From the NCBI GenBank assembly GCA_015075325.1, contig JABTUP010000003.1, positions 62,001 to 126,000 of the forward strand: a stretch of 64,000 nucleotides of DNA, in the 5' to 3' direction. A program made the translations under genes and the position numbers. This DNA comes from Flavobacteriales bacterium (lineage in GTDB: Bacteria > Bacteroidota > Bacteroidia > Flavobacteriales_E > Vicingaceae). The notes under the pieces were generated by a model. It was given only the letters and a program-made list of their open reading frames with translations. It was not told where the DNA came from and did no database searches. Of the stretch, positions 1 through 64,000 are shown one piece after another. Position 1 is the stretch's first letter. The number at the start of each line of letters is the position of its first letter.

Positions 1-1681
1 GTGTGGCTGAACAATAATTTCCAACTCCACTACCCAAATTACTTCCATCAATCCAATGTACACGATTGTGGTCGGTTGGGTCAATAACTAAAACACGTGT
101 TAACGTATTATCTTGTGTTACCGTTCTAATACGTAAATCACCATCGATATCGAGTTTGGCGTTAACCACATCAGGGTTTGCTGTATTTGGTCCTTCGGGT
201 GAAAAATCGCCAATACCTACCATTCCAAAATTTGGTGCAGCTAATGTAGTGGCAACAGTTGGTTCAATACGCATGGTTTCTAATCCATTCCACGCTGTAT
301 GAGGTTGGTTGTTAGTTGATGTTTCGGGTGTGGTGTAAATAAATCGTAAGTTATTGTACCTGCCATCTGCTGGAACAGGTTCATTGTCGCCCCAATTGAT
401 AACGGCATCAAAACGTGCTCCAGGATGTGGTACAAGACCAATTATTCCAGGAGCTTCTTGTTTTAGTCCAACATACATGTTTTCTCTCCCATTGTTGGTA
501 AATGTTCCTACATCCATCCAATTTCGCCAACCATCTGTTGCATTAATGTTATTTATTAAAAATCCAGTGTTGTAACCTAAATGCAATAAACTTCTAATTA
601 AAGTAATATGTTCTTCACCTCGATTACTGATACCAATTCTTGTATTATCTCCTTCTGGATTAAATGGGTCTGGGTTTCCTTGATTTGTTGTTATTCGAAT
701 ACGTTCACTATTTAGATTTTGATTTTCTACATTTTGTGTTTGTATTATAAAGGGCGATGCTTCTTGCCAACGTAAATAACCAAAGGATGGTTGGCCTGGT
801 GTTTCATCTAAAATTCCTAGCCTCAAACCATCTGTTGTTGATTCGCCTACATCTACATTAGTTATTTGTAACCATGTTTCTTCATTTAAAGGATTATTCA
901 GATGCAATAATGATTGTGGATTGTTAAATCCATTGCCCATACCAATAAAACCATCGGTTAAACCGTTATCTTCATTGATGTGCATTCTTTCGGTATTAGC
1001 AGTAAAAAAATCCATCGCCAAATTTTCTTGTTGGCGAATTTCGGCAGTGCCATCGGCAGCAATACCAAGTTTAAAGCCATCGGTTGCAGAAGGGTTTAAG
1101 GCACTGGCATTGGTAGCAAAGTTGGTTATTTGCAAATAAGTAGAAAACACACCATCGTTTAAGTGCAATTGCGATTGTGGGTTTAAAAAACCATTGCCCA
1201 TACCTATCAATCCTGTATTGCCAAAAAATGCTCCATCGGTTATTACCATTCGGGTTATGGGTGCTGAACCTCCCAATATACCAGGTCCGTTTATACCAAA
1301 AATCATTCTCGCTCCGTTTTGACTGGCTTGTAAGTTAACATCATCACTATTGGCAGGTACAAACAACCTAAATTTTTCAGTAACACTACCTATTGTTGCC
1401 CCTGTATATAGCTGCCAACTGTTACTTATAGTATTACTACCATCGGTACGAAACATTAACCCATCTGTTACAGGGTTGTTGGCTAATAAAAACTGGTTTA
1501 CGTGTAGTTTGGCTTGTACGCTGGCGTTGGTTGGAAAATTTCCAATAGCAACTTTTTGCATTGGAACGGTAGTTCGAGCATAAGTATTAATTGGAAATCC
1601 AGTGAAATTGAACTGAGCATTTCCTATCATCGGTAACCCTATCAGGCATCCGATAATTATTTTTTTTGTAAAGTTTTTCAT
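1..1681 (-). CDS. Secreted repeat protein, 3' end outside the window
   Basis: The minus-strand frame is open from an ATG at 1681 to the window edge, so about 560 residues are visible and the C-terminus is missing. The protein starts with a clear signal peptide (MKNFTKKIIIGCLIGLPMIGNAQ). The body holds loosely repeated modules: GMGNGFLNPQSQLHLN near residue 158 and GMGNGFNNPQSLLHLN near residue 245, each followed by LQITN and TDGxxLGI; a weaker related unit lies near residue 45. The visible end (DPTDHNRVHWIDGSNLGSG) resembles the region before the C-terminal part of large Bacteroidota surface proteins that often end in a tail-fibre-like or peptidase S74-like domain, but that part is not visible. 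Export to the cell surface is inferred. I cannot assign a function. Confidence 0.75.
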   Translation of the reverse strand, partial: MKNFTKKIIIGCLIGLPMIGNAQFNFTGFPINTYARTTVPMQKVAIGNFPTNASVQAKLHVNQFLLANNPVTDGLMFRTDGSNTISNSWQLYTGATIGSVTEKFRLFVPANSDDVNLQASQNGARMIFGINGPGILGGSAPITRMVITDGAFFGNTGLIGMGNGFLNPQSQLHLNDGVFSTYLQITNFATNASALNPSATDGFKLGIAADGTAEIRQQENLAMDFFTANTERMHINEDNGLTDGFIGMGNGFNNPQSLLHLNNPLNEETWLQITNVDVGESTTDGLRLGILDETPGQPSFGYLRWQEASPFIIQTQNVENQNLNSERIRITTNQGNPDPFNPEGDNTRIGISNRGEEHITLIRSLLHLGYNTGFLINNINATDGWRNWMDVGTFTNNGRENMYVGLKQEAPGIIGLVPHPGARFDAVINWGDNEPVPADGRYNNLRFIYTTPETSTNNQPHTAWNGLETMRIEPTVATTLAAPNFGMVGIGDFSPEGPNTANPDVVNAKLDIDGDLRIRTVTQDNTLTRVLVIDPTDHNRVHWIDGSNLGSGVGNYCSAT

Positions 1682-1711
1682 AACAATTGTTTTTTTAAGT
1701 TAGTAATAAAG

Positions 1712-3172
1712 TTAATAGAGTAATGTAATAAATCCTTTTTTTGTTTCCATTTTACCCCCATTTTTTGTTAGGTTAATGATGTAGTAGTATGTACCATCGG
1801 GCACTTTTGTTCCTGAATTGGTTCTCCCATCCCATAAATTAATGAATCCATCATTTTCAATTTTCAATTCTCCCATTTTCAATTCACTTCCCCATCGGTT
1901 GTATATTTTCCATGCAATATTTTCGTAGCCTCTTAATTTAATACTAAATACATCGTTTATACCATCATTGTTGGGTGTGAAGATGTTGGGAATGATTAAA
2001 GGATTTAAAAATATATTTTGAGTTACTGTGTCTATAATACATAAATTGGGATTGTATAATGAATCAAAATAATTTGTACAATAGTTTGGAAGTGATAGAG
2101 CAGAAAATCTACCACTCAAGGGGATATTTAGAAAATTAAAGCTAGAAGCAATTCCATAATTGTTGGGGCTATTAACTTCTGATATTGCAGGTATTCCAAC
2201 AGAAGATATGTATATATTCCCATTGATTGCATTTTGAATGCCAAAGAATGAGGAATTGTCAAAAGAATCGAAGATTAGAGTTTTACTTGAATTAATTATT
2301 GTTTGATTATTTGAAGAAATATCAAATTGAAAAATCATATTTCCATTAGCAGATACAAATAACATATCTTCATTTGGAGAAAATTCAACACCATACTCAT
2401 TTCCAAAAGGATTTAATGATATTAGATTTGATAAAAGACCATTATTAAAATCATAAAGTTCAATAAATGGAATCGCTGATGAACCAGAAACTAAAACAAT
2501 TTTCCTCCCCGAAGGTGAAAATTTAGCCGATGATACATAATACGGAATAGATCCTATTGAGTTAATAATTGGCGTAGTAATAAGTCCTAAGTTCGTTATT
2601 TTATAAAACAAAAAATCATTATTATTTCCTTTATGTGCCATTAGCCAAATAGTATCACATTGCTGAAAAGCAGTTAAACATTCTATTACAGAATCTGTAA
2701 GAAAAATATTTTTTTGAGATGTTAATACATCTCCATTTCCACCATTTAAATTCAAATCTATAATACTATATCTCAAACCAGATCCAAAAAAAATCTCACA
2801 ATCAGTTGTAAAGACATAAAATAAATTTGGATTATTGGGTTGTGGAATTATTAAAGCTCCTTGTGATGAACTTTCACATCCCATAATCCCAGTTCCATTA
2901 GGCAGTATATTGTGATTTTTATCCCAAATAGTATCTCCATCGGTATAAAACAATAAATTTCCATTTGTATCAGAAATACTTGCACATGCCTCTCCTGATT
3001 CCATTTGTCCATTAGTAACCGCCACTGGGCTACCACTACTAAAATCTAACCCTGCACCATTGCCAAAATACCAGTGGGTGGCACGTTTGGCTTCGGGGTG
3101 TTGGGCAAAGCAGCTTGCTACCATTAGTAATTGCATAAAAAGGGTTAAAAATATTTTAAACAGTTGATTCAT
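1712..3172 (-). CDS. T9SS-exported protein with gliding-motility-associated C-terminal (CHU_C) domain
   Basis: This 486-residue protein has a signal peptide ending at SCFAQ (about residue 24). The N-terminal part carries the pattern ATHWYFGNGAGLDFSSG, then DTNGNLLFYTDGDTIWDKNH, seen at the start of many Bacteroidota secreted beta-propeller-like proteins. The C-terminus from about residue 395 is a CHU_C (type B) sorting domain: IPNIFTPNNDGINDVF, IYNRWGSEL, LWDGRTNSGTKVPDGTYYY. Such domains direct export by the T9SS. It lies downstream of and in the same orientation as the gene at 3274-5655, but a strong hairpin between them argues for separate transcripts. Substrate and role are unknown. The family call is secure; a specific function is not. 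Confidence 0.85.
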   Translation of the reverse strand: MNQLFKIFLTLFMQLLMVASCFAQHPEAKRATHWYFGNGAGLDFSSGSPVAVTNGQMESGEACASISDTNGNLLFYTDGDTIWDKNHNILPNGTGIMGCESSSQGALIIPQPNNPNLFYVFTTDCEIFFGSGLRYSIIDLNLNGGNGDVLTSQKNIFLTDSVIECLTAFQQCDTIWLMAHKGNNNDFLFYKITNLGLITTPIINSIGSIPYYVSSAKFSPSGRKIVLVSGSSAIPFIELYDFNNGLLSNLISLNPFGNEYGVEFSPNEDMLFVSANGNMIFQFDISSNNQTIINSSKTLIFDSFDNSSFFGIQNAINGNIYISSVGIPAISEVNSPNNYGIASSFNFLNIPLSGRFSALSLPNYCTNYFDSLYNPNLCIIDTVTQNIFLNPLIIPNIFTPNNDGINDVFSIKLRGYENIAWKIYNRWGSELKMGELKIENDGFINLWDGRTNSGTKVPDGTYYYIINLTKNGGKMETKKGFITLLY

Positions 3173-3211
3173 AGGGTTTTTTTAGCTAATTTATCAAAAA
3201 AATCTTATTGG

Positions 3212-3250
3212 AACTAAAAGAGGAACTATAAAATAGTTCCTCTTTTAGTT
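3212..3250. terminator. Perfect 18-bp hairpin terminator
   Basis: An 18-bp perfect inverted repeat (arms 3212-3229 and 3233-3250) closes on a 3-nt AAA loop. It lies between two minus-strand genes, just after the stop codon of the upstream one (3274). AT-rich flanks on both sides give T runs for either strand, so it could terminate in both directions. Confidence 0.8.
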
Positions 3251-3273
3251 TTACTTCTATCCTTTATCTGATA

Positions 3274-5655
3274 TTAATTCTTAATTAATTTTTGAGTGTT
3301 AATCAATAATCCATTATCGTAAATATTAACAAAGTATATTCCTTTGTTATAATTGTTTGTGAGTTGAATAGTGGTTTCATTATTGAAGTTAAATTTATCA
3401 ACCAATCTTCCTGCAATATCAACAATTTGAATTTGAATAGCATTGGCATTAACATGTTGTGATAATTGAATATAAATTACCTCATTAAATGGGTTTGGAA
3501 AAATGTTTACTGAATTGATTTCATTTAATTCATTTACGCTAACCAATCCATCAGTAATTTCAAATTTATCAAAACCACCTTCTGAAATATGACCTAATGG
3601 TGTATCATTTACAGTAACAGATAATCGCATATTATTGGTTGGGGTAATAAAATCAGCAACTCTAATAGATTTACCAATCCATGACGAACTACCAGCTGTT
3701 GCTGCAGTTACTGTTTCAATTGTTGCTGTTGTTGTTCCATTATTTAATTTTACAACCAATTGGTCGTTTGGTGAACCAGAACCACCGCCATTAACAAACC
3801 ATCTGTAATAATTTACGTATGGATTTGCTAAAGAAGTTAAATCAAAAACTGGAGAAGTTAAAATAGTTTCTCCTCCATCAACATCATCATCACCAACATT
3901 TCCTCCTCCATTACCTGTTACAAAAGCTAAGTCGTTGCAATCGGTAGCAACATCTAAATTTGGGTTAGATTCATCTGACCCCAAAATGGTTCCAACTGGC
4001 TCTCCTCTTTCCCATATCCCTGCCGAAGCTGTTCCTGTAACTGCCCAATTAAAATTAAACGAAAAATCATCATAATAACCAGGTGTTATAGCAATGGTAT
4101 AGTTGGCATTTGCACCATTTACTGTTACGTTTTCATCGCAATTGGTAACAAAGCCCCATTTACCGGCTGTTATGGTATAAACTGCTTCTGTAAAACTGTT
4201 AAAAGTAAATGTACCCGAAGCATTAGTTGTAACAGCATTATTATAACCAGCATTTTGAACTCTTACTTGTGCATTTGGAACTGGTGCCAATGTATTTGCA
4301 TTAATAACATTTACAACAAATGTAAAAGGAACTAAAGGCATTAGCTCAACATTTAGAATTGTTGGATCACAGGTTATAGAATTTAATGTAATTCCAGTAA
4401 TTGTTTTAGTTTCATAACCTGCTTTAGAGAAAGTTATATCATAAGTACCTGTAGCTGCAATACCAATTTTATAACCACCAATTACATTCGTATTAGCTGT
4501 AGCTGAAGTAGAAACAATATTTACCTGCACACCATTTATTGGATTTGAAGTAATCGTATCAGTTACTGTACCTTCTATTTTTTGAGCTCTGATGTAATCT
4601 ATGTCTAATACAAATAATCCGTTTTCAATATCACTTGCAATTATATTGCCCGAAGGTAACCAAGGGTAAACACCCCAACATCCGTTAAAACCATCGCCAC
4701 TAAAAGCTGGAGAAGTATCATAGTGCCCTACTAAAACCATGTTTGTAGGATCGCATACATCATGTACAGTAACTCCATCACGATAATACGACGTAATAAT
4801 GTAATCGTTATAATAATGAACATTGTGAGGAATAACATTCATACCAGGGCTGGATTGTATTCTGCCTAATTCAGTAATATTATTAATATCTGAAATATCG
4901 TAAGCACCTAAAAAGGCATTACTTTTCTCATCGGTAGTGTAAATTTGTTGATTATCATCAGAAAACCAAGCATTGTGAGTAAAGTTACTTGGTGTATTTT
5001 TGGTTGCCATCGATACAGGAACAGATTTATTGGCAACATTAACTACAACTAAAAATCCATCATTAATTGCAGAACCCCATAAGGTATCGCCTCTAACCAC
5101 TCCATCATGTAAGTAATATTGGTTGTATCTTCCTGCTTCAAAATTTGGGTGTGTAGTTGCTAAATTTAAGTTTAAGATGATGGCTCCTCCTACTCCGTTA
5201 TCTGCTCCAAAAATATAACAATATCCATTTTCATCAATATATAAATTGTGTGCAGTTGTAAAAGGGTATGTTGAACCTGTATAATTGGTTACAGTAAGTG
5301 CTGTACTTCCTGGTAATGGAGCTAAATCAATAATCATTAATCCATTTCCTCCTTCGTTGGTAATGTATGCTTTGTCGTTCCATGTTTTCATGTCTCTCCA
5401 AATAGTATTAGCTCCAGGAGTATAGAAAACCTCAACTAAACTGCTTGGATTAGTTACATCTACAATAGAAACACCTGTTTCGTTTCCAACTATTGCATAT
5501 TCATTTCCAAACTCATCAACATATCCCCAAATATCAGAGACATCACCTCTAGAGCCTGGGTAATCATATTGACCTAAAAGAGACATGTTAAGTTGTGCAA
5601 ATGAGATTTGTATTTGTAAGAAGATTACAACAGCTACTAGTAGTTTTTTAAACAT
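3274..5655 (-). CDS. Choice-of-anchor B family secreted protein with T9SS type A sorting domain
   Basis: A 793-residue protein. The signal peptide ends near residue 21 (QISFAQ). Residues about 20-355 form LVIVD-type beta-propeller repeats (VSIVDVTNPSSLVEVF, AYITNEGGNGLMIIDL, VTVHDVCDPTNMVLVG), typical of the choice-of-anchor B family. Two carboxypeptidase-regulatory-like beta-sandwich domains follow (about 358-440 and 450-520), then a jelly-roll-like region (about 530-700). The last 80 residues are a type A T9SS sorting domain (NIFPNPFNEVIYIQL ... GIYFVNIYDNGLLINTQKLIKN). It should be exported across the outer membrane and processed by PorU, which is encoded in this window. Ligand or enzymatic role is unknown. 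Confidence 0.88.
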   Translation of the reverse strand: MFKKLLVAVVIFLQIQISFAQLNMSLLGQYDYPGSRGDVSDIWGYVDEFGNEYAIVGNETGVSIVDVTNPSSLVEVFYTPGANTIWRDMKTWNDKAYITNEGGNGLMIIDLAPLPGSTALTVTNYTGSTYPFTTAHNLYIDENGYCYIFGADNGVGGAIILNLNLATTHPNFEAGRYNQYYLHDGVVRGDTLWGSAINDGFLVVVNVANKSVPVSMATKNTPSNFTHNAWFSDDNQQIYTTDEKSNAFLGAYDISDINNITELGRIQSSPGMNVIPHNVHYYNDYIITSYYRDGVTVHDVCDPTNMVLVGHYDTSPAFSGDGFNGCWGVYPWLPSGNIIASDIENGLFVLDIDYIRAQKIEGTVTDTITSNPINGVQVNIVSTSATANTNVIGGYKIGIAATGTYDITFSKAGYETKTITGITLNSITCDPTILNVELMPLVPFTFVVNVINANTLAPVPNAQVRVQNAGYNNAVTTNASGTFTFNSFTEAVYTITAGKWGFVTNCDENVTVNGANANYTIAITPGYYDDFSFNFNWAVTGTASAGIWERGEPVGTILGSDESNPNLDVATDCNDLAFVTGNGGGNVGDDDVDGGETILTSPVFDLTSLANPYVNYYRWFVNGGGSGSPNDQLVVKLNNGTTTATIETVTAATAGSSSWIGKSIRVADFITPTNNMRLSVTVNDTPLGHISEGGFDKFEITDGLVSVNELNEINSVNIFPNPFNEVIYIQLSQHVNANAIQIQIVDIAGRLVDKFNFNNETTIQLTNNYNKGIYFVNIYDNGLLINTQKLIKN

Positions 5656-5770
5656 GATAAGTTTTTGTTAAGTTTTGAAAACCTAAATTTAGGACTTAAA
5701 ATAAAATTGGTTTAATGATTAATTCCTAGCTATTGAAATCCTATATCAACAATTAAATTGTAGCCACAAA

Positions 5771-6166
5771 TCAATCTTTAGAACTATTTTCGTTGTTAGT
5801 AAATGATGATGGCAATAAATTAACCCCTTTCTTTTTGGCAATTTTTATAAGAAAAGGCATTAATAAAGTAGCTCCTGGAACGAGTGCAAAAGGAACTGCT
5901 ATTCCTAATGTTTTAAGAATATCATACACCTGTTGACGCAATTCTAATTCCTCTTGTTTTGTAATTACACCTTTTGAAATGTATTTTATTGCAATCCTAG
6001 ATGCTTGTTTGGTTTCAACAGTTTCTGTTTTTAATCCAATTAAAATTTTCCGAAATAGTATTGAAACTTCTTCTTTTTTAATTTTTAGTTGTTCCGATAA
6101 TTCTATTCGTTTATCGTCTTCAAAAAAATTAAAATCATACTCAGTAGAATTTGACTTTTTAGCCAT
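5771..6166 (-). CDS. Small LETM1-like domain protein, function unknown
   Basis: This 131-residue protein is rich in charged residues at the N-terminus. Its only hydrophobic stretch, near residues 88-110 (GIAVPFALVPGATLLMPFLIKIA), is followed by KKKGVNLLPSSF. That combination resembles the conserved LETM1-like segment, with its hydrophobic helix and LLPSSF end, found in mitochondrial and some bacterial proteins. There is no signal peptide. The start lies only 7 bp after the stop of the LysM gene, so the two are probably cotranscribed. The LETM1 relation is by eye and rests on a short stretch; I give no function. Confidence 0.6.
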   Translation of the reverse strand: MAKKSNSTEYDFNFFEDDKRIELSEQLKIKKEEVSILFRKILIGLKTETVETKQASRIAIKYISKGVITKQEELELRQQVYDILKTLGIAVPFALVPGATLLMPFLIKIAKKKGVNLLPSSFTNNENSSKD

Positions 6167-6173
6167 TTATTTA

Positions 6174-8051
6174 TTAGTAAACTATCTTTAATTGGTAGTT
6201 ATCAAATTTTACAATTCTTGTGTAAGTGTTCTCATAGCCGCTTTCTACTCCTGTTTTAAAGAAACTAAATTGGGTAGAAATTCTTTTATTTGAATTAGTA
6301 TCGTTAGAAAAAACTCTTCCAGTTTTAATAAAATTTGTTCCAAAATAAGAAGCGACATCAAATCCTAAAAAAGCGTTATTTGTAGGGTATGTTTCTGTTT
6401 TTTCGTAATATTTCTTTATCATCACTTTGGTTGTCTCATCTTCATAATCAACAAACTGAGCTACAGGCAAATGAACATTTAAGCGTTGAAAATATTCTAT
6501 GTCTATATTTTCAAACTGCATCCATTCTTCAATTCCAATAAGTGTTACAACACATTCGTTATATTCTTTGCTATTTAATTTTGTTATTAATGCTGTAAAT
6601 AAATTGGTAATAAAGGTAGAATTTGTTGTTGGTAAAAAAATAACATTGTTAACATTTGGCTTCAATTGAAGAAGGATATCATCGCTTTTTGCAACCACAA
6701 CTTTTTTTATTGGAGAATACCGCGAAGTATCATTTTTTCGAAGTATTGCTGCATTATATTCTTTAATGTAAGTATCTACCAATGCACTTTCCTGATTGTT
6801 TTGATATTGTACAGCTAAAAGATTTTCTCTGCTAAAACTATCAGTAACCAATCTAACAATTTGATTAACAGCAGATGTTCTTGAGGAAACTATTTTAAAC
6901 ACATTTTCATTTCCTAACAGGGCTTTATTGGTTAATTTAACTGGAGAAACTATAGGAATATTATGTTGTCCAGCAAATTTCGCGGTTTTTTCGAAATTAC
7001 TAGCATACAATGGTCCAATTATTAAATCCATTGTTTTTAGTACTGGGTTTGATAATATTTTAAAAGTAGTAAGTGAATCTTGGCCTTTGGTGTCATAAAC
7101 AAATACTTCAAACTTTTTTTCGGGGGTTGAAATAGAATCTAAGGCAACTAAAAAACCTTGATAAAATTCAACTGCAAAAGTTGAACGAGGATAAATCTTT
7201 TTCTTTTCCAATGGATTTACTGGAATTTCTTGATTTTCTTCCAAGTAAAAAGGTAAAAGCAATGCTATTTTATAAACTCCTTTTTTAGTGTTGTTTACAA
7301 CATTTTCAACATTTTTTTGAATTGTTTCTAAATTGGCATTTATTTGAATAGGCGATTTTGTTGGTTTAATTAAATTAGGTGAAACAACTATTGGTAAAAA
7401 TAATTGTTGATCAACTTTCAACCCTTCTACAAGTCCGTTATTTACCAATTTAATCGAATCTATTGAAACTTTATACAATTTACTAAGCGAATACAATGTT
7501 TCTCCAGCTTTAACTATGTGGGTTTGGTATGTTGGAGTAGGTTTCGCTTGTTCTTCACTTGGTTTTTGTTGCTTAATTTCTCTTACAGGAATTTTTATTT
7601 CTTGTCCTTCTTTTATACCTGTTTCGTCAATTTCAGGGTTTAGGGCAATAATATCTTTTTGTTGTAAATTAAACTCCTTGGCTAGAGAATATAGTGTTCT
7701 TCCTTTTTCTACTTTGTGAATGAAAAAATTTCCATTTATTGATTCAAATTCTCTGGTTGCATCTTTCTTTACTGGAATAAAAATTTTTTCTCCTAAACTC
7801 AATCCATCATTTACAGAAGCATTTTCTTTTTCAATAACATCAACAGGTACATTGTATTTTTTTGAAATAGAATAAAGTGTGTTTCCTGGCTCTACAACAT
7901 GTATGTAATAACTATTACCATTAATTTGATGTACTTCCAACGAATCTGTTTGAGCAAAAGCCCCACCCCGACCCTCACCGAAAGGGAGTGAAAGCCAACA
8001 CACAAGACTAAGACAGTAAATTTTGATTCGTAATGATGATTTTGTTTTCAT
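6174..8051 (-). CDS. Secreted LysM protein with periplasmic-binding-protein-like domain
   Basis: A 625-residue protein. Three LysM peptidoglycan-binding modules are visible at about residues 48-92 (HVVEPGNTLYSISKKYNV), 110-152 (HKVEKGRTLYSLAKEFNL) and 177-221 (HIVKAGETLYSLSKLYKV). From about residue 255 the sequence resembles a type I periplasmic binding fold (VYKIALLLPFYLEENQ, AVEFYQGFLVALDS, DLIIGPLYASNFEK), as in amino-acid-receptor or LpoA-like proteins. A cell-wall-associated periplasmic role is likely. The signal peptide contains an unusual in-frame insert, SLPFGEGRGGA, just before the cleavage site (AFAQ). It is encoded by a palindromic interspersed repeat. The ligand is unknown. Confidence 0.85.
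   Translation of the reverse strand: MKTKSSLRIKIYCLSLVCWLSLPFGEGRGGAFAQTDSLEVHQINGNSYYIHVVEPGNTLYSISKKYNVPVDVIEKENASVNDGLSLGEKIFIPVKKDATREFESINGNFFIHKVEKGRTLYSLAKEFNLQQKDIIALNPEIDETGIKEGQEIKIPVREIKQQKPSEEQAKPTPTYQTHIVKAGETLYSLSKLYKVSIDSIKLVNNGLVEGLKVDQQLFLPIVVSPNLIKPTKSPIQINANLETIQKNVENVVNNTKKGVYKIALLLPFYLEENQEIPVNPLEKKKIYPRSTFAVEFYQGFLVALDSISTPEKKFEVFVYDTKGQDSLTTFKILSNPVLKTMDLIIGPLYASNFEKTAKFAGQHNIPIVSPVKLTNKALLGNENVFKIVSSRTSAVNQIVRLVTDSFSRENLLAVQYQNNQESALVDTYIKEYNAAILRKNDTSRYSPIKKVVVAKSDDILLQLKPNVNNVIFLPTTNSTFITNLFTALITKLNSKEYNECVVTLIGIEEWMQFENIDIEYFQRLNVHLPVAQFVDYEDETTKVMIKKYYEKTETYPTNNAFLGFDVASYFGTNFIKTGRVFSNDTNSNKRISTQFSFFKTGVESGYENTYTRIVKFDNYQLKIVY
7962..7992. repeat. Palindromic repeat inserted in a signal-peptide coding sequence
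   Basis: On the minus strand the sequence reads CTCCCTTTCGGTGAGGG then TCGGGGTGGGGC, matching the pattern CTCC-TTCGG-GAGGG-C-GGGGTGAG seen at 43043-43070. It adds SLPFGEGRGGA in frame to the signal peptide of the LysM protein. It is GC-rich compared with its AT-rich surroundings. Confidence 0.7.
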
Positions 8052-8065
8052 AATTGTTATTGGTA

Positions 8066-8107
8066 ATTAGGCGTAAGTCATTAGGCGTAAGTCGTTAGGC
8101 TTAAGGC
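8066..8107. repeat. Three 14-bp tandem repeats
   Basis: Two identical units ATTAGGCGTAAGTC (8066-8079 and 8080-8093) are followed by a variant GTTAGGCTTAAGGC (8094-8107) and a partial fourth unit. A partly inverted copy (CTTACGACTTACTCC) lies at 8122-8136. The array fills the gap between guaA and the LysM gene. No function is evident. Confidence 0.7.
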
Positions 8108-8149
8108 ATTAGTACTTTCTCCTTACGACTTACTCCTATCCCCTATTTT

Positions 8150-9679
8150 TTATTCCCACTCAATAGTTGCTGGTGGTTTTGAGCTAATATCGTACACTAC
8201 TCTATTTACACCCTTTACTCTATTTATTATTTCGTTCGATGTTTTTGCTAAAAATTCATAAGGTAAATGACACCAATCGGCAGTCATTCCATCGGTTGAT
8301 TCAACAGCACGTAAAGCAACTGCTTTTTCATAGGTTCGTTCATCGCCCATTACGCCAACCGATTGAACAGGCAATAAAATTGCTCCTGCTTGCCACACAC
8401 TATCGTATAAATTTGCTTTTTTCAATCCTTCAATAAAAATATGATCAACCTCTTGCAAAATTTGTACCTTTTCTGGTGTAATATCTCCTAAAATACGAAT
8501 AGCGAGTCCTGGACCAGGAAAAGGATGTCTTCCCAAAAGGCTATCATTTAAGCCTAAAGTTCTGCCTACTCTTCTTACTTCGTCTTTAAAAAGTAAACGA
8601 AGCGGCTCAACAATTTTAAGTTTCATGTAATCGGGCAAACCGCCAACATTGTGGTGTGATTTTATGGTTGCCGATGGTCCTCCTGTTGCAGAAATTGATT
8701 CAATAACATCTGGATAAATGGTTCCTTGTGCTAACCAGCTTACATCTTCAATTAAATGTGCTTCTTCATCAAAAACATCAATAAAGGTTTTTCCTATGGC
8801 TTTTCGTTTTGTTTCTGGGTCAGATATTCCTGCTAAAGCTGAATAAAATTTATTTTTGGCATCAACACCTTTTACATTTAAACCTAAATGTTTGTATTGG
8901 TCTAAAACTCCTTCAAACTCATTCTTTCTTAGTAATCCGTTATCTACAAAAATACAATACAAGTTTTTTCCGATGGCTTTATGAAGCAAAACTGCAGCAA
9001 CAGTGCTATCTACTCCACCCGAGAGACCTAAGACTACTTTGTCGTTACCAATTTTATTTTTAAGTTCTTCAACTGTTGATTCTACAAACGAATTTGGTGT
9101 CCAATCTTGACTACATTTACAAACTCCTACAATAAAATTTTTCAGCAATCGAGTTCCCTCTGTTGAGTGATAAACCTCAGGATGAAATTGAATTGCATAA
9201 GTTTCTTCGTTCAAAAATTCATAACCTGCAACCTCCACATCGTGAGTGCTTGCAAAAATTTTAGTGTTTGTTGGCAATGTTTTAATGGTATCTCCATGGC
9301 TCATCCAAACTTGAGAGTTGTTTGATACACCTTTCATTAAACAGTGGTTTTGGTCAACAAAAGTTAAATTTGCTCTACCATACTCTCGAATTTTTGAAGG
9401 CAACACTTCTCCTCCATTACTTTGAGCCAAATATTGAGCCCCATAACACACTCCTAGCAACGGCAACTTTCCTCTATAAGCTGATAAATCGGGTTTGGGA
9501 GAGTTTTCATCTCTTACCGAAAAAGGACTCCCTGAAAGGATAATTCCTTTAACATTTTCATCAATTTGAGGTGCTTTGTTGTGTGGATGAATTTCACAAT
9601 ATACATTGAGTTCTCGAACTCTACGTGCAATTAACTGCGTGTATTGAGAACCAAAATCTAAAATCACTATTTTTTCCAT
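8150..9679 (-). CDS. guaA: GMP synthase (glutamine-hydrolysing)
   Basis: The 509-residue enzyme converts XMP to GMP with glutamine and ATP. The N-terminal class I glutamine amidotransferase domain shows the nucleophile in GVCYGAQ (Cys78) and the histidine of QFHPEVYHS. The ATP-pyrophosphatase domain has the P-loop [11 protein letters not shown] near residue 223. The C-terminal dimerisation domain ends with the family signature [17 protein letters not shown]. Length and motifs match the family fully. The gene is divergent from the secreted-protein gene at 9892. A TATCTTTG box ends only 4 bp before the ATG, so the mRNA may have little or no 5' leader. Confidence 0.97.
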
Positions 9680-9683
9680 GCCA

Positions 9684-9691
9684 CAAAGATA
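9684..9691 (-). promoter_or_regulatory. Possible -7 box of guaA, very close to the ATG
   Basis: On the minus strand this reads TATCTTTG, a perfect match to the Bacteroidota -7 box TAnnTTTG. It ends 4 bp before the guaA start codon. No convincing TTG -33 element lies at the expected distance; the best candidate is a TTAAT. Confidence 0.4.
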
Positions 9692-9784
9692 AAACTTGAA
9701 TTTGGATTAACATATTTTTGATGTTGAAGTTTCTAAAACATGAAACACAACTTATAAACAATTGTTAAGATTTTTTAATCCTAA

Positions 9785-9820
9785 CTTAACAATAACTAAT
9801 TATTTAACTTCGTATCTTTG
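9785..9820 (+). promoter_or_regulatory. Promoter of the leader-bearing gene at 9892
   Basis: A perfect TAnnTTTG box (TATCTTTG, 9813-9820) lies 22 bp after CTTAAC (9785-9790). The same CTTAAC with 21-bp spacing to TACTTTTA precedes the second leader copy (12313-12347). The predicted transcript start, about 6 nt downstream, falls at the base of the leader stem. Confidence 0.6.
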
Positions 9821-9825
9821 TTTCG

Positions 9826-9876
9826 AAAATTAAGCTTGATTACCTAGAGGGAAGTTCCCGAAACCATCTTAATTTT
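9826..9876 (+). promoter_or_regulatory. Conserved structured 5' leader, copy A
   Basis: A 9-bp perfect closing stem (AAAATTAAG 9826-9834 with CTTAATTTT 9868-9876) encloses a core beginning TGATTACCTA (9837-9846) and ending CCCGAAACCAT (to 9867). A small hairpin (GGGA, 3-nt loop, TCCC) sits inside the core. The ATG lies 15 nt after the stem. A second copy with the same core and a different but complementary closing stem lies at 12356-12405. I do not recognise it as a named riboswitch or RNA family. Confidence 0.7.
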
Positions 9877-9891
9877 TTCTCTAACTAACCA

Positions 9892-12153
9892 ATGTTTATT
9901 AATGCAAAGACTAGTTTAATAGTTGTTGTTATATTCTTTTTTACTTGCGTTACAAGTAATTTAAACGCTCAAACTCCTAGTACCTGTTTTGAAATTGAGA
10001 GCATCTTGGTTGATGCCTGTGGAACCATTGAAGGCGAAAACGAAATGGTTCGTTTTGTTGTTGGTCCTTCTAATTTAAACGTAAATAATTTAAATGTAAG
10101 CTGGCCAAATGCGTCAAATGCTTATTTAGGAATATGTAAAAATTCAACCACTGCTTCAAAAGTTGCCGCTTTAAACAGCAGCATAGTTGGATGTGGTTTT
10201 TTAAAAGAACCCACATCAAATATTCTTCCGGCTGGTGCAAAAGTTATTTTACTTACCAGCACTAGTTTTGATGTTTCGGCAAATTCATTCGCTAACCTCA
10301 ACGACACCGTTTATGTAATTTTTCAATGTTCAGGAAACACCGCTGGTCATTTTGCCAATTTTGGAACAGGAACTCGAACGCTTACCATGTCATTTTCATC
10401 TCCAGTAGGTTGTTCTGATGCTATAACCTACAATAGAGCATTGTTAGTTGACCCAACAGGTATTCCAGTAGCTTCAGATGGTGGCAGAGTAGATTATACA
10501 TGGTCTGGAACACCAACCTATACAAATGATGGGTGTTCGGCTCCAATCGAAATTACTGCTATTGATATTACAACCCCATCTCCAACTATTTGCTCAGGCG
10601 AAACCATCAATTTATCTTCAACTATTTTAGGAAATATTACTGGATTACAATGGTCTGGAGGAAATGGCGTTTTTACTTCTCCAAATACCACCTCAACCAA
10701 TTATGTATCCTCAACTGGTGATGCAACTGATTTTTATATTTATTTATCAGGAACTACCTCTTGCGGTGAAATACTAAAAGATAGTTTACTCATTCAAATA
10801 GGAGGAAACAATTCCTCAGTTAACATTTCTGCTACAACTAGTGAAATTTGTAATGGTGATAGCATTTTGTTAACTGCATCTGGAACTGGAAATTACACTT
10901 GGAATACTGGTAGTACTAACACAAGTATTTATGTTTCCTCAACTGGTTCGTATTTCGTAACAAGTACTTCATCTTGCGGAAGCTCATCAGACACCATTAC
11001 CATTACTGACGCTCCAACCATTAATTTAGCCCTGATTGCTTCTTCAACCGAAATTTGTGATGGAAACTCGGCAACACTAACAGCTAGTGGAGCTCCTAAT
11101 TACACTTGGTTTAATGGCAATACAAATAGCACAGAAAATGTAACTTCTTCTGGAAATTATTATGTTATCGGATACAACAATTGTTATAGAGATTCTCAAT
11201 CGGTATTTATTAATGTAATTCAGCAACCAACCGTTAGTATTTCTAGTTCAGCTCCTTCGCTTGAAATTTGTGTTGGAGAAACCATTACACTTACTGCAAA
11301 TGGTTCTGGAAATTATTTATGGAATACTACTGATACATCAACATCTATTTTAATAACAAGTGCAGGTACGTATTCGGTTTCATCAAGCAACACTTGTTTT
11401 TCAGCTTCTGATACCATTACCATTGTAAATGGAATTTTTCCTGTAGCTTCAATCGTTGGCGACTCCATTTTGTGTAACAGTGAAACAATTACATTATCAG
11501 CATCTGGTGGCGACAATTACATCTGGTCAAATGGAAATACAAGTTCAAGTTCAACATTTAATTCTGGAGGTCAGGTTTATGTGGTGGCCGCAAACAATTG
11601 TGGAACAGATACCGCTTATTTCACTATTTTAAATTCTAGTTTATCAGCATCTTTCACTTCTGATTATGTTTACGGTAGCGACGTTCCAATTGATGTGATT
11701 TTTACAAATACCTCAACAAATGCTACAACTTACAATTGGAACTTTGGAAATGGCAATATAAGTTCAATTGAAAATCCAAAAAATACTTATACAACAAACG
11801 GAACATATTTAGTTACCCTTACTGCTTCAAATTTACACTGCTCTGATGTTTTTGAAACGGAATTGATTTTTGAATCACCAAATGGAGTGTTTATTCCAAA
11901 TGTGTTTACACCAAATAATGATGGAACAAATGATGTATTTTCAATTGTTGGTGAAAATATTGCAGCATTACATGCCGAAATCTACAACAGATGGGGTGAA
12001 AAACTTTTTTCATGGGATAATGCAACTGGTTTTTGGGACGGAACGTACAACGGAAAATCTGCATCAGATGGCACTTATTTTTATGTTGCAAAAATTAAAT
12101 GGCAAGATAAAACAGAAGAAACCATTAGAGGACACGTAACCCTGTTAAAATAA
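9892..12153 (+). CDS. Large T9SS-exported protein, Ig-like repeats and CHU_C sorting domain
   Basis: This 753-residue protein has a signal peptide (residues 1-26, ending NLNAQ). Residues about 30-215 form a domain starting CFEIESILVDACGTIEGENEMVRF, also found in the protein at 12420. Five Ig/PKD-like repeats follow (about residues 225-580), each with phrases such as ICxGxxITLTASGxGNYxWNTGxTxxS. A PKD domain (TNTSTNATTYNWNFGNG) precedes a CHU_C sorting domain (IPNVFTPNNDGTNDVF, IYNRWGEKLF, WDGTYNGKSASDGTYFYV). It is likely surface-exposed and adhesive, but that is inferred from architecture only. The conserved structured leader lies directly upstream. Confidence 0.88.
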   Translation: MFINAKTSLIVVVIFFFTCVTSNLNAQTPSTCFEIESILVDACGTIEGENEMVRFVVGPSNLNVNNLNVSWPNASNAYLGICKNSTTASKVAALNSSIVGCGFLKEPTSNILPAGAKVILLTSTSFDVSANSFANLNDTVYVIFQCSGNTAGHFANFGTGTRTLTMSFSSPVGCSDAITYNRALLVDPTGIPVASDGGRVDYTWSGTPTYTNDGCSAPIEITAIDITTPSPTICSGETINLSSTILGNITGLQWSGGNGVFTSPNTTSTNYVSSTGDATDFYIYLSGTTSCGEILKDSLLIQIGGNNSSVNISATTSEICNGDSILLTASGTGNYTWNTGSTNTSIYVSSTGSYFVTSTSSCGSSSDTITITDAPTINLALIASSTEICDGNSATLTASGAPNYTWFNGNTNSTENVTSSGNYYVIGYNNCYRDSQSVFINVIQQPTVSISSSAPSLEICVGETITLTANGSGNYLWNTTDTSTSILITSAGTYSVSSSNTCFSASDTITIVNGIFPVASIVGDSILCNSETITLSASGGDNYIWSNGNTSSSSTFNSGGQVYVVAANNCGTDTAYFTILNSSLSASFTSDYVYGSDVPIDVIFTNTSTNATTYNWNFGNGNISSIENPKNTYTTNGTYLVTLTASNLHCSDVFETELIFESPNGVFIPNVFTPNNDGTNDVFSIVGENIAALHAEIYNRWGEKLFSWDNATGFWDGTYNGKSASDGTYFYVAKIKWQDKTEETIRGHVTLLK

Positions 12154-12161
12154 TTTCGACA

Positions 12162-12263
12162 ATGAAAGACAGAATTAAAACCATACAAGATTTACAAAAA
12201 TTATTATTAATTGTTTTTGGAATATTAGTACCTGTTTTTCTTTTGTTTATCTTTTTTAGTTGA
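12162..12263 (+). CDS. Possible 33-residue single-pass membrane protein
   Basis: An ATG 8 bp after the preceding stop opens a 33-codon frame: a charged, amphipathic start (MKDRIKTIQDLQKLL) followed by one strongly hydrophobic helix (LLIVFGILVPVFLLFIFF). A terminator hairpin follows at once. The tight coupling and clean topology support a real small gene, but nothing identifies it and it could be chance. Confidence 0.4.
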   Translation: MKDRIKTIQDLQKLLLIVFGILVPVFLLFIFFS

Positions 12264-12266
12264 TTC

Positions 12267-12293
12267 TTTTTCAACAACTTGTTGAAAAATTTT
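12267..12293 (+). terminator. Rho-independent terminator
   Basis: An 11-bp inverted repeat (TTTTTCAACAA and TTGTTGAAAAA) is followed by a T run. It closes the transcript of the gene at 9892 and the small ORF after it. Confidence 0.7.
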
Positions 12294-12355
12294 AACCCAC
12301 ATTTAATTTATTCTTAACCTTTACCATCTTAATAATTGGTACTTTTACACTTGTA

Positions 12356-12405
12356 AACTGTAAAGTGATTACCTACAGGGATTTTCCCGAAACCATTTTA
12401 TAGTT
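12356..12405 (+). promoter_or_regulatory. Conserved structured 5' leader, copy B
   Basis: The closing stem pairs AACTGTAAA (12356-12364) with TTTATAGTT (12397-12405), with one G-U wobble. Its sequence differs from copy A but it pairs in the same place. The core (12366-12396) begins TGATTACCTA and ends CCCGAAACCAT and matches copy A at 28 of 31 positions. The differences lie in or next to the small hairpin loop. The ATG is 14 nt after the stem, nearly the same spacing as copy A. Confidence 0.7.
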
Positions 12406-12419
12406 ATTTCATTTTCAAC

Positions 12420-15059
12420 ATGTTTTCTCGGGTAGTACTTCTTGGTATTATTCTTTTAACTTCAATGAGTTTGTTGGGGCAAGTTTACCAACATAACTTT
12501 GGAACTACTACTATAAGCACTCATCCGTACACTTCAGCTCCAGGAACTCTTGATGCAAACCTTTCAAACTCTTCTTGGTCAAACTCAACTGGGGCTTGGA
12601 CATCTTATGCAGGTAGCTCTGGTCAAGCCATATCTCTAAGCAATTCCAGTGGAACTCCTACAATTACTTTAACTTTTGATATAACTGGAGGTTGCTCTCT
12701 AGATATTACTTCTTTTAATTTTTGGAGACAACGGAGTAATAGTGGAGCTCAAAATTGGTCAATGACTATTAATGGAACAAATGTAGGAAGTGGAACGATA
12801 CCTACAACTGGAGCTGCTGTTGGCAACACTGCTGTTTCAGGAATGACAGGTTTAACAGGTACTGTAACTATTGTAATTAGTCTTTCAGGAGCAACTGGTA
12901 CAGGAACCTTTAGATTAGATGATTTTACTTTATTTGGATCAACTTCATGTGGAGGAAGTTCTCACACAGTTACTTTTAATGGAAATGGAAACGATGGAGG
13001 CTCCATGAGCAATCAAACAGCAAGTGGCTCAACAGCCTTAACAACAAATGCATTTACAAAAACAGGTTGTAGTTTTACTGTATGGAATACTGCATCAGAT
13101 GGTAGTGGTACATCTTATACTAATGGTGCTACTTATGATTTTTCAGCAGACATAACATTATATGCACAATGGAATTGTAGCCCTCCCACTGGTGGAAATT
13201 GTATGGATGAAGATTTTGTAGATTTCTCTGATTGGACAAATTATGGTACAGCAACCGATAATGATGCTAGCCATTATGGAGCTAATGGCCCATGTAGAGC
13301 TTTAGGTACTGGAGATAATTTAGAATCTCCTTCTGTTGATAATCCAACTCAACTACAATTCTATCAAGATGCAAGTAGTGGGGGTAGTGGCAGTACTGCA
13401 ACTGTTAAATATAGCTTAGATGGAGGAACCACTTGGGTAGCTTGTTATTCTTTTACTGTTAGTTCTTCGGGAGCAACAGAAACTGTTGATTTAACGAATG
13501 TAGGAGGTGTTGATCTTTCTGCAGAGACTGGCGTAATTTTTCAATTTTCATCTTCATTTAATACATGGTACTTAGATGATGTTTCTGTTACTTGTGGTAC
13601 TCCAGCCCCAAACACAATAACAACTGGCTCAATTACTGGTTCCCCTTTTAGTATACAATGTGCTACAAATGATAATGGCTCAGTAGCATTTATATCAACA
13701 GATGTATATGGAGCTGGCAACATATATACCGCTCAATTATCTGATGCTTCAGGAAGCTTTAGTTTTCCTGTTAATATTGGGACATTAACATCTACTGCAA
13801 ATAGCGGCACTATAAACATTACTATTCCAGCAGGAACACCTAGTGGTTCAAATTATAAGATAAGAGTAATTTCTTCAAATCCTTACATAGTTGGAAGCGC
13901 ATCATCTGCTTTTACAATTACATTAACCGATGGACCTTGTGCTCCTCCTCATATTACAAGTGTTTTGTTTAACGGATGTGACCCTGCAGGATGTGGTGGA
14001 GAAGGTCGATCTGAAATGGTTTTTGCAAACACAGGAGTAAACAGTGTTCTTGTAAATTCTTCTAATTTAGATTTAATTTATCCAGGATCACCACCTTACG
14101 ACATGCTTGGCTCAATTGTAAGTAATGCCTCTACAATAACAACCATGAATGATAGTGCTGCATGTGGAACGCTTTTTTATGATGCAAACGGTCAGACTGT
14201 TCCGCCAAACACCACACTTTTATTAGTTTCATCAGATATATGTGCTGAAATTAATTTCGATTGGTCATCACTTTGTGGAAGTGGACCTATTTACGTTGTT
14301 TTCGGCCAATCAGGAACATTGGGTGACACATGGCATGATAGTGGTAATTTTGGAAACTCAAGCGGCACAAAAACATTTGATTTAGATATTACAGCAACCG
14401 ATGCCATTACTTATGGCTACACCTATTCTTACGTTTCAGGAAATCAAGGTGATGGCGAATATGCTACTTTTTCGTCCTCTCCTCCTGGCGGAAATGCTTT
14501 AAATACTGGTGTACTTCCTGATTGTAAAATAACTGTTGCTGTTCTCCCAATCGAATTACTTTCATTTACTGGCAAATCAATTGGTTCATCAAACTTGTTG
14601 GAATGGAAAACAACAACCGAAATAAACAACGATTATTTTACTTTAGAACGCTCATCGAATGCAACTCATTTTAGTGAATTAGGAATAATTGAAGGTGCTG
14701 GAAATAGCAATACTTTACTTCACTATCAATACACTGACAATGCTCCACTAGAAGGAGTAAATTACTACAGATTAAAACAAACCGATTTTGATGGCAGATT
14801 TAGTTATTCAAACATTGTTGCACTAAGTAATAAAACAACCGCATTTAGTATTTGGAACTCTGCCGAAACGCTTTTTATCAAAGGTGACAATGAAAATTCA
14901 ACAAGTTCTTTAAAAATATATAACTTGCTTGGAGAATTGGTTCTTGAAAAATATTTTCAAGAAAATATTACTATCAACACAACTGATTTTAGTTCTGGAA
15001 TTTATTTAGTAAAAATTCAAAGCAATGAAAATCTAATTACTCAAAAGGTAAAATTCTAA
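12420..15059 (+). CDS. T9SS-exported multidomain protein with type A sorting domain
   Basis: An 879-residue protein with a signal peptide ending at SLLGQ (residue 21). Residues about 22-175 resemble a beta-sandwich ending TFRLDDFTLFG. Next is a Listeria-Bacteroides (InlB B-type) repeat near residues 182-255 (VTFNGNGNDGGSMSNQTA ... DITLYAQW), then a MAM-like region (about 265-395). Residues about 510-700 share the extracellular domain of the neighbour at 9892 (VLFNGCDPAGCGGEGRSEMVF, later AITYGYTYS). The C-terminus is a type A sorting domain (LKIYNLLGELVLEKYF ... SGIYLVKIQSNENLITQKVKF). A surface role is likely; the exact function is unknown. The structured leader precedes it. Confidence 0.87.
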   Translation: MFSRVVLLGIILLTSMSLLGQVYQHNFGTTTISTHPYTSAPGTLDANLSNSSWSNSTGAWTSYAGSSGQAISLSNSSGTPTITLTFDITGGCSLDITSFNFWRQRSNSGAQNWSMTINGTNVGSGTIPTTGAAVGNTAVSGMTGLTGTVTIVISLSGATGTGTFRLDDFTLFGSTSCGGSSHTVTFNGNGNDGGSMSNQTASGSTALTTNAFTKTGCSFTVWNTASDGSGTSYTNGATYDFSADITLYAQWNCSPPTGGNCMDEDFVDFSDWTNYGTATDNDASHYGANGPCRALGTGDNLESPSVDNPTQLQFYQDASSGGSGSTATVKYSLDGGTTWVACYSFTVSSSGATETVDLTNVGGVDLSAETGVIFQFSSSFNTWYLDDVSVTCGTPAPNTITTGSITGSPFSIQCATNDNGSVAFISTDVYGAGNIYTAQLSDASGSFSFPVNIGTLTSTANSGTINITIPAGTPSGSNYKIRVISSNPYIVGSASSAFTITLTDGPCAPPHITSVLFNGCDPAGCGGEGRSEMVFANTGVNSVLVNSSNLDLIYPGSPPYDMLGSIVSNASTITTMNDSAACGTLFYDANGQTVPPNTTLLLVSSDICAEINFDWSSLCGSGPIYVVFGQSGTLGDTWHDSGNFGNSSGTKTFDLDITATDAITYGYTYSYVSGNQGDGEYATFSSSPPGGNALNTGVLPDCKITVAVLPIELLSFTGKSIGSSNLLEWKTTTEINNDYFTLERSSNATHFSELGIIEGAGNSNTLLHYQYTDNAPLEGVNYYRLKQTDFDGRFSYSNIVALSNKTTAFSIWNSAETLFIKGDNENSTSSLKIYNLLGELVLEKYFQENITINTTDFSSGIYLVKIQSNENLITQKVKF

Positions 15060-15100
15060 ATTCCTATAATGATTATCCGTAATTAATCATAAGTCTTTTT

Positions 15101-15200
15101 GCCACAGATTACACAGATTTACGCAAATTAATATCACGCCTTCGGCGTGATAAAATTAATCTGTGAAAAAAATATGTGAAAAATAAGTGGAATCTGTGGC
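15101..15200. repeat. Triple-nested palindromic intergenic element
   Basis: Three inverted repeats lie within 100 bp: GCCACAGATT with AATCTGTGGC (15101-15110 and 15191-15200), CACAGATT with AATCTGTG (15112-15119 and 15158-15165), and ATCACGCC with GGCGTGAT (15133-15140 and 15144-15151). The element sits between convergent genes, where it may also stop transcription. Confidence 0.75.
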
Positions 15201-15221
15201 ATTACGAGTAAATACTGAGAA

Positions 15222-16811
15222 TCATATTTCGATTAGTTTAAATTCTTGTTCCAAAGGATTTAACTCAGCTATCAATAAATCTATAGCATCAAAACCTATT
15301 AATAAAAAGAGTAGCACTAAATTTTCTTGACGTTCTTGCAAAGAACCTTTTGGAAAAAGTTTCTCTTTAATGTTCTTGATTTGATTGATGGTAACTTCTT
15401 CTTTTTGTTTCTCTGCTTTAATTAGTCTTCCCTCTATATTCTGAATGGTTTTTAATGTTTTTTGTAACTCAGCACTAATCATTGGCTTAAGTGTTGTGTC
15501 AATTTTTTCCGCTTTAGTTATCATTTCATTAAAAATTAAAGCTATTTCATTTTCTTCATTTTTTAAATCCAATACAACATCAGCACCTTCTTTTAAAAAC
15601 TGATTGATAAACAAATCCGTATCACCAAACAATTGCATTACAGAAACCCCTATTTTATCTAATCTTTTTTTACTTCCTTCATCAATTATTAAAGCCGAAT
15701 TTCTGAGCACCAAAATTGGAAACGAAATATGGTTCACATCAAACATCTGTTTTAATTGAAACCAATATGCTAATTCGCCACCACCACCAATATAAGCTAA
15801 ATTGGGCAATATTTTTTCTTGAAACATTGGTCTAAGTGCCACATTCGGGCTAAACCGTTCTGGGTAAGTTTCCAACTCCGTAAGTATTTCTTGTTCGGTA
15901 AAAGAAATTGAAGTGTTCAATACTTGGTATTTTCCATCTTCAAAAACAATTCGTTCTCTTGAGTTATTTTGCAAATAAAACAAGTTAATGTCGCGTGGAG
16001 TAATTTGAGATTTATAACCCAGAGCTTCTAATTTAGCTGTAGTTTCATATATGATTTTAGCATTTTGCTGAAGAGTTAATTCACTTTTAAATTCTCCAAT
16101 CATTTGCTTTTTTAGCACGGTATCATCTCCATCAATAATAACCAAACCGTGTTTACCAAATAAGTGGTTTACAAATGCTCTTGTAGCCTCAGTAAATGTT
16201 TTTTCTTCGCTATAAAAGAAAGAAAACAGCTTAAGAATTTCTTCTGTTTGCGGTCTATTTCCAAGTATTTCGTTTAATTGATTTAAAACATCTTGAATTC
16301 CTGCTAATTTCATTTTACCAACTGCACCTTGTTGAGTTTTCGGTAATTCTACTTTTTTTCCAAAAAAATTAAAATGATTGATTTCTTCAAAATCGTGGTC
16401 TTCGGTTGCCATCCAGTAAACAGGCACAAAATCAAATTCTGGGTAGTTGTTTTTTAGCGTTTTTGCTAAGTTAATTGCTGATATTATTTTATAGATAAAA
16501 TAAAGTGGTCCAGTAAACAAATTCAACTGATGACCAGTCGTTACTGTAAAAGTATTTTCGGAAGAAAGTTTTAGAATGTTTGCATTCGTTAATTCAGAAA
16601 TAGCTACTCCTTGATATTGTGTTTGAAGCGATTCAACCAATGCTACTCTGTTAATTGGTATTGATTTTCGTTGGTCGATTAACTGAGCAAAAAATTCGAT
16701 GTTAAACGGAAAACTATAAAAAGATGTTAGTTTTTCATCTCCATTCAAATAATCGATAATGAGTTTCGAGAAATAACCTGTTTGTTGATATGGAAGACTT
16801 AAACTATTCAT
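15222..16811 (-). CDS. bshC: Bacillithiol biosynthesis cysteine-adding enzyme BshC
   Basis: This 529-residue protein matches BshC, the ligase that adds cysteine to glucosaminyl-malate in the last step of bacillithiol synthesis. Visible family segments are FTVTGHQLNLFTGPLYFIYKIISAINLA (about residues 85-112), FVPVYWMATEDHDFEEINH, and PNLAYIGGGGELAYWFQLK. The C-terminal third is a helical coiled-coil region (about 430-490). The length is typical. The start codon overlaps the end of rimO by 8 bp, so translation is probably coupled. A cytoplasmic low-molecular-weight thiol system is therefore expected. Confidence 0.95.
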   Translation of the reverse strand: MNSLSLPYQQTGYFSKLIIDYLNGDEKLTSFYSFPFNIEFFAQLIDQRKSIPINRVALVESLQTQYQGVAISELTNANILKLSSENTFTVTTGHQLNLFTGPLYFIYKIISAINLAKTLKNNYPEFDFVPVYWMATEDHDFEEINHFNFFGKKVELPKTQQGAVGKMKLAGIQDVLNQLNEILGNRPQTEEILKLFSFFYSEEKTFTEATRAFVNHLFGKHGLVIIDGDDTVLKKQMIGEFKSELTLQQNAKIIYETTAKLEALGYKSQITPRDINLFYLQNNSRERIVFEDGKYQVLNTSISFTEQEILTELETYPERFSPNVALRPMFQEKILPNLAYIGGGGELAYWFQLKQMFDVNHISFPILVLRNSALIIDEGSKKRLDKIGVSVMQLFGDTDLFINQFLKEGADVVLDLKNEENEIALIFNEMITKAEKIDTTLKPMISAELQKTLKTIQNIEGRLIKAEKQKEEVTINQIKNIKEKLFPKGSLQERQENLVLLFLLIGFDAIDLLIAELNPLEQEFKLIEI

Positions 16812-18123
16812 TGATGATTACTTCTCCATATAAATCAAAGTCATCAGCACCAGTAATTTTAACCATAGCAAAATCTCCAATTCTAACAAAGTTCGTTGCT
16901 TTCTCCACAAGCACTTCATTATCAACTTCTGGCGAATCAAATTCTGTTCTACCTACAAAATAATCGCTTTCTACTCTATCGAATAATACCTTAAAGGATT
17001 TACCTATTTTGCTTTCATTTAGTGCTAAAGAAATTCCTTGTTGCAACTCCATAACCTCAGCAGCTCTTCGTTGTTTTTCTTTTTCTGACACATCATCTTT
17101 TAAACCAAAAGCGTGTGTATTTTCCTCGTGAGAATAGGTAAAAACTCCTAACCTATCAAACTTCATTTCTTTTACCCAATCTTTCATTTCTTCAATATCA
17201 GCTTTTGTTTCGCCAGGAAATCCAACAATAAAAGTAGTACGTATCGCTATATTTGGAATGAGAGCACGAATATCATTAACTAACTGAGTAGTGTTTTCTC
17301 TAGTTGTTCCTCTACGCATGGCTTTTAGCATATTGTTAGAAGCATGTTGAAGCGGAATATCCAAATAATTACAGATTTTCGGATTATTTTTCATGGTTTC
17401 TATCACTTCCATCGGAAAACCTGTTGGGTAAGCATAATGTAAACGTATCCATTCAATACCTTCAACTTTGCATAACTCTTCTAATAAAGCAGAAAGCTTA
17501 CGTTCCTTGTAAATATCCAAACCGTAAAAAGTGAGTTCTTGAGCTATTAATATCAATTCCTTAACCCCTTGTTTTGCCAAATTTTTAGCTTGTTCCACCA
17601 ATTGTTCAATAGGAGTAGAAAGGTGTTTTCCACGCATTAAAGGAATAGCACAGAATGAGCAAGGTCTGTCGCAACCTTCCGATATTTTTAAATAAGCATA
17701 ATGGCTAGGAGTAGTAATTATTCTTTCGCCAATCAATTCATGCTTATAATCGGCATTTAAGGTTTTTAAGAGCTTAGGCAATTCGCGAGTACCAAAAAAA
17801 GCATCAACTTCTTTAATTTCAGTTTCTAAATTATCTTTATATCTTTCCGACAAGCAACCTGTAACATAAAGTTTATCAAGTAATCCGTCTTTTTTTGCTT
17901 GAGCATATTCTAATATGGTATCGATTGATTCTTGTTTGGCATTATCAATAAAACCACAGGTATTAATAATAACAATAGACGAGTCGTTTTGTTCCGATTC
18001 GTGTTCCACCTCAAACCCGTTAGCCTTCAGTTGTGTCATGGTTACTTCCGAATCAAATAGATTTTTTGAGCAACCTAAAGTTATTACGTTTACTTTATTT
18101 TTTTTTAGGGTTTTGGTTTTCAT
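16804..18123 (-). CDS. rimO: Ribosomal protein S12 methylthiotransferase RimO
   Basis: A 439-residue radical-SAM enzyme that methylthiolates an aspartate of ribosomal protein S12. The N-terminal UPF0004 domain holds LGCSKNLFDSE. The SAM-cluster motif CDRPCSFCAIP lies near residue 150 and supplies the CxxxCxxC ligands. A TRAM domain is at the C-terminus (EVLVEKATNFVRIGDFAMVKITG). The start at 18123 gives the family-typical lead-in to VNVITLGCSKN. It is flanked by ftsY (5 bp upstream) and bshC, forming one minus-strand cluster. Confidence 0.96.
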   Translation of the reverse strand: MKTKTLKKNKVNVITLGCSKNLFDSEVTMTQLKANGFEVEHESEQNDSSIVIINTCGFIDNAKQESIDTILEYAQAKKDGLLDKLYVTGCLSERYKDNLETEIKEVDAFFGTRELPKLLKTLNADYKHELIGERIITTPSHYAYLKISEGCDRPCSFCAIPLMRGKHLSTPIEQLVEQAKNLAKQGVKELILIAQELTFYGLDIYKERKLSALLEELCKVEGIEWIRLHYAYPTGFPMEVIETMKNNPKICNYLDIPLQHASNNMLKAMRRGTTRENTTQLVNDIRALIPNIAIRTTFIVGFPGETKADIEEMKDWVKEMKFDRLGVFTYSHEENTHAFGLKDDVSEKEKQRRAAEVMELQQGISLALNESKIGKSFKVLFDRVESDYFVGRTEFDSPEVDNEVLVEKATNFVRIGDFAMVKITGADDFDLYGEVIINE

Positions 18124-18127
18124 TTAA

Positions 18128-19081
18128 TTATCCTTTAAACAACGAGTCAACAAATTCAACTTTATTGAATACTTGTAAATGTTCCATTCCTTCGCCAACT
18201 CCAATATATTTTACAGGAATTTTAAATTGGTCAGAAATTCCAATTACCACCCCACCTTTTGCCGTTCCATCTAGTTTTGTTATGGCTAATGCATTGATTT
18301 CTGTTGCTAACGAAAATTGTTTTGCTTGTTCGTAAGCATTTTGACCAGTTGAGCCATCTAAAACGAGTAAAATTTCATGAGGTGCAGTTGGAATAACCTT
18401 TTTCATTACATTCTTAATTTTAGTCAACTCATTCATTAAGTTAATCTTATTGTGAAGTCTTCCTGCAGTATCAATAATAACCACATCCATATTTTTTGCT
18501 TTTGCCGATTGAAGCGTATCAAAAGCAACAGAGGCTGGATCAGCATTCATTCCTTGTTCAACAATTGGAACATCAACACGTTTTGCCCAAATTTTAAGTT
18601 GGTCAACTGCTGCTGCTCTAAAAGTATCGGAAGCTCCTAACATTACTGATTTACCTTGTTTTTTTAGTTGATAAGCTAACTTTCCGATAGTAGTTGTTTT
18701 TCCTACTCCATTTACACCAACAACCATAATTACATAAGGTTCATCTTGTTTTGGTATGGAAAAATCTTTGTAATCTCCTGTATTATTTTCTTCTAAAAGT
18801 GAAGCTATTTCTTCTTTAAGTACTTGGTTAAGTTCTGTAGTACCAACATATTTGTCTTTTGAAACACGTTCTTGAATTTTTTCAATTATCCTTAAAGTAG
18901 TGTTAACTCCAACATCAGCCGACAAAAGTATTTCTTCAAGATTATCTAATACCTCATCATCAACTGTTGATTTACCTACAATTGCTTTTGAAATTTTAGA
19001 GAAAAAACTTTGTTTGGTTTGATCGAGCCCTTTATCTAAAGCTTCTTTTTTATCTTTCGAAAATATGTTAAAAAAGCCCAT
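18128..19081 (-). CDS. ftsY: Signal recognition particle receptor FtsY
   Basis: This 317-residue SRP GTPase docks ribosome-SRP complexes at the membrane Sec translocon. The N domain is followed by the NG core with the P-loop VVGVNGVGKTTTIGKLA (about residues 118-134), DTFRAAAVDQL, the switch DTAGRLHNKINLM, and the specificity motif ITKLDGTAKGG near the C-terminus. The acidic A domain of the enterobacterial protein is essentially missing, as is usual in Bacteroidota. The order rpmG-DUF4295-ftsY-rimO is a conserved Bacteroidota arrangement. Confidence 0.96.
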   Translation of the reverse strand: MGFFNIFSKDKKEALDKGLDQTKQSFFSKISKAIVGKSTVDDEVLDNLEEILLSADVGVNTTLRIIEKIQERVSKDKYVGTTELNQVLKEEIASLLEENNTGDYKDFSIPKQDEPYVIMVVGVNGVGKTTTIGKLAYQLKKQGKSVMLGASDTFRAAAVDQLKIWAKRVDVPIVEQGMNADPASVAFDTLQSAKAKNMDVVIIDTAGRLHNKINLMNELTKIKNVMKKVIPTAPHEILLVLDGSTGQNAYEQAKQFSLATEINALAITKLDGTAKGGVVIGISDQFKIPVKYIGVGEGMEHLQVFNKVEFVDSLFKG

Positions 19082-19145
19082 AGTTAATAATAAAAAAAGC
19101 CTCTTTCATACGGAAAGAAGCTTCAGTTTATACCAATTTAGTAAA

Positions 19146-19298
19146 TTATTTTTTTGATAAAAATTCTTGTACTTTATCGTTTGGAACGATATCTTGTTTA
19201 AAAGTATATGCTCCTGTTTTTTCTGACCTAACCATTTTAATTACTTTGGTTAAGCTCTTTCCTGCTTTCTGTAACGAAGCAACCGTTTTCTTTGCCAT
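19146..19298 (-). CDS. DUF4295 family small basic protein
   Basis: This 50-residue ORF runs from ATG at 19298 to TAA at 19146. The sequence begins MAKKTVASLQKAGKSLTKVIK and ends DKVQEFLSKK. It matches the DUF4295 pattern found in Bacteroidota between rpmG and ftsY. It is short, lysine-rich and probably ribosome-associated by context. The spacing of 9 bp to rpmG supports cotranscription. The function is not established. Confidence 0.88.
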   Translation of the reverse strand: MAKKTVASLQKAGKSLTKVIKMVRSEKTGAYTFKQDIVPNDKVQEFLSKK

Positions 19299-19307
19299 AA
19301 CTTAAAA

Positions 19308-19490
19308 TTATTTAATTTCTTTGTGAACAGTAACTTTCTTAAGTATAGGATTATACTTTTTTAACTCCATTCTTTCTGGAGTGTTTTTTTTGTTTTTAGT
19401 TGTAATGTATCTTGAAGTACCTGGCTTACCACTTTCTTTGTGTTCCGTACATTCCATTATAACTTGAATTCTATTTCCTTTTTTTGCCAT
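19308..19490 (-). CDS. rpmG: 50S ribosomal protein L33
   Basis: The 60-residue protein shows L33 features: the N-terminal [11 protein letters not shown] strand and [34 protein letters not shown]. The cysteine pairs of zinc-binding L33 forms are absent except one, so this is the non-zinc type. It heads a minus-strand cluster with DUF4295 and ftsY, behind a strong promoter. The L28 gene (rpmB), often directly upstream in Bacteroidota, is not here. Confidence 0.95.
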
Positions 19491-19520
19491 TGCTTGGTCG
19501 CTTTAATTTTTTACGGACTG

Positions 19521-19549
19521 CAAATGTACTATTTTTTTTATTATAGCAA
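19521..19549 (-). promoter_or_regulatory. Promoter of the rpmG-DUF4295-ftsY-rimO-bshC cluster
   Basis: On the minus strand TTG (19549-19547) is followed by 18 bp and TACATTTG (19528-19521), a consensus Bacteroidota -33/-7 promoter. It lies about 31 bp before the rpmG ATG. Confidence 0.75.
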
Positions 19550-19555
19550 CATTTT

Positions 19556-20575
19556 TTATAGAATATTTACTTCTCTTTCTAATTCTATTCCGAAACTTTT
19601 TCGAATGGTGGAAATTATTTCTTCTGACAGATTATAAATTTGGCTGCCTGAAGCTCCTCCATAATTTACTAAAACTAGAGCTTGTTTTTCATGTACACCA
19701 TAGTTCTCTATCCGTTTTCCTTTCCAGCCCAATGTTTCAATTAACCAGCCTGCTGCTAATTTAAAAGTTCCATTTTTTTGAGGATAATAAGGCATTGAAG
19801 GGTATTTTGCCAGTAGTTCATTTTTCTTATTTAAATCAACTACAGGATTTTTGAAGAAACTCCCTGAATTTCCAATTTCTTTTGGGTCGGGCAATTTACT
19901 TTTTCTAATATTTATTACAGCTTTTGAAATGTCTTTAATACTTGGTTTAAAAACTCCTAAACTTTTCAATTCATCTTCAATTGCTCCGTAAGAGCTATTT
20001 ATTGCTGGTTTTTTAGAAAGTTTAAATTGAACCGCTGTAATAAAATATTTTCCTTTTTCTGTTGTTTTGAAAATACTACTTCTGTAATCAAACTCACAAG
20101 CCGAATTAGAAAATTGATGAATTGACAAATCACTAATTTTTAAAGCTTCTACATTTAAAATCACATCTTTAACTTCTACGCCATAAGCCCCAATATTTTG
20201 CATAGGACTTGCCCCAACTGTTCCAGGTATTAAAGACAAATTTTCTATCCCTGCATAGTTATTTTCAACACAAAACATTACGAAATCGTGCCAGTTTTCC
20301 CCAGCTCCCACATTGAGTATAATTTCATTTTCATTCTCAAAAATTACATCAATACCTTTAATGCTATTTTTTATAACTAAGCCTGAAAAATCTTGTGTAA
20401 AAAGGATGTTGCTACCACCACCAATAATTAGTATTTCTTCTTTATTTTGACTTAAAACTTCTTTAAGTTCTTGCACAGTGTTTACTTCAACAAAAGAATT
20501 TGTTGTAACATCAATTGAAAATGTATTGAAGGGTTTTAATGAAATATGATGTTTAATCTCAAACAAAACCAGCAT
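19556..20575 (-). CDS. murB: UDP-N-acetylenolpyruvoylglucosamine reductase
   Basis: A 339-residue flavoenzyme that reduces UDP-GlcNAc-enolpyruvate to UDP-MurNAc in peptidoglycan synthesis. The FAD-binding PCMH-type domain shows NTFSIDV near residue 17, IIGGGSNILF and the loop YAGIENLSLIPGTVGASPMQNIGAYG. The C-terminal domain holds GSFFKNPV with the catalytic serine, AAGWLIE, and the extended segment of type I MurB. The start overlaps the ispF stop (TAATG), suggesting translational coupling. The order porU-porV-ispF-murB on one strand points to a shared operon. Confidence 0.96.
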   Translation of the reverse strand: MLVLFEIKHHISLKPFNTFSIDVTTNSFVEVNTVQELKEVLSQNKEEILIIGGGSNILFTQDFSGLVIKNSIKGIDVIFENENEIILNVGAGENWHDFVMFCVENNYAGIENLSLIPGTVGASPMQNIGAYGVEVKDVILNVEALKISDLSIHQFSNSACEFDYRSSIFKTTEKGKYFITAVQFKLSKKPAINSSYGAIEDELKSLGVFKPSIKDISKAVINIRKSKLPDPKEIGNSGSFFKNPVVDLNKKNELLAKYPSMPYYPQKNGTFKLAAGWLIETLGWKGKRIENYGVHEKQALVLVNYGGASGSQIYNLSEEIISTIRKSFGIELEREVNIL

Positions 20576-21054
20576 TATTTTTTTTGAATTAACACTACAG
20601 CATATGCAGAAACACCTTCTTCTCTACCTTCAAAACCAAGTTTTTCAGTAGTTGTTGCTTTTATAGAAACATCATCTTCATCAACTTGAAGTAATTGTGC
20701 TAAAACTGATTTCATTTCAGGAATAAACGGATTGATTTTGGGTTTTTCAAGTGCTATTGTAGCATCAACATTACCTATCTGAAAACCTTTTTCAGCAACT
20801 AGGTTAACAACATCTTTTAATAATATTTTACTGTCTATTCCTTTAAACTTATTATCTGTTGGAGGAAAATGAAACCCAATATCTCTAAGATTTGCTGCCC
20901 CTAAAAGAGCATCACAAATGGTATGAATTAAAACATCTGCATCTGAATGTCCAACTGCTCCTTTAGTATGAGGAATTTTAATTCCACCTAACCAAAAATC
21001 TTGTCCTTCTTTTAATTGATGTACATCAAACCCCAAACCTACTCTAATTTTCAT
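20575..21054 (-). CDS. ispF: 2-C-methyl-D-erythritol 2,4-cyclodiphosphate synthase
   Basis: This 159-residue enzyme of the MEP isoprenoid pathway makes the cyclodiphosphate from CDP-ME 2-phosphate. The zinc ligands lie in GFDVHQL (residues 8-14) and further along the chain. HSDADVLIHTICDALLGA and the substrate loop DIGFHFPPTDNKFKGIDS are intact. The C-terminal TTTEKLGFEGREEGVSAYAVVLI is typical. The presence of ispF shows a non-mevalonate pathway. It lies 11 bp after porV and overlaps murB by 1 bp. Confidence 0.97.
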   Translation of the reverse strand: MKIRVGLGFDVHQLKEGQDFWLGGIKIPHTKGAVGHSDADVLIHTICDALLGAANLRDIGFHFPPTDNKFKGIDSKILLKDVVNLVAEKGFQIGNVDATIALEKPKINPFIPEMKSVLAQLLQVDEDDVSIKATTTEKLGFEGREEGVSAYAVVLIQKK

Positions 21055-21065
21055 TTAAAATAATT

Positions 21066-22277
21066 TTAATTTTCTTCTTTTTGTTTTTTGAAGTCATCAA
21101 AATTAAACATCAAACTAAACCTTACGGTATTGGCTAATGGATTATTTTGTGTTGTTGCAATTAAATAAGAAAAGTCTAAACTAAAAACACTCATTTTTAA
21201 CCCTGCACCTGCGGTAATATATTTTCTATTTCCTTTGGTAATGTGTTCATGAAAATAACCTACACGCACTGCAAATTGTTTGTTGTACCAATATTCTGTT
21301 CCAACAGAAATATTGTATTCTCTCAATTCTTCCGACATTCCTCCTGGTGCATCTGAAAATGATTGAATTAATCCACCCATTACGGAAGCATTCGGATCTT
21401 TTCCTTTTTCAATAATTGGTTCATTGGTTACAGGGTCTAGTTCGGGGCTACCACTATTGTCAAGTTTATAAACAGGAGGAGTTGGAACCAATAACTTATT
21501 AACGTCTGTAATAATTGCGATAGAATTGTAATCATCTAAAACAAAAGCTAACGATTGTCCTAACTTCATGTTCATTGGAAGAAAATCTTTGTTAGCATCA
21601 TCGGTATAAGAGATTTTAGCACCAACATTAGAAATATTTAATCCTACATTAAATATGGCTTCTTGCCCAAACAATTCAACATCTGGATTGGTGTAAAATG
21701 CACTAACATCAACAGCAAAGGAAGTTCCTGCTCTAGTATTTGTTCCACTTACATCAATACCTCCAGTTAGGTTTGAATAAATGTAACGAGCTGCAAGCCC
21801 AGCAGAGAATTTATCTCCTAATTTTCTAGAGTAAGCAAGATCAACAGCAAATTCATTTGGTCTAAAATCTCCTAATGGGTCGCCTTGGTCATTAGTAAAT
21901 TTAATGTCTCCTAATGAAAAATAGCGTAATGAAGCCCCTAATGTTTGTTCCTTTCCTAATCTTTTATAAAAACTAACGTACGATAAACCAATATCATTAA
22001 CCAATCTTCTAAGCCATGGTGAGTAAGAAATAGAAAGCCCCATGTCTTTTTCTATAAACGCTAATTTTGCTGGATTCCAATGTATAGAATTTGCATCTGG
22101 AGAGGTTGCAACACCTGCATCGCCCAAAGCTCCAGCCCTAGAGTCTGGTGCTATTAATAAAAAAGGAACTGCTGTAGTTATGGTATTTAATTGTAAATCA
22201 CTTCTTCCCAATGTGCTTTGTGCGAAAGTTTGGTTAATAAACAGACACAAAACCAATCCTAAAAAACTATTTTTCAT
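21066..22277 (-). CDS. porV: T9SS outer-membrane shuttle protein PorV (LptO)
   Basis: A 403-residue outer-membrane beta-barrel of the FadL-like type. The signal peptide ends at QTFAQ (about residue 20). The family opening LLIAPDSRAGALGDAGVATSPDANSIHWNPAKLAF is clear. The end SLDFSYLIATTQNNPLANTVRFSLMFNF forms the last strands. In known systems PorV collects CTD cargo from the translocon and delivers it to the PorU sortase. It lies 91 bp downstream of porU on the same strand, the usual arrangement. Confidence 0.93.
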   Translation of the reverse strand: MKNSFLGLVLCLFINQTFAQSTLGRSDLQLNTITTAVPFLLIAPDSRAGALGDAGVATSPDANSIHWNPAKLAFIEKDMGLSISYSPWLRRLVNDIGLSYVSFYKRLGKEQTLGASLRYFSLGDIKFTNDQGDPLGDFRPNEFAVDLAYSRKLGDKFSAGLAARYIYSNLTGGIDVSGTNTRAGTSFAVDVSAFYTNPDVELFGQEAIFNVGLNISNVGAKISYTDDANKDFLPMNMKLGQSLAFVLDDYNSIAIITDVNKLLVPTPPVYKLDNSGSPELDPVTNEPIIEKGKDPNASVMGGLIQSFSDAPGGMSEELREYNISVGTEYWYNKQFAVRVGYFHEHITKGNRKYITAGAGLKMSVFSLDFSYLIATTQNNPLANTVRFSLMFNFDDFKKQKEEN

Positions 22278-22368
22278 TTATTCAATTATCAAATTTATAA
22301 GAGGAGCAAATATACACTTCCATTATTTTAAAAACATCAAAAACGAAGTTATTTGATGAATATTGTTT

Positions 22369-25300
22369 TTATCTTAAAATTACTAGTTTTTCATATTTAT
22401 CAGCAATTGAAAGATTTTCAGCCCTTACTTTTAGATGATAAATATACACCCCTCTTGCCAATCTATCACCAAAATCGTCTAAACCATCCCAAGTAATTGA
22501 AGTTGAACGAAAACCTTCGCTATAAATGTTTTTTTCGATGGTTTTAACCAATTTACCTGTAACGGTAAACACCTGAACCTGAGCATACAACTGCTTGTTT
22601 GCTTGATTGTGTTCGAACCAAAACTCAGTGTAAGTTGTGAATGGATTTGGATAATTGTAAACCCTACTCAAAACAACATCTTTTGATTTTACCACATTAA
22701 ATTCAGTAACAACTTCTCTTGAATTATTATAAACATCCCAAACTTTTAGGGTTAATTTATGTCTTCCTTCTTTTAAATCTTTAAAAGGAAAACGAATGGT
22801 TCCTTTTTGATAACTGTTTAAATCAGCTTCGTAATAATTATTCAACACAAATGATTTATCTGTTTCATCATCTAAAACTGCAACAATATCATGTCCAATT
22901 CCATTTCCCACCATATTAATTCCATGAATGTCTTGAACATATGCTAAAAGAGTTGGGTTTTCGTCGGTTATTCCTCCAAAAACAAACGATTTATCATTCA
23001 TAAACAATTCAACTTCTGGCCCTTCTGTATCTTCTGCATAAGAATCAGACGTTCCTCCTATGTAAAAATCTGTAAAATAACCATTTGCATCTTCCACTTG
23101 ATTTTCGGCATAGTAACTCAATTTTCCTTTTCCAAAATTGTATGCAATATCTTTTGGAACAACAAATGAAAAAGAAAAATCACCGTTTGTTACGCTTACT
23201 TTTCCTTTAAATAATTTACTGTTTTGAGAATTAAAAACAAACGGAACAGAACCACCATGATTTTGAAGTGTAGTGATGGTTTTGGCTTTATCAAACACTG
23301 TTGGGTAAATTATTCCATTGTAATTGCTCAATTTATTACCATTGTAGTCTTTTACAAATCCTTCAATGGTTACTTTTTGTAATGCTTTAACTGTATCTAA
23401 CACCGTAGAAATGGTTGTTCCATTAAACTTTGTAGTAGCAACATCATATTTAGGATAAGCAAGTTTTAATGCAGGATCTCCAAGCAGAGTAAAGTTTCTA
23501 TTGTTTGCATTTGATGCGTTAAGGTTTTTAGTTATCATAAAAATTTCACCTAGTCGCTTTTTCTCGTTATTATCTTCTACAAAAACATTTTCATAAAAAC
23601 TTTTGTTTAACAAAAAGTTGGGTGTAGAGTAAACCAATCTAACTGTTGTTAACAAAGCTAAAGCTCCTGTTTTGTTTATTAATGTAAGTTCTCCTGCCGA
23701 AGTTCTTTTGGGGTCATCAAACCTGCTAAATTCACAAGTTGCAGTAACTATTAAAGGAAAATTATCAGTATTCGACAACTTATTGATGTCTGCAACGGTT
23801 AATACCCTTTCATGTGCCCAACCTGTCTCGCCACCATGCCCTGTGTAATTTATTATTAAAGAACCTTCATTAAAAGCTCGAATTATTTCTTTGTTAACAT
23901 CTGGAAATCTGCTTCCCCCGGGAGTTAGTTCTTTTTTATAGGCGTCAAAAAATATTTTATTTGGATTATATTCAGGATTTGAATTTTCAACTAATGTAGC
24001 CAAATCGTTTGATTGTTTCATATGAATATTTCCTTCCCAAGTATCACCTCCTCCTCCTACATCTCCAATAAAAGTAATTTGATTTCTCCAGTCTTTCATT
24101 GTTTGAGGTTGTTTATAATTCAGAATTTTGTTTACCACATTATCTGCTTCTTCTTGGCTTTTTGCCGGAATTCTACCTATTCCAACATCTACATATTCAA
24201 CACCAAAACTCCAATTTCCTTCGTTTGGATCTAATAATCCAAAATAATCATCCGTAACTAAAGAGCCAATAACTCCTAATGAATTGGTAGATTGATAGGT
24301 TGGAATATAATTGGTATTTCCTAAAATTCTGTTTTTGTTGTCATACGAACCATCTCCAAATAACAGAAGGTATTTTGGCAGTTCAGATGAAATTGTTGCT
24401 CTATCATAAAACATTTTTATAAAACTTCTAATTGCAATGGGGTCTTGTGAACCAGAAGAAAACTCGTTATATATTTGATTTGGAGTAACCACAACTACAC
24501 TTAAACCATCTTGTCTATGAAAATCGGCTATTTGCTCGGCTTGATTTAAAAAGTTTTGATGTGCAACAATGATATAGTCATTTTGACCTAATGCGTGTAA
24601 GTTTTGATTGTTTAATTTTCCTCTAGGAAAAATTTGAGTATCATAATTAGAAGTGAAGGCTACAAATTGTCTAAGAGTATCTGTTGTTGCAACAAAAGAA
24701 ATTGTACTACCGAGATTAATTTGTAGTTCTCTAATATTAAATGGATTAGAAATATCCCATATTTTTTCAACATTATTTGCTCCTGTTAAATTAAACTGAG
24801 ATACATTTCCTGTTCCAACAGTGTTTAAATCTCTAAAAAAAAGTTGATTTCCATGCATTTTTAAATTTCTTCTCGAATTAACCTGAAGATAATCTAACCA
24901 AGCGACTGAAGATGATAATGGCTTATTGTAATTTACTTTTACTGAAACAATACTTGAAGATGCAACAAAACTTAAATTTTCAATACTTGCGTTTGCATAT
25001 TGACTTGTGTAATTATCAATATCTACAGTACTAACTGAAACATTTTTAGAAACTCCATTTGATGAAACTGTGAATGAGCTTATTGTTCCATGCTTACTAC
25101 GTGCTGCTCCTCTAAAAACAACATCAACTGGTATAGAATTATCTAAATTTGGAATATTAAAAATAAAATCGTACTCCGTTTTTACATCGAAAACCTCTCC
25201 AAACCACTCTTGACCAGATTTAATTAAATTATAATTATCTATTTCATGATATTGATAATCGTTAAACGTACTGACAATGTTGTTAGGGGATAATGTTGTT

Positions 25301-26193
25301 ACAGAAGTTGTTATTCGTTTTGGAGACTCTCCTGTTGCAGAAGCTGTTATATAATAAAAAGTTGTATCACTATATTTGTTTAATTCATGATAAAATTTAT
25401 TTGTAGTAGTATTCAATTTTATTGAATGAGGTGATTGTCCGTAAAATAAAATATAATCATCAGCATTAAAAACTCCATCATTTTCACCATAAACATAAAT
25501 AGCGTTTTGAATCAAATCATCATTTCTGAATTCCGAATTTTTTTCAGGAAGCATTTTCCCGCCATTTCCATAAATTTTTATCATTTGAGGATTAATAGCG
25601 TTAACATCTATTCCTAAATCTTTTAAGAAAGAATAGCTAAGTTTAAAAACTCCATCTTTTATAACAGCAATCTTATACCAATCACCAGAAGATAAAACCG
25701 AGTTATTAGTAAAACTTTTAAAAGTAGATTTTTGATTAGCTATAGCAGTTTTAAGTGTCAATTCAATTTGATAACTTACTACTCTTTCGAATTTAGATAA
25801 ATTTTTGTTAAACCTAATCGGAACAAATGAAACTACACCGTAATTTACTTTTCTACTTATCGCATTATAGAAATCTACGTTAATTTCATTTTCAACAAAC
25901 CTTAACCCAGAAATATCTTTTAAACTCGTATCGTCAATTTGTTCGTATTCAAAATTAATAACATTAATACTTGTAATTTCTTGGTTTCCTAATTGAATTT
26001 GATGTGAATGAAATGGTAAAAAATCAAGTTCATCTTTATATTGAGCCGTTTCAAAAGCAAATAATTTAACTGTTTTAAAATCCAAAACATCTTTTACTAT
26101 GTTATCATACCATTTTATTTTTCCACTAACCATATTTTTTTGAGAAAAAACAGAATTTGAAACAACAAAAAGTAATAAAATTATTTTTTTCAT
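22369..26193 (-). CDS. porU: T9SS C-terminal signal peptidase/sortase PorU
   Basis: A 1274-residue gingipain-type (C25) protease. In characterised systems PorU cuts the CTD from cargo and attaches the cargo to the surface. The signal peptide ends near SVFSQ. The catalytic histidine lies in NYTGHGGETGWAHERVL (about residue 784) and the nucleophilic cysteine in VTATCEFSRFDDPKRTSAGE (about residue 819). A FlgD-like C-terminal domain follows (YNYPNPFTTYTEFWF ... WDGLDDFGDRLARGVYIYHLKV). Length and catalytic pair match the family. It is divergent from the PorP/SprF gene and leads into porV. Confidence 0.94.
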   Translation of the reverse strand: MKKIILLLFVVSNSVFSQKNMVSGKIKWYDNIVKDVLDFKTVKLFAFETAQYKDELDFLPFHSHQIQLGNQEITSINVINFEYEQIDDTSLKDISGLRFVENEINVDFYNAISRKVNYGVVSFVPIRFNKNLSKFERVVSYQIELTLKTAIANQKSTFKSFTNNSVLSSGDWYKIAVIKDGVFKLSYSFLKDLGIDVNAINPQMIKIYGNGGKMLPEKNSEFRNDDLIQNAIYVYGENDGVFNADDYILFYGQSPHSIKLNTTTNKFYHELNKYSDTTFYYITASATGESPKRITTSVTTLSPNNIVSTFNDYQYHEIDNYNLIKSGQEWFGEVFDVKTEYDFIFNIPNLDNSIPVDVVFRGAARSKHGTISSFTVSSNGVSKNVSVSTVDIDNYTSQYANASIENLSFVASSSIVSVKVNYNKPLSSSVAWLDYLQVNSRRNLKMHGNQLFFRDLNTVGTGNVSQFNLTGANNVEKIWDISNPFNIRELQINLGSTISFVATTDTLRQFVAFTSNYDTQIFPRGKLNNQNLHALGQNDYIIVAHQNFLNQAEQIADFHRQDGLSVVVVTPNQIYNEFSSGSQDPIAIRSFIKMFYDRATISSELPKYLLLFGDGSYDNKNRILGNTNYIPTYQSTNSLGVIGSLVTDDYFGLLDPNEGNWSFGVEYVDVGIGRIPAKSQEEADNVVNKILNYKQPQTMKDWRNQITFIGDVGGGGDTWEGNIHMKQSNDLATLVENSNPEYNPNKIFFDAYKKELTPGGSRFPDVNKEIIRAFNEGSLIINYTGHGGETGWAHERVLTVADINKLSNTDNFPLIVTATCEFSRFDDPKRTSAGELTLINKTGALALLTTVRLVYSTPNFLLNKSFYENVFVEDNNEKKRLGEIFMITKNLNASNANNRNFTLLGDPALKLAYPKYDVATTKFNGTTISTVLDTVKALQKVTIEGFVKDYNGNKLSNYNGIIYPTVFDKAKTITTLQNHGGSVPFVFNSQNSKLFKGKVSVTNGDFSFSFVVPKDIAYNFGKGKLSYYAENQVEDANGYFTDFYIGGTSDSYAEDTEGPEVELFMNDKSFVFGGITDENPTLLAYVQDIHGINMVGNGIGHDIVAVLDDETDKSFVLNNYYEADLNSYQKGTIRFPFKDLKEGRHKLTLKVWDVYNNSREVVTEFNVVKSKDVVLSRVYNYPNPFTTYTEFWFEHNQANKQLYAQVQVFTVTGKLVKTIEKNIYSEGFRSTSITWDGLDDFGDRLARGVYIYHLKVRAENLSIADKYEKLVILR

Positions 26194-26371
26194 GTATTAA
26201 AGATGTTATTTTTGTGCAAATTAACTTTTTAAAAACCTTAATTTTGCTATAAATTTAAAGAAAAACGTAACATTTTTTTAATTATTGTTTTTTTTAGTAT
26301 TCCAAAATTAATACATTTGGAACTTCGTAAAACACTTTTACGTAAAAGCGTTTGTATGAAACATTAAATTT

Positions 26372-27334
26372 ATGTGGAAAAACCTAATAAATAAACCGTT
26401 AAAGCTAGCAGCATTTTTGCTGATTTCTATTAGCACGTTTGGGCAAGATCCTGAATTTACTCAATTCTATGCTAATCCGCTTTATTTGAATCCAGCATTT
26501 GCAGGGTCTGCAAACTGTCCAAGAGTATCTTTAAATTATAGAAACCAGTGGCCAGGTATTAGTGGTTCATTTGTAACATACAGTGCTTCTTACGACCAAC
26601 ATGTGGATAATTTATCTGGTGGTGTTGGACTTTTGGTATGGAATGATAGAGCTGGGGAAGGAACTTTAAATACAACAAACGTAAGTGGAATGTATTCTTA
26701 CCAATTACCTGTAACTAGACGATTTTCGATTAAAGCTGGTTTACAAGCAACATGGGCTCAAAAATCTGTAGATTGGAGCAAACTTACTTTTGGTGATATG
26801 ATTGATGCAAGAAGAGGTTTTGTTTACAATACGAATGAAGTTAAAAGAGATGCCCCTGCAAACTATGTCGATTTTTCCGCTGGAATTTTAGGTTATAGTG
26901 AAAAATACTTTTTTGGTGTAGCAGTTCATCACCTTACTGAGCCAAATGAGTCGGTTATAAAAGGAGAAAGTCCACTTCCTAGAAAATATACTTTTCATGC
27001 TGGAGCTGTTATCCCACTAGAGGGAAAAGGAGATGTTGCAACACTTTCTCCAAATATCTTGGTAAGAATGCAACAAGACTTTAGACAAATAAATTTTGGT
27101 ATGTACTATTCTAAAGGACCAATTATTGGTGGTTTATGGTACAGAAACTCCGATGCATTTATTACCTTAATTGGATTGCAAGCTGGTATAATGAAGTTTG
27201 GATATAGCTACGACATCACTATTTCTAGTTTAACTAATAAAACAGCAGGTTCTCATGAACTTTCTTTGGGACTACAATTTGATTGCAAACCTAAAAAACG
27301 AAAATTTAGAACAATAAGTTGCCCTTCTTTCTAG
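26372..27334 (+). CDS. PorP/SprF family T9SS outer-membrane protein
   Basis: This 320-residue protein has a signal peptide ending at STFGQ and then the hallmark opening DPEFTQFYANPLYLNPAFAGSANCPRVSLNYRNQWPGI. The rest is a beta-barrel with repeated alternating strands. PorP/SprF proteins anchor T9SS components or help secrete particular cargo such as SprB-type adhesins. Its place directly upstream of gldJ and divergent from porU fits a secretion role. Bacteroidota genomes carry many paralogues, so the exact partner is unclear and I give no symbol. Confidence 0.9.
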   Translation: MWKNLINKPLKLAAFLLISISTFGQDPEFTQFYANPLYLNPAFAGSANCPRVSLNYRNQWPGISGSFVTYSASYDQHVDNLSGGVGLLVWNDRAGEGTLNTTNVSGMYSYQLPVTRRFSIKAGLQATWAQKSVDWSKLTFGDMIDARRGFVYNTNEVKRDAPANYVDFSAGILGYSEKYFFGVAVHHLTEPNESVIKGESPLPRKYTFHAGAVIPLEGKGDVATLSPNILVRMQQDFRQINFGMYYSKGPIIGGLWYRNSDAFITLIGLQAGIMKFGYSYDITISSLTNKTAGSHELSLGLQFDCKPKKRKFRTISCPSF

Positions 27335-27350
27335 TTTTATTATATATTTG
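27319..27350 (+). promoter_or_regulatory. Internal promoter for gldJ
   Basis: TTG (27319-27321), 21 bp, then TATATTTG (27343-27350), a perfect -7 box. It ends 20 bp before the gldJ ATG and starts within the end of the PorP/SprF gene, so gldJ may have its own transcript as well. Confidence 0.55.
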
Positions 27351-27370
27351 CATAACATAAATCTTTAATT

Positions 27371-28873
27371 ATGAAAATCAAATCATTTAATCTACTAATA
27401 TTTATACTTTCAGTATGTTCAGTGTTTTTTCTTACCTCTTGTAAAAGAGAACAATCTGGTGCTACTGGATGGGAGTATAACAACCCAAAAAATGGAGGCT
27501 TTCAAAAAGTTCCTTATTTAGAACAAGAAACTGGTCCAGGATTAGTTTTAATTGAAGGTGGTCGTTTTACTATGGGTAGAGTTGAACAAGAAGTTAATTT
27601 TGATTGGAACAATATTCCAAGAACAGTTACTGTGTCTTCTTTTTACATGGATGAAGTGGAAGTAACTAACTTTTTTTATTTAGAATATTTATATTGGTTA
27701 GAAAGAGTTTTTGCTGCTGATTACCCAGAAGTAATTAAAAAAGCATTACCAGACACTTTGGTGTGGAGAAGTAAATTAGCATTTAATGAACCTTATGTAG
27801 AGTTTTATCTTAGACATCCTGCATATAGAGATTATCCTGTAGTTGGTGTTAATTGGTTACAAGCTAACGATTTTTGTTCATGGAGAACCGACCGTGTAAA
27901 TGAATTAATTTTGATTAGAGAAGGTTTATTTGAACACTATCCAAATCAAATCAACGAAGACAATTTTAATACTGAAGCATATATGGTGGGTCAGTATGAA
28001 AGTGGTAAAAGAGTTGATGGTATTCCAGATTTGAACCCAAACAAAGAATATAGAAATGTTAAAATGGAAGACGGTATTATTTTACCTCAATACAGACTTC
28101 CTACAGAAGCTGAGTGGGAATATGCAGCTTATGCTTTAATTGGAAATACTATTGAAGAGTTAATACCAGACAGAAAACTTTATCCATGGAATGGTCATGC
28201 TGTTAGAAACTCTAATGATAAATATATTGGACAAATCCTTGCAAACTTTAAACGAGATAGAGGTGATAACATGGGTGTTGCTGGAAAATTGAATGATAAT
28301 GCTGATATTACAGCTCCTGTTTACGCTTATTGGCCAAATGACTATGGATTATACAACATGGCTGGTAATGTTTCTGAATGGGTAATGGACGTTTTCAGAC
28401 CTTTATCAATGGAAGATAATGATGACTTCAGACCATTTAGAGGAAATGTTTACAAAACTAAATTATTAGATGAAGATGGTGCTATAGCAGAAAAAGACAG
28501 TTTAGGAAGATTAGTTTATAGAAATGTTGATCCTCAATTAGATAATCTTCAAGCTAGAAGAAACTATAGAAAAGCTGACAATATTAACTACCAAGATGGT
28601 GACTGGGAATCAAACATTAATTGGGGTACAAGTGATTATGGTTCAAATCCTGATTTTGATAAAGAAAATGACAACTTAAAAATGTATCAATTTGGAGAAA
28701 CTACCAGAGTAAGCGATAAAGCTAGAGTTTACAAAGGTGCATCTTGGAAAGATAGAGCTTACTGGGCTGTACCAGGCACTAGAAGACATTTATTAGAAGA
28801 TCAATCGACTTCATTTATTGGATTTAGATGTGCTATGACTAGAGTTGGTAGCCCTGTTGGTTTAAGATATTAA
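27371..28873 (+). CDS. gldJ: Gliding motility lipoprotein GldJ
   Basis: A 500-residue lipoprotein. The lipobox LTSCKRE puts the lipidated cysteine at residue 24. The formylglycine-generating-enzyme-like fold is visible in LIEGGRFTMGRVEQEV, LPTEAEWEYAA, NMAGNVSEWVMDV, YKGASWKDRAYW and FIGFRCAM. The long insertions and the opening ATGWEYNNPKNGGF are typical of GldJ rather than sulfatase-modifying enzymes. GldJ is needed for gliding and for the stability of GldK-type T9SS components in Flavobacterium. In that genus gldJ neighbours porU and porV; here a PorP/SprF gene lies between. Confidence 0.93.
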   Translation: MKIKSFNLLIFILSVCSVFFLTSCKREQSGATGWEYNNPKNGGFQKVPYLEQETGPGLVLIEGGRFTMGRVEQEVNFDWNNIPRTVTVSSFYMDEVEVTNFFYLEYLYWLERVFAADYPEVIKKALPDTLVWRSKLAFNEPYVEFYLRHPAYRDYPVVGVNWLQANDFCSWRTDRVNELILIREGLFEHYPNQINEDNFNTEAYMVGQYESGKRVDGIPDLNPNKEYRNVKMEDGIILPQYRLPTEAEWEYAAYALIGNTIEELIPDRKLYPWNGHAVRNSNDKYIGQILANFKRDRGDNMGVAGKLNDNADITAPVYAYWPNDYGLYNMAGNVSEWVMDVFRPLSMEDNDDFRPFRGNVYKTKLLDEDGAIAEKDSLGRLVYRNVDPQLDNLQARRNYRKADNINYQDGDWESNINWGTSDYGSNPDFDKENDNLKMYQFGETTRVSDKARVYKGASWKDRAYWAVPGTRRHLLEDQSTSFIGFRCAMTRVGSPVGLRY

Positions 28874-28895
28874 CATTAAAATACTAATTACTTAT

Positions 28896-28930
28896 AAAAA
28901 CCCTTTTGAAATTTTCAAAAGGGTTTTTTA
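28896..28930 (+). terminator. Rho-independent terminator of gldJ
   Basis: A 15-bp perfect stem (28896-28910 with 28914-28928; core ACCCTTTTGAA) and a T-rich tail follow gldJ. The hairpin covers the upstream TTG codon that could extend murF, which argues for the ATG at 28942 as the murF start. Confidence 0.85.
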
Positions 28931-28941
28931 TTTTTACTCAC

Positions 28942-30219
28942 ATGGAAATAGCTGAATTATATAAAATATTTTTAAATCATCCTGTCATTTCAACCGATAC
29001 AAGAAAAGTATCAAAGGGGTGTTTATTTTTTGCTTTAAAAGGCGAAAATTTTGATGCAAATACATTTGCCGAACAAGCAATAATTGAAGGAGCTGCTTAC
29101 GCAATTATTGATAATGTAAACTTCAAAAAAAAAGAAAAATATATTTTAGTTGATGATGTATTAGAAACATTGCAACGATTATCCAATTATCATCGCAAAC
29201 AATTTACCATCCCATTTATTGGAATAACAGGTTCGAATGGTAAAACAACTTCAAAAGAATTAATTAACGCTGTACTTTCTGAAAAATATAAAACTAATGC
29301 TACACAAGGCAATCTAAATAATCACATTGGAGTTCCTTTAACCATTTTATCTATTCCAAAAGATTGTGAGATAGCAATAATAGAAATGGGTGCAAATCAT
29401 ATTGGTGAAATAGAACAATTGTGTGAAATTTCAGAGCCAACTTTTGGTATTATAACCAATATTGGAACAGCACATATTGAAGGTTTTGGAAGTAGAGAAG
29501 GTGTTATTAAGGCTAAAAGTGAATTGTATCATTTTATAAAAGAAAATAACGGCAAATTATTTTTAAATGAAGATGATAATTTGCTTATTAAATTAGCTGA
29601 AACAATTCCTTCAATAAAATATTCAAGGTTAGAAATTAATAACATTTCGTCAAATCCTTTACTTTCGTTTGAATGGAAAAACTTAAAAATTGAAACTCAA
29701 CTATACGGAGAATATAATATACCAAACATTTTGGCTGCAATTAAAATTGGCGAGTATTTTAATGTTGAGATAACTGCAATTAAAGCAGCTTTAGAGCACT
29801 ATGTTTCAACAAATAATCGTTCTCAAATAGTAAAATTACCTAACCATACTTTGTATTTAGATGCTTATAATGCAAACCCGACTAGTATGAACGCTGCAAT
29901 AGATTCATTTTCAAAGCTAGTTGACACTAAAAAACTTTTAATTCTTGGTGATATGTTAGAATTAGGGCATGTTAGTCAAGAAGAGCACCAAAAAGTTGCA
30001 GATAAAATCAACCAACTTAAATTAAACGCATTATTAGTTGGAAATGAATTTCAACAAATTAAAAACAACTATGAATTAAAATCAGTTAAAAATACCGATG
30101 AAGCTATTGCTTGGTTAGAAAATAACCTAAACACATTTAATTCCATTTTAATAAAAGGCTCTAGAGGTATTCGATTGGAAAAGATAAGTGAATATATACA
30201 AAAAAAGGAGTCTAATTAG
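28942..30219 (+). CDS. murF: UDP-MurNAc-tripeptide--D-Ala-D-Ala ligase
   Basis: The ATG at 28942 gives a 425-residue Mur ligase. It adds D-Ala-D-Ala to UDP-MurNAc-tripeptide in the last cytoplasmic step of peptidoglycan precursor synthesis. The N-terminal UMP-binding domain shows STDTRKVSKGCLFFALKGENFDAN, followed by the P-loop ITGSNGKTTSKE, then GNLNNHIGVPLT, IIEMGANHIGEIEQL and, in the C-terminal domain, LYLDAYNANPTSMNAAIDSF. A 12-residue N-terminal extension from a TTG at 28906 lies inside the gldJ terminator and is rejected. The stop codon lies inside its own terminator. Confidence 0.95.
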   Translation: MEIAELYKIFLNHPVISTDTRKVSKGCLFFALKGENFDANTFAEQAIIEGAAYAIIDNVNFKKKEKYILVDDVLETLQRLSNYHRKQFTIPFIGITGSNGKTTSKELINAVLSEKYKTNATQGNLNNHIGVPLTILSIPKDCEIAIIEMGANHIGEIEQLCEISEPTFGIITNIGTAHIEGFGSREGVIKAKSELYHFIKENNGKLFLNEDDNLLIKLAETIPSIKYSRLEINNISSNPLLSFEWKNLKIETQLYGEYNIPNILAAIKIGEYFNVEITAIKAALEHYVSTNNRSQIVKLPNHTLYLDAYNANPTSMNAAIDSFSKLVDTKKLLILGDMLELGHVSQEEHQKVADKINQLKLNALLVGNEFQQIKNNYELKSVKNTDEAIAWLENNLNTFNSILIKGSRGIRLEKISEYIQKKESN

Positions 30220-30230
30220 ACTCCTTTTTT
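30201..30230. terminator. Bidirectional terminator between murF and acyl-CoA dehydrogenase
   Basis: A 30-bp perfect palindrome (core GGAGTCTAATTAGACTCC with A and T runs at the ends) includes the murF stop codon. It lies between convergent genes and can serve both. Confidence 0.85.
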
Positions 30231-30250
30231 ATATAAAGATGTTTTTATTA

Positions 30251-31390
30251 TTATTTCAATACTGCTCTTGAAATAACTATTTTCTGAACTTCACTTGTTC
30301 CTTCATAAATTTGAGTGATTTTGGCATCTCGCATTAATCGTTCAACATGATATTCTTTAACAAAACCATAACCACCATGAATTTGAACGGCCTCAGTTGC
30401 AACCCACATAGCCGTTTTTGATGCAAATACTTTTGCCATAGCACCTTCTTTATCAAAGTTTTGTTTTTGGTCTTTTAACCAAGCTGCTTTTAAACACAAC
30501 ATTCTTGAAGCCTCAATTTCTGTAGCCATATCAGCCAATTTAAAAGCAATAGCTTGATGATTACAAATTTCCGTTCCAAAAGCTTTACGTTCTTTTGAAT
30601 ATGCTAACGCTAATTCATAAGCACCAGATGCTATACCTAAAGCTTGTGAAGCAATACCTATCCTACCTCCAGATAAAACACTCATTGCGAATTTAAACCC
30701 AAAACCGTCCTCCCCTATTCTATTAGCTTTAGGAACTTTTACATCGTTAAACAACAAGGTATGAGTATCTGAAGCTCTAATACCCATTTTATTTTCTTTT
30801 GCTCCAACAACAAATCCTTCCATTCCTTTTTCTACAATAAAAGCATTAATACCTTTGTGTCCTAATTCCGCATTAGTTTGAGCAATAACAATACAATACT
30901 CTGAAGAACCTCCATTGGTAATCCAATTTTTAGTACCATTCAATAAATAATAATCCCCCTTATCTATTGCTGTTGTTTTTTGTGAAGTAGCGTCCGAACC
31001 AGCCTCTGGTTCTGATAAACAAAATGCACCAATTTTCTCTCCTTTAGCACAAGGAACTAAGTATTTTTGTTTTTGTTCTTCTGTTCCATATTTTTCAATA
31101 CCCCAACAAAATAATGAGTTGTTTACTGACATAACTACAGAACACGAAGCATCAACTTTACTAATTTCTTCCATCGCTAATACGTAAGAAATAGTATCCA
31201 TTCCTCCACCACCGTACTTTGGATCAACCATCATACCTAAGAAACCAAGTTCACCAAGCTGTCTAATTTCATCTTTAGGAAATTTTTGATTTTCATCTCT
31301 TTCAATTACTCCTGGTTTTAACACATTTTGTGCAAAATCTCTTGCGGCATCTCTAACTGCAATATGTTCTTCTGTAAGTTCTATATTCAT
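30251..31390 (-). CDS. Acyl-CoA dehydrogenase (short/medium-chain type), first copy
   Basis: A 379-residue FAD enzyme of fatty-acid or branched-chain oxidation. Visible motifs: YGGGGMDTISYVLAMEEISK, CLSEPEAGSDATSQKT (FAD contact), WITNGG, GGRIGIASQALGIASGAYELALAYSKERKAFG, and the C-terminal QIYEGTSEVQKIVISRAVLK with the catalytic-base glutamate region. The ATG at 31390 is preferred; a GTG 33 bp upstream would add 11 unlike residues and lies within the promoter. A second, divergent copy is at 35800. The substrate chain length cannot be told from sequence alone. Confidence 0.92.
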   Translation of the reverse strand: MNIELTEEHIAVRDAARDFAQNVLKPGVIERDENQKFPKDEIRQLGELGFLGMMVDPKYGGGGMDTISYVLAMEEISKVDASCSVVMSVNNSLFCWGIEKYGTEEQKQKYLVPCAKGEKIGAFCLSEPEAGSDATSQKTTAIDKGDYYLLNGTKNWITNGGSSEYCIVIAQTNAELGHKGINAFIVEKGMEGFVVGAKENKMGIRASDTHTLLFNDVKVPKANRIGEDGFGFKFAMSVLSGGRIGIASQALGIASGAYELALAYSKERKAFGTEICNHQAIAFKLADMATEIEASRMLCLKAAWLKDQKQNFDKEGAMAKVFASKTAMWVATEAVQIHGGYGFVKEYHVERLMRDAKITQIYEGTSEVQKIVISRAVLK

Positions 31391-31420
31391 TTGTTTTATT
31401 TTTATATTTTTGAAGGTGCA

Positions 31421-31450
31421 CAAATTTAATTGTTTAAATCAAATTTTCAA
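31421..31450 (-). promoter_or_regulatory. Promoter of acyl-CoA dehydrogenase gene
   Basis: On the minus strand TTG (31450-31448), 19 bp, then TAAATTTG (31428-31421). This is a consensus Bacteroidota promoter that would start transcription about 23 bp before the ATG at 31390. Confidence 0.75.
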
Positions 31451-31455
31451 ATTTT

Positions 31456-32523
31456 ATGGAAACTTATCGTGTAATTGGAATTATGTCTGGAACATCGTTG
31501 GATGGAATTGACATCGCGTTATGCGATTTTGTTCAAAAAAACAATATTTGGAGTTTCAACATTGTTGAATCACAGACCTTAAAATACAAAAGTGAAACAG
31601 AAAACAAGCTGAGATTTTCCAAAGAATTATCAGGATTTGATTTAATGATGCTTCATAACGAATTAGGTGACTTAATTGGAGAATCCATTAATAATTTTAT
31701 TATTGAAAAAAAGATTGATAAAAGCTCCATTAATTTCATCTCATCTCACGGTCATACTATTTTTCATCAACCAAGTAAAAGGATTACAACACAAATTGGA
31801 AATGGAGCCAATATTTCTTCTGCAACTAAATTACCTGTTATTTGCGACTTTAGAACCGTAGATGTATCACTGAACGGAAACGGAGCCCCATTGGTTCCAA
31901 TTGGAGATAAATTATTGTTTTCCGATTATGACTACTGCCTGAATCTAGGCGGAATTGCAAATATTTCATTTGAAAACAATCAAGAAATGCTCGCGTTTGA
32001 TATATGCCCAGTAAATATTGTTTTAAATAAATTGGTCAACACCATTAATTTAGAATTTGACAATGAAGGACAACTCGCTAGAAATGGCAAAATCAATTTA
32101 AATCTTTTAAATGAATTAAATAATTTAGATTATTACCAAATTCCAAATCCTAAATCACTTGGTATTGAGTGGATTGAATCAAATATCTTTCCTCTATTAT
32201 CAAATTACAACCTTAGTTTAGCGGATAAACTAAACACTTTTATTGAACACATAGCTATTCAAATTTCAAAACTAATTAACGAGTGTTCCAAAAATGTTTT
32301 AGTTACTGGAGGAGGTTCTTACAATAAATATTTAATAGAACGAATTCAACACTTTTCATCTTCAAAATTAATTGTGCCTGATAAAACAATTATTGAATTT
32401 AAAGAAGCATTGATTTTTGCATTTTTAGGTGTTTTAAGATACCGAAATGAAGTTAATTGTTTATCGTCAGTTACTGGAGCAACCGAAAATAATATTGGAG
32501 GCTGCATTTACAACGCTTTTTGA
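31456..32523 (+). CDS. anmK: Anhydro-N-acetylmuramic acid kinase
   Basis: The 355-residue kinase turns 1,6-anhydro-MurNAc, released in cell-wall turnover, into MurNAc-6-phosphate. The ATP-binding start GIMSGTSLDGIDIALCDF is at residues 8-25. SSHGHTIFHQP, NGNGAPLVPIGDKLLF, LNLGGIANIS and VTGGGSYNKYLIERI are all family signatures. Length matches other AnmK proteins. It is divergent from the acyl-CoA dehydrogenase, with the two start codons 65 bp apart. Together with murB, murF and the LysM protein it points to active peptidoglycan synthesis and recycling. Confidence 0.95.
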   Translation: METYRVIGIMSGTSLDGIDIALCDFVQKNNIWSFNIVESQTLKYKSETENKLRFSKELSGFDLMMLHNELGDLIGESINNFIIEKKIDKSSINFISSHGHTIFHQPSKRITTQIGNGANISSATKLPVICDFRTVDVSLNGNGAPLVPIGDKLLFSDYDYCLNLGGIANISFENNQEMLAFDICPVNIVLNKLVNTINLEFDNEGQLARNGKINLNLLNELNNLDYYQIPNPKSLGIEWIESNIFPLLSNYNLSLADKLNTFIEHIAIQISKLINECSKNVLVTGGGSYNKYLIERIQHFSSSKLIVPDKTIIEFKEALIFAFLGVLRYRNEVNCLSSVTGATENNIGGCIYNAF

Positions 32524-32529
32524 TAAGTT

Positions 32530-32558
32530 TTGATTTTAATAAAGAATAATTATATTTG
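32530..32558 (+). promoter_or_regulatory. Promoter of the sodium-dependent transporter gene
   Basis: TTG (32530-32532), 18 bp, then TATATTTG (32551-32558). This is a consensus Bacteroidota promoter 34 bp before the ATG. Confidence 0.7.
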
Positions 32559-32591
32559 AAAAGTTGAAAATTAACTTAACTGAATAAAAAA

Positions 32592-34172
32592 ATGACAAAA
32601 GAAAAAGAAGCTTGGGGTTCGCGTGTAGGATTAATACTTGCAATGGCTGGTAATGCTGTTGGTTTAGGTAATTTTTTAAGATTTCCTGCTCAAGCAGTTC
32701 AAAATGGCGGTGGAGCATTTATGATTCCTTACTTAATATGTTTCTTATTAATGGGAATCCCTTTATTGTTTGTAGAATGGTCGAGCGGTAGATTTGGCGG
32801 CAAATTTGGACACCACAGCACACCATTTATTTTAGATGCTATGGATAAACGAAAATTTTGGAAATACATTGGTGTTTTCGGAATCTTTACCAATGTTGCT
32901 GTTGCCTCTTATTATTGCTATTTAGAATCATGGACGTTGTCTTGGGTTTGGCACTCTATAGCTGGCAGTTTCTCAGGAAAAACTCAATTAGAAGTTGCTG
33001 AATTTTTTGGTAATTACGTGGGATTATCATCTATAGAACCTATTATTTTTTGGATAATCTGTTTAGTTCTTAACACTTGGATTTTGTCAAAAGGTTTGAG
33101 TGGTGGAGTTGAAAAAGCTGCAAAAATAGGGATGCCTTTATTATTAATTTTTGGTGCATTTTTAGCATTTAAAGCAATTACTTTAAAAGAAGGTGTTCAC
33201 GGAGCTATTAATCCAGGTACTTTAGGATTAAACTTTTTATGGACTCCACAGTTTGAATCAATTTGGTCTATTAAAGTATGGTTAGCTGCTGCTGGACAAG
33301 TTTTCTTTACCTTATCGTTAGGAATGGGTTCTATACAATGTTATGCTTCTTATATTAAAAAGAAAGATGATATTGCCTTAAATGCCATGAGTGCGGGATG
33401 GATGAATGGATTTGTGGAAATCGTTTTAGGTTCTGCTATTTTAATTCCAATAGCCATTGGTTATTTAGGTATTGATCAAGTTGTTGAAATGACCAAAAGT
33501 GGCGGTTTGGGTTTAGGATTTAAAACATTACCCTATTTATTTGAACAATGGGGTGGATTACTCGCTATTGCTGCTGGTGTTGCTTGGTTTGGTTTATTAT
33601 TCTTTGCAGGAGTCACCTCTTCATTAGCAATGGGAACTCCAGTAATGGGCTTTTTACAAGATGAATTTGGTTGGAAAAGAGGAAACTCAGCACTTGCTTT
33701 TGGGGTAATTGTATTTTTGTTAGGATTACCAACCGTTGTTTTTTTCAAATATGGTGTTTTTGATGAATACGATTATTGGGCAGGAACAGTTTCTTTAGTT
33801 GTCTTTGCTCTTTTTGAAATTATACTGTTTGGATGGGTGTTTGGTATGGATAAAGGATGGAAAGAAATTACTTCTGGTGCCGACATTAAAGTTCCCAATA
33901 TTTTTAAGTTCATCATAAAATTTGTTACCCCTCTTCTTTTGGGCTTTGTATTCATTATGAGTCTTCCAGAAATTTGGGATAAAATAACAAACAAAGCTCT
34001 TTATGAAACTTTAGCAAAAACAACTGACTTAACAGAAATCGCAAATTTAGAAACAACTATACTTTTTGTAAACATTTCTAGAGCAGGTTTGCTTCTTTTG
34101 TGGTTAAGCATCGCATATTTGGTTTACTACGCATATAAAAAACGAATTAAAGAAGGGAGATTTACATCATGA
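32592..34172 (+). CDS. Sodium-dependent transporter, NSS/SNF family
   Basis: This 526-residue membrane protein of the neurotransmitter:sodium symporter family carries the TM1 signature WGSRVGLILAMAGNAVGLGNFLRFP, followed by QNGGGAFMIPYLICFLLMGIPLLFVEW. About twelve hydrophobic segments are visible. It probably imports an amino acid with sodium. Its stop overlaps the start of a small membrane protein (ATGA), which resembles the arrangement of methionine transporter MetP with its small subunit MetS. The substrate is not determined by the sequence. Confidence 0.9.
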   Translation: MTKEKEAWGSRVGLILAMAGNAVGLGNFLRFPAQAVQNGGGAFMIPYLICFLLMGIPLLFVEWSSGRFGGKFGHHSTPFILDAMDKRKFWKYIGVFGIFTNVAVASYYCYLESWTLSWVWHSIAGSFSGKTQLEVAEFFGNYVGLSSIEPIIFWIICLVLNTWILSKGLSGGVEKAAKIGMPLLLIFGAFLAFKAITLKEGVHGAINPGTLGLNFLWTPQFESIWSIKVWLAAAGQVFFTLSLGMGSIQCYASYIKKKDDIALNAMSAGWMNGFVEIVLGSAILIPIAIGYLGIDQVVEMTKSGGLGLGFKTLPYLFEQWGGLLAIAAGVAWFGLLFFAGVTSSLAMGTPVMGFLQDEFGWKRGNSALAFGVIVFLLGLPTVVFFKYGVFDEYDYWAGTVSLVVFALFEIILFGWVFGMDKGWKEITSGADIKVPNIFKFIIKFVTPLLLGFVFIMSLPEIWDKITNKALYETLAKTTDLTEIANLETTILFVNISRAGLLLLWLSIAYLVYYAYKKRIKEGRFTS

Positions 34173-34312
34173 ACACAAGTGCATTAATTATGATGATTAC
34201 TACTGAAGTAATCGTAACTTTAGTAACAGGTTATTTCTTTCTGAGAGTTTTAAAAACTCCTCCAAAACCTGAACCAGATTCTTATATTGACAATGATGAC
34301 GATGAAAGATAA
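34169..34312 (+). CDS. MetS-like small transporter subunit
   Basis: A 47-residue protein whose ATG overlaps the stop codon of the transporter. One hydrophobic helix (LIMMITTEVIVTLVTGYFFL, residues 6-25) is followed by a proline/acidic tail (PPKPEPDSYIDNDDDER). NSS transporters of the MetP type need such a small single-span partner. The length, topology and coupled start all fit this. The assignment is by context and topology, not by strong sequence identity. Confidence 0.7.
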   Translation: MNTSALIMMITTEVIVTLVTGYFFLRVLKTPPKPEPDSYIDNDDDER

Positions 34313-34327
34313 TTTGCTGTTAAATGA

Positions 34328-35260
34328 ATGAGTATTAAGGATTACTTTTCTTTTACAAAAGGAGAAAAAAGAGGTGTTTTTGTATTACTAATAATAATTG
34401 TATTATTTACTGCTTCACTCCATTTTATAAAATACTTTAGAGTAATTGAACAGACTGATTTTTCAAAGTTTGATGAGAAAATTACACTATTTGAAAAACA
34501 ACTTATTCAGCAAAAAATTAACGACAGTATTGCAAGAATAACAAGAAAAAACATTACTCTTCCATCTTCGTTTTTCGAATTTAATCCAAATGAAATAGAA
34601 GATAGCAATTGGTTAAAGCTTGGTTTTGCTGAATGGCAAGTAAAAACAATTAACAACTACAAAGCAAAGGGTGGTGAATTTAGAATAAAATCTGATGTAA
34701 GCAAAATATTTGGAATATCAGACACCCTCTACAAGCTCCTTTATCCATATATACTTTTACCCGAAGAAACAGAAAAGAAAGAGTTTAAGAAAAATTATGC
34801 GAATGAATTTCCCAAAAAGAATTATGAACTCTTCAAGAAAAAAGAACCTATATTAGTAGATATCAACCTTTGCGATACCAGTCAACTACAAGAATTAAAA
34901 GGTATTGGTTCGACATACTCAAAAAGAATTATAAAGTATAGAGAATCATTAGGTGGATTTATTAGTATTAATCAACTAAAAGAAGTGTACGGAATCACCG
35001 ATGAAATTTTCAACCAAATAAGTCCGAATTTAACCCCGATAGTTATCGGGGCTAACACTACTATTAACCAAATAGACATTAACCAAGTAGATGAAGAACA
35101 ACTAAAAAAGCATCCTTACATTGGTTGGAAATTGGCAAAACCAATTATTGCTTATAGAAAAAGTCATGGTAAATTTGCAACAGTTTCGGATATTAAAAAA
35201 ATTCACTTGATAACTGACGAAATATATAGTAAAATTGCACCTTATTTAAAAGTAAATTAA
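34328..35260 (+). CDS. Membrane-anchored helix-hairpin-helix protein (ComEA-like)
   Basis: This 310-residue protein has an N-terminal membrane anchor (residues 16-35, VFVLLIIIVLFTASLHFIKY) and then three ComEA-like helix-hairpin-helix units: about residues 93-140, 178-238 (DINLCDTSQLQELKGIGSTYSKRIIKYRESLGGF) and 250-308 (DINQVDEEQLKKHPYIGWKLAKPIIAYRKSHGKF). Such repeats bind DNA in ComEA, but many Bacteroidota copies have no known role. A palindrome, CCCCGATAGTTATCGGGG (35034-35051), lies inside the gene and encodes PIVIGA in the linker between units two and three. It lies just before apt. Confidence 0.85.
   Translation: MSIKDYFSFTKGEKRGVFVLLIIIVLFTASLHFIKYFRVIEQTDFSKFDEKITLFEKQLIQQKINDSIARITRKNITLPSSFFEFNPNEIEDSNWLKLGFAEWQVKTINNYKAKGGEFRIKSDVSKIFGISDTLYKLLYPYILLPEETEKKEFKKNYANEFPKKNYELFKKKEPILVDINLCDTSQLQELKGIGSTYSKRIIKYRESLGGFISINQLKEVYGITDEIFNQISPNLTPIVIGANTTINQIDINQVDEEQLKKHPYIGWKLAKPIIAYRKSHGKFATVSDIKKIHLITDEIYSKIAPYLKVN
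35034..35051. repeat. Palindrome CCCCGAT-AGTT-ATCGGGG inside a gene
   Basis: A 7-bp perfect stem with a 4-nt loop lies in the linker coding region of the HhH protein. A close relative, TCCCGATATTTATCGGGA, occurs at 43554-43571 nested inside another palindromic repeat. Both are GC-rich islands in AT-rich DNA and preserve the reading frame locally. Confidence 0.65.
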
Positions 35261-35261
35261 A

Positions 35262-35789
35262 ATGATTGCCGAAAAGCTAAATAATATCATCAGAGATGTT
35301 CCTAATTTCCCTAAAGAAGGCATTATTTTTAAAGATATTACACCTATTCTATTAGATGCAAAACTTACAAAAGAAGTAGTATCTGAACTTGCAAAAAAAT
35401 CAACAAACTTAAATTTAGATGCAATTGTTGGAATAGAAAGCCGTGGTTTTTGGTTCGGAATTATGCTTGCAAATGAGCTAAACATTCCTTTTATTCCAAT
35501 CAGAAAAAAAGGAAAATTGCCTTACAAAACATTATCATACAAATACGACTTAGAATATGGTTCGGCAGAAGTAGAAATACATGAAGATGCAATACAACCA
35601 AATTGGAATATTCTTGTACATGATGATTTATTAGCTACAGGGGGAACAGCAAAAGCAGCTGCAGAACTTATTTTAATGCAACAAGCAAATGTTGCTGGTT
35701 TTAGTTTTGTGGTAGAGCTAGATTTCTTAAATGGCAGAAATGAACTTTTAAAATACTCAAAAAATATAATTAGTTTAACAAACTTTTAA
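35262..35789 (+). CDS. apt: Adenine phosphoribosyltransferase
   Basis: A 175-residue purine salvage enzyme that makes AMP from adenine and PRPP. The signature GIESRGFWFGIMLANELNIPFIPIRKKGKLP (residues 51-81) and the PRPP-binding loop VHDDLLATGGTAKAAAELI (about residues 119-137) are intact. The start, ATGATTGCCGAAAAG, lies 2 bp after the stop of the HhH gene. With guaA it supports purine nucleotide supply. Confidence 0.96.
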   Translation: MIAEKLNNIIRDVPNFPKEGIIFKDITPILLDAKLTKEVVSELAKKSTNLNLDAIVGIESRGFWFGIMLANELNIPFIPIRKKGKLPYKTLSYKYDLEYGSAEVEIHEDAIQPNWNILVHDDLLATGGTAKAAAELILMQQANVAGFSFVVELDFLNGRNELLKYSKNIISLTNF

Positions 35790-35799
35790 AACATAAAAA

Positions 35800-36939
35800 A
35801 TGGATTTTAAATATACCGAAAATCAGTTGATGATTGCTGATATGATTAGAGATTTTGGAGATAAAAATATTCGTCCAAAAATGATGGAATGGGATAATAA
35901 TCAAACATTTCCAATTGAAGTATTTAAAAAATTAGGCGAGCTTGGTTTAATGGGAGCTGTTGTTCCTCAAGAATATGGTGGTTCGGGCATGAGCTATAAT
36001 GAATACGTAACAGTTGTTTCCGAAATAGCAAAAATTTGTGGCTCAATTGGTTTATCCGTTGCTGCTCACAACTCTTTATGTACTAACCATATTTTAATGT
36101 TTGGCAACGAAGAACAAAAAAAGAAATGGTTACCAAAACTAGCAACTGCAGAATGGATTGGTGCTTGGGGATTAACAGAACACAATACAGGCTCTGATGC
36201 TGGAGGAATGAATACAACAGCAAAATTAGATGGCGACTACTGGGTTTTAAACGGTGCTAAAAACTTTATTACCCATGCCATTTCAGGAAATGTTGCTGTT
36301 GTAATTGCACGTACAGGAGAAAAAGGTGATTCAAGAGGAATGACAGCTTTTGTTATAGAAAAAGGAACTCCAGGTTTTTCTTCAGGAAAAAAAGAAGATA
36401 AATTAGGAATGAGAGCTTCTGAAACTGCTGAGTTAATTTTTTCTGACTGTAGAGTTCATAAAGACAATGTATTAGGCAAAGTGGGTGAAGGCTTTATCCA
36501 AGCCATGAAAATTTTAGATGGAGGAAGAATTTCTATTGCCTCTCTCGCCTTAGGTATTGCGAAAGGTGCTTACGAGGCTGCCTTAAAATATTCAAAAGAA
36601 AGAGAACAATTTGGTAAATCCATCAGTCAATTTCAAGCAATTGCTTTTAAATTAGCTGATATGGCAACAGAAATTGAAGCTGCTGAGTTATTAATTTTTG
36701 AAGCTGCCGACTTAAAAGACAGACATAAAGAAGTAACTAAAGTTTCTGCAATGGCAAAATATTATGCTTCAGAAGTATCAGTAAGAGTATCAACAGAAGC
36801 TGTTCAAATTTTTGGAGGTTATGGTTATACAAAAGAATTTCCTGCTGAGAAGTATTACAGAGATTCTAAACTATGTACCATTGGTGAAGGAACCTCTGAA
36901 ATTCAGAAATTAGTAATTTCTAGAGAAATTTTAAAGTAA
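35800..36939 (+). CDS. Acyl-CoA dehydrogenase (short/medium-chain type), second copy
   Basis: A 379-residue acyl-CoA dehydrogenase: [93 protein letters not shown] and the C-terminal [20 protein letters not shown]. It is 10 bp downstream of apt. The last seven codons (SREILK, stop) recur almost exactly at 47128-47148 just before rpsU, so the sequence after this gene may have been inserted. It is related to the copy at 30251-31390 but clearly distinct. Confidence 0.92.
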
Positions 36940-36941
36940 TT
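36918..36941 (+). repeat. Direct repeat, left end of accessory block
   Basis: This 24-bp sequence starts TTCTAGAGAAATTTTAAA and covers the last codons and stop of the acyl-CoA dehydrogenase gene. It recurs at 47127-47150 with one mismatch (G to A, a synonymous change in the Lys codon). The two copies bound about 10.2 kb of secreted-protein genes. Confidence 0.75.
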
Positions 36942-36983
36942 GATAGATAGATAGGTAGATAGGTAGATAGGTAGAAAGATAGG
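36942..36983. repeat. GATA/GGTA microsatellite
   Basis: An 8-bp tandem pattern of GATAGATA and GATAGGTA units runs for about 42 bp directly after the left direct repeat. No coding function. Confidence 0.8.
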
Positions 36984-37012
36984 GGAAAATAAATTTGGTA
37001 GAGAAAAAAAAA

Positions 37013-37050
37013 TGTTATAGCTTGGTCAAATAAATCCCTATAACACCAAG
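37013..37050 (+). promoter_or_regulatory. Interleaved complementary segments before the start codon
   Basis: TGTTATAG (37013-37020) and CTTGG (37021-37025) are followed after 12 nt by CTATAACA (37038-37045) and CCAAG (37046-37050), in pseudoknot order. The ATG of the next gene is at 37053. A TAAATTTG box (36990-36997) lies upstream. An RNA structure over the translation start is possible but unproved. Confidence 0.4.
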
Positions 37051-37052
37051 CC

Positions 37053-39887
37053 ATGGAAAAATTCCTCTCCATTGTTAGCATTCTATTACTTACTATTAGT
37101 TTAAATGCACAAGAAAATTTTAAACAAAGAATGTCTCCAAATGGGATATTTGATGAAGTATTTGATAGATTTGGAAATAAATATTCGCTTGAAGACCTGA
37201 AAATTGATACTGGATTAGACAGTAACAAAGTACAGAAATCTGCATTGTTATGTAGTAGTGGATATTTTGATATTTATTTTGAAGCAGGATCAGGAATGGA
37301 AGGTTCTTCACCTGTTGAAGTTGCACGTAGAAATGTGGTCTGTCAGGTTTTTTCAGATATTTCTGATTTCATCAATTCTCCATTATCCAATGTTGGAAAT
37401 ACGAATAGAGTAAATATTGAGGTAAGAGATATTAGTCAATTTATTTCTTCTCCGTCAACTAGCGGTGTTTTAGGTGCTGCAACATCTTATTATAATGTTC
37501 CTTATAATACCACTTCTGGTTTTGGGGGAATTGCTGATAATGAAATCTGGAAAACGATTCATAGTGGCATAGATTCATATACCAATGTTACAACACCCAT
37601 CTTTCCTGCAGGAACCTCTTTTTATCATGGGATGATGTATATTAATTTTAGTAACTCAGGCTTCAGCTGGAATACAGATCTTTCATTAGCTTCATCACCT
37701 ACTGGTTTAGTTGATTTATATACTGTTGTTCTTCATGAAGTAACTCATGCTTTAGGTTTTGCTTCATTAATTGACGAGAATGGGTTATCAAAATTCGGTA
37801 CAGGATATAATTATTTCTCGAGGTATGATTTGTTTCTAAAAGATCATACAGGCACAGACAATTTGATTACAAATACAGGATCCTGTTCGCTATACAATTA
37901 TCAATATAACCCTCTACTTTCCCTTACTGAAATCAATCCTGGGGGATGTTCAGGTTCTGGATCTTTAGATAATACCGTTTGTAATGATGCTGCTATTTAT
38001 TCAGGGTCAACGGTTGTTCCTCTTTATACACCTAATTGTTTTGAACCACCTAGTAGCTTAAGTCATTTTGAAGATGAATGTTACCCAACTAGTGGATTAC
38101 CTTATGGAAATAATTTATATTTTAATATGAGTAATGCACTTGGGACAGGAGCTGTCTATACAAAAAGATATTTAAAACCCGAAGAAATGCTAGTGTTGTG
38201 TGATTTGGGTTATAGTACTAATGCTACATTTGGATCAGTAACTAATAATAATTATTTTAATTATAGCACTAGTACCTGTTCGGGAATAGATGTGGCGGGC
38301 ATTAATGATGGTATTAGTAGTACAGGATCTTATCAGTTTATTGGAACTGTTTCTAACAATATTACTATTTCAGGTCTATTATCCAATGATTATAACGCCA
38401 CCTCATTTGAATGCTTGGAGGATGTTTTTGATCCTTCTGCTTCACTATCTGTTACCTCTGGTACTAGTTCTACAAATATTAATTTTAACAGCAGTGTACA
38501 AGGAGTACATTTACTTCGTTACATTCCTGTTTATAGTGGACAAAGAGGAAACATTACTTATATATATGTGTATGTTGGCGTGTCTGCTTGCTCTCCTTCA
38601 GCCTGTAATATGATTTCTAATGGCGATTTTGAAACATTAACTACCTCTGGTGATTTTCCCTCAGCTCCTAGTCAAATAGTTAAAAGCTGTGGGTGGAATA
38701 ATGCTAATAATGCTACATCTGATTTTTATCATTCAAGTGCTACAAATCTTAATTTTTCTGTACCATGTAGTTCTAACGGGTTTGAACCTGATAATAAAAA
38801 TTTAAATGCTTATGCAGGATTTGCATTTGCTGGTAAACAAGGTTATAATGAATGTATATATTCTGAATTAAGCACTCCACTTTTACCTAATACCACTTAT
38901 AAATTAACTTTTGATGTTTCTTTACAAGAAGCATATAGTGGAAATGATTTCCCACTACAGGTTTATTTTGAACAAAATTATACTCCCACTGCAGGAATTA
39001 CTGTACCTATTTCAAATACAAACATGTTATTTACGGTTTCACCTGTAAATGATTATAATGGTTGGACCAACAGAACAATTACCTTTACAACAGGGTCAAC
39101 TGCTGGTGAAAATTTTATAATTATAGCTCTTCAATCTTCTGTTACTCCAAATGTACTTACTCCCGCACCTTTAAATGTAGGAGGATGTTCATTGTATAAT
39201 ATTAATCCTTTTGTAATAGATCCTATCAATAAAATATCTTTTAGTTTTATTGACAACCTAGTTTTATTACCTGAAAATGAATATAATGGAACTTTATCGT
39301 TATCTACTAGCGTATGTCAGGTGTTGCCAGACCTGTCTTTATATGCTAACCCTCCTGGGGGAGTATTTTCAGGAAATGGAGTTACACTAAATGCGGGTAT
39401 ATATAGTTTTGACCCTGCTATAGCTGGAGTTGGATATCATAGTATTACTTATACATACACATCAAGTTTAGGATGTGTGTATGATATAACAACTATTATT
39501 GAAGTAGTTAATTCAACTATAAATTTGTCTATATCCCCAATATCCCCAACAATATGCTCAGGGCAATCCGCTACATTAACTGCTAGTGGAGCAGATACTT
39601 ACATTTGGAGTCCTGCCACAGGTTTAAGCAGCACTACTGGTGCTGTGGTAACTGCAAACCCAACCACCACCACCACATACACTGTAACTGGAACTGATAT
39701 TAACGGATGTTCAAACACGTCTAATGTTACTGTAACTGTTGACCAAAATTGTGGGACAATCGACTGCACCCTACCCACAACCACACCTCCCCAATGGAGC
39801 AACCTCTTCTACCTATTCATTCACCTAGTGGCATGGTGGGTAGAAGTACAAGGGTTTGTTTACCATCAACAGCAGTGCTGTTTATAA
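37053..39887 (+). CDS. T9SS-type secreted protein with metalloprotease-like HExxH domain, 3' end frame-broken
   Basis: The open frame encodes 944 residues. The signal peptide ends at SLNAQ (about residue 20). A zincin motif HEVTHALGF lies at residues 228-236, followed by SRYDLFLKDHTGTDN. The rest is beta-sandwich-like, with a segment starting NMISNGDFETL near residue 523 and a PKD-like domain near the end (ICSGQSATLTASGADTYIWSPATGL). The last 40 residues are out of frame: from 39786 the DNA is homologous to the repeat starting at 43589, read here in the wrong phase. The intact gene probably ran to 43299, about 2080 codons, with the sorting domain there. Protease activity is plausible but unproved. 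Confidence 0.75.
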   Translation: MEKFLSIVSILLLTISLNAQENFKQRMSPNGIFDEVFDRFGNKYSLEDLKIDTGLDSNKVQKSALLCSSGYFDIYFEAGSGMEGSSPVEVARRNVVCQVFSDISDFINSPLSNVGNTNRVNIEVRDISQFISSPSTSGVLGAATSYYNVPYNTTSGFGGIADNEIWKTIHSGIDSYTNVTTPIFPAGTSFYHGMMYINFSNSGFSWNTDLSLASSPTGLVDLYTVVLHEVTHALGFASLIDENGLSKFGTGYNYFSRYDLFLKDHTGTDNLITNTGSCSLYNYQYNPLLSLTEINPGGCSGSGSLDNTVCNDAAIYSGSTVVPLYTPNCFEPPSSLSHFEDECYPTSGLPYGNNLYFNMSNALGTGAVYTKRYLKPEEMLVLCDLGYSTNATFGSVTNNNYFNYSTSTCSGIDVAGINDGISSTGSYQFIGTVSNNITISGLLSNDYNATSFECLEDVFDPSASLSVTSGTSSTNINFNSSVQGVHLLRYIPVYSGQRGNITYIYVYVGVSACSPSACNMISNGDFETLTTSGDFPSAPSQIVKSCGWNNANNATSDFYHSSATNLNFSVPCSSNGFEPDNKNLNAYAGFAFAGKQGYNECIYSELSTPLLPNTTYKLTFDVSLQEAYSGNDFPLQVYFEQNYTPTAGITVPISNTNMLFTVSPVNDYNGWTNRTITFTTGSTAGENFIIIALQSSVTPNVLTPAPLNVGGCSLYNINPFVIDPINKISFSFIDNLVLLPENEYNGTLSLSTSVCQVLPDLSLYANPPGGVFSGNGVTLNAGIYSFDPAIAGVGYHSITYTYTSSLGCVYDITTIIEVVNSTINLSISPISPTICSGQSATLTASGADTYIWSPATGLSSTTGAVVTANPTTTTTYTVTGTDINGCSNTSNVTVTVDQNCGTIDCTLPTTTPPQWSNLFYLFIHLVAWWVEVQGFVYHQQQCCL

Positions 39888-42800
39888 CAATGTTAAATTT
39901 AAAATGGCTGCCGGTGCAAGGATAGATGTTGTTTCGGGCAACACCTTAACACTTCGTAAATGTCACTTGTTTTCCTGTACCAATTGTGGAAGGAAATTAC
40001 CGTAAACCCTAATGCTAATTTGGTGGTGCAAAACTACACCATTATTGAAGATGCCGAACAAGCCATTCATTGGATGGATGGCGGTGCTGTTGTTATCAAC
40101 AGTTCTATTTTTAACCGCAACGGGGCTGGTGTACATTTAGAAACCAATTTTTATAATATTAAAGCAACTAAACGTGGTGAAGCAACACCATTTTTACGTG
40201 TAGAGATTTTCCTGCTTCGTTTTATCAAACCAATTTTACGGCTGGCTCTTTTGCTTCGCTGAAAAATGATTTGTTTAACAACAATTTAAGTTTATACCCT
40301 TACGGTAGCTTAATTGCTCCTGCTCCTGCCAACACCCGTAGTTTGTATGGCATTAAAACCAAAGGCTTGGAGGCTACCATTGGCACTAGTGGTTTACTAA
40401 AAAATAGAAATTTGTTCGATTACCTCGATTTTGGTATTCATGCTTCACAAAATGCTAACCTTACTGCGGTAAACAATGCTTTTGCTAATTTATCGGGTTA
40501 TGGCATTAAAAGCACCATCATTGGCGTTGGTATTTTTGCTGAGAAAAAGGACCTTCATTAACATTGGTGGTAACAACACCAAAGACGGTAATTATTTCAA
40601 AACTGTTACCGTGGTTATAACATTACCGATTACAATACCATTAATTTTATTAACAACTCCATTACTAATACAAGCACTTCTACTGGGTTTACTCCTCCTT
40701 TGTTTCATATTGGCATTACGGGTTGGCAATAAATTTTCAACTGCAATACAAAATTCTAACATACACTTAAATTACAACATCCATAAAACAACATCAGCAA
40801 CAATGCTATTGGCGTTTACATCAATAGTGTTTACAGCTCTATTGTTAGCCAAAACATACAACTTACGCAAAATAATTTAGATCATTACTGGTATTGGCAC
40901 TTACTGTAATCAAGGTATTTGGATGCAGAGTTTATCGGGTAGCACCGCAAATGTTGGTGATGTGTTTGTTTCGAAAGCAATACCGTAAAGGCAGCAATGT
41001 ATTGCAAACCTTGTTGTTTGAAAATGTAAACAATATGCTTCGGGTGGACTTAAACCCTGAATTATCTGTGCTTGAACAAACAACTCTCCAAGTAAACAAA
41101 CCATTCGATTAAATTCGTGTAATGGGCTATGATTACGAACAACTTTGTTGCTACCGCCAACAATACCGTTATCCCTTCGGGCAATTTAGGTGGTTCCATA
41201 ACAGGTATTTATTTAAACAATTCGCCATCGTGCATCATAAGCCTTAATCCAGCCAACTATTTAGATGTGTGTGTTGTTTGACCAACCCAACAGCATGGCT
41301 TATTTTGCCAACAATACCATGAACAAAGCTCAGTATGGTTTAGTGTTGGCTAATGGTGCTATTATTAAGCAGCAGGAGATGACCCACACCCCTCTGGCAA
41401 CCAGTGGGGCGTAACGACATCAACAACATTACACTAAACCATGCTTATACCTACTTAACTCCAAATGCCATCCAACTCTCCCTCTACAAAACCCAATGCA
41501 ATACCCAATTGTACTGCGGAGGGTGAAAACTTTTCCGTGTAGTAATGGCGGAACAGTTTTTAGTCAAACATATCAAATAAGTCTTGGTGGTTTAAATAAT
41601 GCCACCGGTTCAAGTCCGGGTTGTACAGCCCGACCGGCAACCCTTTAGCTAATGCACGGGCTTTGCTGTTTGAAGCAGATGGCGGAAACAGTAATGCGGT
41701 GGACAAGTTTTGAAAAAACGACAGGCTTTCCGTTTAATAAAACCGATACCACAGGCGTATTAATGGCAGATAGCAGAGTTAAACACGTTTTATAACCAAG
41801 AGCAAACCCAAAGCATTTTAAACTAAGCACCACCAACGAATTGATTGGCAACAACAACCTTGTTACGGCACAGCACCAACAGCAGCATAATTCCAACTAA
41901 CGTGGCAGAACACAACACCAAAGCGGTAAAACAGAAATTTGGCTGCAAAGCATGTTAATGAACACCGCTTATGTGTTAACCACTGCCGACAGCTCCCCTC
42001 TACACCATTGGTAACATTTGCATACAGCAATGGGAGATGCTACGGTGCTGGCTCGTAGTCTGCTGACTAATTTTACACAAACAGCCGCACACCTTTAACG
42101 ATTGTTTTGGAACTGCCTTTTGCCGGTGCGAATACAGAACAGCTAACCAAAAAACGGCTCAACCAACCTGATTTTAAATGGAAAGTTGAGGAGGTTGATA
42201 CAACTATAGCATCAACCAACCAATATCTCAGTTCAGCCACACCTTGGCAAATGCCAGAATTTGGTTCTCCTGATGTTTTTTATTCAATTTTCTAGTAGTG
42301 ATCTATGTCAAATACTGGTCATCAATCTGCTCAACATGGTTTAAGATATGCAGGAAGTTATTACTTTTTCATAACCCAGTACCTCCTTACCAATTTAGAG
42401 AGCCTATAATTGGTAAAACTAGTGTTACTTTAAATTCAGGAGTGCAATATTGTTTGTCGTATTACATTTCGTTAGCAGACACCTTTAACTGTGCAGTCAA
42501 CCGTAGTGATGCCTATTTTTCTCCTACCCCTATGGACCCTACCTTGGGGACACCTCCTTATTTGCAATACGTTCAACCCCACGTAATGGCAGACAGTACC
42601 GTTTTTTATACCGACAAAGAAAATTGGATGCGTATTGAAGGCAGTTATACTTCATCAGGGGGCGAAAACTACATTACCATTGGTAATTTACACCAAGATA
42701 ATCAAACCGATACCTTGTGTAACGGTTCTATGGCATCAGTTGGCTACCCAAACAATAGGGATGCTTATTACTACATGGATAACTTTAGTTTAGAAGAGGT

Positions 42801-43039
42801 AACACCAGTAGATGCTGGAGCAGATACCAGCATTACCAATGGAGACGCAGTAATGATTGGTAATAATTTAGATTCGGCAAGTAGCTACAGTTGGTTGCCC
42901 AATTATTTTATTGATGATGTAAACACGCTTAACCCAACGGTTAACCCTCCTGTAACCACTACCTATTATGTTACCAAAACCCAATGTAGTGTAGTAACAA
43001 TCGATAGTGTTACCGTGTTTGTTGGTGGTGTGGGTATTG
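39786..43039 (+). repeat. Large direct duplication, copy A
   Basis: About 3.25 kb, homologous to 43589-46813 in the same orientation. Homology starts at CTCCCCAATGGAGCAACCTC and ends at GGTGGTGTGGG, where each copy then enters a different palindromic element. Confidence 0.85.
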
Positions 43040-43042
43040 CCA

Positions 43043-43070
43043 CCTCTCCTTCGGAGAGGGCTGGGGTGAG
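43043..43070. repeat. Palindromic interspersed repeat in coding sequence
   Basis: CCTCTCC TTC GGAGAGG (43043-43059) plus GCTGGGGTGAG. It encodes TSPSERAGVR between the passenger and the sorting domain of copy A. It marks the point where copies A and B stop being similar. Confidence 0.7.
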
Positions 43071-43306
43071 AATATATCCTAATCCTACAAGCGGAGAACT
43101 AACTATAGAACTACTTAACCAAAACAACGATTGGCTTACCACCATTTTAGATACACAGGGAAGAACAGTAGCAGAAAAATCGTTTACAGGCACTATAATT
43201 AACTTAAAACTGGAATTAGAAAATGGCGTGTATTTGGTGCGAGTAACCAACCAAAACACCAACGAAATGGTAATTAAAAAATTAATTGTGCAACATTAAA
43301 AGAAGT

Positions 43307-43446
43307 GTCATTCTGAACAAAATTTGTTCCACGCTTTAGCGAGGAAAACAAATGCAGTGAAGAATCTTTTTGTTATAAAGTTAAAGATTCTTCACTTCGG
43401 TTTCTAATGAAAATAAATTTTCAAGAAAACCATCGTTCAGAATGAC
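43307..43446. repeat. MITE-like inverted-repeat element
   Basis: Outer arms GTCATTCTGAAC (43307-43318) and GTTCAGAATGAC (43435-43446) enclose inner arms AGTGAAGAATCTTT (43356-43369) and AAAGATTCTTCACT (43383-43396). The 140-bp element fills the gap between the two secreted-protein genes and has no coding capacity. Confidence 0.75.
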
Positions 43447-43463
43447 CTTAAAAACACATCCAC

Positions 43464-43685
43464 ATGAAAAAAACACTACTATACCTTACTTTATTGTTGT
43501 TTACCATTGGTTTAAAAGCAACAACCGAAGCTTCTGCCCCATCTCCTTCGGAGTCCCGATATTTATCGGGAGGGGTGAGGCTCATCACCCTCCCCAATGG
43601 AGCAACCTCTGCTACATTCATCCCTAACGGCTCTGTTGCAGAAGTACAAGGCTTGTTTACCATCAACAGCAGTGCTGTTCGATAA
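43464..43685 (+). pseudogene. 5' fragment of the copy B gene, signal peptide and frameshift
   Basis: An ATG at 43464 opens a signal peptide (MKKTLLYLTLLLFTIGLKA) followed by a repeat-derived insert (SPSESRYLSGGVR) and then LPNGATSATFIPNGSVAEVQGLFTINSSAV, where the frame is lost. The downstream frame resumes before 43764. At least two small indels between 43675 and 43760 separate this start from the long ORF. Together the two parts would be one gene of about 1200 codons. Confidence 0.7.
43541..43580. repeat. Palindromic repeat carrying a nested second palindrome
   Basis: ATCTCCTTCGGAG is followed by TCCCGATATTTATCGGGA (43554-43571) and then GGGGTGAGG. The outer parts match the element at 43043-43070; the inner 18-bp palindrome matches the one at 35034-35051. 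It reads as one repeat inserted into another. Confidence 0.65.
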
Positions 43686-46600
43686 CAAAATTAAATTTAA
43701 AATGGCTGCGGTTGCAAGGATAGATGTTGTTTTTGGCAGCTTGTAACACTTCGTAAATGCCATTTGTTTTCATGCACTCAATTGTGGAAAGAAATTACGG
43801 TTAATCCTAATGCTAATTTAGTGGTGCAGAACTACACCATTATTGAAGATGCCGAACAAGCCATTCATTGGATCGATGGCGGTGCTGTTATTATCAACAG
43901 TTCTATTTTTAACCGCAACGGGGCTGGAGTACATTTAGCAACCAATTTTTCTAATACCGTAGCAACAAATGTGGTGGTAACCAACACCATTTTTACGTGT
44001 AGAGATTTTCCTGCTTCGTTTTATCAAACCTCTTTTTCGGCTGGCTCTTTTGCTTCGCTGAAAAACAATTTGTTTAACAACAATTTAATTTTATATCCTT
44101 ACGGTAGCTTAATTGCTCCTGCTCCTGCCAACACCCGTAGTTTATATGGTGTTAAAACCAAAGGTTTGGAAGCTACCATTGGCTCTAGTGGTTTACTTAA
44201 AAACAGAAACTTGTTCGATTATTTAGATTTTGGTATTCATGCTTCGCAAAATGCTAATCTAACGGCGGTAAACAATGCTTTTGCTAATTTATCGGGTTAT
44301 GGTATTAAAAGCACCATCATTGGGGTGGGTATTTTTGCTGAAAAAAAAGGAACCTTCATTACTATTGGCGGTAACAACACCAAAGACGGTAATTCTTTCA
44401 AAAACTGTTATCGTGGTGCTAACATTACCGATTACAACACCATTAATTTTATTAACAACTCCATTACTAATACAAGCACGTCTCCAACATTTTCTCCTCC
44501 AACATACAACATTGGGCATTACGGATTGGCAATTTTTTCAACTGCTATGCAATATTCAAACATTCACTTAAATTACAACATCCATAAAAATAACATCAGC
44601 AATAATGCTATTGGCGTTTACATCAATAGTATTTACAGCTCTATTGTTAGCCAGAACATACAACTCACGCAAAACAATTTAGATGTTTCTGGTAGTGGTA
44701 CTTACTGTAATCAAGGTGTTTGGATGCAGAGTTTATCGGGTAGCACAGCAAATGTTGGTGATGTGTTTGTTTCGGGTAATACCGTAAAAGGCAGTAACAT
44801 GCAAGCTTTGTTGTTTGAGAATGTAAACAACATGCTGCGAGTGGACTTAAACCCTGAATTATCTGTACTGAACAACACCTCACCAAGCAAACAAGCCATT
44901 CGTTTAAATTCGTGTAATGGGGCTATGGTTACCAACAACACCGTTGCTACCACGAACAACACCAGTATTCCTTCGGGCAATTTAGGTGGTTTTATTACGG
45001 GTATTTATTTAAACAATTCTCCTTCGTGCATCGTAACATGCAATACCGCCAACTATTTAGATGTGTGCGTATTGTTTGACCAACCCAACAGCATGGCTTA
45101 TTTTGCCAACAACTCCATGAACAAAGCTCAGTATGGTTTGGTGTTGGCTAATGGTGCTATTATTGGGCAGCAGGGAGATGCCACACACCCCTCTGGCAAC
45201 CAGTGGGGGCGTAACGACATCAACAACATTACACTAAACCATACTTATACCTACTTAACTCCAAATGCCAATACCAACTCTCCCCTCTATTGCAAACCCA
45301 ATGCAATACCCAATTGTACTGCCGGAGGGGTGAAAACTTTTCCGTGTAGTAATGGCGGAACAGTTTTTAGTCAAGCATATCAAATAAGTCTTGGTGGTTT
45401 AAATACTGCTACCGGTTCAAGTCCGGGTTGTACAGCCCGACCCGGCAACCCTTTAGCTAATGCACGGGCTTTGCTGCACGAAGCAGATAGCGGAAACGGT
45501 AATGCGGTGGACAAGTTTTTGAAAAAACGACAGGCTTTCCGTTTAATAAAAACCGATACCACAGGCGTATTAATGGCAGATAGCGAGTTAAACACGTTTT
45601 ATAACCAAGAGCAAACCCAAAGCATTGGTAAACTAAGCACCACCAACGAATTGATTGGCAACAACAACCTTGTTACGGCACAAAGCACCAACAGCAGCAT
45701 AATTCCAACTAACGTGGCAGAACACAACACCAAAGCGGTAAACGAAATTTGGCTGCAAAGCATGTTAGACACCGCTTATGTGTTAACCACTGCCGACAGC
45801 TCCACCCTCTACACCATTGGTAACATTTGCATACAGCAAGGGGGAGATGCTACGGTGCTGGCTCGTAGTCTGCTGACTAATTTTACACAAACAGCCCTTA
45901 CCTTTAACGATTGTTTGGAACTGCCTTTTGCTGGAAACGAAAACAGAATGGCTAATCAGAAAAATGGTTCAACCAACCTTATTTTGAATGGTAGTTTAGA
46001 GGATGGTGTGAATTATTATCCACCTGAACCTTGGTTAAGCCCCCAGTATGGTGATCCTGACTTATTTCCAAATATAAATATCCAAACAGGACCACAAACC
46101 CCTAAACATGGTTTAAGATTTGTTGGTGGTTTCTATTTTATGAACAACATTCCAGCACCAACACCTCCCGCATATACTAGAGAACCAGTTATAGCTAAAA
46201 CTAGTGTCACCTTAAATTCAGGAATGCAATATTGTTTATCGTATTACATTTCATTGGCTGATACCTATAATTGTGCTGTCAACAGAAGTGATGCTTATTT
46301 TTCTCCTACTCCTATGGACCCTACCTTGGGGACGCCTCCTTATTTGCAATACGTACAACCCCATGTGATGGCGGATAGCACCGTTTTTTATACCGATAAG
46401 GAAAATTGGACAAAAATTGAAGGTTGTTACATCGCTTCTGGTGGCGAAAATTACATTACCTTTGGTAATTTGCATTTGGATAATGAAACTGATACGTTAT
46501 GTAGTGGAGTAATACCAGGTTATCCCGATTATAAAGGAGCCTACTACTACATGGACAACTTTAGCTTAGAAGAGATAACACCGGTAGATGCAGGAGCAGA

Positions 46601-46813
46601 TGTGAGTATTGCTAATGGCGATAGCGTAATTATTGGTAATAATTTAGATTCAGCAAGTAGTTATGTGTGGTCGCCTAATTATTTTATTGATGATGTTAAT
46701 GCTCTTAATCCAACCGTTAACCCACCTGTAACCACCACTTATTATGTTACCAAAACACAATGTAGTGTGGTAACCACCGATAGTGTTACGGTGGTTGTTG
46801 GTGGTGTGGGCAT
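43589..46813 (+). repeat. Large direct duplication, copy B
   Basis: Homologous to 39786-43039. Apart from the first 170 bp it keeps an open frame. Homology ends at GGTGGTGTGGGCAT, just before a palindrome (46827-46839). Confidence 0.85.
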
Positions 46814-47081
46814 AGAAGCCCCTAAATCCCCGAAGGGGACTTTTAGTATTTATCCTAATCCAAACAACGGAACTTTTACGATTAAGCACAACTTAAAAAA
46901 TGAAAATTACGCCTTAGAAATTGTTGATATAATGGGTAAAGTAGTACACCGTGAAACTTTAAAATCAGGAAATCAGCAAGAAATTAAAACTCAATGGCTA
47001 AACACAGGAATTTATTTTGTAAACATTAAATCAGAAACAGGCGAGTTGGTGTATTCGAGTAAAATGAGTGTAATGAAATAA
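43764..47081 (+). CDS. Large T9SS-exported protein with beta-helix-like region, main part of copy B
   Basis: The long frame gives 1105 residues. Its nominal TTG start is not the real one; the signal peptide lies at 43464, in another frame. Residues about 10-440 are rich in asparagine-turn repeats typical of a right-handed beta-helix (YTIIEDAEQAIHWIDGGAVIINSSIFNRNGAGVHL, NNTVATTNNTSIPSGNLGGFITGIYLNNSPS). A carbohydrate-binding-like beta-sandwich starts near residue 735 (TNLILNGSLEDGVNYY) and runs to about 935. A type A sorting domain ends the protein (FSIYPNPNNGTFTIKHNL ... GIYFVNIKSETGELVYSSKMSVMK). It is probably a cell-surface or secreted factor; the exact role is unknown. Confidence 0.75.
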   Translation: MFSCTQLWKEITVNPNANLVVQNYTIIEDAEQAIHWIDGGAVIINSSIFNRNGAGVHLATNFSNTVATNVVVTNTIFTCRDFPASFYQTSFSAGSFASLKNNLFNNNLILYPYGSLIAPAPANTRSLYGVKTKGLEATIGSSGLLKNRNLFDYLDFGIHASQNANLTAVNNAFANLSGYGIKSTIIGVGIFAEKKGTFITIGGNNTKDGNSFKNCYRGANITDYNTINFINNSITNTSTSPTFSPPTYNIGHYGLAIFSTAMQYSNIHLNYNIHKNNISNNAIGVYINSIYSSIVSQNIQLTQNNLDVSGSGTYCNQGVWMQSLSGSTANVGDVFVSGNTVKGSNMQALLFENVNNMLRVDLNPELSVLNNTSPSKQAIRLNSCNGAMVTNNTVATTNNTSIPSGNLGGFITGIYLNNSPSCIVTCNTANYLDVCVLFDQPNSMAYFANNSMNKAQYGLVLANGAIIGQQGDATHPSGNQWGRNDINNITLNHTYTYLTPNANTNSPLYCKPNAIPNCTAGGVKTFPCSNGGTVFSQAYQISLGGLNTATGSSPGCTARPGNPLANARALLHEADSGNGNAVDKFLKKRQAFRLIKTDTTGVLMADSELNTFYNQEQTQSIGKLSTTNELIGNNNLVTAQSTNSSIIPTNVAEHNTKAVNEIWLQSMLDTAYVLTTADSSTLYTIGNICIQQGGDATVLARSLLTNFTQTALTFNDCLELPFAGNENRMANQKNGSTNLILNGSLEDGVNYYPPEPWLSPQYGDPDLFPNINIQTGPQTPKHGLRFVGGFYFMNNIPAPTPPAYTREPVIAKTSVTLNSGMQYCLSYYISLADTYNCAVNRSDAYFSPTPMDPTLGTPPYLQYVQPHVMADSTVFYTDKENWTKIEGCYIASGGENYITFGNLHLDNETDTLCSGVIPGYPDYKGAYYYMDNFSLEEITPVDAGADVSIANGDSVIIGNNLDSASSYVWSPNYFIDDVNALNPTVNPPVTTTYYVTKTQCSVVTTDSVTVVVGGVGIEAPKSPKGTFSIYPNPNNGTFTIKHNLKNENYALEIVDIMGKVVHRETLKSGNQQEIKTQWLNTGIYFVNIKSETGELVYSSKMSVMK
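46818..46839. repeat. Palindromic repeat at the passenger/sorting-domain junction of copy B
   Basis: TCCCC GAA GGGGA (46827-46839) within GCCCCTAAATCCCCGAAGGG. It encodes APKSPKGT and sits where copy A has the element at 43043-43070. Confidence 0.6.
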
Positions 47082-47126
47082 TGGTGTATCTGTATAAATT
47101 ACTAGGAAACACAGTAAAAGAATCAA

Positions 47127-47150
47127 TTCTAGAGAAATTTTAAAATAATT
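47127..47150 (+). repeat. Direct repeat, right end of accessory block
   Basis: This sequence matches 36918-36941 at 23 of 24 positions. Read in frame it gives SREILK and stop, the C-terminus of the acyl-CoA dehydrogenase. It lies 67 bp before rpsU. Confidence 0.75.
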
Positions 47151-47174
47151 TAAAGTTTATTTGAAATATTTTTC

Positions 47175-47182
47175 TAAATTTG
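47175..47182 (+). promoter_or_regulatory. -7 box of rpsU promoter
   Basis: TAAATTTG matches TAnnTTTG and lies 35 bp before the rpsU ATG. No clear TTG at the usual -33 distance, but an AT-rich TTTATT is present. Confidence 0.5.
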
Positions 47183-47217
47183 CAACCCTTTAAAAATTAT
47201 AATTAAATATTTACACA

Positions 47218-47409
47218 ATGATTATTGTTCCAATAAAAGACGGTGAAAACATCGAAAGAGCTTTAAAAAAATACAAAAAAAAGTTTGAAAAAACTGGCGT
47301 TGTTAAAGAACTTAGAAACAGAAAACAATTTGATAAACCTTCAGTAATTAATAGAGCTGAAAGAATAAAAGCAGTTTACGTTGAAAAGCTAAGAAAAGCT
47401 GAGCAATAG
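47218..47409 (+). CDS. rpsU: 30S ribosomal protein S21
   Basis: The 63-residue protein has the S21 start MIIVPIKDGENIERALKKYKKKFEKTGVVKELRNRKQFDKPSV and a basic helix at the end. It binds near the 3' end of 16S rRNA in the 30S platform. In Bacteroidota rpsU commonly precedes xerC and hpf, as here. A hairpin downstream may reduce readthrough. Confidence 0.95.
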   Translation: MIIVPIKDGENIERALKKYKKKFEKTGVVKELRNRKQFDKPSVINRAERIKAVYVEKLRKAEQ

Positions 47410-47434
47410 TAAATATTTGTTTTTCCGATATAGT

Positions 47435-47494
47435 AAAATAGTTTACTAAATAACTTTTTGTAAAAAAATACGTTATTTTGTAAACTATTTTTTT
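47435..47494 (+). terminator. Hairpin between rpsU and xerC
   Basis: AAAATAGTTTAC (47435-47446) pairs with GTAAACTATTTT (47480-47491), with a second inner complementarity (AAATAAC with GTTATTT) and a T run ending at the xerC ATG. It could terminate or attenuate, and it hides the xerC ribosome-binding region. Confidence 0.65.
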
Positions 47495-48376
47495 ATGAAC
47501 AAAATCGAATCCTTTATAAACTTTTTACTCCATCAAAAAAGGTATTCAAAAAATACAGTTGTGGCCTATCAAAAAGACATTGAGCAGCTATTCGACTTTT
47601 CATCAAAAACGTATCAAGTATCTTCATCAAACGAAATAACTTCAAACATTATTCGTTCTTGGTTAGCCGATTTAAAAGAAACTGGCCACTCTAACAGAAC
47701 AATCATTAGAAAGATTTCAAGTATTAAAACATTCTTTAAATATTTAAAAAAGAATGATTTTGTAGCTCATAATCCGTTAACCAAAATTGTTACTCCAAAA
47801 ACAGACAAACCCCTACCCTCATTTTTAAAAACAGAAGAAACTACAAACTTATTTAACACAGAACTATTTTCTAATAACTATATAGGAAAAAGAGACAACC
47901 TAATTTTGGAGGTATTTTACGCTACAGGAATGCGTTTATCCGAATTAACTTCATTAACAACAGAATCAATAAACCTAAACTCTAATCACATAAAAGTAAT
48001 TGGAAAAAGAAATAAAGAAAGACTTATTCCAATAACACTTTCATTAAAACTAAAAATTACAGAATACCTAAATTATAGAAAAGAATTATCAGAAACAACC
48101 AACTATTTATTTTTAACCGATAAAGGAAAAAAAATATACACAAAACTTGTCTATAGAATAGTAATTTCTTACCTTAGTACTGTTACAAACAACAATAAAA
48201 AAAGCCCTCATATATTAAGACATACATTTGCAACACATATGCTTAATAATGGTGCAGATTTAAATACAATAAAAGAAATACTTGGTCACAGCAATTTATC
48301 GGCAACACAAGTATATACGCATAACACTATAGAAAAATTAAAAAATATTCATAAACAGGCTCATCCAAAGGCCTAA
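47495..48376 (+). CDS. Tyrosine recombinase XerC/XerD family
   Basis: A 293-residue site-specific recombinase. The N-terminal SAM-like DNA-binding domain (about residues 1-90) is followed by the catalytic domain with ATGMRLSEL (catalytic Arg near residue 149), HILRHTFATHML (His and Arg), LGHSNLSATQVYTHNTIEKL (His and nucleophilic Tyr). Its length and position between rpsU and hpf identify it as the housekeeping chromosome-dimer recombinase rather than an island integrase. I cannot tell XerC from XerD by eye. Confidence 0.92.
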   Translation: MNKIESFINFLLHQKRYSKNTVVAYQKDIEQLFDFSSKTYQVSSSNEITSNIIRSWLADLKETGHSNRTIIRKISSIKTFFKYLKKNDFVAHNPLTKIVTPKTDKPLPSFLKTEETTNLFNTELFSNNYIGKRDNLILEVFYATGMRLSELTSLTTESINLNSNHIKVIGKRNKERLIPITLSLKLKITEYLNYRKELSETTNYLFLTDKGKKIYTKLVYRIVISYLSTVTNNNKKSPHILRHTFATHMLNNGADLNTIKEILGHSNLSATQVYTHNTIEKLKNIHKQAHPKA

Positions 48377-48391
48377 AAAAAGGAGGACACA

Positions 48392-48697
48392 ATGAAAGTA
48401 AATTTAAAAATCACATCAGTACATTTTGATGCAGACAAAAAATTATTAGAATTTATTCAAGAAAAAGTAAATAAACTTGGACAGTATTACGATAAAATAA
48501 TTGATGGAGACGTAATTCTAAAAGTTGACAACAACCCAACAGGAGAAAATAAAGTAGCAGAAATTAAATTATCAGTGCCTGGAAATGATATTTTCGCAAA
48601 AAAACAATGTAAAACTTTTGAAGAAGCTACAGATTTAGCCGTTGAAGCATTACGAAGACAGCTTAAAAAACACAAGGAAAAGCTAAGTAAAGTATAG
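48392..48697 (+). CDS. hpf: Ribosome hibernation-promoting factor (short HPF/RaiA family)
   Basis: This 101-residue protein has the S30AE/HPF fold: KVNLKITSVHFDADKKLLEFIQEKVNKLGQYYDKIIDGDVILKVDN, then KVAEIKLSVPGNDIFAKKQCKTFEEATDLAVEALRRQLKKHKEKL. It lacks the C-terminal dimerisation domain of long HPF. It binds 30S subunits and silences ribosomes under stress. The coding start is 15 bp after xerC with an AGGAGG-like site (AAAAAGGAGGACACA). Confidence 0.93.
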   Translation: MKVNLKITSVHFDADKKLLEFIQEKVNKLGQYYDKIIDGDVILKVDNNPTGENKVAEIKLSVPGNDIFAKKQCKTFEEATDLAVEALRRQLKKHKEKLSKV

Positions 48698-48721
48698 TTA
48701 AAAAAAAATTGATAGTAATAT

Positions 48722-48751
48722 TTGATTAATATAAAATAATTTCTACATTTG
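48722..48751 (+). promoter_or_regulatory. Promoter of the tRNA-tuf operon
   Basis: TTG (48722-48724), 19 bp, TACATTTG (48744-48751): the best consensus promoter in the window. It overlaps the start of a terminator hairpin. Confidence 0.8.
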
Positions 48752-48784
48752 CAGACCTTTTTAAAAAGAGGTCTGCTTTTTTTT
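48751..48784 (+). terminator. Terminator of hpf overlapping the tRNA promoter
   Basis: GCAGACC (48751-48757) pairs with GGTCTGC (48770-48776), with an A/T-rich inner stem and eight Ts at the 3' side. The transcript start of the tRNA operon is predicted inside this hairpin. Confidence 0.75.
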
Positions 48785-48799
48785 AATTAGGTAATAAAA

Positions 48800-48872
48800 G
48801 CCACTATAGCTCAGTTGGTAGAGCAGCTGATTTGTAATCAGCCGGTCGGAGGTTCGAGTCCCTCTAGTGGCT
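48800..48872 (+). tRNA. tRNA-Thr (anticodon TGT)
   Basis: A 73-nt cloverleaf. The acceptor GCCACTA pairs with TAGTGGC, the D arm starts GCTCAGTTGG, the anticodon loop is TTTGTAA, and the T arm is GGTTCGAGTCC. The CCA end is not encoded. It is first of four tRNAs before tuf, the same order as in many bacteria (thr-tyr-gly-thr-tuf). Confidence 0.95.
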
Positions 48873-48897
48873 CCGTTCTTTAAGAACTTGAAATGTT

Positions 48898-48979
48898 GGG
48901 GAAATACTCAAGCGGTCAACGAGGACAGACTGTAAATCTGTTGGCCACGCCTTCGTAGGTTCGAATCCTGCTTTCCCCA
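48898..48979 (+). tRNA. tRNA-Tyr (anticodon GTA)
   Basis: An 82-nt class II tRNA with a variable arm. The acceptor GGGGAAA pairs with TTTCCCC; the anticodon loop holds CTGTAAA; the T arm is GGTTCGAATCC. The long variable arm (GGCCACGCCTTCG) is expected for bacterial tRNA-Tyr. Confidence 0.95.
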
Positions 48980-48996
48980 CGAGAATTAAAAAATTA

Positions 48997-49070
48997 GCGG
49001 GAGTAGCTCAGCTGGCTAGAGCATCAGCCTTCCAAGCTGAGGGTCGCGGGTTCGAATCCCGTTTCCCGCT
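48997..49070 (+). tRNA. tRNA-Gly (anticodon TCC)
   Basis: A 74-nt cloverleaf with acceptor GCGGGAG against TTCCCGC (one wobble), anticodon loop CTTCCAA and T arm GGGTTCGAATCCC. Confidence 0.95.
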
Positions 49071-49091
49071 CTTTTTTTATATGTCGGTAAA

Positions 49092-49163
<72 letters not shown>

Positions 49164-49238
49164 CTATAAAATTGAATTTTGAAGTATAGTAAATAATTAA
49201 AAGTTAATATAAATAAGTAAATAAATAAACCGAAAATC

Positions 49239-50426
49239 ATGGCTAAAGAGAATTATGATCGTTCCAAACCGCATTTAAACATCGGAACAATTGGTCACGT
49301 TGACCACGGTAAAACTACTTTAACTGCAGCTATCACTACAGTTTTAGCGAAAAAAGGTTTTGCTGAATTAAGAGATTTTGCTTCAATCGACAACGCTCCT
49401 GAAGAAAAAGAAAGAGGTATTACAATTAATACTTCACACGTTGAATATTCAACTGCAAACAGACACTACGCTCACGTAGACTGTCCAGGTCACGCGGATT
49501 ACGTAAAAAACATGGTAACTGGTGCTGCTCAAATGGACGGTGCTATCCTTGTTGTTGCTGCTACAGATGGACCAATGCCACAAACTAGAGAGCACATTCT
49601 TTTAGGAAGACAAGTTGGTATTCCAAGAATCGTTGTATTCATGAATAAAGTGGATATGGTTGACGATGCTGAGTTGTTAGAACTTGTTGAAATGGAAATT
49701 AGAGAGCTTTTAAGCTTCTACGAATACGATGGCGACAATGCTCCTGTAATCGCAGGTTCAGCTTTAGGTGCATTAAATGGTGAAGAAAAATGGGTTAAAA
49801 CAGTAGAAGATTTAATGGATGCTGTTGACTCATATATCGAAATGCCTCCTAGAGATGTTGACAAACCATTCTTAATGCCAGTAGAAGATGTATTTTCTAT
49901 TACAGGTAGAGGTACAGTAGCAACAGGTAGAATTGAAACAGGTGTAATCAACTCTGGTGAAACTGTAGATATTTTAGGTATGGGTGCTGAAAAATTATCA
50001 TCAACTGTAACTGGTGTTGAAATGTTTAGAAAAATATTAGACAGAGGTGAAGCAGGTGATAATGTTGGTCTTTTATTAAGAGGTATTGAGAAAACTGATA
50101 TCAGAAGAGGTATGGTTATCGCTAAACCAGGATCAATAACTCCTCACTCAGAATTTACTGCTGAAGTTTATATCTTGAAAAAAGAAGAAGGTGGACGTCA
50201 CACTCCATTTCACAACAAATACAGACCTCAATTCTACATCAGAACAACAGATGTTACTGGAGAGATTTACTTACCAGAAGGAAGAGAGATGGTTTTACCA
50301 GGTGACAACGTTTCAATCACTGTTAAATTGATTGTTCCAGTTGCTATCAACAAAGGTTTAAGATTTGCAATTAGAGAAGGTGGTAGAACAGTTGGTGCAG
50401 GTCAGGTAACTGAAATTATTAAATAA
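49239..50426 (+). CDS. tuf: Elongation factor Tu
   Basis: The 395-residue GTPase delivers aminoacyl-tRNA to the ribosome. The G domain has GHVDHGKT (residues 19-26), [12 protein letters not shown] and NKVDMVDD. The domains 2 and 3 are intact and end with [15 protein letters not shown]. It is transcribed with the four preceding tRNAs; a conserved bacterial arrangement. Confidence 0.98.
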
Positions 50427-50436
50427 TAATAGAAAA

Positions 50437-50483
50437 AAAGACCAAGCTAAGGTGTTCTTAAACGGGACACCTTTCTTGTCTTT
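50437..50483 (+). terminator. Hairpin after tuf, terminator or attenuator
   Basis: An imperfect stem (AAAGACCAAGCTAAGGTGT with GACACCTTTCTTGTCTTT) about 20 bp long lies between tuf and tRNA-Trp, followed by a T-rich stretch. It may reduce readthrough into the tRNA-Trp and secE. Confidence 0.65.
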
Positions 50484-50490
50484 AAATTTT

Positions 50491-50563
50491 ACGGGTGTAG
50501 CTCAATTGGTAGAGTAGTGGTCTCCAAAACCATTGGTTGGGAGTTCGAGTCTCTCCACCCGTG
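50491..50563 (+). tRNA. tRNA-Trp (anticodon CCA)
   Basis: A 73-nt cloverleaf with acceptor ACGGGTG against CACCCGT, anticodon loop CTCCAAA and T arm GAGTTCGAGTCTC. It lies between tuf and secE. Confidence 0.95.
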
Positions 50564-50581
50564 CAAAAAAAATGTAGTAGT

Positions 50582-50773
50582 ATGGCAAAAATAGGTGAAT
50601 ACATTAAAGAATCAACAGACGAACTACTTAACAAAGTATCATGGCCAACTTGGGATGAACTTCAAAGCAGTTCAGTTATTGTTTTGGTAGCTTCTGTAAT
50701 TTTTGCAATTATTATCTATTTGATGGATACATCTTTCAGTAATCTAATGAAACTAATTTACGGCTTATTTTAA
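50582..50773 (+). CDS. secE: Preprotein translocase subunit SecE
   Basis: A 63-residue protein with one TM helix (SSVIVLVASVIFAIIIYLMD) after the conserved KESTDELLNKVSWPTWDELQ. It stabilises SecY in the Sec channel. The ATG at 50582 is chosen because an upstream in-frame start at 50537 lies within tRNA-Trp. It is 5 bp before nusG. Confidence 0.95.
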   Translation: MAKIGEYIKESTDELLNKVSWPTWDELQSSSVIVLVASVIFAIIIYLMDTSFSNLMKLIYGLF

Positions 50774-50778
50774 TAGTT

Positions 50779-51330
50779 ATGACAGAGAATAGTAAAAAGT
50801 GGTATGTTGTTAGAGCCATTAGTGGAAAAGAGAACAAAGTAAAAAAATATATCGAAGATGAAATTGTTCGAAATAAATTAACAGACTATGTTTCTCAGAT
50901 ATTAATACCTACAGAGAAAGTTTATCAAATACGAAATGGCAAAAAAATAAATAAAGAAAGAAGCTTTTTTCCTGGATATATCTTAATAGAAGCAGATTTA
51001 ATTGGTGAAGTTCCTCACGTAATTAGAAATGTAAATGGTGTTATTGGATTTTTAGGTGCAGAAAAAAAAGGAGATCCACTTCCATTAAGAATGTCAGAAG
51101 TAAACAGAATATTAGGAAAAGTTGATGAATTAGCTGAAAGCACAGAAGAAATGTCAATTCCTTTTGTAATTGGTGAAAATATAAAAGTAGTTGATGGTCC
51201 GTTTAATGGTTTCTCAGGTACAATAGAGAAAATCAACGAAGAAAAACGAAAATTAGAAGTAATGGTTAAAATTTTTGGAAGAAAACAACCATTAGAACTA
51301 AGTTTTTTACAAGTAGAAAAAGAAAGTTAA
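50779..51330 (+). CDS. nusG: Transcription termination/antitermination factor NusG
   Basis: This 183-residue protein has the NGN domain (KKWYVVRAISGKENKVKKYIEDEI) and a C-terminal KOW domain (VVDGPFNGFSGTIEKINEEKRKLEVMVKIFGRKQPLELSF). NusG couples RNA polymerase to ribosomes or Rho. It follows secE in the standard order. Confidence 0.97.
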   Translation: MTENSKKWYVVRAISGKENKVKKYIEDEIVRNKLTDYVSQILIPTEKVYQIRNGKKINKERSFFPGYILIEADLIGEVPHVIRNVNGVIGFLGAEKKGDPLPLRMSEVNRILGKVDELAESTEEMSIPFVIGENIKVVDGPFNGFSGTIEKINEEKRKLEVMVKIFGRKQPLELSFLQVEKES

Positions 51331-51408
51331 TATGTAATTAATCGTACAAACCTCAATGCAATATAATGCTTCCAATTGAGATGAGTACAACCCTAAATAG
51401 TAAATAAA

Positions 51409-51846
51409 ATGGCTAAAGAAGTAAGTGGATTAATTAAATTACAAATTAAAGGAGGAGCAGCAAACCCATCTCCACCAGTAGGACCTGCATTAGGTTCTAA
51501 AGGTGTTAATATTATGGAATTTTGCAAGCAATTTAATGGTAGAACACAAGATAAAGCTGGAAAAATATTACCAGTTCTTATTACTGTTTATGCAGATAAA
51601 TCCTTTGATTTCGTAATTAAAACTCCTCCAGCGGCTATTCAATTAATGGAAGCTGCTAAAATTAAAAAAGGTTCATCAGAACCTAACAGAGTTAAAGTAG
51701 CTACTATTTCGTGGGATCAAGTTAAAACAATTGCTGAAGACAAAATGTCGGATTTAAACTGTTTTAAAATTGATGCTGCAATGAAAATGGTTGCCGGAAC
51801 AGCAAGAAGTATGGGAATTAACGTAAAAGGCGAATTTCCAGCTTAA
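51409..51846 (+). CDS. rplK: 50S ribosomal protein L11
   Basis: The 145-residue protein has the L11 start [39 protein letters not shown] and the RNA-binding C-terminal domain ending [22 protein letters not shown]. It forms the GTPase-associated centre with L10 and L12. First of rplK-A-J-L. Confidence 0.97.
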
Positions 51847-51871
51847 TTAGAATTAATTAATTGTTATAATA

Positions 51872-52567
51872 ATGGCAAGGCTAACAAAAAACATGAAACA
51901 ATCTTTATCGAAATTCGATACTACAAAAGAGTATCAATTAGATGAAGCTGCAAAAATTGTTAAGGACATTACTTATACTAAATTCGACTCTTCTGTTGAT
52001 ATAGCGGTAAAACTTGGTGTAGACCCAAGAAAAGCTAATCAAATGGTTAGAGGAACAGTTGCCCTACCTAACGGTGTTGGTAAAGATGTAAAAGTTTTAG
52101 TATTATGTACTCCTGATAAAGAAGCAGAAGCCAAACAAGCTGGTGCAGACTATGTAGGTTTAGACGAGTTTATTGATAAAATCAAAAACGGTTGGACAGA
52201 CATCGATGTAATTATTACAATGCCAAGTGTTATGGGTAAGGTTGGAGCTTTAGGTAAAGTATTAGGACCTAGAGGTTTAATGCCAAATCCAAAATCTGGT
52301 ACTGTTACCATGGAAATTGGTAAAGCTGTTACAGAGGTTAAAGCAGGTAAAATCGACTTTAAAGTTGATAAATATGGTATCGTTCATACAACAATCGGAA
52401 GAGCTTCTTTTGAAGCTGATAAGTTGGTTGAAAATGCACACGAACTTATTCAAACAATTATCAAGCTAAAACCTTCAGCAGCAAAAGGAACTTATGTGAA
52501 AAGTGTTACACTTTCAAGCACAATGAGTCCTGGAGTTAAAGTTGAACCTAAATCATTAACGGTTTAA
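51872..52567 (+). CDS. rplA: 50S ribosomal protein L1
   Basis: A 231-residue L1 protein with [53 protein letters not shown] and the C-terminal [17 protein letters not shown]. It forms the mobile L1 stalk at the E site and in many bacteria represses its own operon. It is 25 bp after rplK. Confidence 0.97.
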
Positions 52568-52594
52568 TAAGTTTATAACTTATAAATAAGAACT

Positions 52595-53116
52595 ATGACT
52601 AAAGAAGAAAAAAATCAGTTTATCGTAGATTTAACTGCAAAGTTAAATAACGCTAATGTATTTTACTTAGCTGATATTGCTGGTTTAAATGCAGAAAACT
52701 CTTCTAAGTTAAGAAGGTCTTGCTTTAATGGAAACATTCAAATTGAAGTAGTAAAAAATACCTTATTAAAAAAAGCTTTAGAAAAAGCTGATGGTAACTT
52801 CGATGATTTGTATGTTTCTTTAAAAGGAAATACTTCAATTTTATTTGCAGAAACAGGAAATGGACCTGCAAAGTTGATTAAAGAATTCCGTAAAAAAAGC
52901 GACAAACCTATACTTAAAGGAGCATTTATAGATCAAGCTATATTTATTGGAGATGCTAATTTAGATGCACTAGTTGCACTTAAATCTAAAGAGGAATTAA
53001 TCGGTGATATTATTGGTTTATTACAATCTCCTGCTAAAAATGTTGTTTCGGCTTTAAAATCAAGCGGAGGCAAAATTGCAGGTATTGTTAAAACACTTTC
53101 AGAGCGTCCTGAATAA
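52595..53116 (+). CDS. rplJ: 50S ribosomal protein L10
   Basis: This 173-residue protein shows the L10 fold: TKEEKNQFIVDLTAKLNNANVFYLADIAGLNAENSSKLRR and IQIEVVKNTLLKKALE. The C-terminal helix binds L12 dimers. Its spacing to rplL is 55 bp. Confidence 0.96.
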   Translation: MTKEEKNQFIVDLTAKLNNANVFYLADIAGLNAENSSKLRRSCFNGNIQIEVVKNTLLKKALEKADGNFDDLYVSLKGNTSILFAETGNGPAKLIKEFRKKSDKPILKGAFIDQAIFIGDANLDALVALKSKEELIGDIIGLLQSPAKNVVSALKSSGGKIAGIVKTLSERPE

Positions 53117-53171
53117 AAAAAACACGCATTAAATAAATTAATTAATTGTTAAAAATCTAAATTAAAATAAA

Positions 53172-53552
53172 ATGGCAAATTTAAAAGAACTTGCAGAACA
53201 GTTAGTAAACTTAACAGTAAAAGACGTTAACGAATTAGCTGCAATCCTTAAAGACGAATATGGTATCGAACCTGCTGCTGCTGCTGTAGCTATCGCTGGT
53301 CCAGCTGCTGGTGGTGGAGACGCTGCTGCTGCTGAAGAAAAAACATCTTTTGATGTAATTCTTAAAGACGGTGGTCAAGCTAAATTAGGTGTAGTTAAAT
53401 TAGTTAAAGAACTTACTGGTTTAGGACTTAAAGAAGCAAAAGATTTAGTTGATGCTGCACCAAAACCATTAAAAGAAGGTGTTACTAAAGATGAAGCTGA
53501 TGCTTTAAAATCTCAATTAGAAGAAGCTGGTGCTTCGGTTGAAATTAAGTAA
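53172..53552 (+). CDS. rplL: 50S ribosomal protein L7/L12
   Basis: A 126-residue protein with the N-terminal dimerisation domain, an alanine/glycine hinge ([22 protein letters not shown], about residues 37-58) and the globular C-terminal domain ([42 protein letters not shown]). It recruits translational GTPases. Confidence 0.97.
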
Positions 53553-53572
53553 TTTCAACTTATAAAAACAAA

Positions 53573-53614
53573 GGTTTAGACCTATTCTGATAACAGAAAA
53601 GGTCTAAACCATTT
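53573..53614 (+). terminator. Hairpin in rplL-rpoB gap, probable attenuator
   Basis: GGTTTAGACC (53573-53582) pairs with GGTCTAAACC (53601-53610), followed by ATTTT. It lies in the 200-bp gap between rplL and rpoB, the place where many bacteria attenuate RNA polymerase expression relative to ribosomal proteins. Confidence 0.6.
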
Positions 53615-53649
53615 TGTGCTTATATACTCCTCGTGAATGGAAAACTGAG

Positions 53650-53665
53650 TCACGCCTTGGCGTGA
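53650..53665. repeat. Palindrome TCACGCC-TT-GGCGTGA
   Basis: A 7-bp perfect stem with a 2-nt centre. The same arm (ATCACGCC) forms the innermost hairpin of the element at 15101-15200. Confidence 0.6.
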
Positions 53666-53752
53666 TGATTTACAAAGGGTTATAGTAAAATTATTATCTT
53701 GAACAACTTTTAAGATAAGAGTATTAATAATAACTAAACTCATTTTGACCTA

Positions 53753-56700
53753 ATGAATAAAACGTTAGTTAAAAACAAAGCCGAAAGAATAAATTTCGGC
53801 TCAATAAAAAATCAATTATCATACCCTGATTTTTTAGATATTCAATTACAGTCTTTTCAAAGTTATTTTCAATTAGATACAACTCCTGAAAACAGAGAGC
53901 AAGAAGGTTTATTCCGTGTATTTAGTGAAAATTTCCCTATTACAGATGCAAGAAATCAATTTGTATTAGAATTTTTAGACTACTTTGTTGATCCACCTAG
54001 ATATTCAATCGAAGAATGTATTGAAAGAGGATTAACTTACAGTGTTCCCTTAAAAGCAAAATTAAAACTTTATTGTACTGACCCAGAACACGAAGATTTT
54101 GAAACAATCGTTCAGGATGTATATTTAGGAACTATTCCATATATGACTCCAAAAGGAACTTTCGTTATCAACGGTGCTGAAAGAGTAATTGTTTCTCAAT
54201 TACACCGATCGCCAGGTGTTTTCTTTGGTCAAAGCAGACACGCTAACGGTACGAAATTATATTCAGCAAGAGTAATTCCTTTTAGAGGTTCTTGGATTGA
54301 ATTTGCTACAGATATAAACAACGTAATGTATGCTTATATCGATAGAAAGAAAAAATTACCTGTTACTACTTTATTTAGAGCTATCGGTTATGAAACTGAT
54401 AAAGAAATCTTAGAATTATTTGATTTAGCTGACGAAGTAAAAGTAAGTAAAGCAGGTCTTAAAAAAATAATTGGTAGAAAATTAGCTGCACGTGTATTAA
54501 AAACATGGATTGAGGATTTCGTGGATGAAGATACTGGTGAGGTTGTTTCTATCGAAAGAAATGAAGTAATTATTGACCGTGAAACTATTATCGATAAAGA
54601 TCATATTGATGAAATAGTTGACTCTGGTTCAAAAACAATTATTTTACATAAAGAAGACGTTAACTCGGCAGATTTTGCCATTATTTATAACACATTACAA
54701 AAAGACCCTTCTAACTCTGAAAAAGAAGCGGTTGAACACATTTACCGTCAATTGAGAAATGCAGAACCACCAGATGTTGAGACTGCAAGAGGTGTAATTG
54801 ATAAATTGTTTTTCTCTGAAACAAGATACGATTTAGGAGAAGTTGGTCGTTTTAGAATTAACAAAAAATTGGGTTTAAATATCGACGAAAACGTAAGAAC
54901 ACTTTCAAGAGAAGATATTATTTCTATTATTAAATACTTAATAGAACTTATCAACTCTAAAACAATAGTTGATGATATTGACCACTTAAGCAACAGAAGA
55001 GTAAGAACAGTTGGAGAGCAATTACACAACCAATTTGGTGTAGGACTTTCGAGAATGGCAAGAACCATTAGAGAAAGAATGAACGTTAGAGATAACGAAG
55101 TATTTACTCCTTCTGACTTAATTAATGCAAAAACATTATCTTCAGTAATTAATTCGTTCTTCGGAACAAATCAATTATCTCAATTTATGGATCAAACAAA
55201 TCCATTATCTGAGATTACTCACAAAAGAAGATTATCTGCATTAGGACCAGGTGGTTTATCAAGAGAAAGAGCAGGTTTTGAGGTGCGTGACGTTCACTAC
55301 ACTCACTACGGTAGACTTTGTCCGATTGAAACACCAGAGGGACCTAATATTGGTTTAATTTCTTCGCTTTGTGTGTATGCTAAAGTAAATAAATTAGGTT
55401 TTATTGAAACTCCTTATAGACCAGTAGAAAATGGTAAAGTAGCTTTAGATAAAGATGTAATTTACTTAAGTGCTGAAGAAGAAGAGAAAAAAATTATTGC
55501 ACAAGCAAACGCAAAAATCGACGATAAAGGTAAATTCGTTAACGATAAAGTAAAATCTAGATTAGAAGGTGATTTCCCTGTAACTGAACCAGAAACAGTT
55601 CATTTAATGGATGTTGCTCCAAATCAGATTGCATCTATTGCAGCATCATTAATTCCTTTCTTAGAAAATGATGATGCGAACCGTGCCTTGATGGGATCGA
55701 ACATGATGCGTCAAGCTGTTCCATTAATGAGAGCAGAAGCTCCTATCGTTGGTACAGGATTAGAAGGTAGAGTTGCTGAAGATTCAAGAGTTTTAGTTAA
55801 TGCTGAAGCTAATGGAGTTGTTGAATATGTAGATGCTAGTCAAATATCTATTAGATACGACAAAACTGAAGAAGAAAAATTGGTAAGTTTTGATGGTGAT
55901 ATTAAAACTTATGAATTAGCTACTTTTAAAAAAACCAACCAAAACACTTGTATTAACCTTACTCCTATTGTTAAAAAAGGGCAAAAAGTTACTAAAGGCG
56001 AAGTTCTTTGCGAAGGTTATGCAACACAAGATGGTGAACTTGCTTTAGGAAGAAACCTTAAAGTAGCATTTATGCCATGGAAAGGTTATAACTTTGAGGA
56101 TGCGATTGTAATTTCTGAAAAAGTAGTTAAAGACGATATCTTTACATCAATTCACATCGAAGAGTTTTCATTAGAAGTTAGAGACACTAAACGAGGTTTA
56201 GAAGAATTAACTGCCGATATACCAAACGTTAGTGAAGATGCTACAAAAGACCTTGATGAAAACGGTATCATTAGAATTGGTGCAGAAGTTAAAGAAGGCG
56301 ATATAATTATCGGTAAAATAACTCCAAAAGGAGAAACTGATCCAACACCTGAAGAAAAACTTTTAAGAGCTATCTTTGGTGATAAAGCTGGTGATGTTAA
56401 AGACGCTTCATTAAAAATCCGTCCATCAGTTAAAGGAGTAGTAATCGATAAAAAACTTTTTGAGAAAGCTATTAAAGATAGAAAATCAAGAGCTGATGAA
56501 AAAAACATCATTACTCAACTTGATGACGAATACAATAGAGAAATGTCAGAACTTAAAAAAGAGTTGATTGACAAACTTTATACTATTGTAAATGGAAAAA
56601 CTTCACAAGGTGTAGTAAACTACTACAATGAAGAGATTGTTCCAAAAGGCACTAAGTTTACCATCAAAATTTTAGAAAAAATTAACGACTATAGCTTTAT

Positions 56701-57574
56701 TGATTCTAAAAATTGGACAACAAGTGACGAGATTAATGATTTAGTTAAAAAACTTTTAAATAACTACAACATTAAAGCAAACGAAATTCTTGGTGTAAAC
56801 AAAAGAAAAAAATATGCTTTATCTGTTGGAGACGAATTACCTGCTGGTATTATCAAATTAGCTAAAGTTTATATTGCTAAAAAGCGTAAACTTAAAGTTG
56901 GTGATAAAATGGCTGGTCGTCACGGTAACAAAGGTATTGTTGCTAATATCGTTAGAGAAGAAGACATGCCATTCTTAGAAGATGGAACTCCAGTAGATAT
57001 TGTTTTAAATCCACTTGGTGTACCTTCAAGGATGAACTTAGGTCAGGTTTACGAAACTGTATTAGGTTGGGCAGGCCAAAAACTAGGGCAAAAATTTGCA
57101 ACTCCAATTTTTGATGGTGCATCAGTAGATGAAATCAACGAATATTGTGATAAAGCAGGTATTCCTAGATATGGTAAAACATACCTATACGATGGAGGAA
57201 CAGGTGAAAGATTTGACCAAACAGCTACTGTTGGTGTAATTTACATGTTAAAACTTGGTCACTTAATTGACGATAAGATGCATGCTCGTTCTATAGGACC
57301 ATACTCATTAATTACTCAACAACCACTTGGTGGTAAAGCACAGTTTGGTGGTCAAAGATTTGGAGAGATGGAGGTTTGGGCTCTTGAAGCATTCGGTGCA
57401 GCAAACATCTTACAAGAAATCTTAACCATAAAATCTGATGATGTAAAAGGAAGAGCAAAAGCTTACGAGGCAATTGTTAAAGGAGACCCAATGCCTACTC
57501 CAGGTATTCCAGAATCATTTAACGTATTGTTACACGAATTAAGAGGTTTATCTCTTAACATCGCTTTTGATTAA
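53753..57574 (+). CDS. rpoB: DNA-directed RNA polymerase subunit beta
   Basis: The 1273-residue catalytic subunit has the rifampicin-region segment [47 protein letters not shown], the GRHGNKG and [23 protein letters not shown] motifs near the C-terminus, and a Bacteroidota-type insert. The family assignment is certain. It starts after a 200-bp gap with an attenuator-like hairpin. Confidence 0.99.
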
Positions 57575-57604
57575 TTAATAATAACACTCTAATACCTTAA
57601 TAAT

Positions 57605-60600
57605 ATGGCTTTTAAGCACGATAACAATAATATAAACAGTAATTTCTCAAAAATTACCATCAGTTTATCTTCTCCAGAATCGATTTTAGAAAGATCGAGT
57701 GGAGAAGTTTTAAAACCTGAAACCATTAATTATAGAACATATAAACCTGAAAGAGACGGTTTATTCTGTGAAAGAATTTTTGGACCAGTAAAAGATTGGG
57801 AATGTCACTGTGGTAAATATAAAAGAATCAGATATAAAGGAATTATCTGCGACAGATGTGGTGTTGAAGTTACTGAGAAAAAAGTAAGAAGAGAACGTAT
57901 GGGTCACATCAACTTAGTTGTTCCTGTTGCTCATATCTGGTACTTTAAATCTTTGCCAAACAAAATTGGTTATTTATTAGGTTTACCTACCAAAAAACTA
58001 GATGCAATTATTTATTACGAAAGATACGTTGTAATTAATGCGGCTAGTGCTATGAATGCTGATGGTGAGCCAGTTCAATACCTTGATTTCTTATCTGAAG
58101 AAGAATACTTAGATATCTTAGATACTCTTCCAAAAGAAAATCAATATTTGGATGAAAATGATCCAAACAAGTTTGTGGCAAAAATGGGTGCAGAAGCTTT
58201 ATATGAGCTTTTAAAACGCTTAGATTTAGACTCTTTATCTTACGATTTAAGACACCAAGCAAATACAGAAACTTCGCAACAAAGAAAAAATGAAGCTTTA
58301 AAAAGACTTCAAGTTGTTGAATCATTCAGAGCTTCTAACTTAGAGATAGAAAACAGACCTGAATGGATGGTTGTTCGTGTAGTTCCTGTTATTCCACCAG
58401 AATTAAGACCACTTGTGCCTCTTGATGGTGGTAGATTTGCTACTTCAGATTTAAATGACCTTTACAGAAGAGTTATTATTAGAAACAATCGTTTAAAAAG
58501 ATTAATCGAAATTAAAGCTCCAGACGTGATTTTACGTAACGAAAAACGTATGTTACAAGAATCTGTTGATGCTTTATTTGATAACTCAAGAAAATCAAGT
58601 GCAGTTAAAACTGATGCAAATAGAGCATTAAAATCACTTTCTGATAGTTTAAAAGGTAAATCTGGACGATTCCGTCAAAATTTATTAGGTAAACGTGTGG
58701 ATTATTCAGCACGTTCGGTAATTGTTGTTGGACCAGATTTAAAACTTCACGAATGTGGTATTCCAAAAGATATGGCTGCTGAGCTTTACAAACCATTTAT
58801 CATCAGAAAATTGATTGAAAGAGGTGTTGTAAAAACAGTAAAATCTGCTAAAAAAATAGTTGATAAAAAAGAACCTGTAGTTTGGGATATTTTAGAAAAC
58901 GTATTGAAAGGACACCCAGTTTTACTTAACCGTGCCCCTACTCTACACCGTTTAGGTATTCAAGCGTTTCAACCAAAATTAATTGAAGGTAAAGCAATTC
59001 GTTTACATCCATTAGTTTGTACAGCGTTTAACGCGGATTTTGATGGTGACCAAATGGCTGTTCACTTACCATTAGGTAACGCAGCAATTTTAGAAGCTCA
59101 ATTATTGATGTTGGCTTCTCACAACATTCTTAACCCTGCAAATGGTACACCAGTTACTCTTCCATCTCAAGATATGGTTCTTGGTTTATATTACATTACC
59201 AAAGAAAGAAGATCAACTAAAGATGAAGTTGTAAAAGGTGAAGGAAAAATTTTCTATTCTCCAGAAGAGGTTATCATAGCTAACAATGAAGGAAAAGCTG
59301 CTTTACATGCGTGCATTAAAGTAAGAACTAAAGACATCGAAAATGGTGTATTGGTAGATAAAATAATCGATACTACTGTTGGTAGAGTAATATTTAATCA
59401 ATTAGTTCCTCAAGAAGTTGGATACGTTAATGAATTATTGACTAAAAAATCATTGAGAGATATTATTGGTAGAATCTTAAAAATTAGCGGAACTACAAGA
59501 ACCGTTCATTTCTTAGATGATATCAAAACATTAGGTTACAACATGGCTTTCAAAGGTGGTTTATCATTTAACCTAGATGATATTATTATACCAGCAGAGA
59601 AAGAAGTGATGGTATCTGATGCTAATGCTCAAGTTGATGAAGTAATGGCTAACTATAACATGGGTTTCATTACAAACAATGAGCGTTACAACCAAATTAT
59701 TGATATCTGGACACATACCAACACCAAATTGACTAATACCCTTATGAACCGTTTGAAAAACGATAATCAAGGATTTAACTCAATTTACATGATGTTCGAT
59801 TCTGGTGCAAGGGGTTCTAAAGAACAGATTCGTCAGTTATCAGGTATGAGAGGTTTGATGGCTAAGCCACAAAAATCAGGTTCTACAGGTCAAGAAATTA
59901 TTGAAAATCCAATTTTATCTAACTTTAAAGAAGGTCTTTCGGTATTAGAGTATTTTATATCTACTCACGGTGCTCGTAAAGGTTTAGCGGATACGGCTCT
60001 TAAAACTGCAGATGCTGGTTACTTAACAAGAAGATTAGTTGACGTTGCTCAAGATGTTGTAATTTCAGATAATGATTGTGGTACTTTAAGAGGTTTAATT
60101 GCCTCTGCATTAATGAATAATGATGAAGTTGTCGAATCTTTATTTGATAGAATTATTGGAAGAACAAGTGTTCACGATATTTTCCATCCAAAAACTGAAG
60201 AACTTATTGTAGCTTCTGGTGAGCAAATTACTGAAGATATTGCAGAAAAAATTGTAGCTGCTGGTTATGATGAAGTTGAAATTCGTTCGGTATTAACTTG
60301 CGAGTTAAAACGTGGAGTTTGTGCTAAATGTTATGGTAGAAACCTATCAACAGGAAGAATGGTTCAAAAAGGTGAAGCTGTTGGTGTAATTGCTGCTCAA
60401 TCAATTGGTGAGCCAGGTACTCAGTTAACACTTAGAACTTTCCACATTGGTGGTACTGCATCTAAAATTACTGGTGAAAATGGCATTGTTGCTAAATACG
60501 ACGGTAAAGTAGAAATTGAAGAACTAAGAACAATAGATAAGAAAACCAATGATGGTGTTAAAACATTAGTAATTGGTCGTTCGGCTGAGATGAAAATTGT

Positions 60601-61906
60601 TGATGCTAAAACTGGTGTGGTGTTAACTACTAACAACATACCTTATGGATCGCAAATTTTTGTAGAAAATGGACAAAAAATTGAGAAAGGAACTAAAATT
60701 TGTGAATGGGATCCTTACAATGCTGTAATTCTTACAGAGGTTGATGGTATTGTAGCTTTCGAAAACTTCGAATTAGGTATTACTTATAAAGAAGAATCGG
60801 ATGAGCAAACAGGATTTACTGAAAAAGTAATTTCAGAGATCAAAGACAAAAAGAAAATTCCAGTTCTTACCATTGTTAACAGTAAAAAAGAATTATTAAG
60901 AACATATAACTTACCTGTAGGTTCACATATCGTTGTAAACGAAGGTGATAAAGTTTCGGGTGGTGATATCTTAGTAAAAATACCTAGAGTATCAGGTTCA
61001 AGCTCGGATATTACGGGTGGTTTACCAAGGGTAACTGAGTTATTCGAGGCTAGAAATCCATCTAATCCAGCAATTGTTACTGAAATTGATGGTATCGTAT
61101 CTTTTGGTAAAATTAAAAGAGGTAACAGAGAAATCATTATTGAATCGAAAAGCGGACAAGTTGCTAAATACTTAGTAAACTTATCTAAACATATTCTTGT
61201 ACAAGAAAATGATTTCGTTAAAGCTGGTTCTCCATTATCTGAAGGTTCTATTACTCCTTCTGATATCCTTGCAATTAAAGGACCTACTGCTGTTCAAGAA
61301 TACATTGTAAATGAAGTTCAGGAGGTTTACCGTTTACAAGGTGTAAAAATTAACGATAAACACTTTGAGGTTATTGTTAGACAGATGATGAGAAAAGTAC
61401 TTATTATCGACCAAGGTGATACTTCATTCTTAGAAAATTCTATCGTTAATAAATTAGATTTTATGGAAGAAAACGACTGGATTTATGATAAAATGGTTAT
61501 CACAGATGCAGGAGATTCGGAAGTATTAAAATCTGGTCAAATTGTTTCATTGCGTCAATTAAGAGACGAAAACTCTAAATTAAAACGAATGGATAAAAAA
61601 GTAGTTGTTGCAAGACAAGCTGTTCCAGCAACATCTAGTGCTATTATCCAAGGTATTACAAGAGCTTCGTTACAAACGGATAGCTTTATTTCAGCAGCAT
61701 CGTTCCAAGAAACGACAAAAGTGTTGAATGAAGCAGCTGTAAGAGGAAAAGTTGACCATTTATTAGGATTGAAAGAGAATGTAATTGTTGGTAAATTAAT
61801 ACCTGCTGGTACTGGATTACGTGAGTTTAAAGACTACGTAGTTGGTTCTAAAGACGACTACAATCAATTAATCTCTTCTAAAAAAGAAGCAGTTATTGAA
61901 GATTAA
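57605..61906 (+). CDS. rpoC: DNA-directed RNA polymerase subunit beta-prime
   Basis: The 1433-residue subunit shows the zinc-binding [23 protein letters not shown] near residue 64, the catalytic magnesium site [14 protein letters not shown] near residue 478, the trigger-loop/bridge region and [16 protein letters not shown] for the second zinc site. It follows rpoB by 30 bp and is probably cotranscribed. Confidence 0.99.
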
Positions 61907-61917
61907 TAAAGAAGTTG

Positions 61918-61963
61918 GAAGACCGAAGTCGGAAGTTGGAAGAAACTTCGGTCTTCGGTCTTC
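61918..61963 (+). repeat. Hairpin-forming interspersed repeat after rpoC
   Basis: GAAGACCGAAG (61918-61928) pairs with CTTCGGTCTTC (61946-61956, extended as a tandem copy to 61963). Followed by TATTTTT. It probably terminates rpoC and resembles repeats common in Bacteroidota intergenic DNA. Confidence 0.6.
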
Positions 61964-61983
61964 TATTTTTCAACTTTAAAAAA

Positions 61984-62295
61984 ATGAGCGAAAAACCAAA
62001 CGAAAATCAATTAAACATCGAACTTTCGGAAGAAATTGCTGAAGGTATTTACTCGAATTTGGCTATCATAAGCCATTCCAATTCGGAATTTGTAATCGAT
62101 TTTATAAAAGTAATGCCTGGTATGCCAAAGGCAAAAGTAAAATCGAGAGTTCTAATGACTCCCGAACATGCTAAACGTTTGTTACTTGCCTTGCAAGATA
62201 ACATACACAAGTTTGAAGCAAAACATGGTAAAATAAAAGACATTGAAGCTGGAGGTATTCCACTTAACTTTGGTGGACCAACTGCTGAGGCTTAA
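61984..62295 (+). CDS. DUF3467 family protein
   Basis: The ATG at 61984 gives 103 residues: MSEKPNENQLNIELSEEIAEGIYSNLAIISHSNSEFVIDFIKVMPGMPKAKVKSRVLMTPEHAKRLL and an N-H-K-F-rich end. This is the small DUF3467 family often found next to rpoC in Bacteroidota. An upstream in-frame start (61915) lies in a repeat and is rejected. The function is unknown. Confidence 0.88.
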   Translation: MSEKPNENQLNIELSEEIAEGIYSNLAIISHSNSEFVIDFIKVMPGMPKAKVKSRVLMTPEHAKRLLLALQDNIHKFEAKHGKIKDIEAGGIPLNFGGPTAEA

Positions 62296-62314
62296 ATATG
62301 ATTAGATTTATTTG

Positions 62315-62839
62315 ATGAAGGATATTATTAAAATAGAACATTATTCATCATCATTTCTTAGCAGAATTAAATATTTAATTATAATTCATCTAGGAATCTT
62401 TTTACTATTTGGTTTTATTTCATTCTTAAAAAAAGGAATCGATATTATTGATTGGACTTTAATTATTATCACTTTATTTATTGTAATTTCTTTACTATTT
62501 AACATAAAACAATCCCTTATATATCTTTCTGATTTTTATTCAGATAAACAAAAAGTAAAGGTTAAGTATTTTTATGGAAGAAGAGAAAAAATGATTGAAA
62601 CTGATATTAATCAAATAAATATAATACTGAAAAATAAATCAAGAAAATCTGGTTTTAATTGTGAACTCTTGTTAGAAGTTAATCAAATTAAATTTGTTAT
62701 TGATGATACATTTGATTGGTCATTAAAGGAAATGATGAATCTATATCTTTTTATAAAAAATTCAAAGGAAGAAATTCTTACAGAAAATGATAAAGATAAT
62801 TTATCAAAATTAAAGGATAAAATAGATAGAGGTAAATAA
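62315..62839 (+). CDS. Hypothetical membrane protein with two helices
   Basis: The ATG at 62315 (preferred to an adjacent TTG) gives 174 residues. Two hydrophobic segments occur near residues 20-40 and 48-68 (IKYLIIIHLGIFLLFGFISFL, WTLIIITLFIVISLLF). The rest is soluble and charged (VKVKYFYGRREKMIETDINQINIILKNKSRK, then a long lysine/glutamate tail), a little like PH-domain (bPH2-type) proteins. I do not recognise a family. It is followed by a terminator. Confidence 0.6.
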   Translation: MKDIIKIEHYSSSFLSRIKYLIIIHLGIFLLFGFISFLKKGIDIIDWTLIIITLFIVISLLFNIKQSLIYLSDFYSDKQKVKVKYFYGRREKMIETDINQINIILKNKSRKSGFNCELLLEVNQIKFVIDDTFDWSLKEMMNLYLFIKNSKEEILTENDKDNLSKLKDKIDRGK

Positions 62840-62840
62840 T

Positions 62841-62877
62841 AAAAAAGGGATTCAAATTGAATCCCCTTTTTGTTTTT
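62841..62877 (+). terminator. Rho-independent terminator
   Basis: GGGATTCAA and TTGAATCCC with an A centre, A-rich before and T-rich after. It ends the membrane-protein gene. Confidence 0.85.
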
Positions 62878-62878
62878 A

Positions 62879-62901
62879 TTTACTTACCGTTTCCACCCAT
62901 T
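62879..62901. repeat. Direct repeat left of toxin-antitoxin pair
   Basis: A 23-bp sequence (TTTACTTACCGTTTCCACCC plus ATT). It recurs at 63705-63727 with one mismatch. On the minus strand it encodes WVETVSK in one frame, preceded here by a short open stretch (EAFVNARK), which looks like a gene remnant. Confidence 0.7.
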
Positions 62902-62941
62902 TACGAGCATTTACAAATGCTTCTAAATTAAATTTTCAGTA

Positions 62942-63289
62942 CTAGCTCCTAATCTTTAATTTATTAGGCTGCATTAAAACTGGAAAAAAATCAGTGATGT
63001 AGATTTTACCTATTGATTTATTTACAAAATAAATAATCTTGATTTCGAAATTGCGAGTTTCTTTGTATAAAATAAATCTAAATTGCTGTGGATATACTTT
63101 TAAGTTTGGTTCAAGAGTTCCTTTTTCTGGCATTAATGAAAGAGTTGAAATTAACTCTATAATATTAGCATCTATTTCAAGAGCTCTTTTAATACTAAAA
63201 TTATCCACTAGATACGCTAAAATTTCTTCTTGATATCTCTTTTCTGCTGGGTAAGTTATTTCAATTTCGAAGCTTTGTTGTTTAGCCAT
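62942..63289 (-). CDS. ParE/RelE-like toxin
   Basis: This 115-residue protein has the RelE/ParE pattern: FEIEITYPAEKRYQEEILAYLVDNFSIKRALE, then LSLMPEKGTLEPNLKVYPQQFRFILYKETRNFEIKIIYFVNKSIGKIYITDFFPV. It is about 15-20 residues longer than many members. The upstream ORF overlaps by 34 bp and is likely the antitoxin. Whether it cuts mRNA or poisons gyrase is not visible from the sequence. Confidence 0.75.
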   Translation of the reverse strand: MAKQQSFEIEITYPAEKRYQEEILAYLVDNFSIKRALEIDANIIELISTLSLMPEKGTLEPNLKVYPQQFRFILYKETRNFEIKIIYFVNKSIGKIYITDFFPVLMQPNKLKIRS

Positions 63290-63477
63290 TCCGCATTGTT
63301 TGATTGAAATGAATTTAATGATATCAATTGTCCATCCTCAATTGCTTTAATTGATTCTTCTGCACGATATTGTAAATGAGCTTGTTTTAATAATTTCTCG
63401 TACTGCTGTAATATTCCCTCTTCTTTTATTTGCATTAATCTTTCAATCAATACCAATTTTTTGGTTTCTATGCTCAT
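63256..63477 (-). CDS. Putative antitoxin
   Basis: A 73-residue, mostly helical protein (KLVLIERLMQIKEEGILQQYEKLLKQAHLQYRAEESIKAIEDGQ) with the conserved small antitoxin look: a helical N-terminus and a linker/C-terminus with SLNSFQSNNAEWLNN that may wrap the toxin. Start ATG at 63477; it overlaps the toxin gene by 34 bp, which is typical of coupled pairs. I do not identify the DNA-binding class. Confidence 0.65.
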   Translation of the reverse strand: MSIETKKLVLIERLMQIKEEGILQQYEKLLKQAHLQYRAEESIKAIEDGQLISLNSFQSNNAEWLNNKASKLK

Positions 63478-63630
63478 GATGTCATTATTTAGAGTTCTAA
63501 CAAATTTAACGTATTATTCTTGTTTTCGTTCAACTTTCATCAAATTTTCAGAACAAAATCACGAAAATTATCTTTGTTTTATTACTGTAAAATAAGCGTT
63601 TATTTTAGAAGCTATTTTATACAAAACATT

Positions 63631-63692
63631 AATATTTAGCGAACCTATTCACCAAATATTAATATTTTTAGTGAATACATTCACCAAAAATG
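63631..63692 (+). promoter_or_regulatory. Two repeated operator-like sites with GTGAAT-AC-ATTCAC palindrome
   Basis: Two units of about 30 bp (63631-63660 and 63661-63692) share AATATT, GAA, ATTCACCAAA. The second contains the perfect palindrome GTGAAT-AC-ATTCAC (63670-63683). They lie before an ATG at 63690 whose plus-strand frame is only 16 codons. They look like an orphaned operator/promoter of a lost or truncated gene. Confidence 0.45.
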
Positions 63693-63704
63693 AAATTTTA
63701 CAAG

Positions 63705-63727
63705 TTTACTTACTGTTTCCACCCATT
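63705..63727. repeat. Direct repeat right of toxin-antitoxin pair
   Basis: TTTACTTACTGTTTCCACCC plus ATT, 22 of 23 identical with 62879-62901. It lies 24 bp downstream (in the minus sense) of the acs stop codon. Confidence 0.7.
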
Positions 63728-63751
63728 AATTTGTATTTAAAAGAAAAAAAA

Positions 63752-64000
63752 TTATAAAGCCCCTTTCTTTATATCATCCACAACCATTGGGTCAAGTAAC
63801 GTTGAAATGTCACCTAAGTTAGAGGTATCTCCTTCCGCAATTTTACGGAGAATTCTTCGCATAATTTTCCCAGAACGAGTTTTGGGCAACCCTTTTACCA
63901 CTTGTATTTTATCTGGTTTTGCAATAGGTCCAATTTCTTTGGTAACTTGTTCTAACAATTCTTTTCTTATTTCCTGTTCGTTAACTTCTTTATTGCAAAT
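63752..64000 (-). CDS. acs: Acetyl-CoA synthetase, C-terminal part (window edge)
   Basis: The open minus-strand frame runs from the window end to TAA at 63752, giving about 82 residues of an acyl-adenylate enzyme. [32 protein letters not shown] contains the acetylatable catalytic lysine in the SGKIMRR motif, and [25 protein letters not shown] matches the acetyl-CoA synthetase C-terminus. It activates acetate to acetyl-CoA. The start lies outside the window. Confidence 0.9.

Follow-up and report, generated by a model that had tools for sequence, protein, structure and literature searches.

The window analyzed here, a 64,000-nucleotide stretch of DNA from a Flavobacteriales bacterium, carries two genes for exported proteins that are each preceded by what appears to be the same short leader. 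This raises the questions of whether a structured RNA lies in front of them, how widely such an element occurs, and how it could act on the genes that follow. The original prediction of two leader RNA copies upstream of these genes was borne out by direct reading of the sequence at both positions (Table 1). As it had claimed, the 31-nt cores (9837-9867 and 12366-12396) are identical at 28 of 31 positions and lie 24 and 23 nt from the respective start codons (ATG at 9892 and 12420), and the closing stems, unlike in sequence, nonetheless pair in each copy (AAAATTAAG/CTTAATTTT in copy 1, AACTGTAAA/TTTATAGTT in copy 2). The transcription start that it predicted at the 5′ edge of each copy is plausible in view of the TAnnTTTR-type −7 boxes, which were read directly from the sequence.

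The two leaders and the genes behind them

Using a consensus pattern with up to three mismatches, the two copies were the only matches in the 3.3 Mb genome, with no match in the reversed control, and the final covariance model (R3) retrieved exactly these two from the window up to E = 10. Compared with shuffled sequences on folding energy alone, copy 2 was far more stable (z −3.5), and copy 1 was not unusual (z −0.15), so that it is covariation, and not energy, that supports a structure. Both downstream genes, which we presume to be controlled by the leaders, encode T9SS cargo, in agreement with the original prediction; its description of them as related holds for export and not for close homology, as the two products are not close paralogues and show only weak similarity, in a single domain (170 aa at 28% identity). 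Orthologues of the gene for the 753 aa protein sit behind the element in several families. Between the second gene (12420-15059) and its counterpart in a sister species (L008:8552-10564), the signal peptide is kept (16 of 21 aa identical), as is the C-terminal half with the sorting domain, and the N-terminal mature part is replaced, from which we infer that domains are swapped while the leader and the signal peptide stay constant.

Table 1. Positions of the leader copies, their genes, and related features (window numbering where no contig or locus handle is given)
Feature	Position	Strand	Content or basis
Leader RNA copy 1	9826..9878	+	R3 37.9 bits, E 7.5e-8 in window; fold; homologues
Copy 1 P1 stem	9826-9834 + 9837-9838 with 9865-9866 + 9868-9876
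Copy 1 conserved 5′ loop	9839-9848		ATTACCTAGA
Copy 1 P2	9849-9852/9856-9859
Copy 1 conserved 3′ loop	9860-9864		GAAAC
Copy 1 −7 promoter box	9813..9820	+	TATCTTTG (TAnnTTTG type)
Gene downstream of copy 1	9892..12153	+	753 aa exported protein; PKD domain, T9SS type B (CHU_C) sorting domain
Leader RNA copy 2	12355..12408	+	R3 57.3 bits, E 2e-13 in window; fold
Copy 2 P1 stem	12356-12367/12394-12405
Copy 2 5′ loop	12368-12377		ATTACCTACA
Copy 2 P2	12378-12381/12385-12388
Copy 2 3′ loop	12389-12393		GAAAC
Copy 2 −7 promoter box	12340..12347	+	TACTTTTA (TAnnTTTR)
Gene downstream of copy 2	12420..15059	+	879 aa exported protein; Flg_new repeat, T9SS type A (Por_Secre_tail) sorting domain
Further copy, same genome	C1:167237		before 108 aa exported protein gene
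Further copy, same genome	C12:21077		before 252 aa exported protein gene
Further copy, same genome	C23:134238		before 842 aa outer-membrane-type protein gene, weak TonB plug match
Tandem pair	L045 (= G284) 1306-1446
Tandem pair	L068 (= G233) 1023-1168
Tandem pair	L069 50-164
Tandem pair	L084 2640-2781
SpoIIE/SiaA-like phosphatase	L144:621-1490	-	element 10 nt upstream
SpoIIE/SiaA-like phosphatase	L148:292-1209	-	element 291 nt upstream, less certain
QDVSGLLQSSRDVFTSIAGFN family member	L159:4194-6719	-
QDVSGLLQSSRDVFTSIAGFN family members	L161, L164, L067, L111, L125, L129
Long-gap copies, family f16	L124:1501-1582, L128:1501-1586, L041:1501-1567	-

Distribution and covariation of the element

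The absence of further copies with compensatory pairs had been named as grounds for refuting the prediction; many were found, in related as well as distant genomes, and the collected set comprises approximately 129 non-redundant copies. Within the genus, all four genomes carry the element at one locus, before the two secreted-protein genes that lie between guaA and bshC in the window. A second covariance model (R2) admitted loop forms with an extra C (ACCCUAUA) that occur before other exported-protein genes. At this step P1 was almost wholly changed (e.g., AAATTATAAAATG/CATTTTATAATT, AGTCAACTACGTG/CACGTAGTGATTGT, and AGGTTTTTAAGTG/CGCTTTTAAACCT) and the loop letters were kept, and across 395 genomes of the class R2 yielded three true copies in other families (L038 in f21, L041 in f16, and L044 in f41), each upstream of a secreted-protein gene. 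An exact pattern, AAGTGANNAYCCTANA-N8..38-AAACCRCTT, matched 69 stretches in 84,980 species genomes, nearly all of them from Bacteroidota (mostly MAGs) and located just before a gene for a signal-peptide protein. A rough estimate gave three to four matches expected by chance, which fits the two matches outside Bacteroidota (L058 and L102) that we judged to be chance; the only match among viral contigs (L114) was judged likewise from its context.

At E ≤ 0.01, the model R3, built from 71 copies, gave positives in 40 of the 395 genomes of the class, which come from families f1, f16, f21, f37, f41, and f44. One further match, in G176 (f54), lies inside a gene and was judged false, and seven early covariance matches were discarded after context reading, being inside genes (L023, L025, L031, L040, and L042) or lacking a fitting gene (L026 and L039). 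Full scoring of eight genomes revealed four to eight copies in each, with almost no matches between E = 0.01 and 0.3; the genome harboring the window has five, the two described above and three elsewhere (Table 1). A phylum-wide sample of 296 genomes returned only this genome and one borderline match, which indicates that the RNA class is clade-limited. Taken from sequence data, the element is a widespread RNA family in several families of mostly uncultured Bacteroidota. The element-bearing MAGs of the family to which the window belongs (L110, L085, L071, L052, and L103) are labeled Flavobacteriales in public records.

The predicted layout consists of a P1 stem, a 5′ loop of the form GA-NN-A(Y)CCUANA, a variable P2 hairpin, and a 3′ loop (N)AAAC. 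The core-proximal part of P1 reads AAGUG/CRCUU and its outer part is free in sequence, and P2 is free in both sequence and length, spanning 11-51 nt. The core is nearly invariant over the 129 copies, with CCT after GA in 129, AACC[AG] in 128, and AAACC in 112. Since alignments made by a model are biased toward its structure, shuffled, slid, and alignment-free controls are what matter here. In the alignment of 71 sequences (A8), 89% of the cells were paired against 72.5% after shuffling, double changes numbered 172 against 67 and affected 13 of 15 pairs, and slid structures reached at most 50% pairing (at most 57% over the alignments tested). A further alignment (A9), consisting mostly of copies from which R3 had not been built, exhibited 84% pairing against 71% and 115 double changes against 56, again in 13 of 15 pairs, with none of 500 shuffles as high on any measure; an early 17-member alignment (A4) had given 93% against 76%. 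Without any alignment, pattern-selected copies extended pairing beyond the fixed stem by 1.47 bp compared with 0.75 bp in shuffles (the highest of 2000 shuffles reached 1.22). The P2 segment also folded better than its shuffles (mean z −2.3). No strong mutual information pointing to an extra tertiary pair was found among the loop letters. Compensatory changes beyond the controls, as a structured leader calls for, are thus present in the predicted stems.

The same pairs bear on whether the element could instead be a DNA inverted repeat, a transcription-factor operator and not an RNA. The dyad symmetry and the proximity to a promoter are what such an operator would offer, but its arms are alike in pairing and not in sequence, the conserved letters occupy the unpaired center, and the element lies downstream of the −7 box. 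Moreover, G.U pairs (68) are twice as frequent as A.C pairs (35), and one pair in A8 alternates between U-A (40) and U-G (29), which fits an RNA read from this strand better than a palindrome in the DNA and makes the operator highly improbable.

Position and target genes

Of 126 copies, 99 have a TAnnTTTR sigma-A-type −7 box within the 60 nt that precede the CCTA anchor, whereas a control stretch contains one for only 15 of 126, and the element is therefore predicted to lie at or near the 5′ end of the transcript. All copies whose context was read are in sense orientation and 5′ of the gene, and overlap with an ORF is limited to five of 129 copies, for some of these via an upstream ATG. The start codon mostly follows at 10-40 nt, and usually at 10-30 nt, across an A/U-rich spacer in which A is favored at −3, a feature described for Bacteroidota translation (PMC6847099). 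At four loci, tandem copies only a few nt apart precede a single gene. A position on the same strand, 5′ of genes and in a putatively untranslated leader, is the second property expected of a structured leader, and it holds as well. A leader-peptide attenuator, in which the conserved letters would be a small coding frame, can scarcely be entertained: a frame from an NTG in P1 is open in some members of the genus (e.g., MITYRAFPETIL in L012), but the required conservation of a short frame is not met, with a stop within eight codons in 58 of 125 copies, the 12- and 13-nt loop forms breaking the frame, and the CCTAGA and CCTAAA variants constituting a stop in the 12-nt form.

The genes behind the element are strongly enriched in T9SS sorting domains. 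The type A domain (PF18962) was detected in 35 of 73 complete downstream proteins, compared with 9 of 125 neighboring proteins, and the CHU_C domain (PF13585) in 16 of 73 compared with 3 of 125; overall, approximately 70% of the complete downstream proteins and 10% of the neighbors carry a T9SS sorting domain, a trend that an NCBIfam search reproduced. This link to T9SS and surface proteins holds across families. Other targets include TonB-plug-like outer-membrane proteins, a family of M43 peptidases, and lamin-tail proteins. An intracellular signaling protein also occurs among these otherwise exported targets, as genes for SpoIIE/SiaA-like PP2C phosphatases are found behind the element in two families, and further non-exported targets, a dihydropyrimidinase (L170) and a DeoC-like aldolase (L124), are more than 100 nt away. 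None of the targets is a metabolic or transport gene that would indicate a ligand.

As a separate observation, the element in several families accompanies genes of an outer-membrane-type protein family of approximately 840 aa, marked by an N-terminal QDVSGLLQSSRDVFTSIAGFN signature; Pfam hardly recognises these proteins beyond a weak TonB plug match, and no PDB relative was found by sequence.

The element is accordingly a conserved structured RNA lying in cis to exported-protein genes at their predicted 5′ ends. That it is a real cis-regulatory RNA is almost certain, the regulation being inferred in the absence of expression data, and element-bearing bacteria probably tune the proteins placed on or outside the cell through a common RNA sensor.

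Comparison with known RNAs and possible modes of action

An Rfam match to a known element had also been counted as refuting. No such match appeared: with Rfam 15, the element had none in the window at gathering score, and searches relaxed to E = 5 near the copies and to E = 1 in 14 relatives produced only off-target chance matches. The sole Rfam matches in the window are a cluster of five tRNA genes (48800-50563). A published description of the element was not found in the literature (open-licence papers only, supplementary files excluded), nor did the open-licence literature yield an RNA element linking Bacteroidota T9SS cargo and other exported proteins as one post-transcriptional regulon. 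The proposal of an unrecognised cis-regulatory leader for surface-protein genes is thus supported by the further covarying copies, the Rfam absence, and the T9SS link, and the element is a new class among the known kinds of cis-regulatory leaders, belonging to no described family.

The c-di-GMP-I riboswitch (GEMM, RF01051) is found repeatedly within a genome, at times as tandem copies, ahead of unrelated genes for surface and extracellular proteins. The element resembles it in this multi-copy, tandem, surface-gene placement; its core is different, however, and has no Rfam match. By gene content c-di-GMP would be the obvious analogous effector, but among 52 genomes, 30 of them element-bearing, GGDEF (PF00990) was detected in only one, with control profiles as expected, and the absence of GGDEF proteins from the other 51 makes c-di-GMP very unlikely. 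Flavo-1 (RF01705), Bacteroidales-1 (RF01693), Bacteroid-trp (RF01692), and 6S-flavo (PMC2864571) are likewise structured RNAs of Bacteroidota, and Flavo-1 is likewise without known function, but with Rfam 15 (E up to 1-5) none of them was matched by the element or by its relatives. In Flavobacterium psychrophilum, Flavo-1 matches in transcribed regions lay on both strands (PMC9723704), whereas the element is always in sense and 5′ of a gene in the copies whose context was read. The same study describes structured 5′ transcribed regions without an Rfam match, which are similarly unlisted leaders from the same phylum; those named there precede genes for metabolism and translation (pheA, hisG, ftsY, acsA, alaS, and rimP) and not T9SS cargo (PMC9723704). 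The element also resembles orphan riboswitch candidates in general, with which it has in common a conserved loop, covarying stems, a 5′ UTR location, tandem copies, and a regulon-like gene set, although no ligand, switching, or recognised expression platform has been demonstrated for it. With approximately 130 strongly covarying copies and a defined core and target genes, this orphan RNA class is ready for testing.

We favor, with a probability of roughly 0.6, a 5′-terminal cis-regulatory RNA whose loop reads one trans-acting signal and tunes the translation of exported, mostly T9SS-dependent proteins. By comparison of the copies, P1, at about the 5′ end of the predicted transcript, closes an asymmetric internal loop with P2 on top, followed by a short A/U-rich single-stranded spacer up to the start codon. 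The invariant loop is inferred to be the binding site of one effector common to about five target genes per genome; binding would stabilize P1 and alter access of the 30S subunit to the start region just downstream. The set of exported proteins would then be adjusted together at the post-transcriptional level, and tandem copies would make the response steeper. The start region in Bacteroidota has no Shine-Dalgarno sequence and is tuned by structure, as found for F. johnsoniae mRNA near the start codon (PMC6847099), and for an element placed just upstream of such a structure-sensitive start, control of translation or of linked mRNA stability is the simplest interpretation. A T-run follows P1 in 26 of 128 copies (8 expected), but no conserved terminator or other expression platform was seen across copies, the start codon comes soon after the end of P1, and downstream segments able to pair with the CCCUA or AAACC loop (an anti-aptamer) were not enriched. 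An action on translation or linked mRNA stability, and not on termination, is inferred as probable. Against the preferred explanation stand the lack of any experiment and of a conserved expression platform, the ordinary folding energy of copy 1, the few non-exported targets, and the absence of a ligand-indicating gene.

The nature of the effector is inferred without binding data. Because the invariant loop is long and copies occur in tandem, we lean toward a small molecule, to which we give not quite an even chance, and a protein seems rather less probable. A new riboswitch class, with a signaling molecule not yet linked to RNA control in Bacteroidota as its ligand, is a tentative possibility for which no binding data exist either. 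Its GA-NN-A(Y)CCUANA / AAAC loop would sense the signal and set the composition of T9SS-exported surface proteins, tandem copies would sharpen the response, and at least one genome would have a SiaA-like phosphatase under the same control. Binding of a metabolite would mean a new signal for surface remodeling in a large, mostly uncultured group.

Alternatively, an RNA-binding protein (e.g., RRM) or an envelope-stress regulator could bind the leader and repress or stabilize exported-protein mRNAs, which we consider possible though rather doubtful. The unrelated targets within a genome have only export in common, as is typical of a protein-controlled regulon, and the small core, the lack of a ligand-suggesting metabolic gene, and the lack of a conserved alternative downstream structure fit this as well; the asymmetric loop, however, is long, nearly invariant, and more than a simple protein site would mostly require, no regulator has been identified, and no inspected target is an RNA-binding protein that would indicate autoregulation. 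A protein of this kind would regulate the exported proteome globally, and would do so in bacteria that initiate translation without Shine-Dalgarno sequences. Less likely still, the 5′-terminal stem could merely shield the mRNA from decay without sensing anything. Most copies lie at the predicted 5′ end, and a long-lived mRNA may suit exported structural proteins, but a stem would suffice for this, leaving the invariant 12 + 5 nt internal loop superfluous and the tandem copies hard to explain.

With regard to spacing, family f16 differs from the rest in that the gap between the element and the start codon is approximately 140-216 nt, far longer than elsewhere (Table 1), and something else may lie between them.

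Follow-up and report, generated by a model that had tools for sequence, protein, structure and literature searches.

Two neighbouring genes of a Bacteroidota genome share a long passenger module, end in different sorting domains, and carry palindromic repeats at the joins, which raises the question of whether the palindromes took part in making this mosaic. The genome comprises 3.3 Mb in 62 contigs, and the locus lies in the window, meaning the whole stretch of DNA that was analysed (64,000 nucleotides, G000:C23:62001-126000), where two tandem stretches contain the common passenger module, each upstream of a type A sorting domain (PF18962). A sequence-only reading had described the homology between the two copies, the two sorting domains and the palindromes at the junctions, all of which we confirm, and had suggested that the repeats act as recombination points that shuffle passenger and sorting modules.

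Layout of the locus and state of the two copies

The locus comprises the following features, in window coordinates.

37053..39785, + strand: N-terminal portion of the gene that continues into copy A (open frame 37053-39887)
39786..43038, + strand: passenger module P, copy A (86% to copy B; indel distribution as given below)
43039..43075, + strand: REP-like palindrome in the linker of copy A (match to the R1 model, 36.4 bits; hairpin 43043-43059)
43072..43299, + strand: type A sorting domain A and stop (PF18962)
43307..43446, no strand assigned: intergenic element with inverted ends GTCATTCTGAAC/GTTCAGAATGAC and an inner palindrome (inverted repeats I11 and I19)
43465..43536, + strand: signal-peptide-like start of copy B (read from the sequence, with no tool score)
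43541..43580, + strand: composite palindrome at the left edge of B (pattern match; weak R1 match, 10.8 bits)
43589..46813, + strand: passenger module P, copy B, a beta-helix-like part followed by the C-terminal part (homology to A)
46812..46843, - strand: REP-like palindrome in the linker of copy B (R1 match, 16.1 bits; hairpin 46827-46839)
46848..47081, + strand: type A sorting domain B and stop (PF18962)

At the DNA level the passengers of A (39786-43038) and B (43589-46813) are identical at 2825 of 3295 aligned positions (86%), the homology ending on the right at the GGVGI codon stretch and beginning, in B, just 3' of the palindromic stretch 43541-43580. The earlier description of the copies as nearly the same up to GGVGI holds to a degree that varies along the module: identity is 91% in B 43589-45789, though with 188 substitutions and 33 indel events, then 77% with 11 indel events (B 45789-46189) and finally 82% with 2 indel events, the edge included (from 46189). 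In this last part 78 of the 114 differences between A and B lie at third positions, and the 20 substitutions in B 45189-45789 fall on codon positions 10, 5 and 5, with no third-position excess. The passenger of A is not one open frame, being interrupted by many breaks up to about 42298 and open from there; in B, whose passenger has a Pfam Beta_helix match below the cut-off, the frame is broken between the signal peptide and 43764. Copy A is not a gene of its own: it belongs to the same gene as the start at 37053, and its counterpart in the relative G011 is one open frame of 1964 aa, which ends at the contig end, while that in the relative G012 lies in a 3001-aa frame with a different N-terminal part. 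The N-terminal part present here (37053..39785) is 47% identical to its G011 counterpart, which is in one frame with the next module; by eye it has a zinc-protease-like motif, HEVTHALGF, and an Ig-like repeat, and Pfam reports only Ig_7, below the cut-off. The two sorting domains had been called unrelated, which fits their identity of only 27% but not their matches to PF18962, both C-terminal and both above the curated cut-off of 27 (58.7 bits for B and 47.7 bits for A).

The frameshifts in copy A look like consensus error in a near-repeat, or decay. If near-identical passenger copies had been mixed in the consensus, the joins to the sorting domains and the signal peptide might be partly wrong, and both the confinement of the 33 indel events to the high-identity stretch of B, against 2 in the more diverged last part, and the missing third-position excess in B 45189-45789 are what such an artefact could leave behind. 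The flanking sequence that holds the palindromes is unique, however, each join of passenger to sorting domain is similar to joins in relatives and the surrounding genes are intact, and we consider it very unlikely that the joins come from the assembly. Decay of copy A as a pseudogene, with palindromes accumulating under relaxed selection, would agree with the many frame breaks in A and the one such region in B. Yet A has an open frame both at its 5' end (37053-39785) and at its 3' end (42298-43299), the differences in the last part are mostly third-position, and palindromes also lie in frame in intact-looking genes elsewhere; we regard this reading as very unlikely.

The palindromes and their family across the genome

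Palindromic GC-rich repeats had been reported in the linkers of A and B, with a further palindrome just before the left homology edge of B, and all three are present. In each copy, the 11 codons between GGVGI and IYPNP contain a GC-rich hairpin: for A, CCTCTCCTTCGGAGAGG, with CCTCTCC-TTC-GGAGAGG at 43043-43059; for B, TCCCCGAAGGGGA, with TCCCC-GAA-GGGGA at 46827-46839, in the opposite orientation. The palindrome at 43541-43580 is composite, with a REP-like half enclosing a second palindrome, TCCCGATATTTATCGGGA (43554-43571), and the composite-type pattern has only two matches in the genome, both at this locus. The linker palindrome of B (CCCCTAAATCCCC..GGGGAC) occurs twice in the genome.

A hairpin pattern matches 62 places in the genome against 6 for a reversed control, and the R1 model, built from 27 copies and with a 37-column consensus, has 106 matches at E 0.1 or better. 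The palindrome of A scores 36.4 bits (E 3.2e-9 genome-wide) and is itself one of the 27 input sequences, and it is this score taken together with the independent hairpin pattern that places it beyond chance; the palindrome in the linker of B matches only weakly, on the reverse strand (16.1 bits, with a genome-wide E of 0.066). Where neighbouring R1 matches lie within 250 bp of each other, 25 of 28 are ordered (-,+) and none (+,-). By a mechanical count without a gene caller, in which some stretches are short, 85 of the 106 do not fall within an open frame of 150 aa or longer that leaves 20 aa on either side of the match. The other 21 do, three of them doubtfully (C9:38791, whose 224-aa frame may not be real, and C10:31789 and C11:21047, which are weak family matches). 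At E 0.001 in 12 relatives, R1 has 109 matches in G012, 69 in G044 and 22 in G011, and none in G001, G014, G030 and G041.

Carriers of an in-frame palindrome identified by Pfam are RecG, methionine synthase, methionyl-tRNA synthetase and DNA polymerase I, and in RecG and methionine synthase the palindromes stand in frame within otherwise intact proteins. The insert in RecG runs palindrome, DUF559 domain, palindrome, the whole unit being in frame, and its query residues 417-562 are unmatched in the solved structure of RecG (1gm5, chain 1gm5_A), where they fall between residues 514 and 519. The palindrome pair of methionine synthase is in the linker before the cobalamin domain and corresponds to gaps in the solved homologue, and that of methionyl-tRNA synthetase is in a linker that is variable anyway. 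Further carriers resemble AroA, LeuRS and SpoIIE-type proteins by eye. Within the window, another R1 match (17.1 bits) lies in a signal peptide at 7956-7990.

A REP transposase, which would carry a YIxxNP-type motif and be flanked by the palindromes, was considered as the mover of these elements, and no such protein was recognised among those examined. The genome has five Y1_Tnp matches, of which three are full proteins ending in NQ..HH and two are partial; none of the three examined is of REP type, and in the five loci (L188-L192) there is no R1 match with E below 0.9. The ending of the three full proteins is like that of Y1 subclass 1.2, which, according to PMC6006769, is generally free of terminal secondary structures.

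Sorting-domain junctions and the history of the mosaic

We inspected every junction at all 118 PF18962 places in the genome. GC-rich hairpins occur within 75 bp upstream of the domain at 4 of the 118, and within the last 30 bp, which is the linker itself, at two, namely copies A and B. Across 395 genomes of the class, this one included, we searched two patterns in which a palindrome of the A or B type is followed by the YPNP codon stretch. Pattern 1 matched five genomes, this one and four others that we judge by eye to be chance, since they lack both the palindrome and the GGGGTGAG tail, and pattern 2 matched this genome only; these searches cover just the two palindrome forms, and the genome lists do not contain G044 and G011. 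The junction survey that the sequence-only reading had proposed thus yields no enrichment of palindromes between passengers and sorting domains, neither in this genome (2/118, both at this locus) nor, for the two patterns, in the 395 genomes, where no other convincing case was seen.

The coincidence at this one locus is nevertheless to be accounted for. Three palindromes sit at three module edges within 3.8 kb, whereas the family has on average about one match in every 31 kb (106 over 3.3 Mb). With 106 elements spread uniformly, 118 linkers of 36 nt should contain 0.14 of them, with a probability of 0.13 for at least one and of 0.008 for at least two, the last value assuming independence and 36-nt linkers; the two linker cases are neighbours and paralogues and so need not be independent. 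The linkers of A and B are 11 aa each, and the mode is 10 among the 67 measurable of the 118 junctions. An insertion of about 30 nt should make a linker roughly twice as long, so the equal lengths imply that the old linker was lost on arrival or that the length was restored later. The palindromes replace a linker of equal length and add nothing to it. Taken with the three palindromes in 3.8 kb, this replacement keeps a causal role for them possible, although of low probability.

The relatives provide the history of the pairings. In the C-terminal domain of the passenger, A and B are 74% identical, G011 and G012 are 75% identical and the values across are 67-71%, and the passenger tree has a split that unites A and B with support 96. 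The sorting-domain tree groups A with G011 (59%) and G012_C206 (62%), and B with G012 (61%); the nearest relatives of sorting domain A are G012:C206 (62-64%), G011:C412 (59-60%) and G045 (49%), and that of B is in G012 (61%). The suggested comparison of the two phylogenies therefore gives a conflict, passengers being closest within a lineage and sorting domains crossing between lineages. G011 and G012 have the same two pairings of passenger and sorting domain as A and B, with ordinary linkers (VSELINKNNVR and ISELSNEDRVQ) and no palindrome. The G011 pairing spans a contig gap: the sorting domain is carried by another contig, whose beginning falls within the last portion of a passenger-like domain and which runs into the same downstream gene as in G012, so that the pairing is likely rather than proven. 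The palindromes thus seem to be younger than both pairings, one of which is read across the contig gap, and what changed recently in this lineage seems to be the passenger module. A new arrival of sorting domain A is rejected, because its relatives stand behind related passengers in G012, G045 and, across the contig gap, G011. As to a phage origin of the passenger, there is no match in 50,697 phage records.

These results bear on the two readings that give the palindromes an active part. Recombination at the palindromes, through cruciform breakage or short homology, would explain why palindromes coincide with the homology edges, on the right in both copies and on the left in B, and it would be in keeping with the conflicting trees and with linkers that are replaced and not lengthened; in addition, the two + strand palindromes that flank sorting domain A, the spacer and the signal peptide of B are direct repeats of a type unique to this locus in the genome. 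However, with two different sorting domains the right edge has to fall at the linker in any case, the junction palindromes of A and B differ in sequence and orientation and cannot pair as direct repeats, the relatives have the same pairings without palindromes, and the 2 of 118 junctions have no convincing parallel elsewhere. What stands of the earlier interpretation is that passenger and sorting domain have different histories; that palindromes were the recombination points we regard as distinctly unlikely. Of the two results that the sequence-only reading had named as refuting it, a lack of enrichment was obtained and matching phylogenies were not. As a tentative suggestion, which we hold to be unlikely, the palindrome family and the DUF559 nuclease-like domain may form a mobile unit that lands in frame and can replace its target, the type IX linkers being scars able to seed module exchange. 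On plasmids, DUF559 has 36 records, with no Bacteroidota among the genera named.

A proposed origin and its place among known systems

We propose that the palindromes are probably members of a dispersed REP-like family that is tolerated in linkers, and that the mosaic probably arose by duplication of the passenger or homologous recombination between the tandem paralogues. Such palindromes lie mostly outside longer frames and sometimes in frame in linkers or signal peptides, where additional or altered residues would be tolerated, and the boundary between passenger and sorting domain would be one such tolerant linker. The tandem paralogues would have had two long-standing sorting domains, and their common passenger would recently have been duplicated, or homogenised by homologous recombination. 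The 3.2-kb direct repeat of the passenger would itself be a recombination substrate, and recombination between its copies would delete the intervening segment and fuse the upstream gene to sorting domain B. Homologous recombination over so long a repeat would also account for a locus that has sorting domain B in G012 but, it seems, sorting domain A in G011. The tolerated-element proposal draws on the 106 matches, their (-,+) pairing, the 21 in frames, the palindromes in 2 of 118 linkers, the pairings without palindromes in relatives and the tree conflict, from which we infer the neutrality of the palindromes, recombination across the passenger and the order of events. Counted against it are the three palindromes in 3.8 kb, the P of 0.008, the equal-length linkers, the contig gap in G011 and the weak match of B.

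Two matters that look alike are thereby separated: the evidence supports sorting-domain mosaicism in tandem type IX substrates, whereas the palindromes at the joins look to be incidental. The analysis also adds a Bacteroidota genome with REP-like palindromes in frame in core genes, and the DUF559 nuclease-like domain in frame in recG between two palindromes makes what moves the palindromes testable in a genome where no REP transposase was found. In the open-licence PMC literature we recognised no publication that connects palindromes with type IX linkers or with DUF559.

Among known systems, gene conversion or unequal recombination between tandem paralogues also leaves a common segment with unshared ends in neighbouring genes, although no donor, direction or breakpoint is shown at this locus. 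Both sorting domains exceed the PF18962 cut-off for type IX type A C-terminal domains and show nothing out of the ordinary; what stands out is the linker. Di Nocera et al. (2013; PMC3733652) treat both the Rickettsia palindromic elements and REPs located in coding sequence, of which many are found in repair genes. As described there, the Rickettsia elements likewise lie in frame in apparently functional genes; they belong to another phylum, most matches here are outside long frames, and the likeness noted here is one of position within genes. The family is also like the REPs and REPINs of that account in consisting of short high-copy palindromes, often in inverted pairs, some of which are placed in frame in DNA-repair and tRNA-enzyme genes; the REPs of that account are mostly outside genes, and the family here is mostly outside longer open frames by the mechanical count. 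It differs in that the 37-column consensus lacks a terminal GTAG or CGTC tetranucleotide and that no REP-type tyrosine transposase was identified alongside among the Y1 proteins examined, but the (-,+) order of neighbouring matches is the REPIN arrangement.

Relatives and a possible exchange of modules

Matches to the family of GC-rich palindromes are patchily distributed among the relatives, with 109 in G012, 69 in G044, 22 in G011 and none in the genomes of G001, G014, G030 and G041. One locus that follows a shared upstream gene holds the same passenger module in G011 and G012, combined with different N-terminal modules (extracted loci L284, L286 and L285), and their sorting domains probably differ too, that of G011 lying on a second contig.

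Palindromes and frame breaks in the window

The space between the tandem passenger copies A and B holds a palindrome of a different type:

window 43307-43446, intergenic element between A and B, inverted ends GTCATTCTGAAC/GTTCAGAATGAC

The left-edge palindrome of copy B itself contains a second one, TCCCGATATTTATCGGGA (window 43554-43571), as if one palindrome had landed in another. A LysM-like protein also carries an in-frame family palindrome in its signal peptide (window 7956-7990, SLPFGEGRGGA). In copy A (window 39786-42298), indel events occur only where the resemblance to copy B is highest and in a short adjoining stretch, which suggests that they stem from consensus error between near-repeats.

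DUF559 neighbourhoods and the RecG insert

Matches to the palindrome family lie no further than about 150 bp from each of the three DUF559 matches in the source genome, weak ones at two of the three, and palindromes were likewise seen near a DUF559 relative in G012.

L288, L289, L290 and L291:655-1011, loci of the DUF559/palindrome neighbourhoods
L290:613-3150 (source genome, contig 2), RecG with an in-frame insert, palindromes of the insert at 71596-71632 and 72007-72043

The RecG insert, of about 146 aa, runs in frame in the order palindrome, DUF559 nuclease-like domain, palindrome, and the solved RecG structure is without a counterpart of it.
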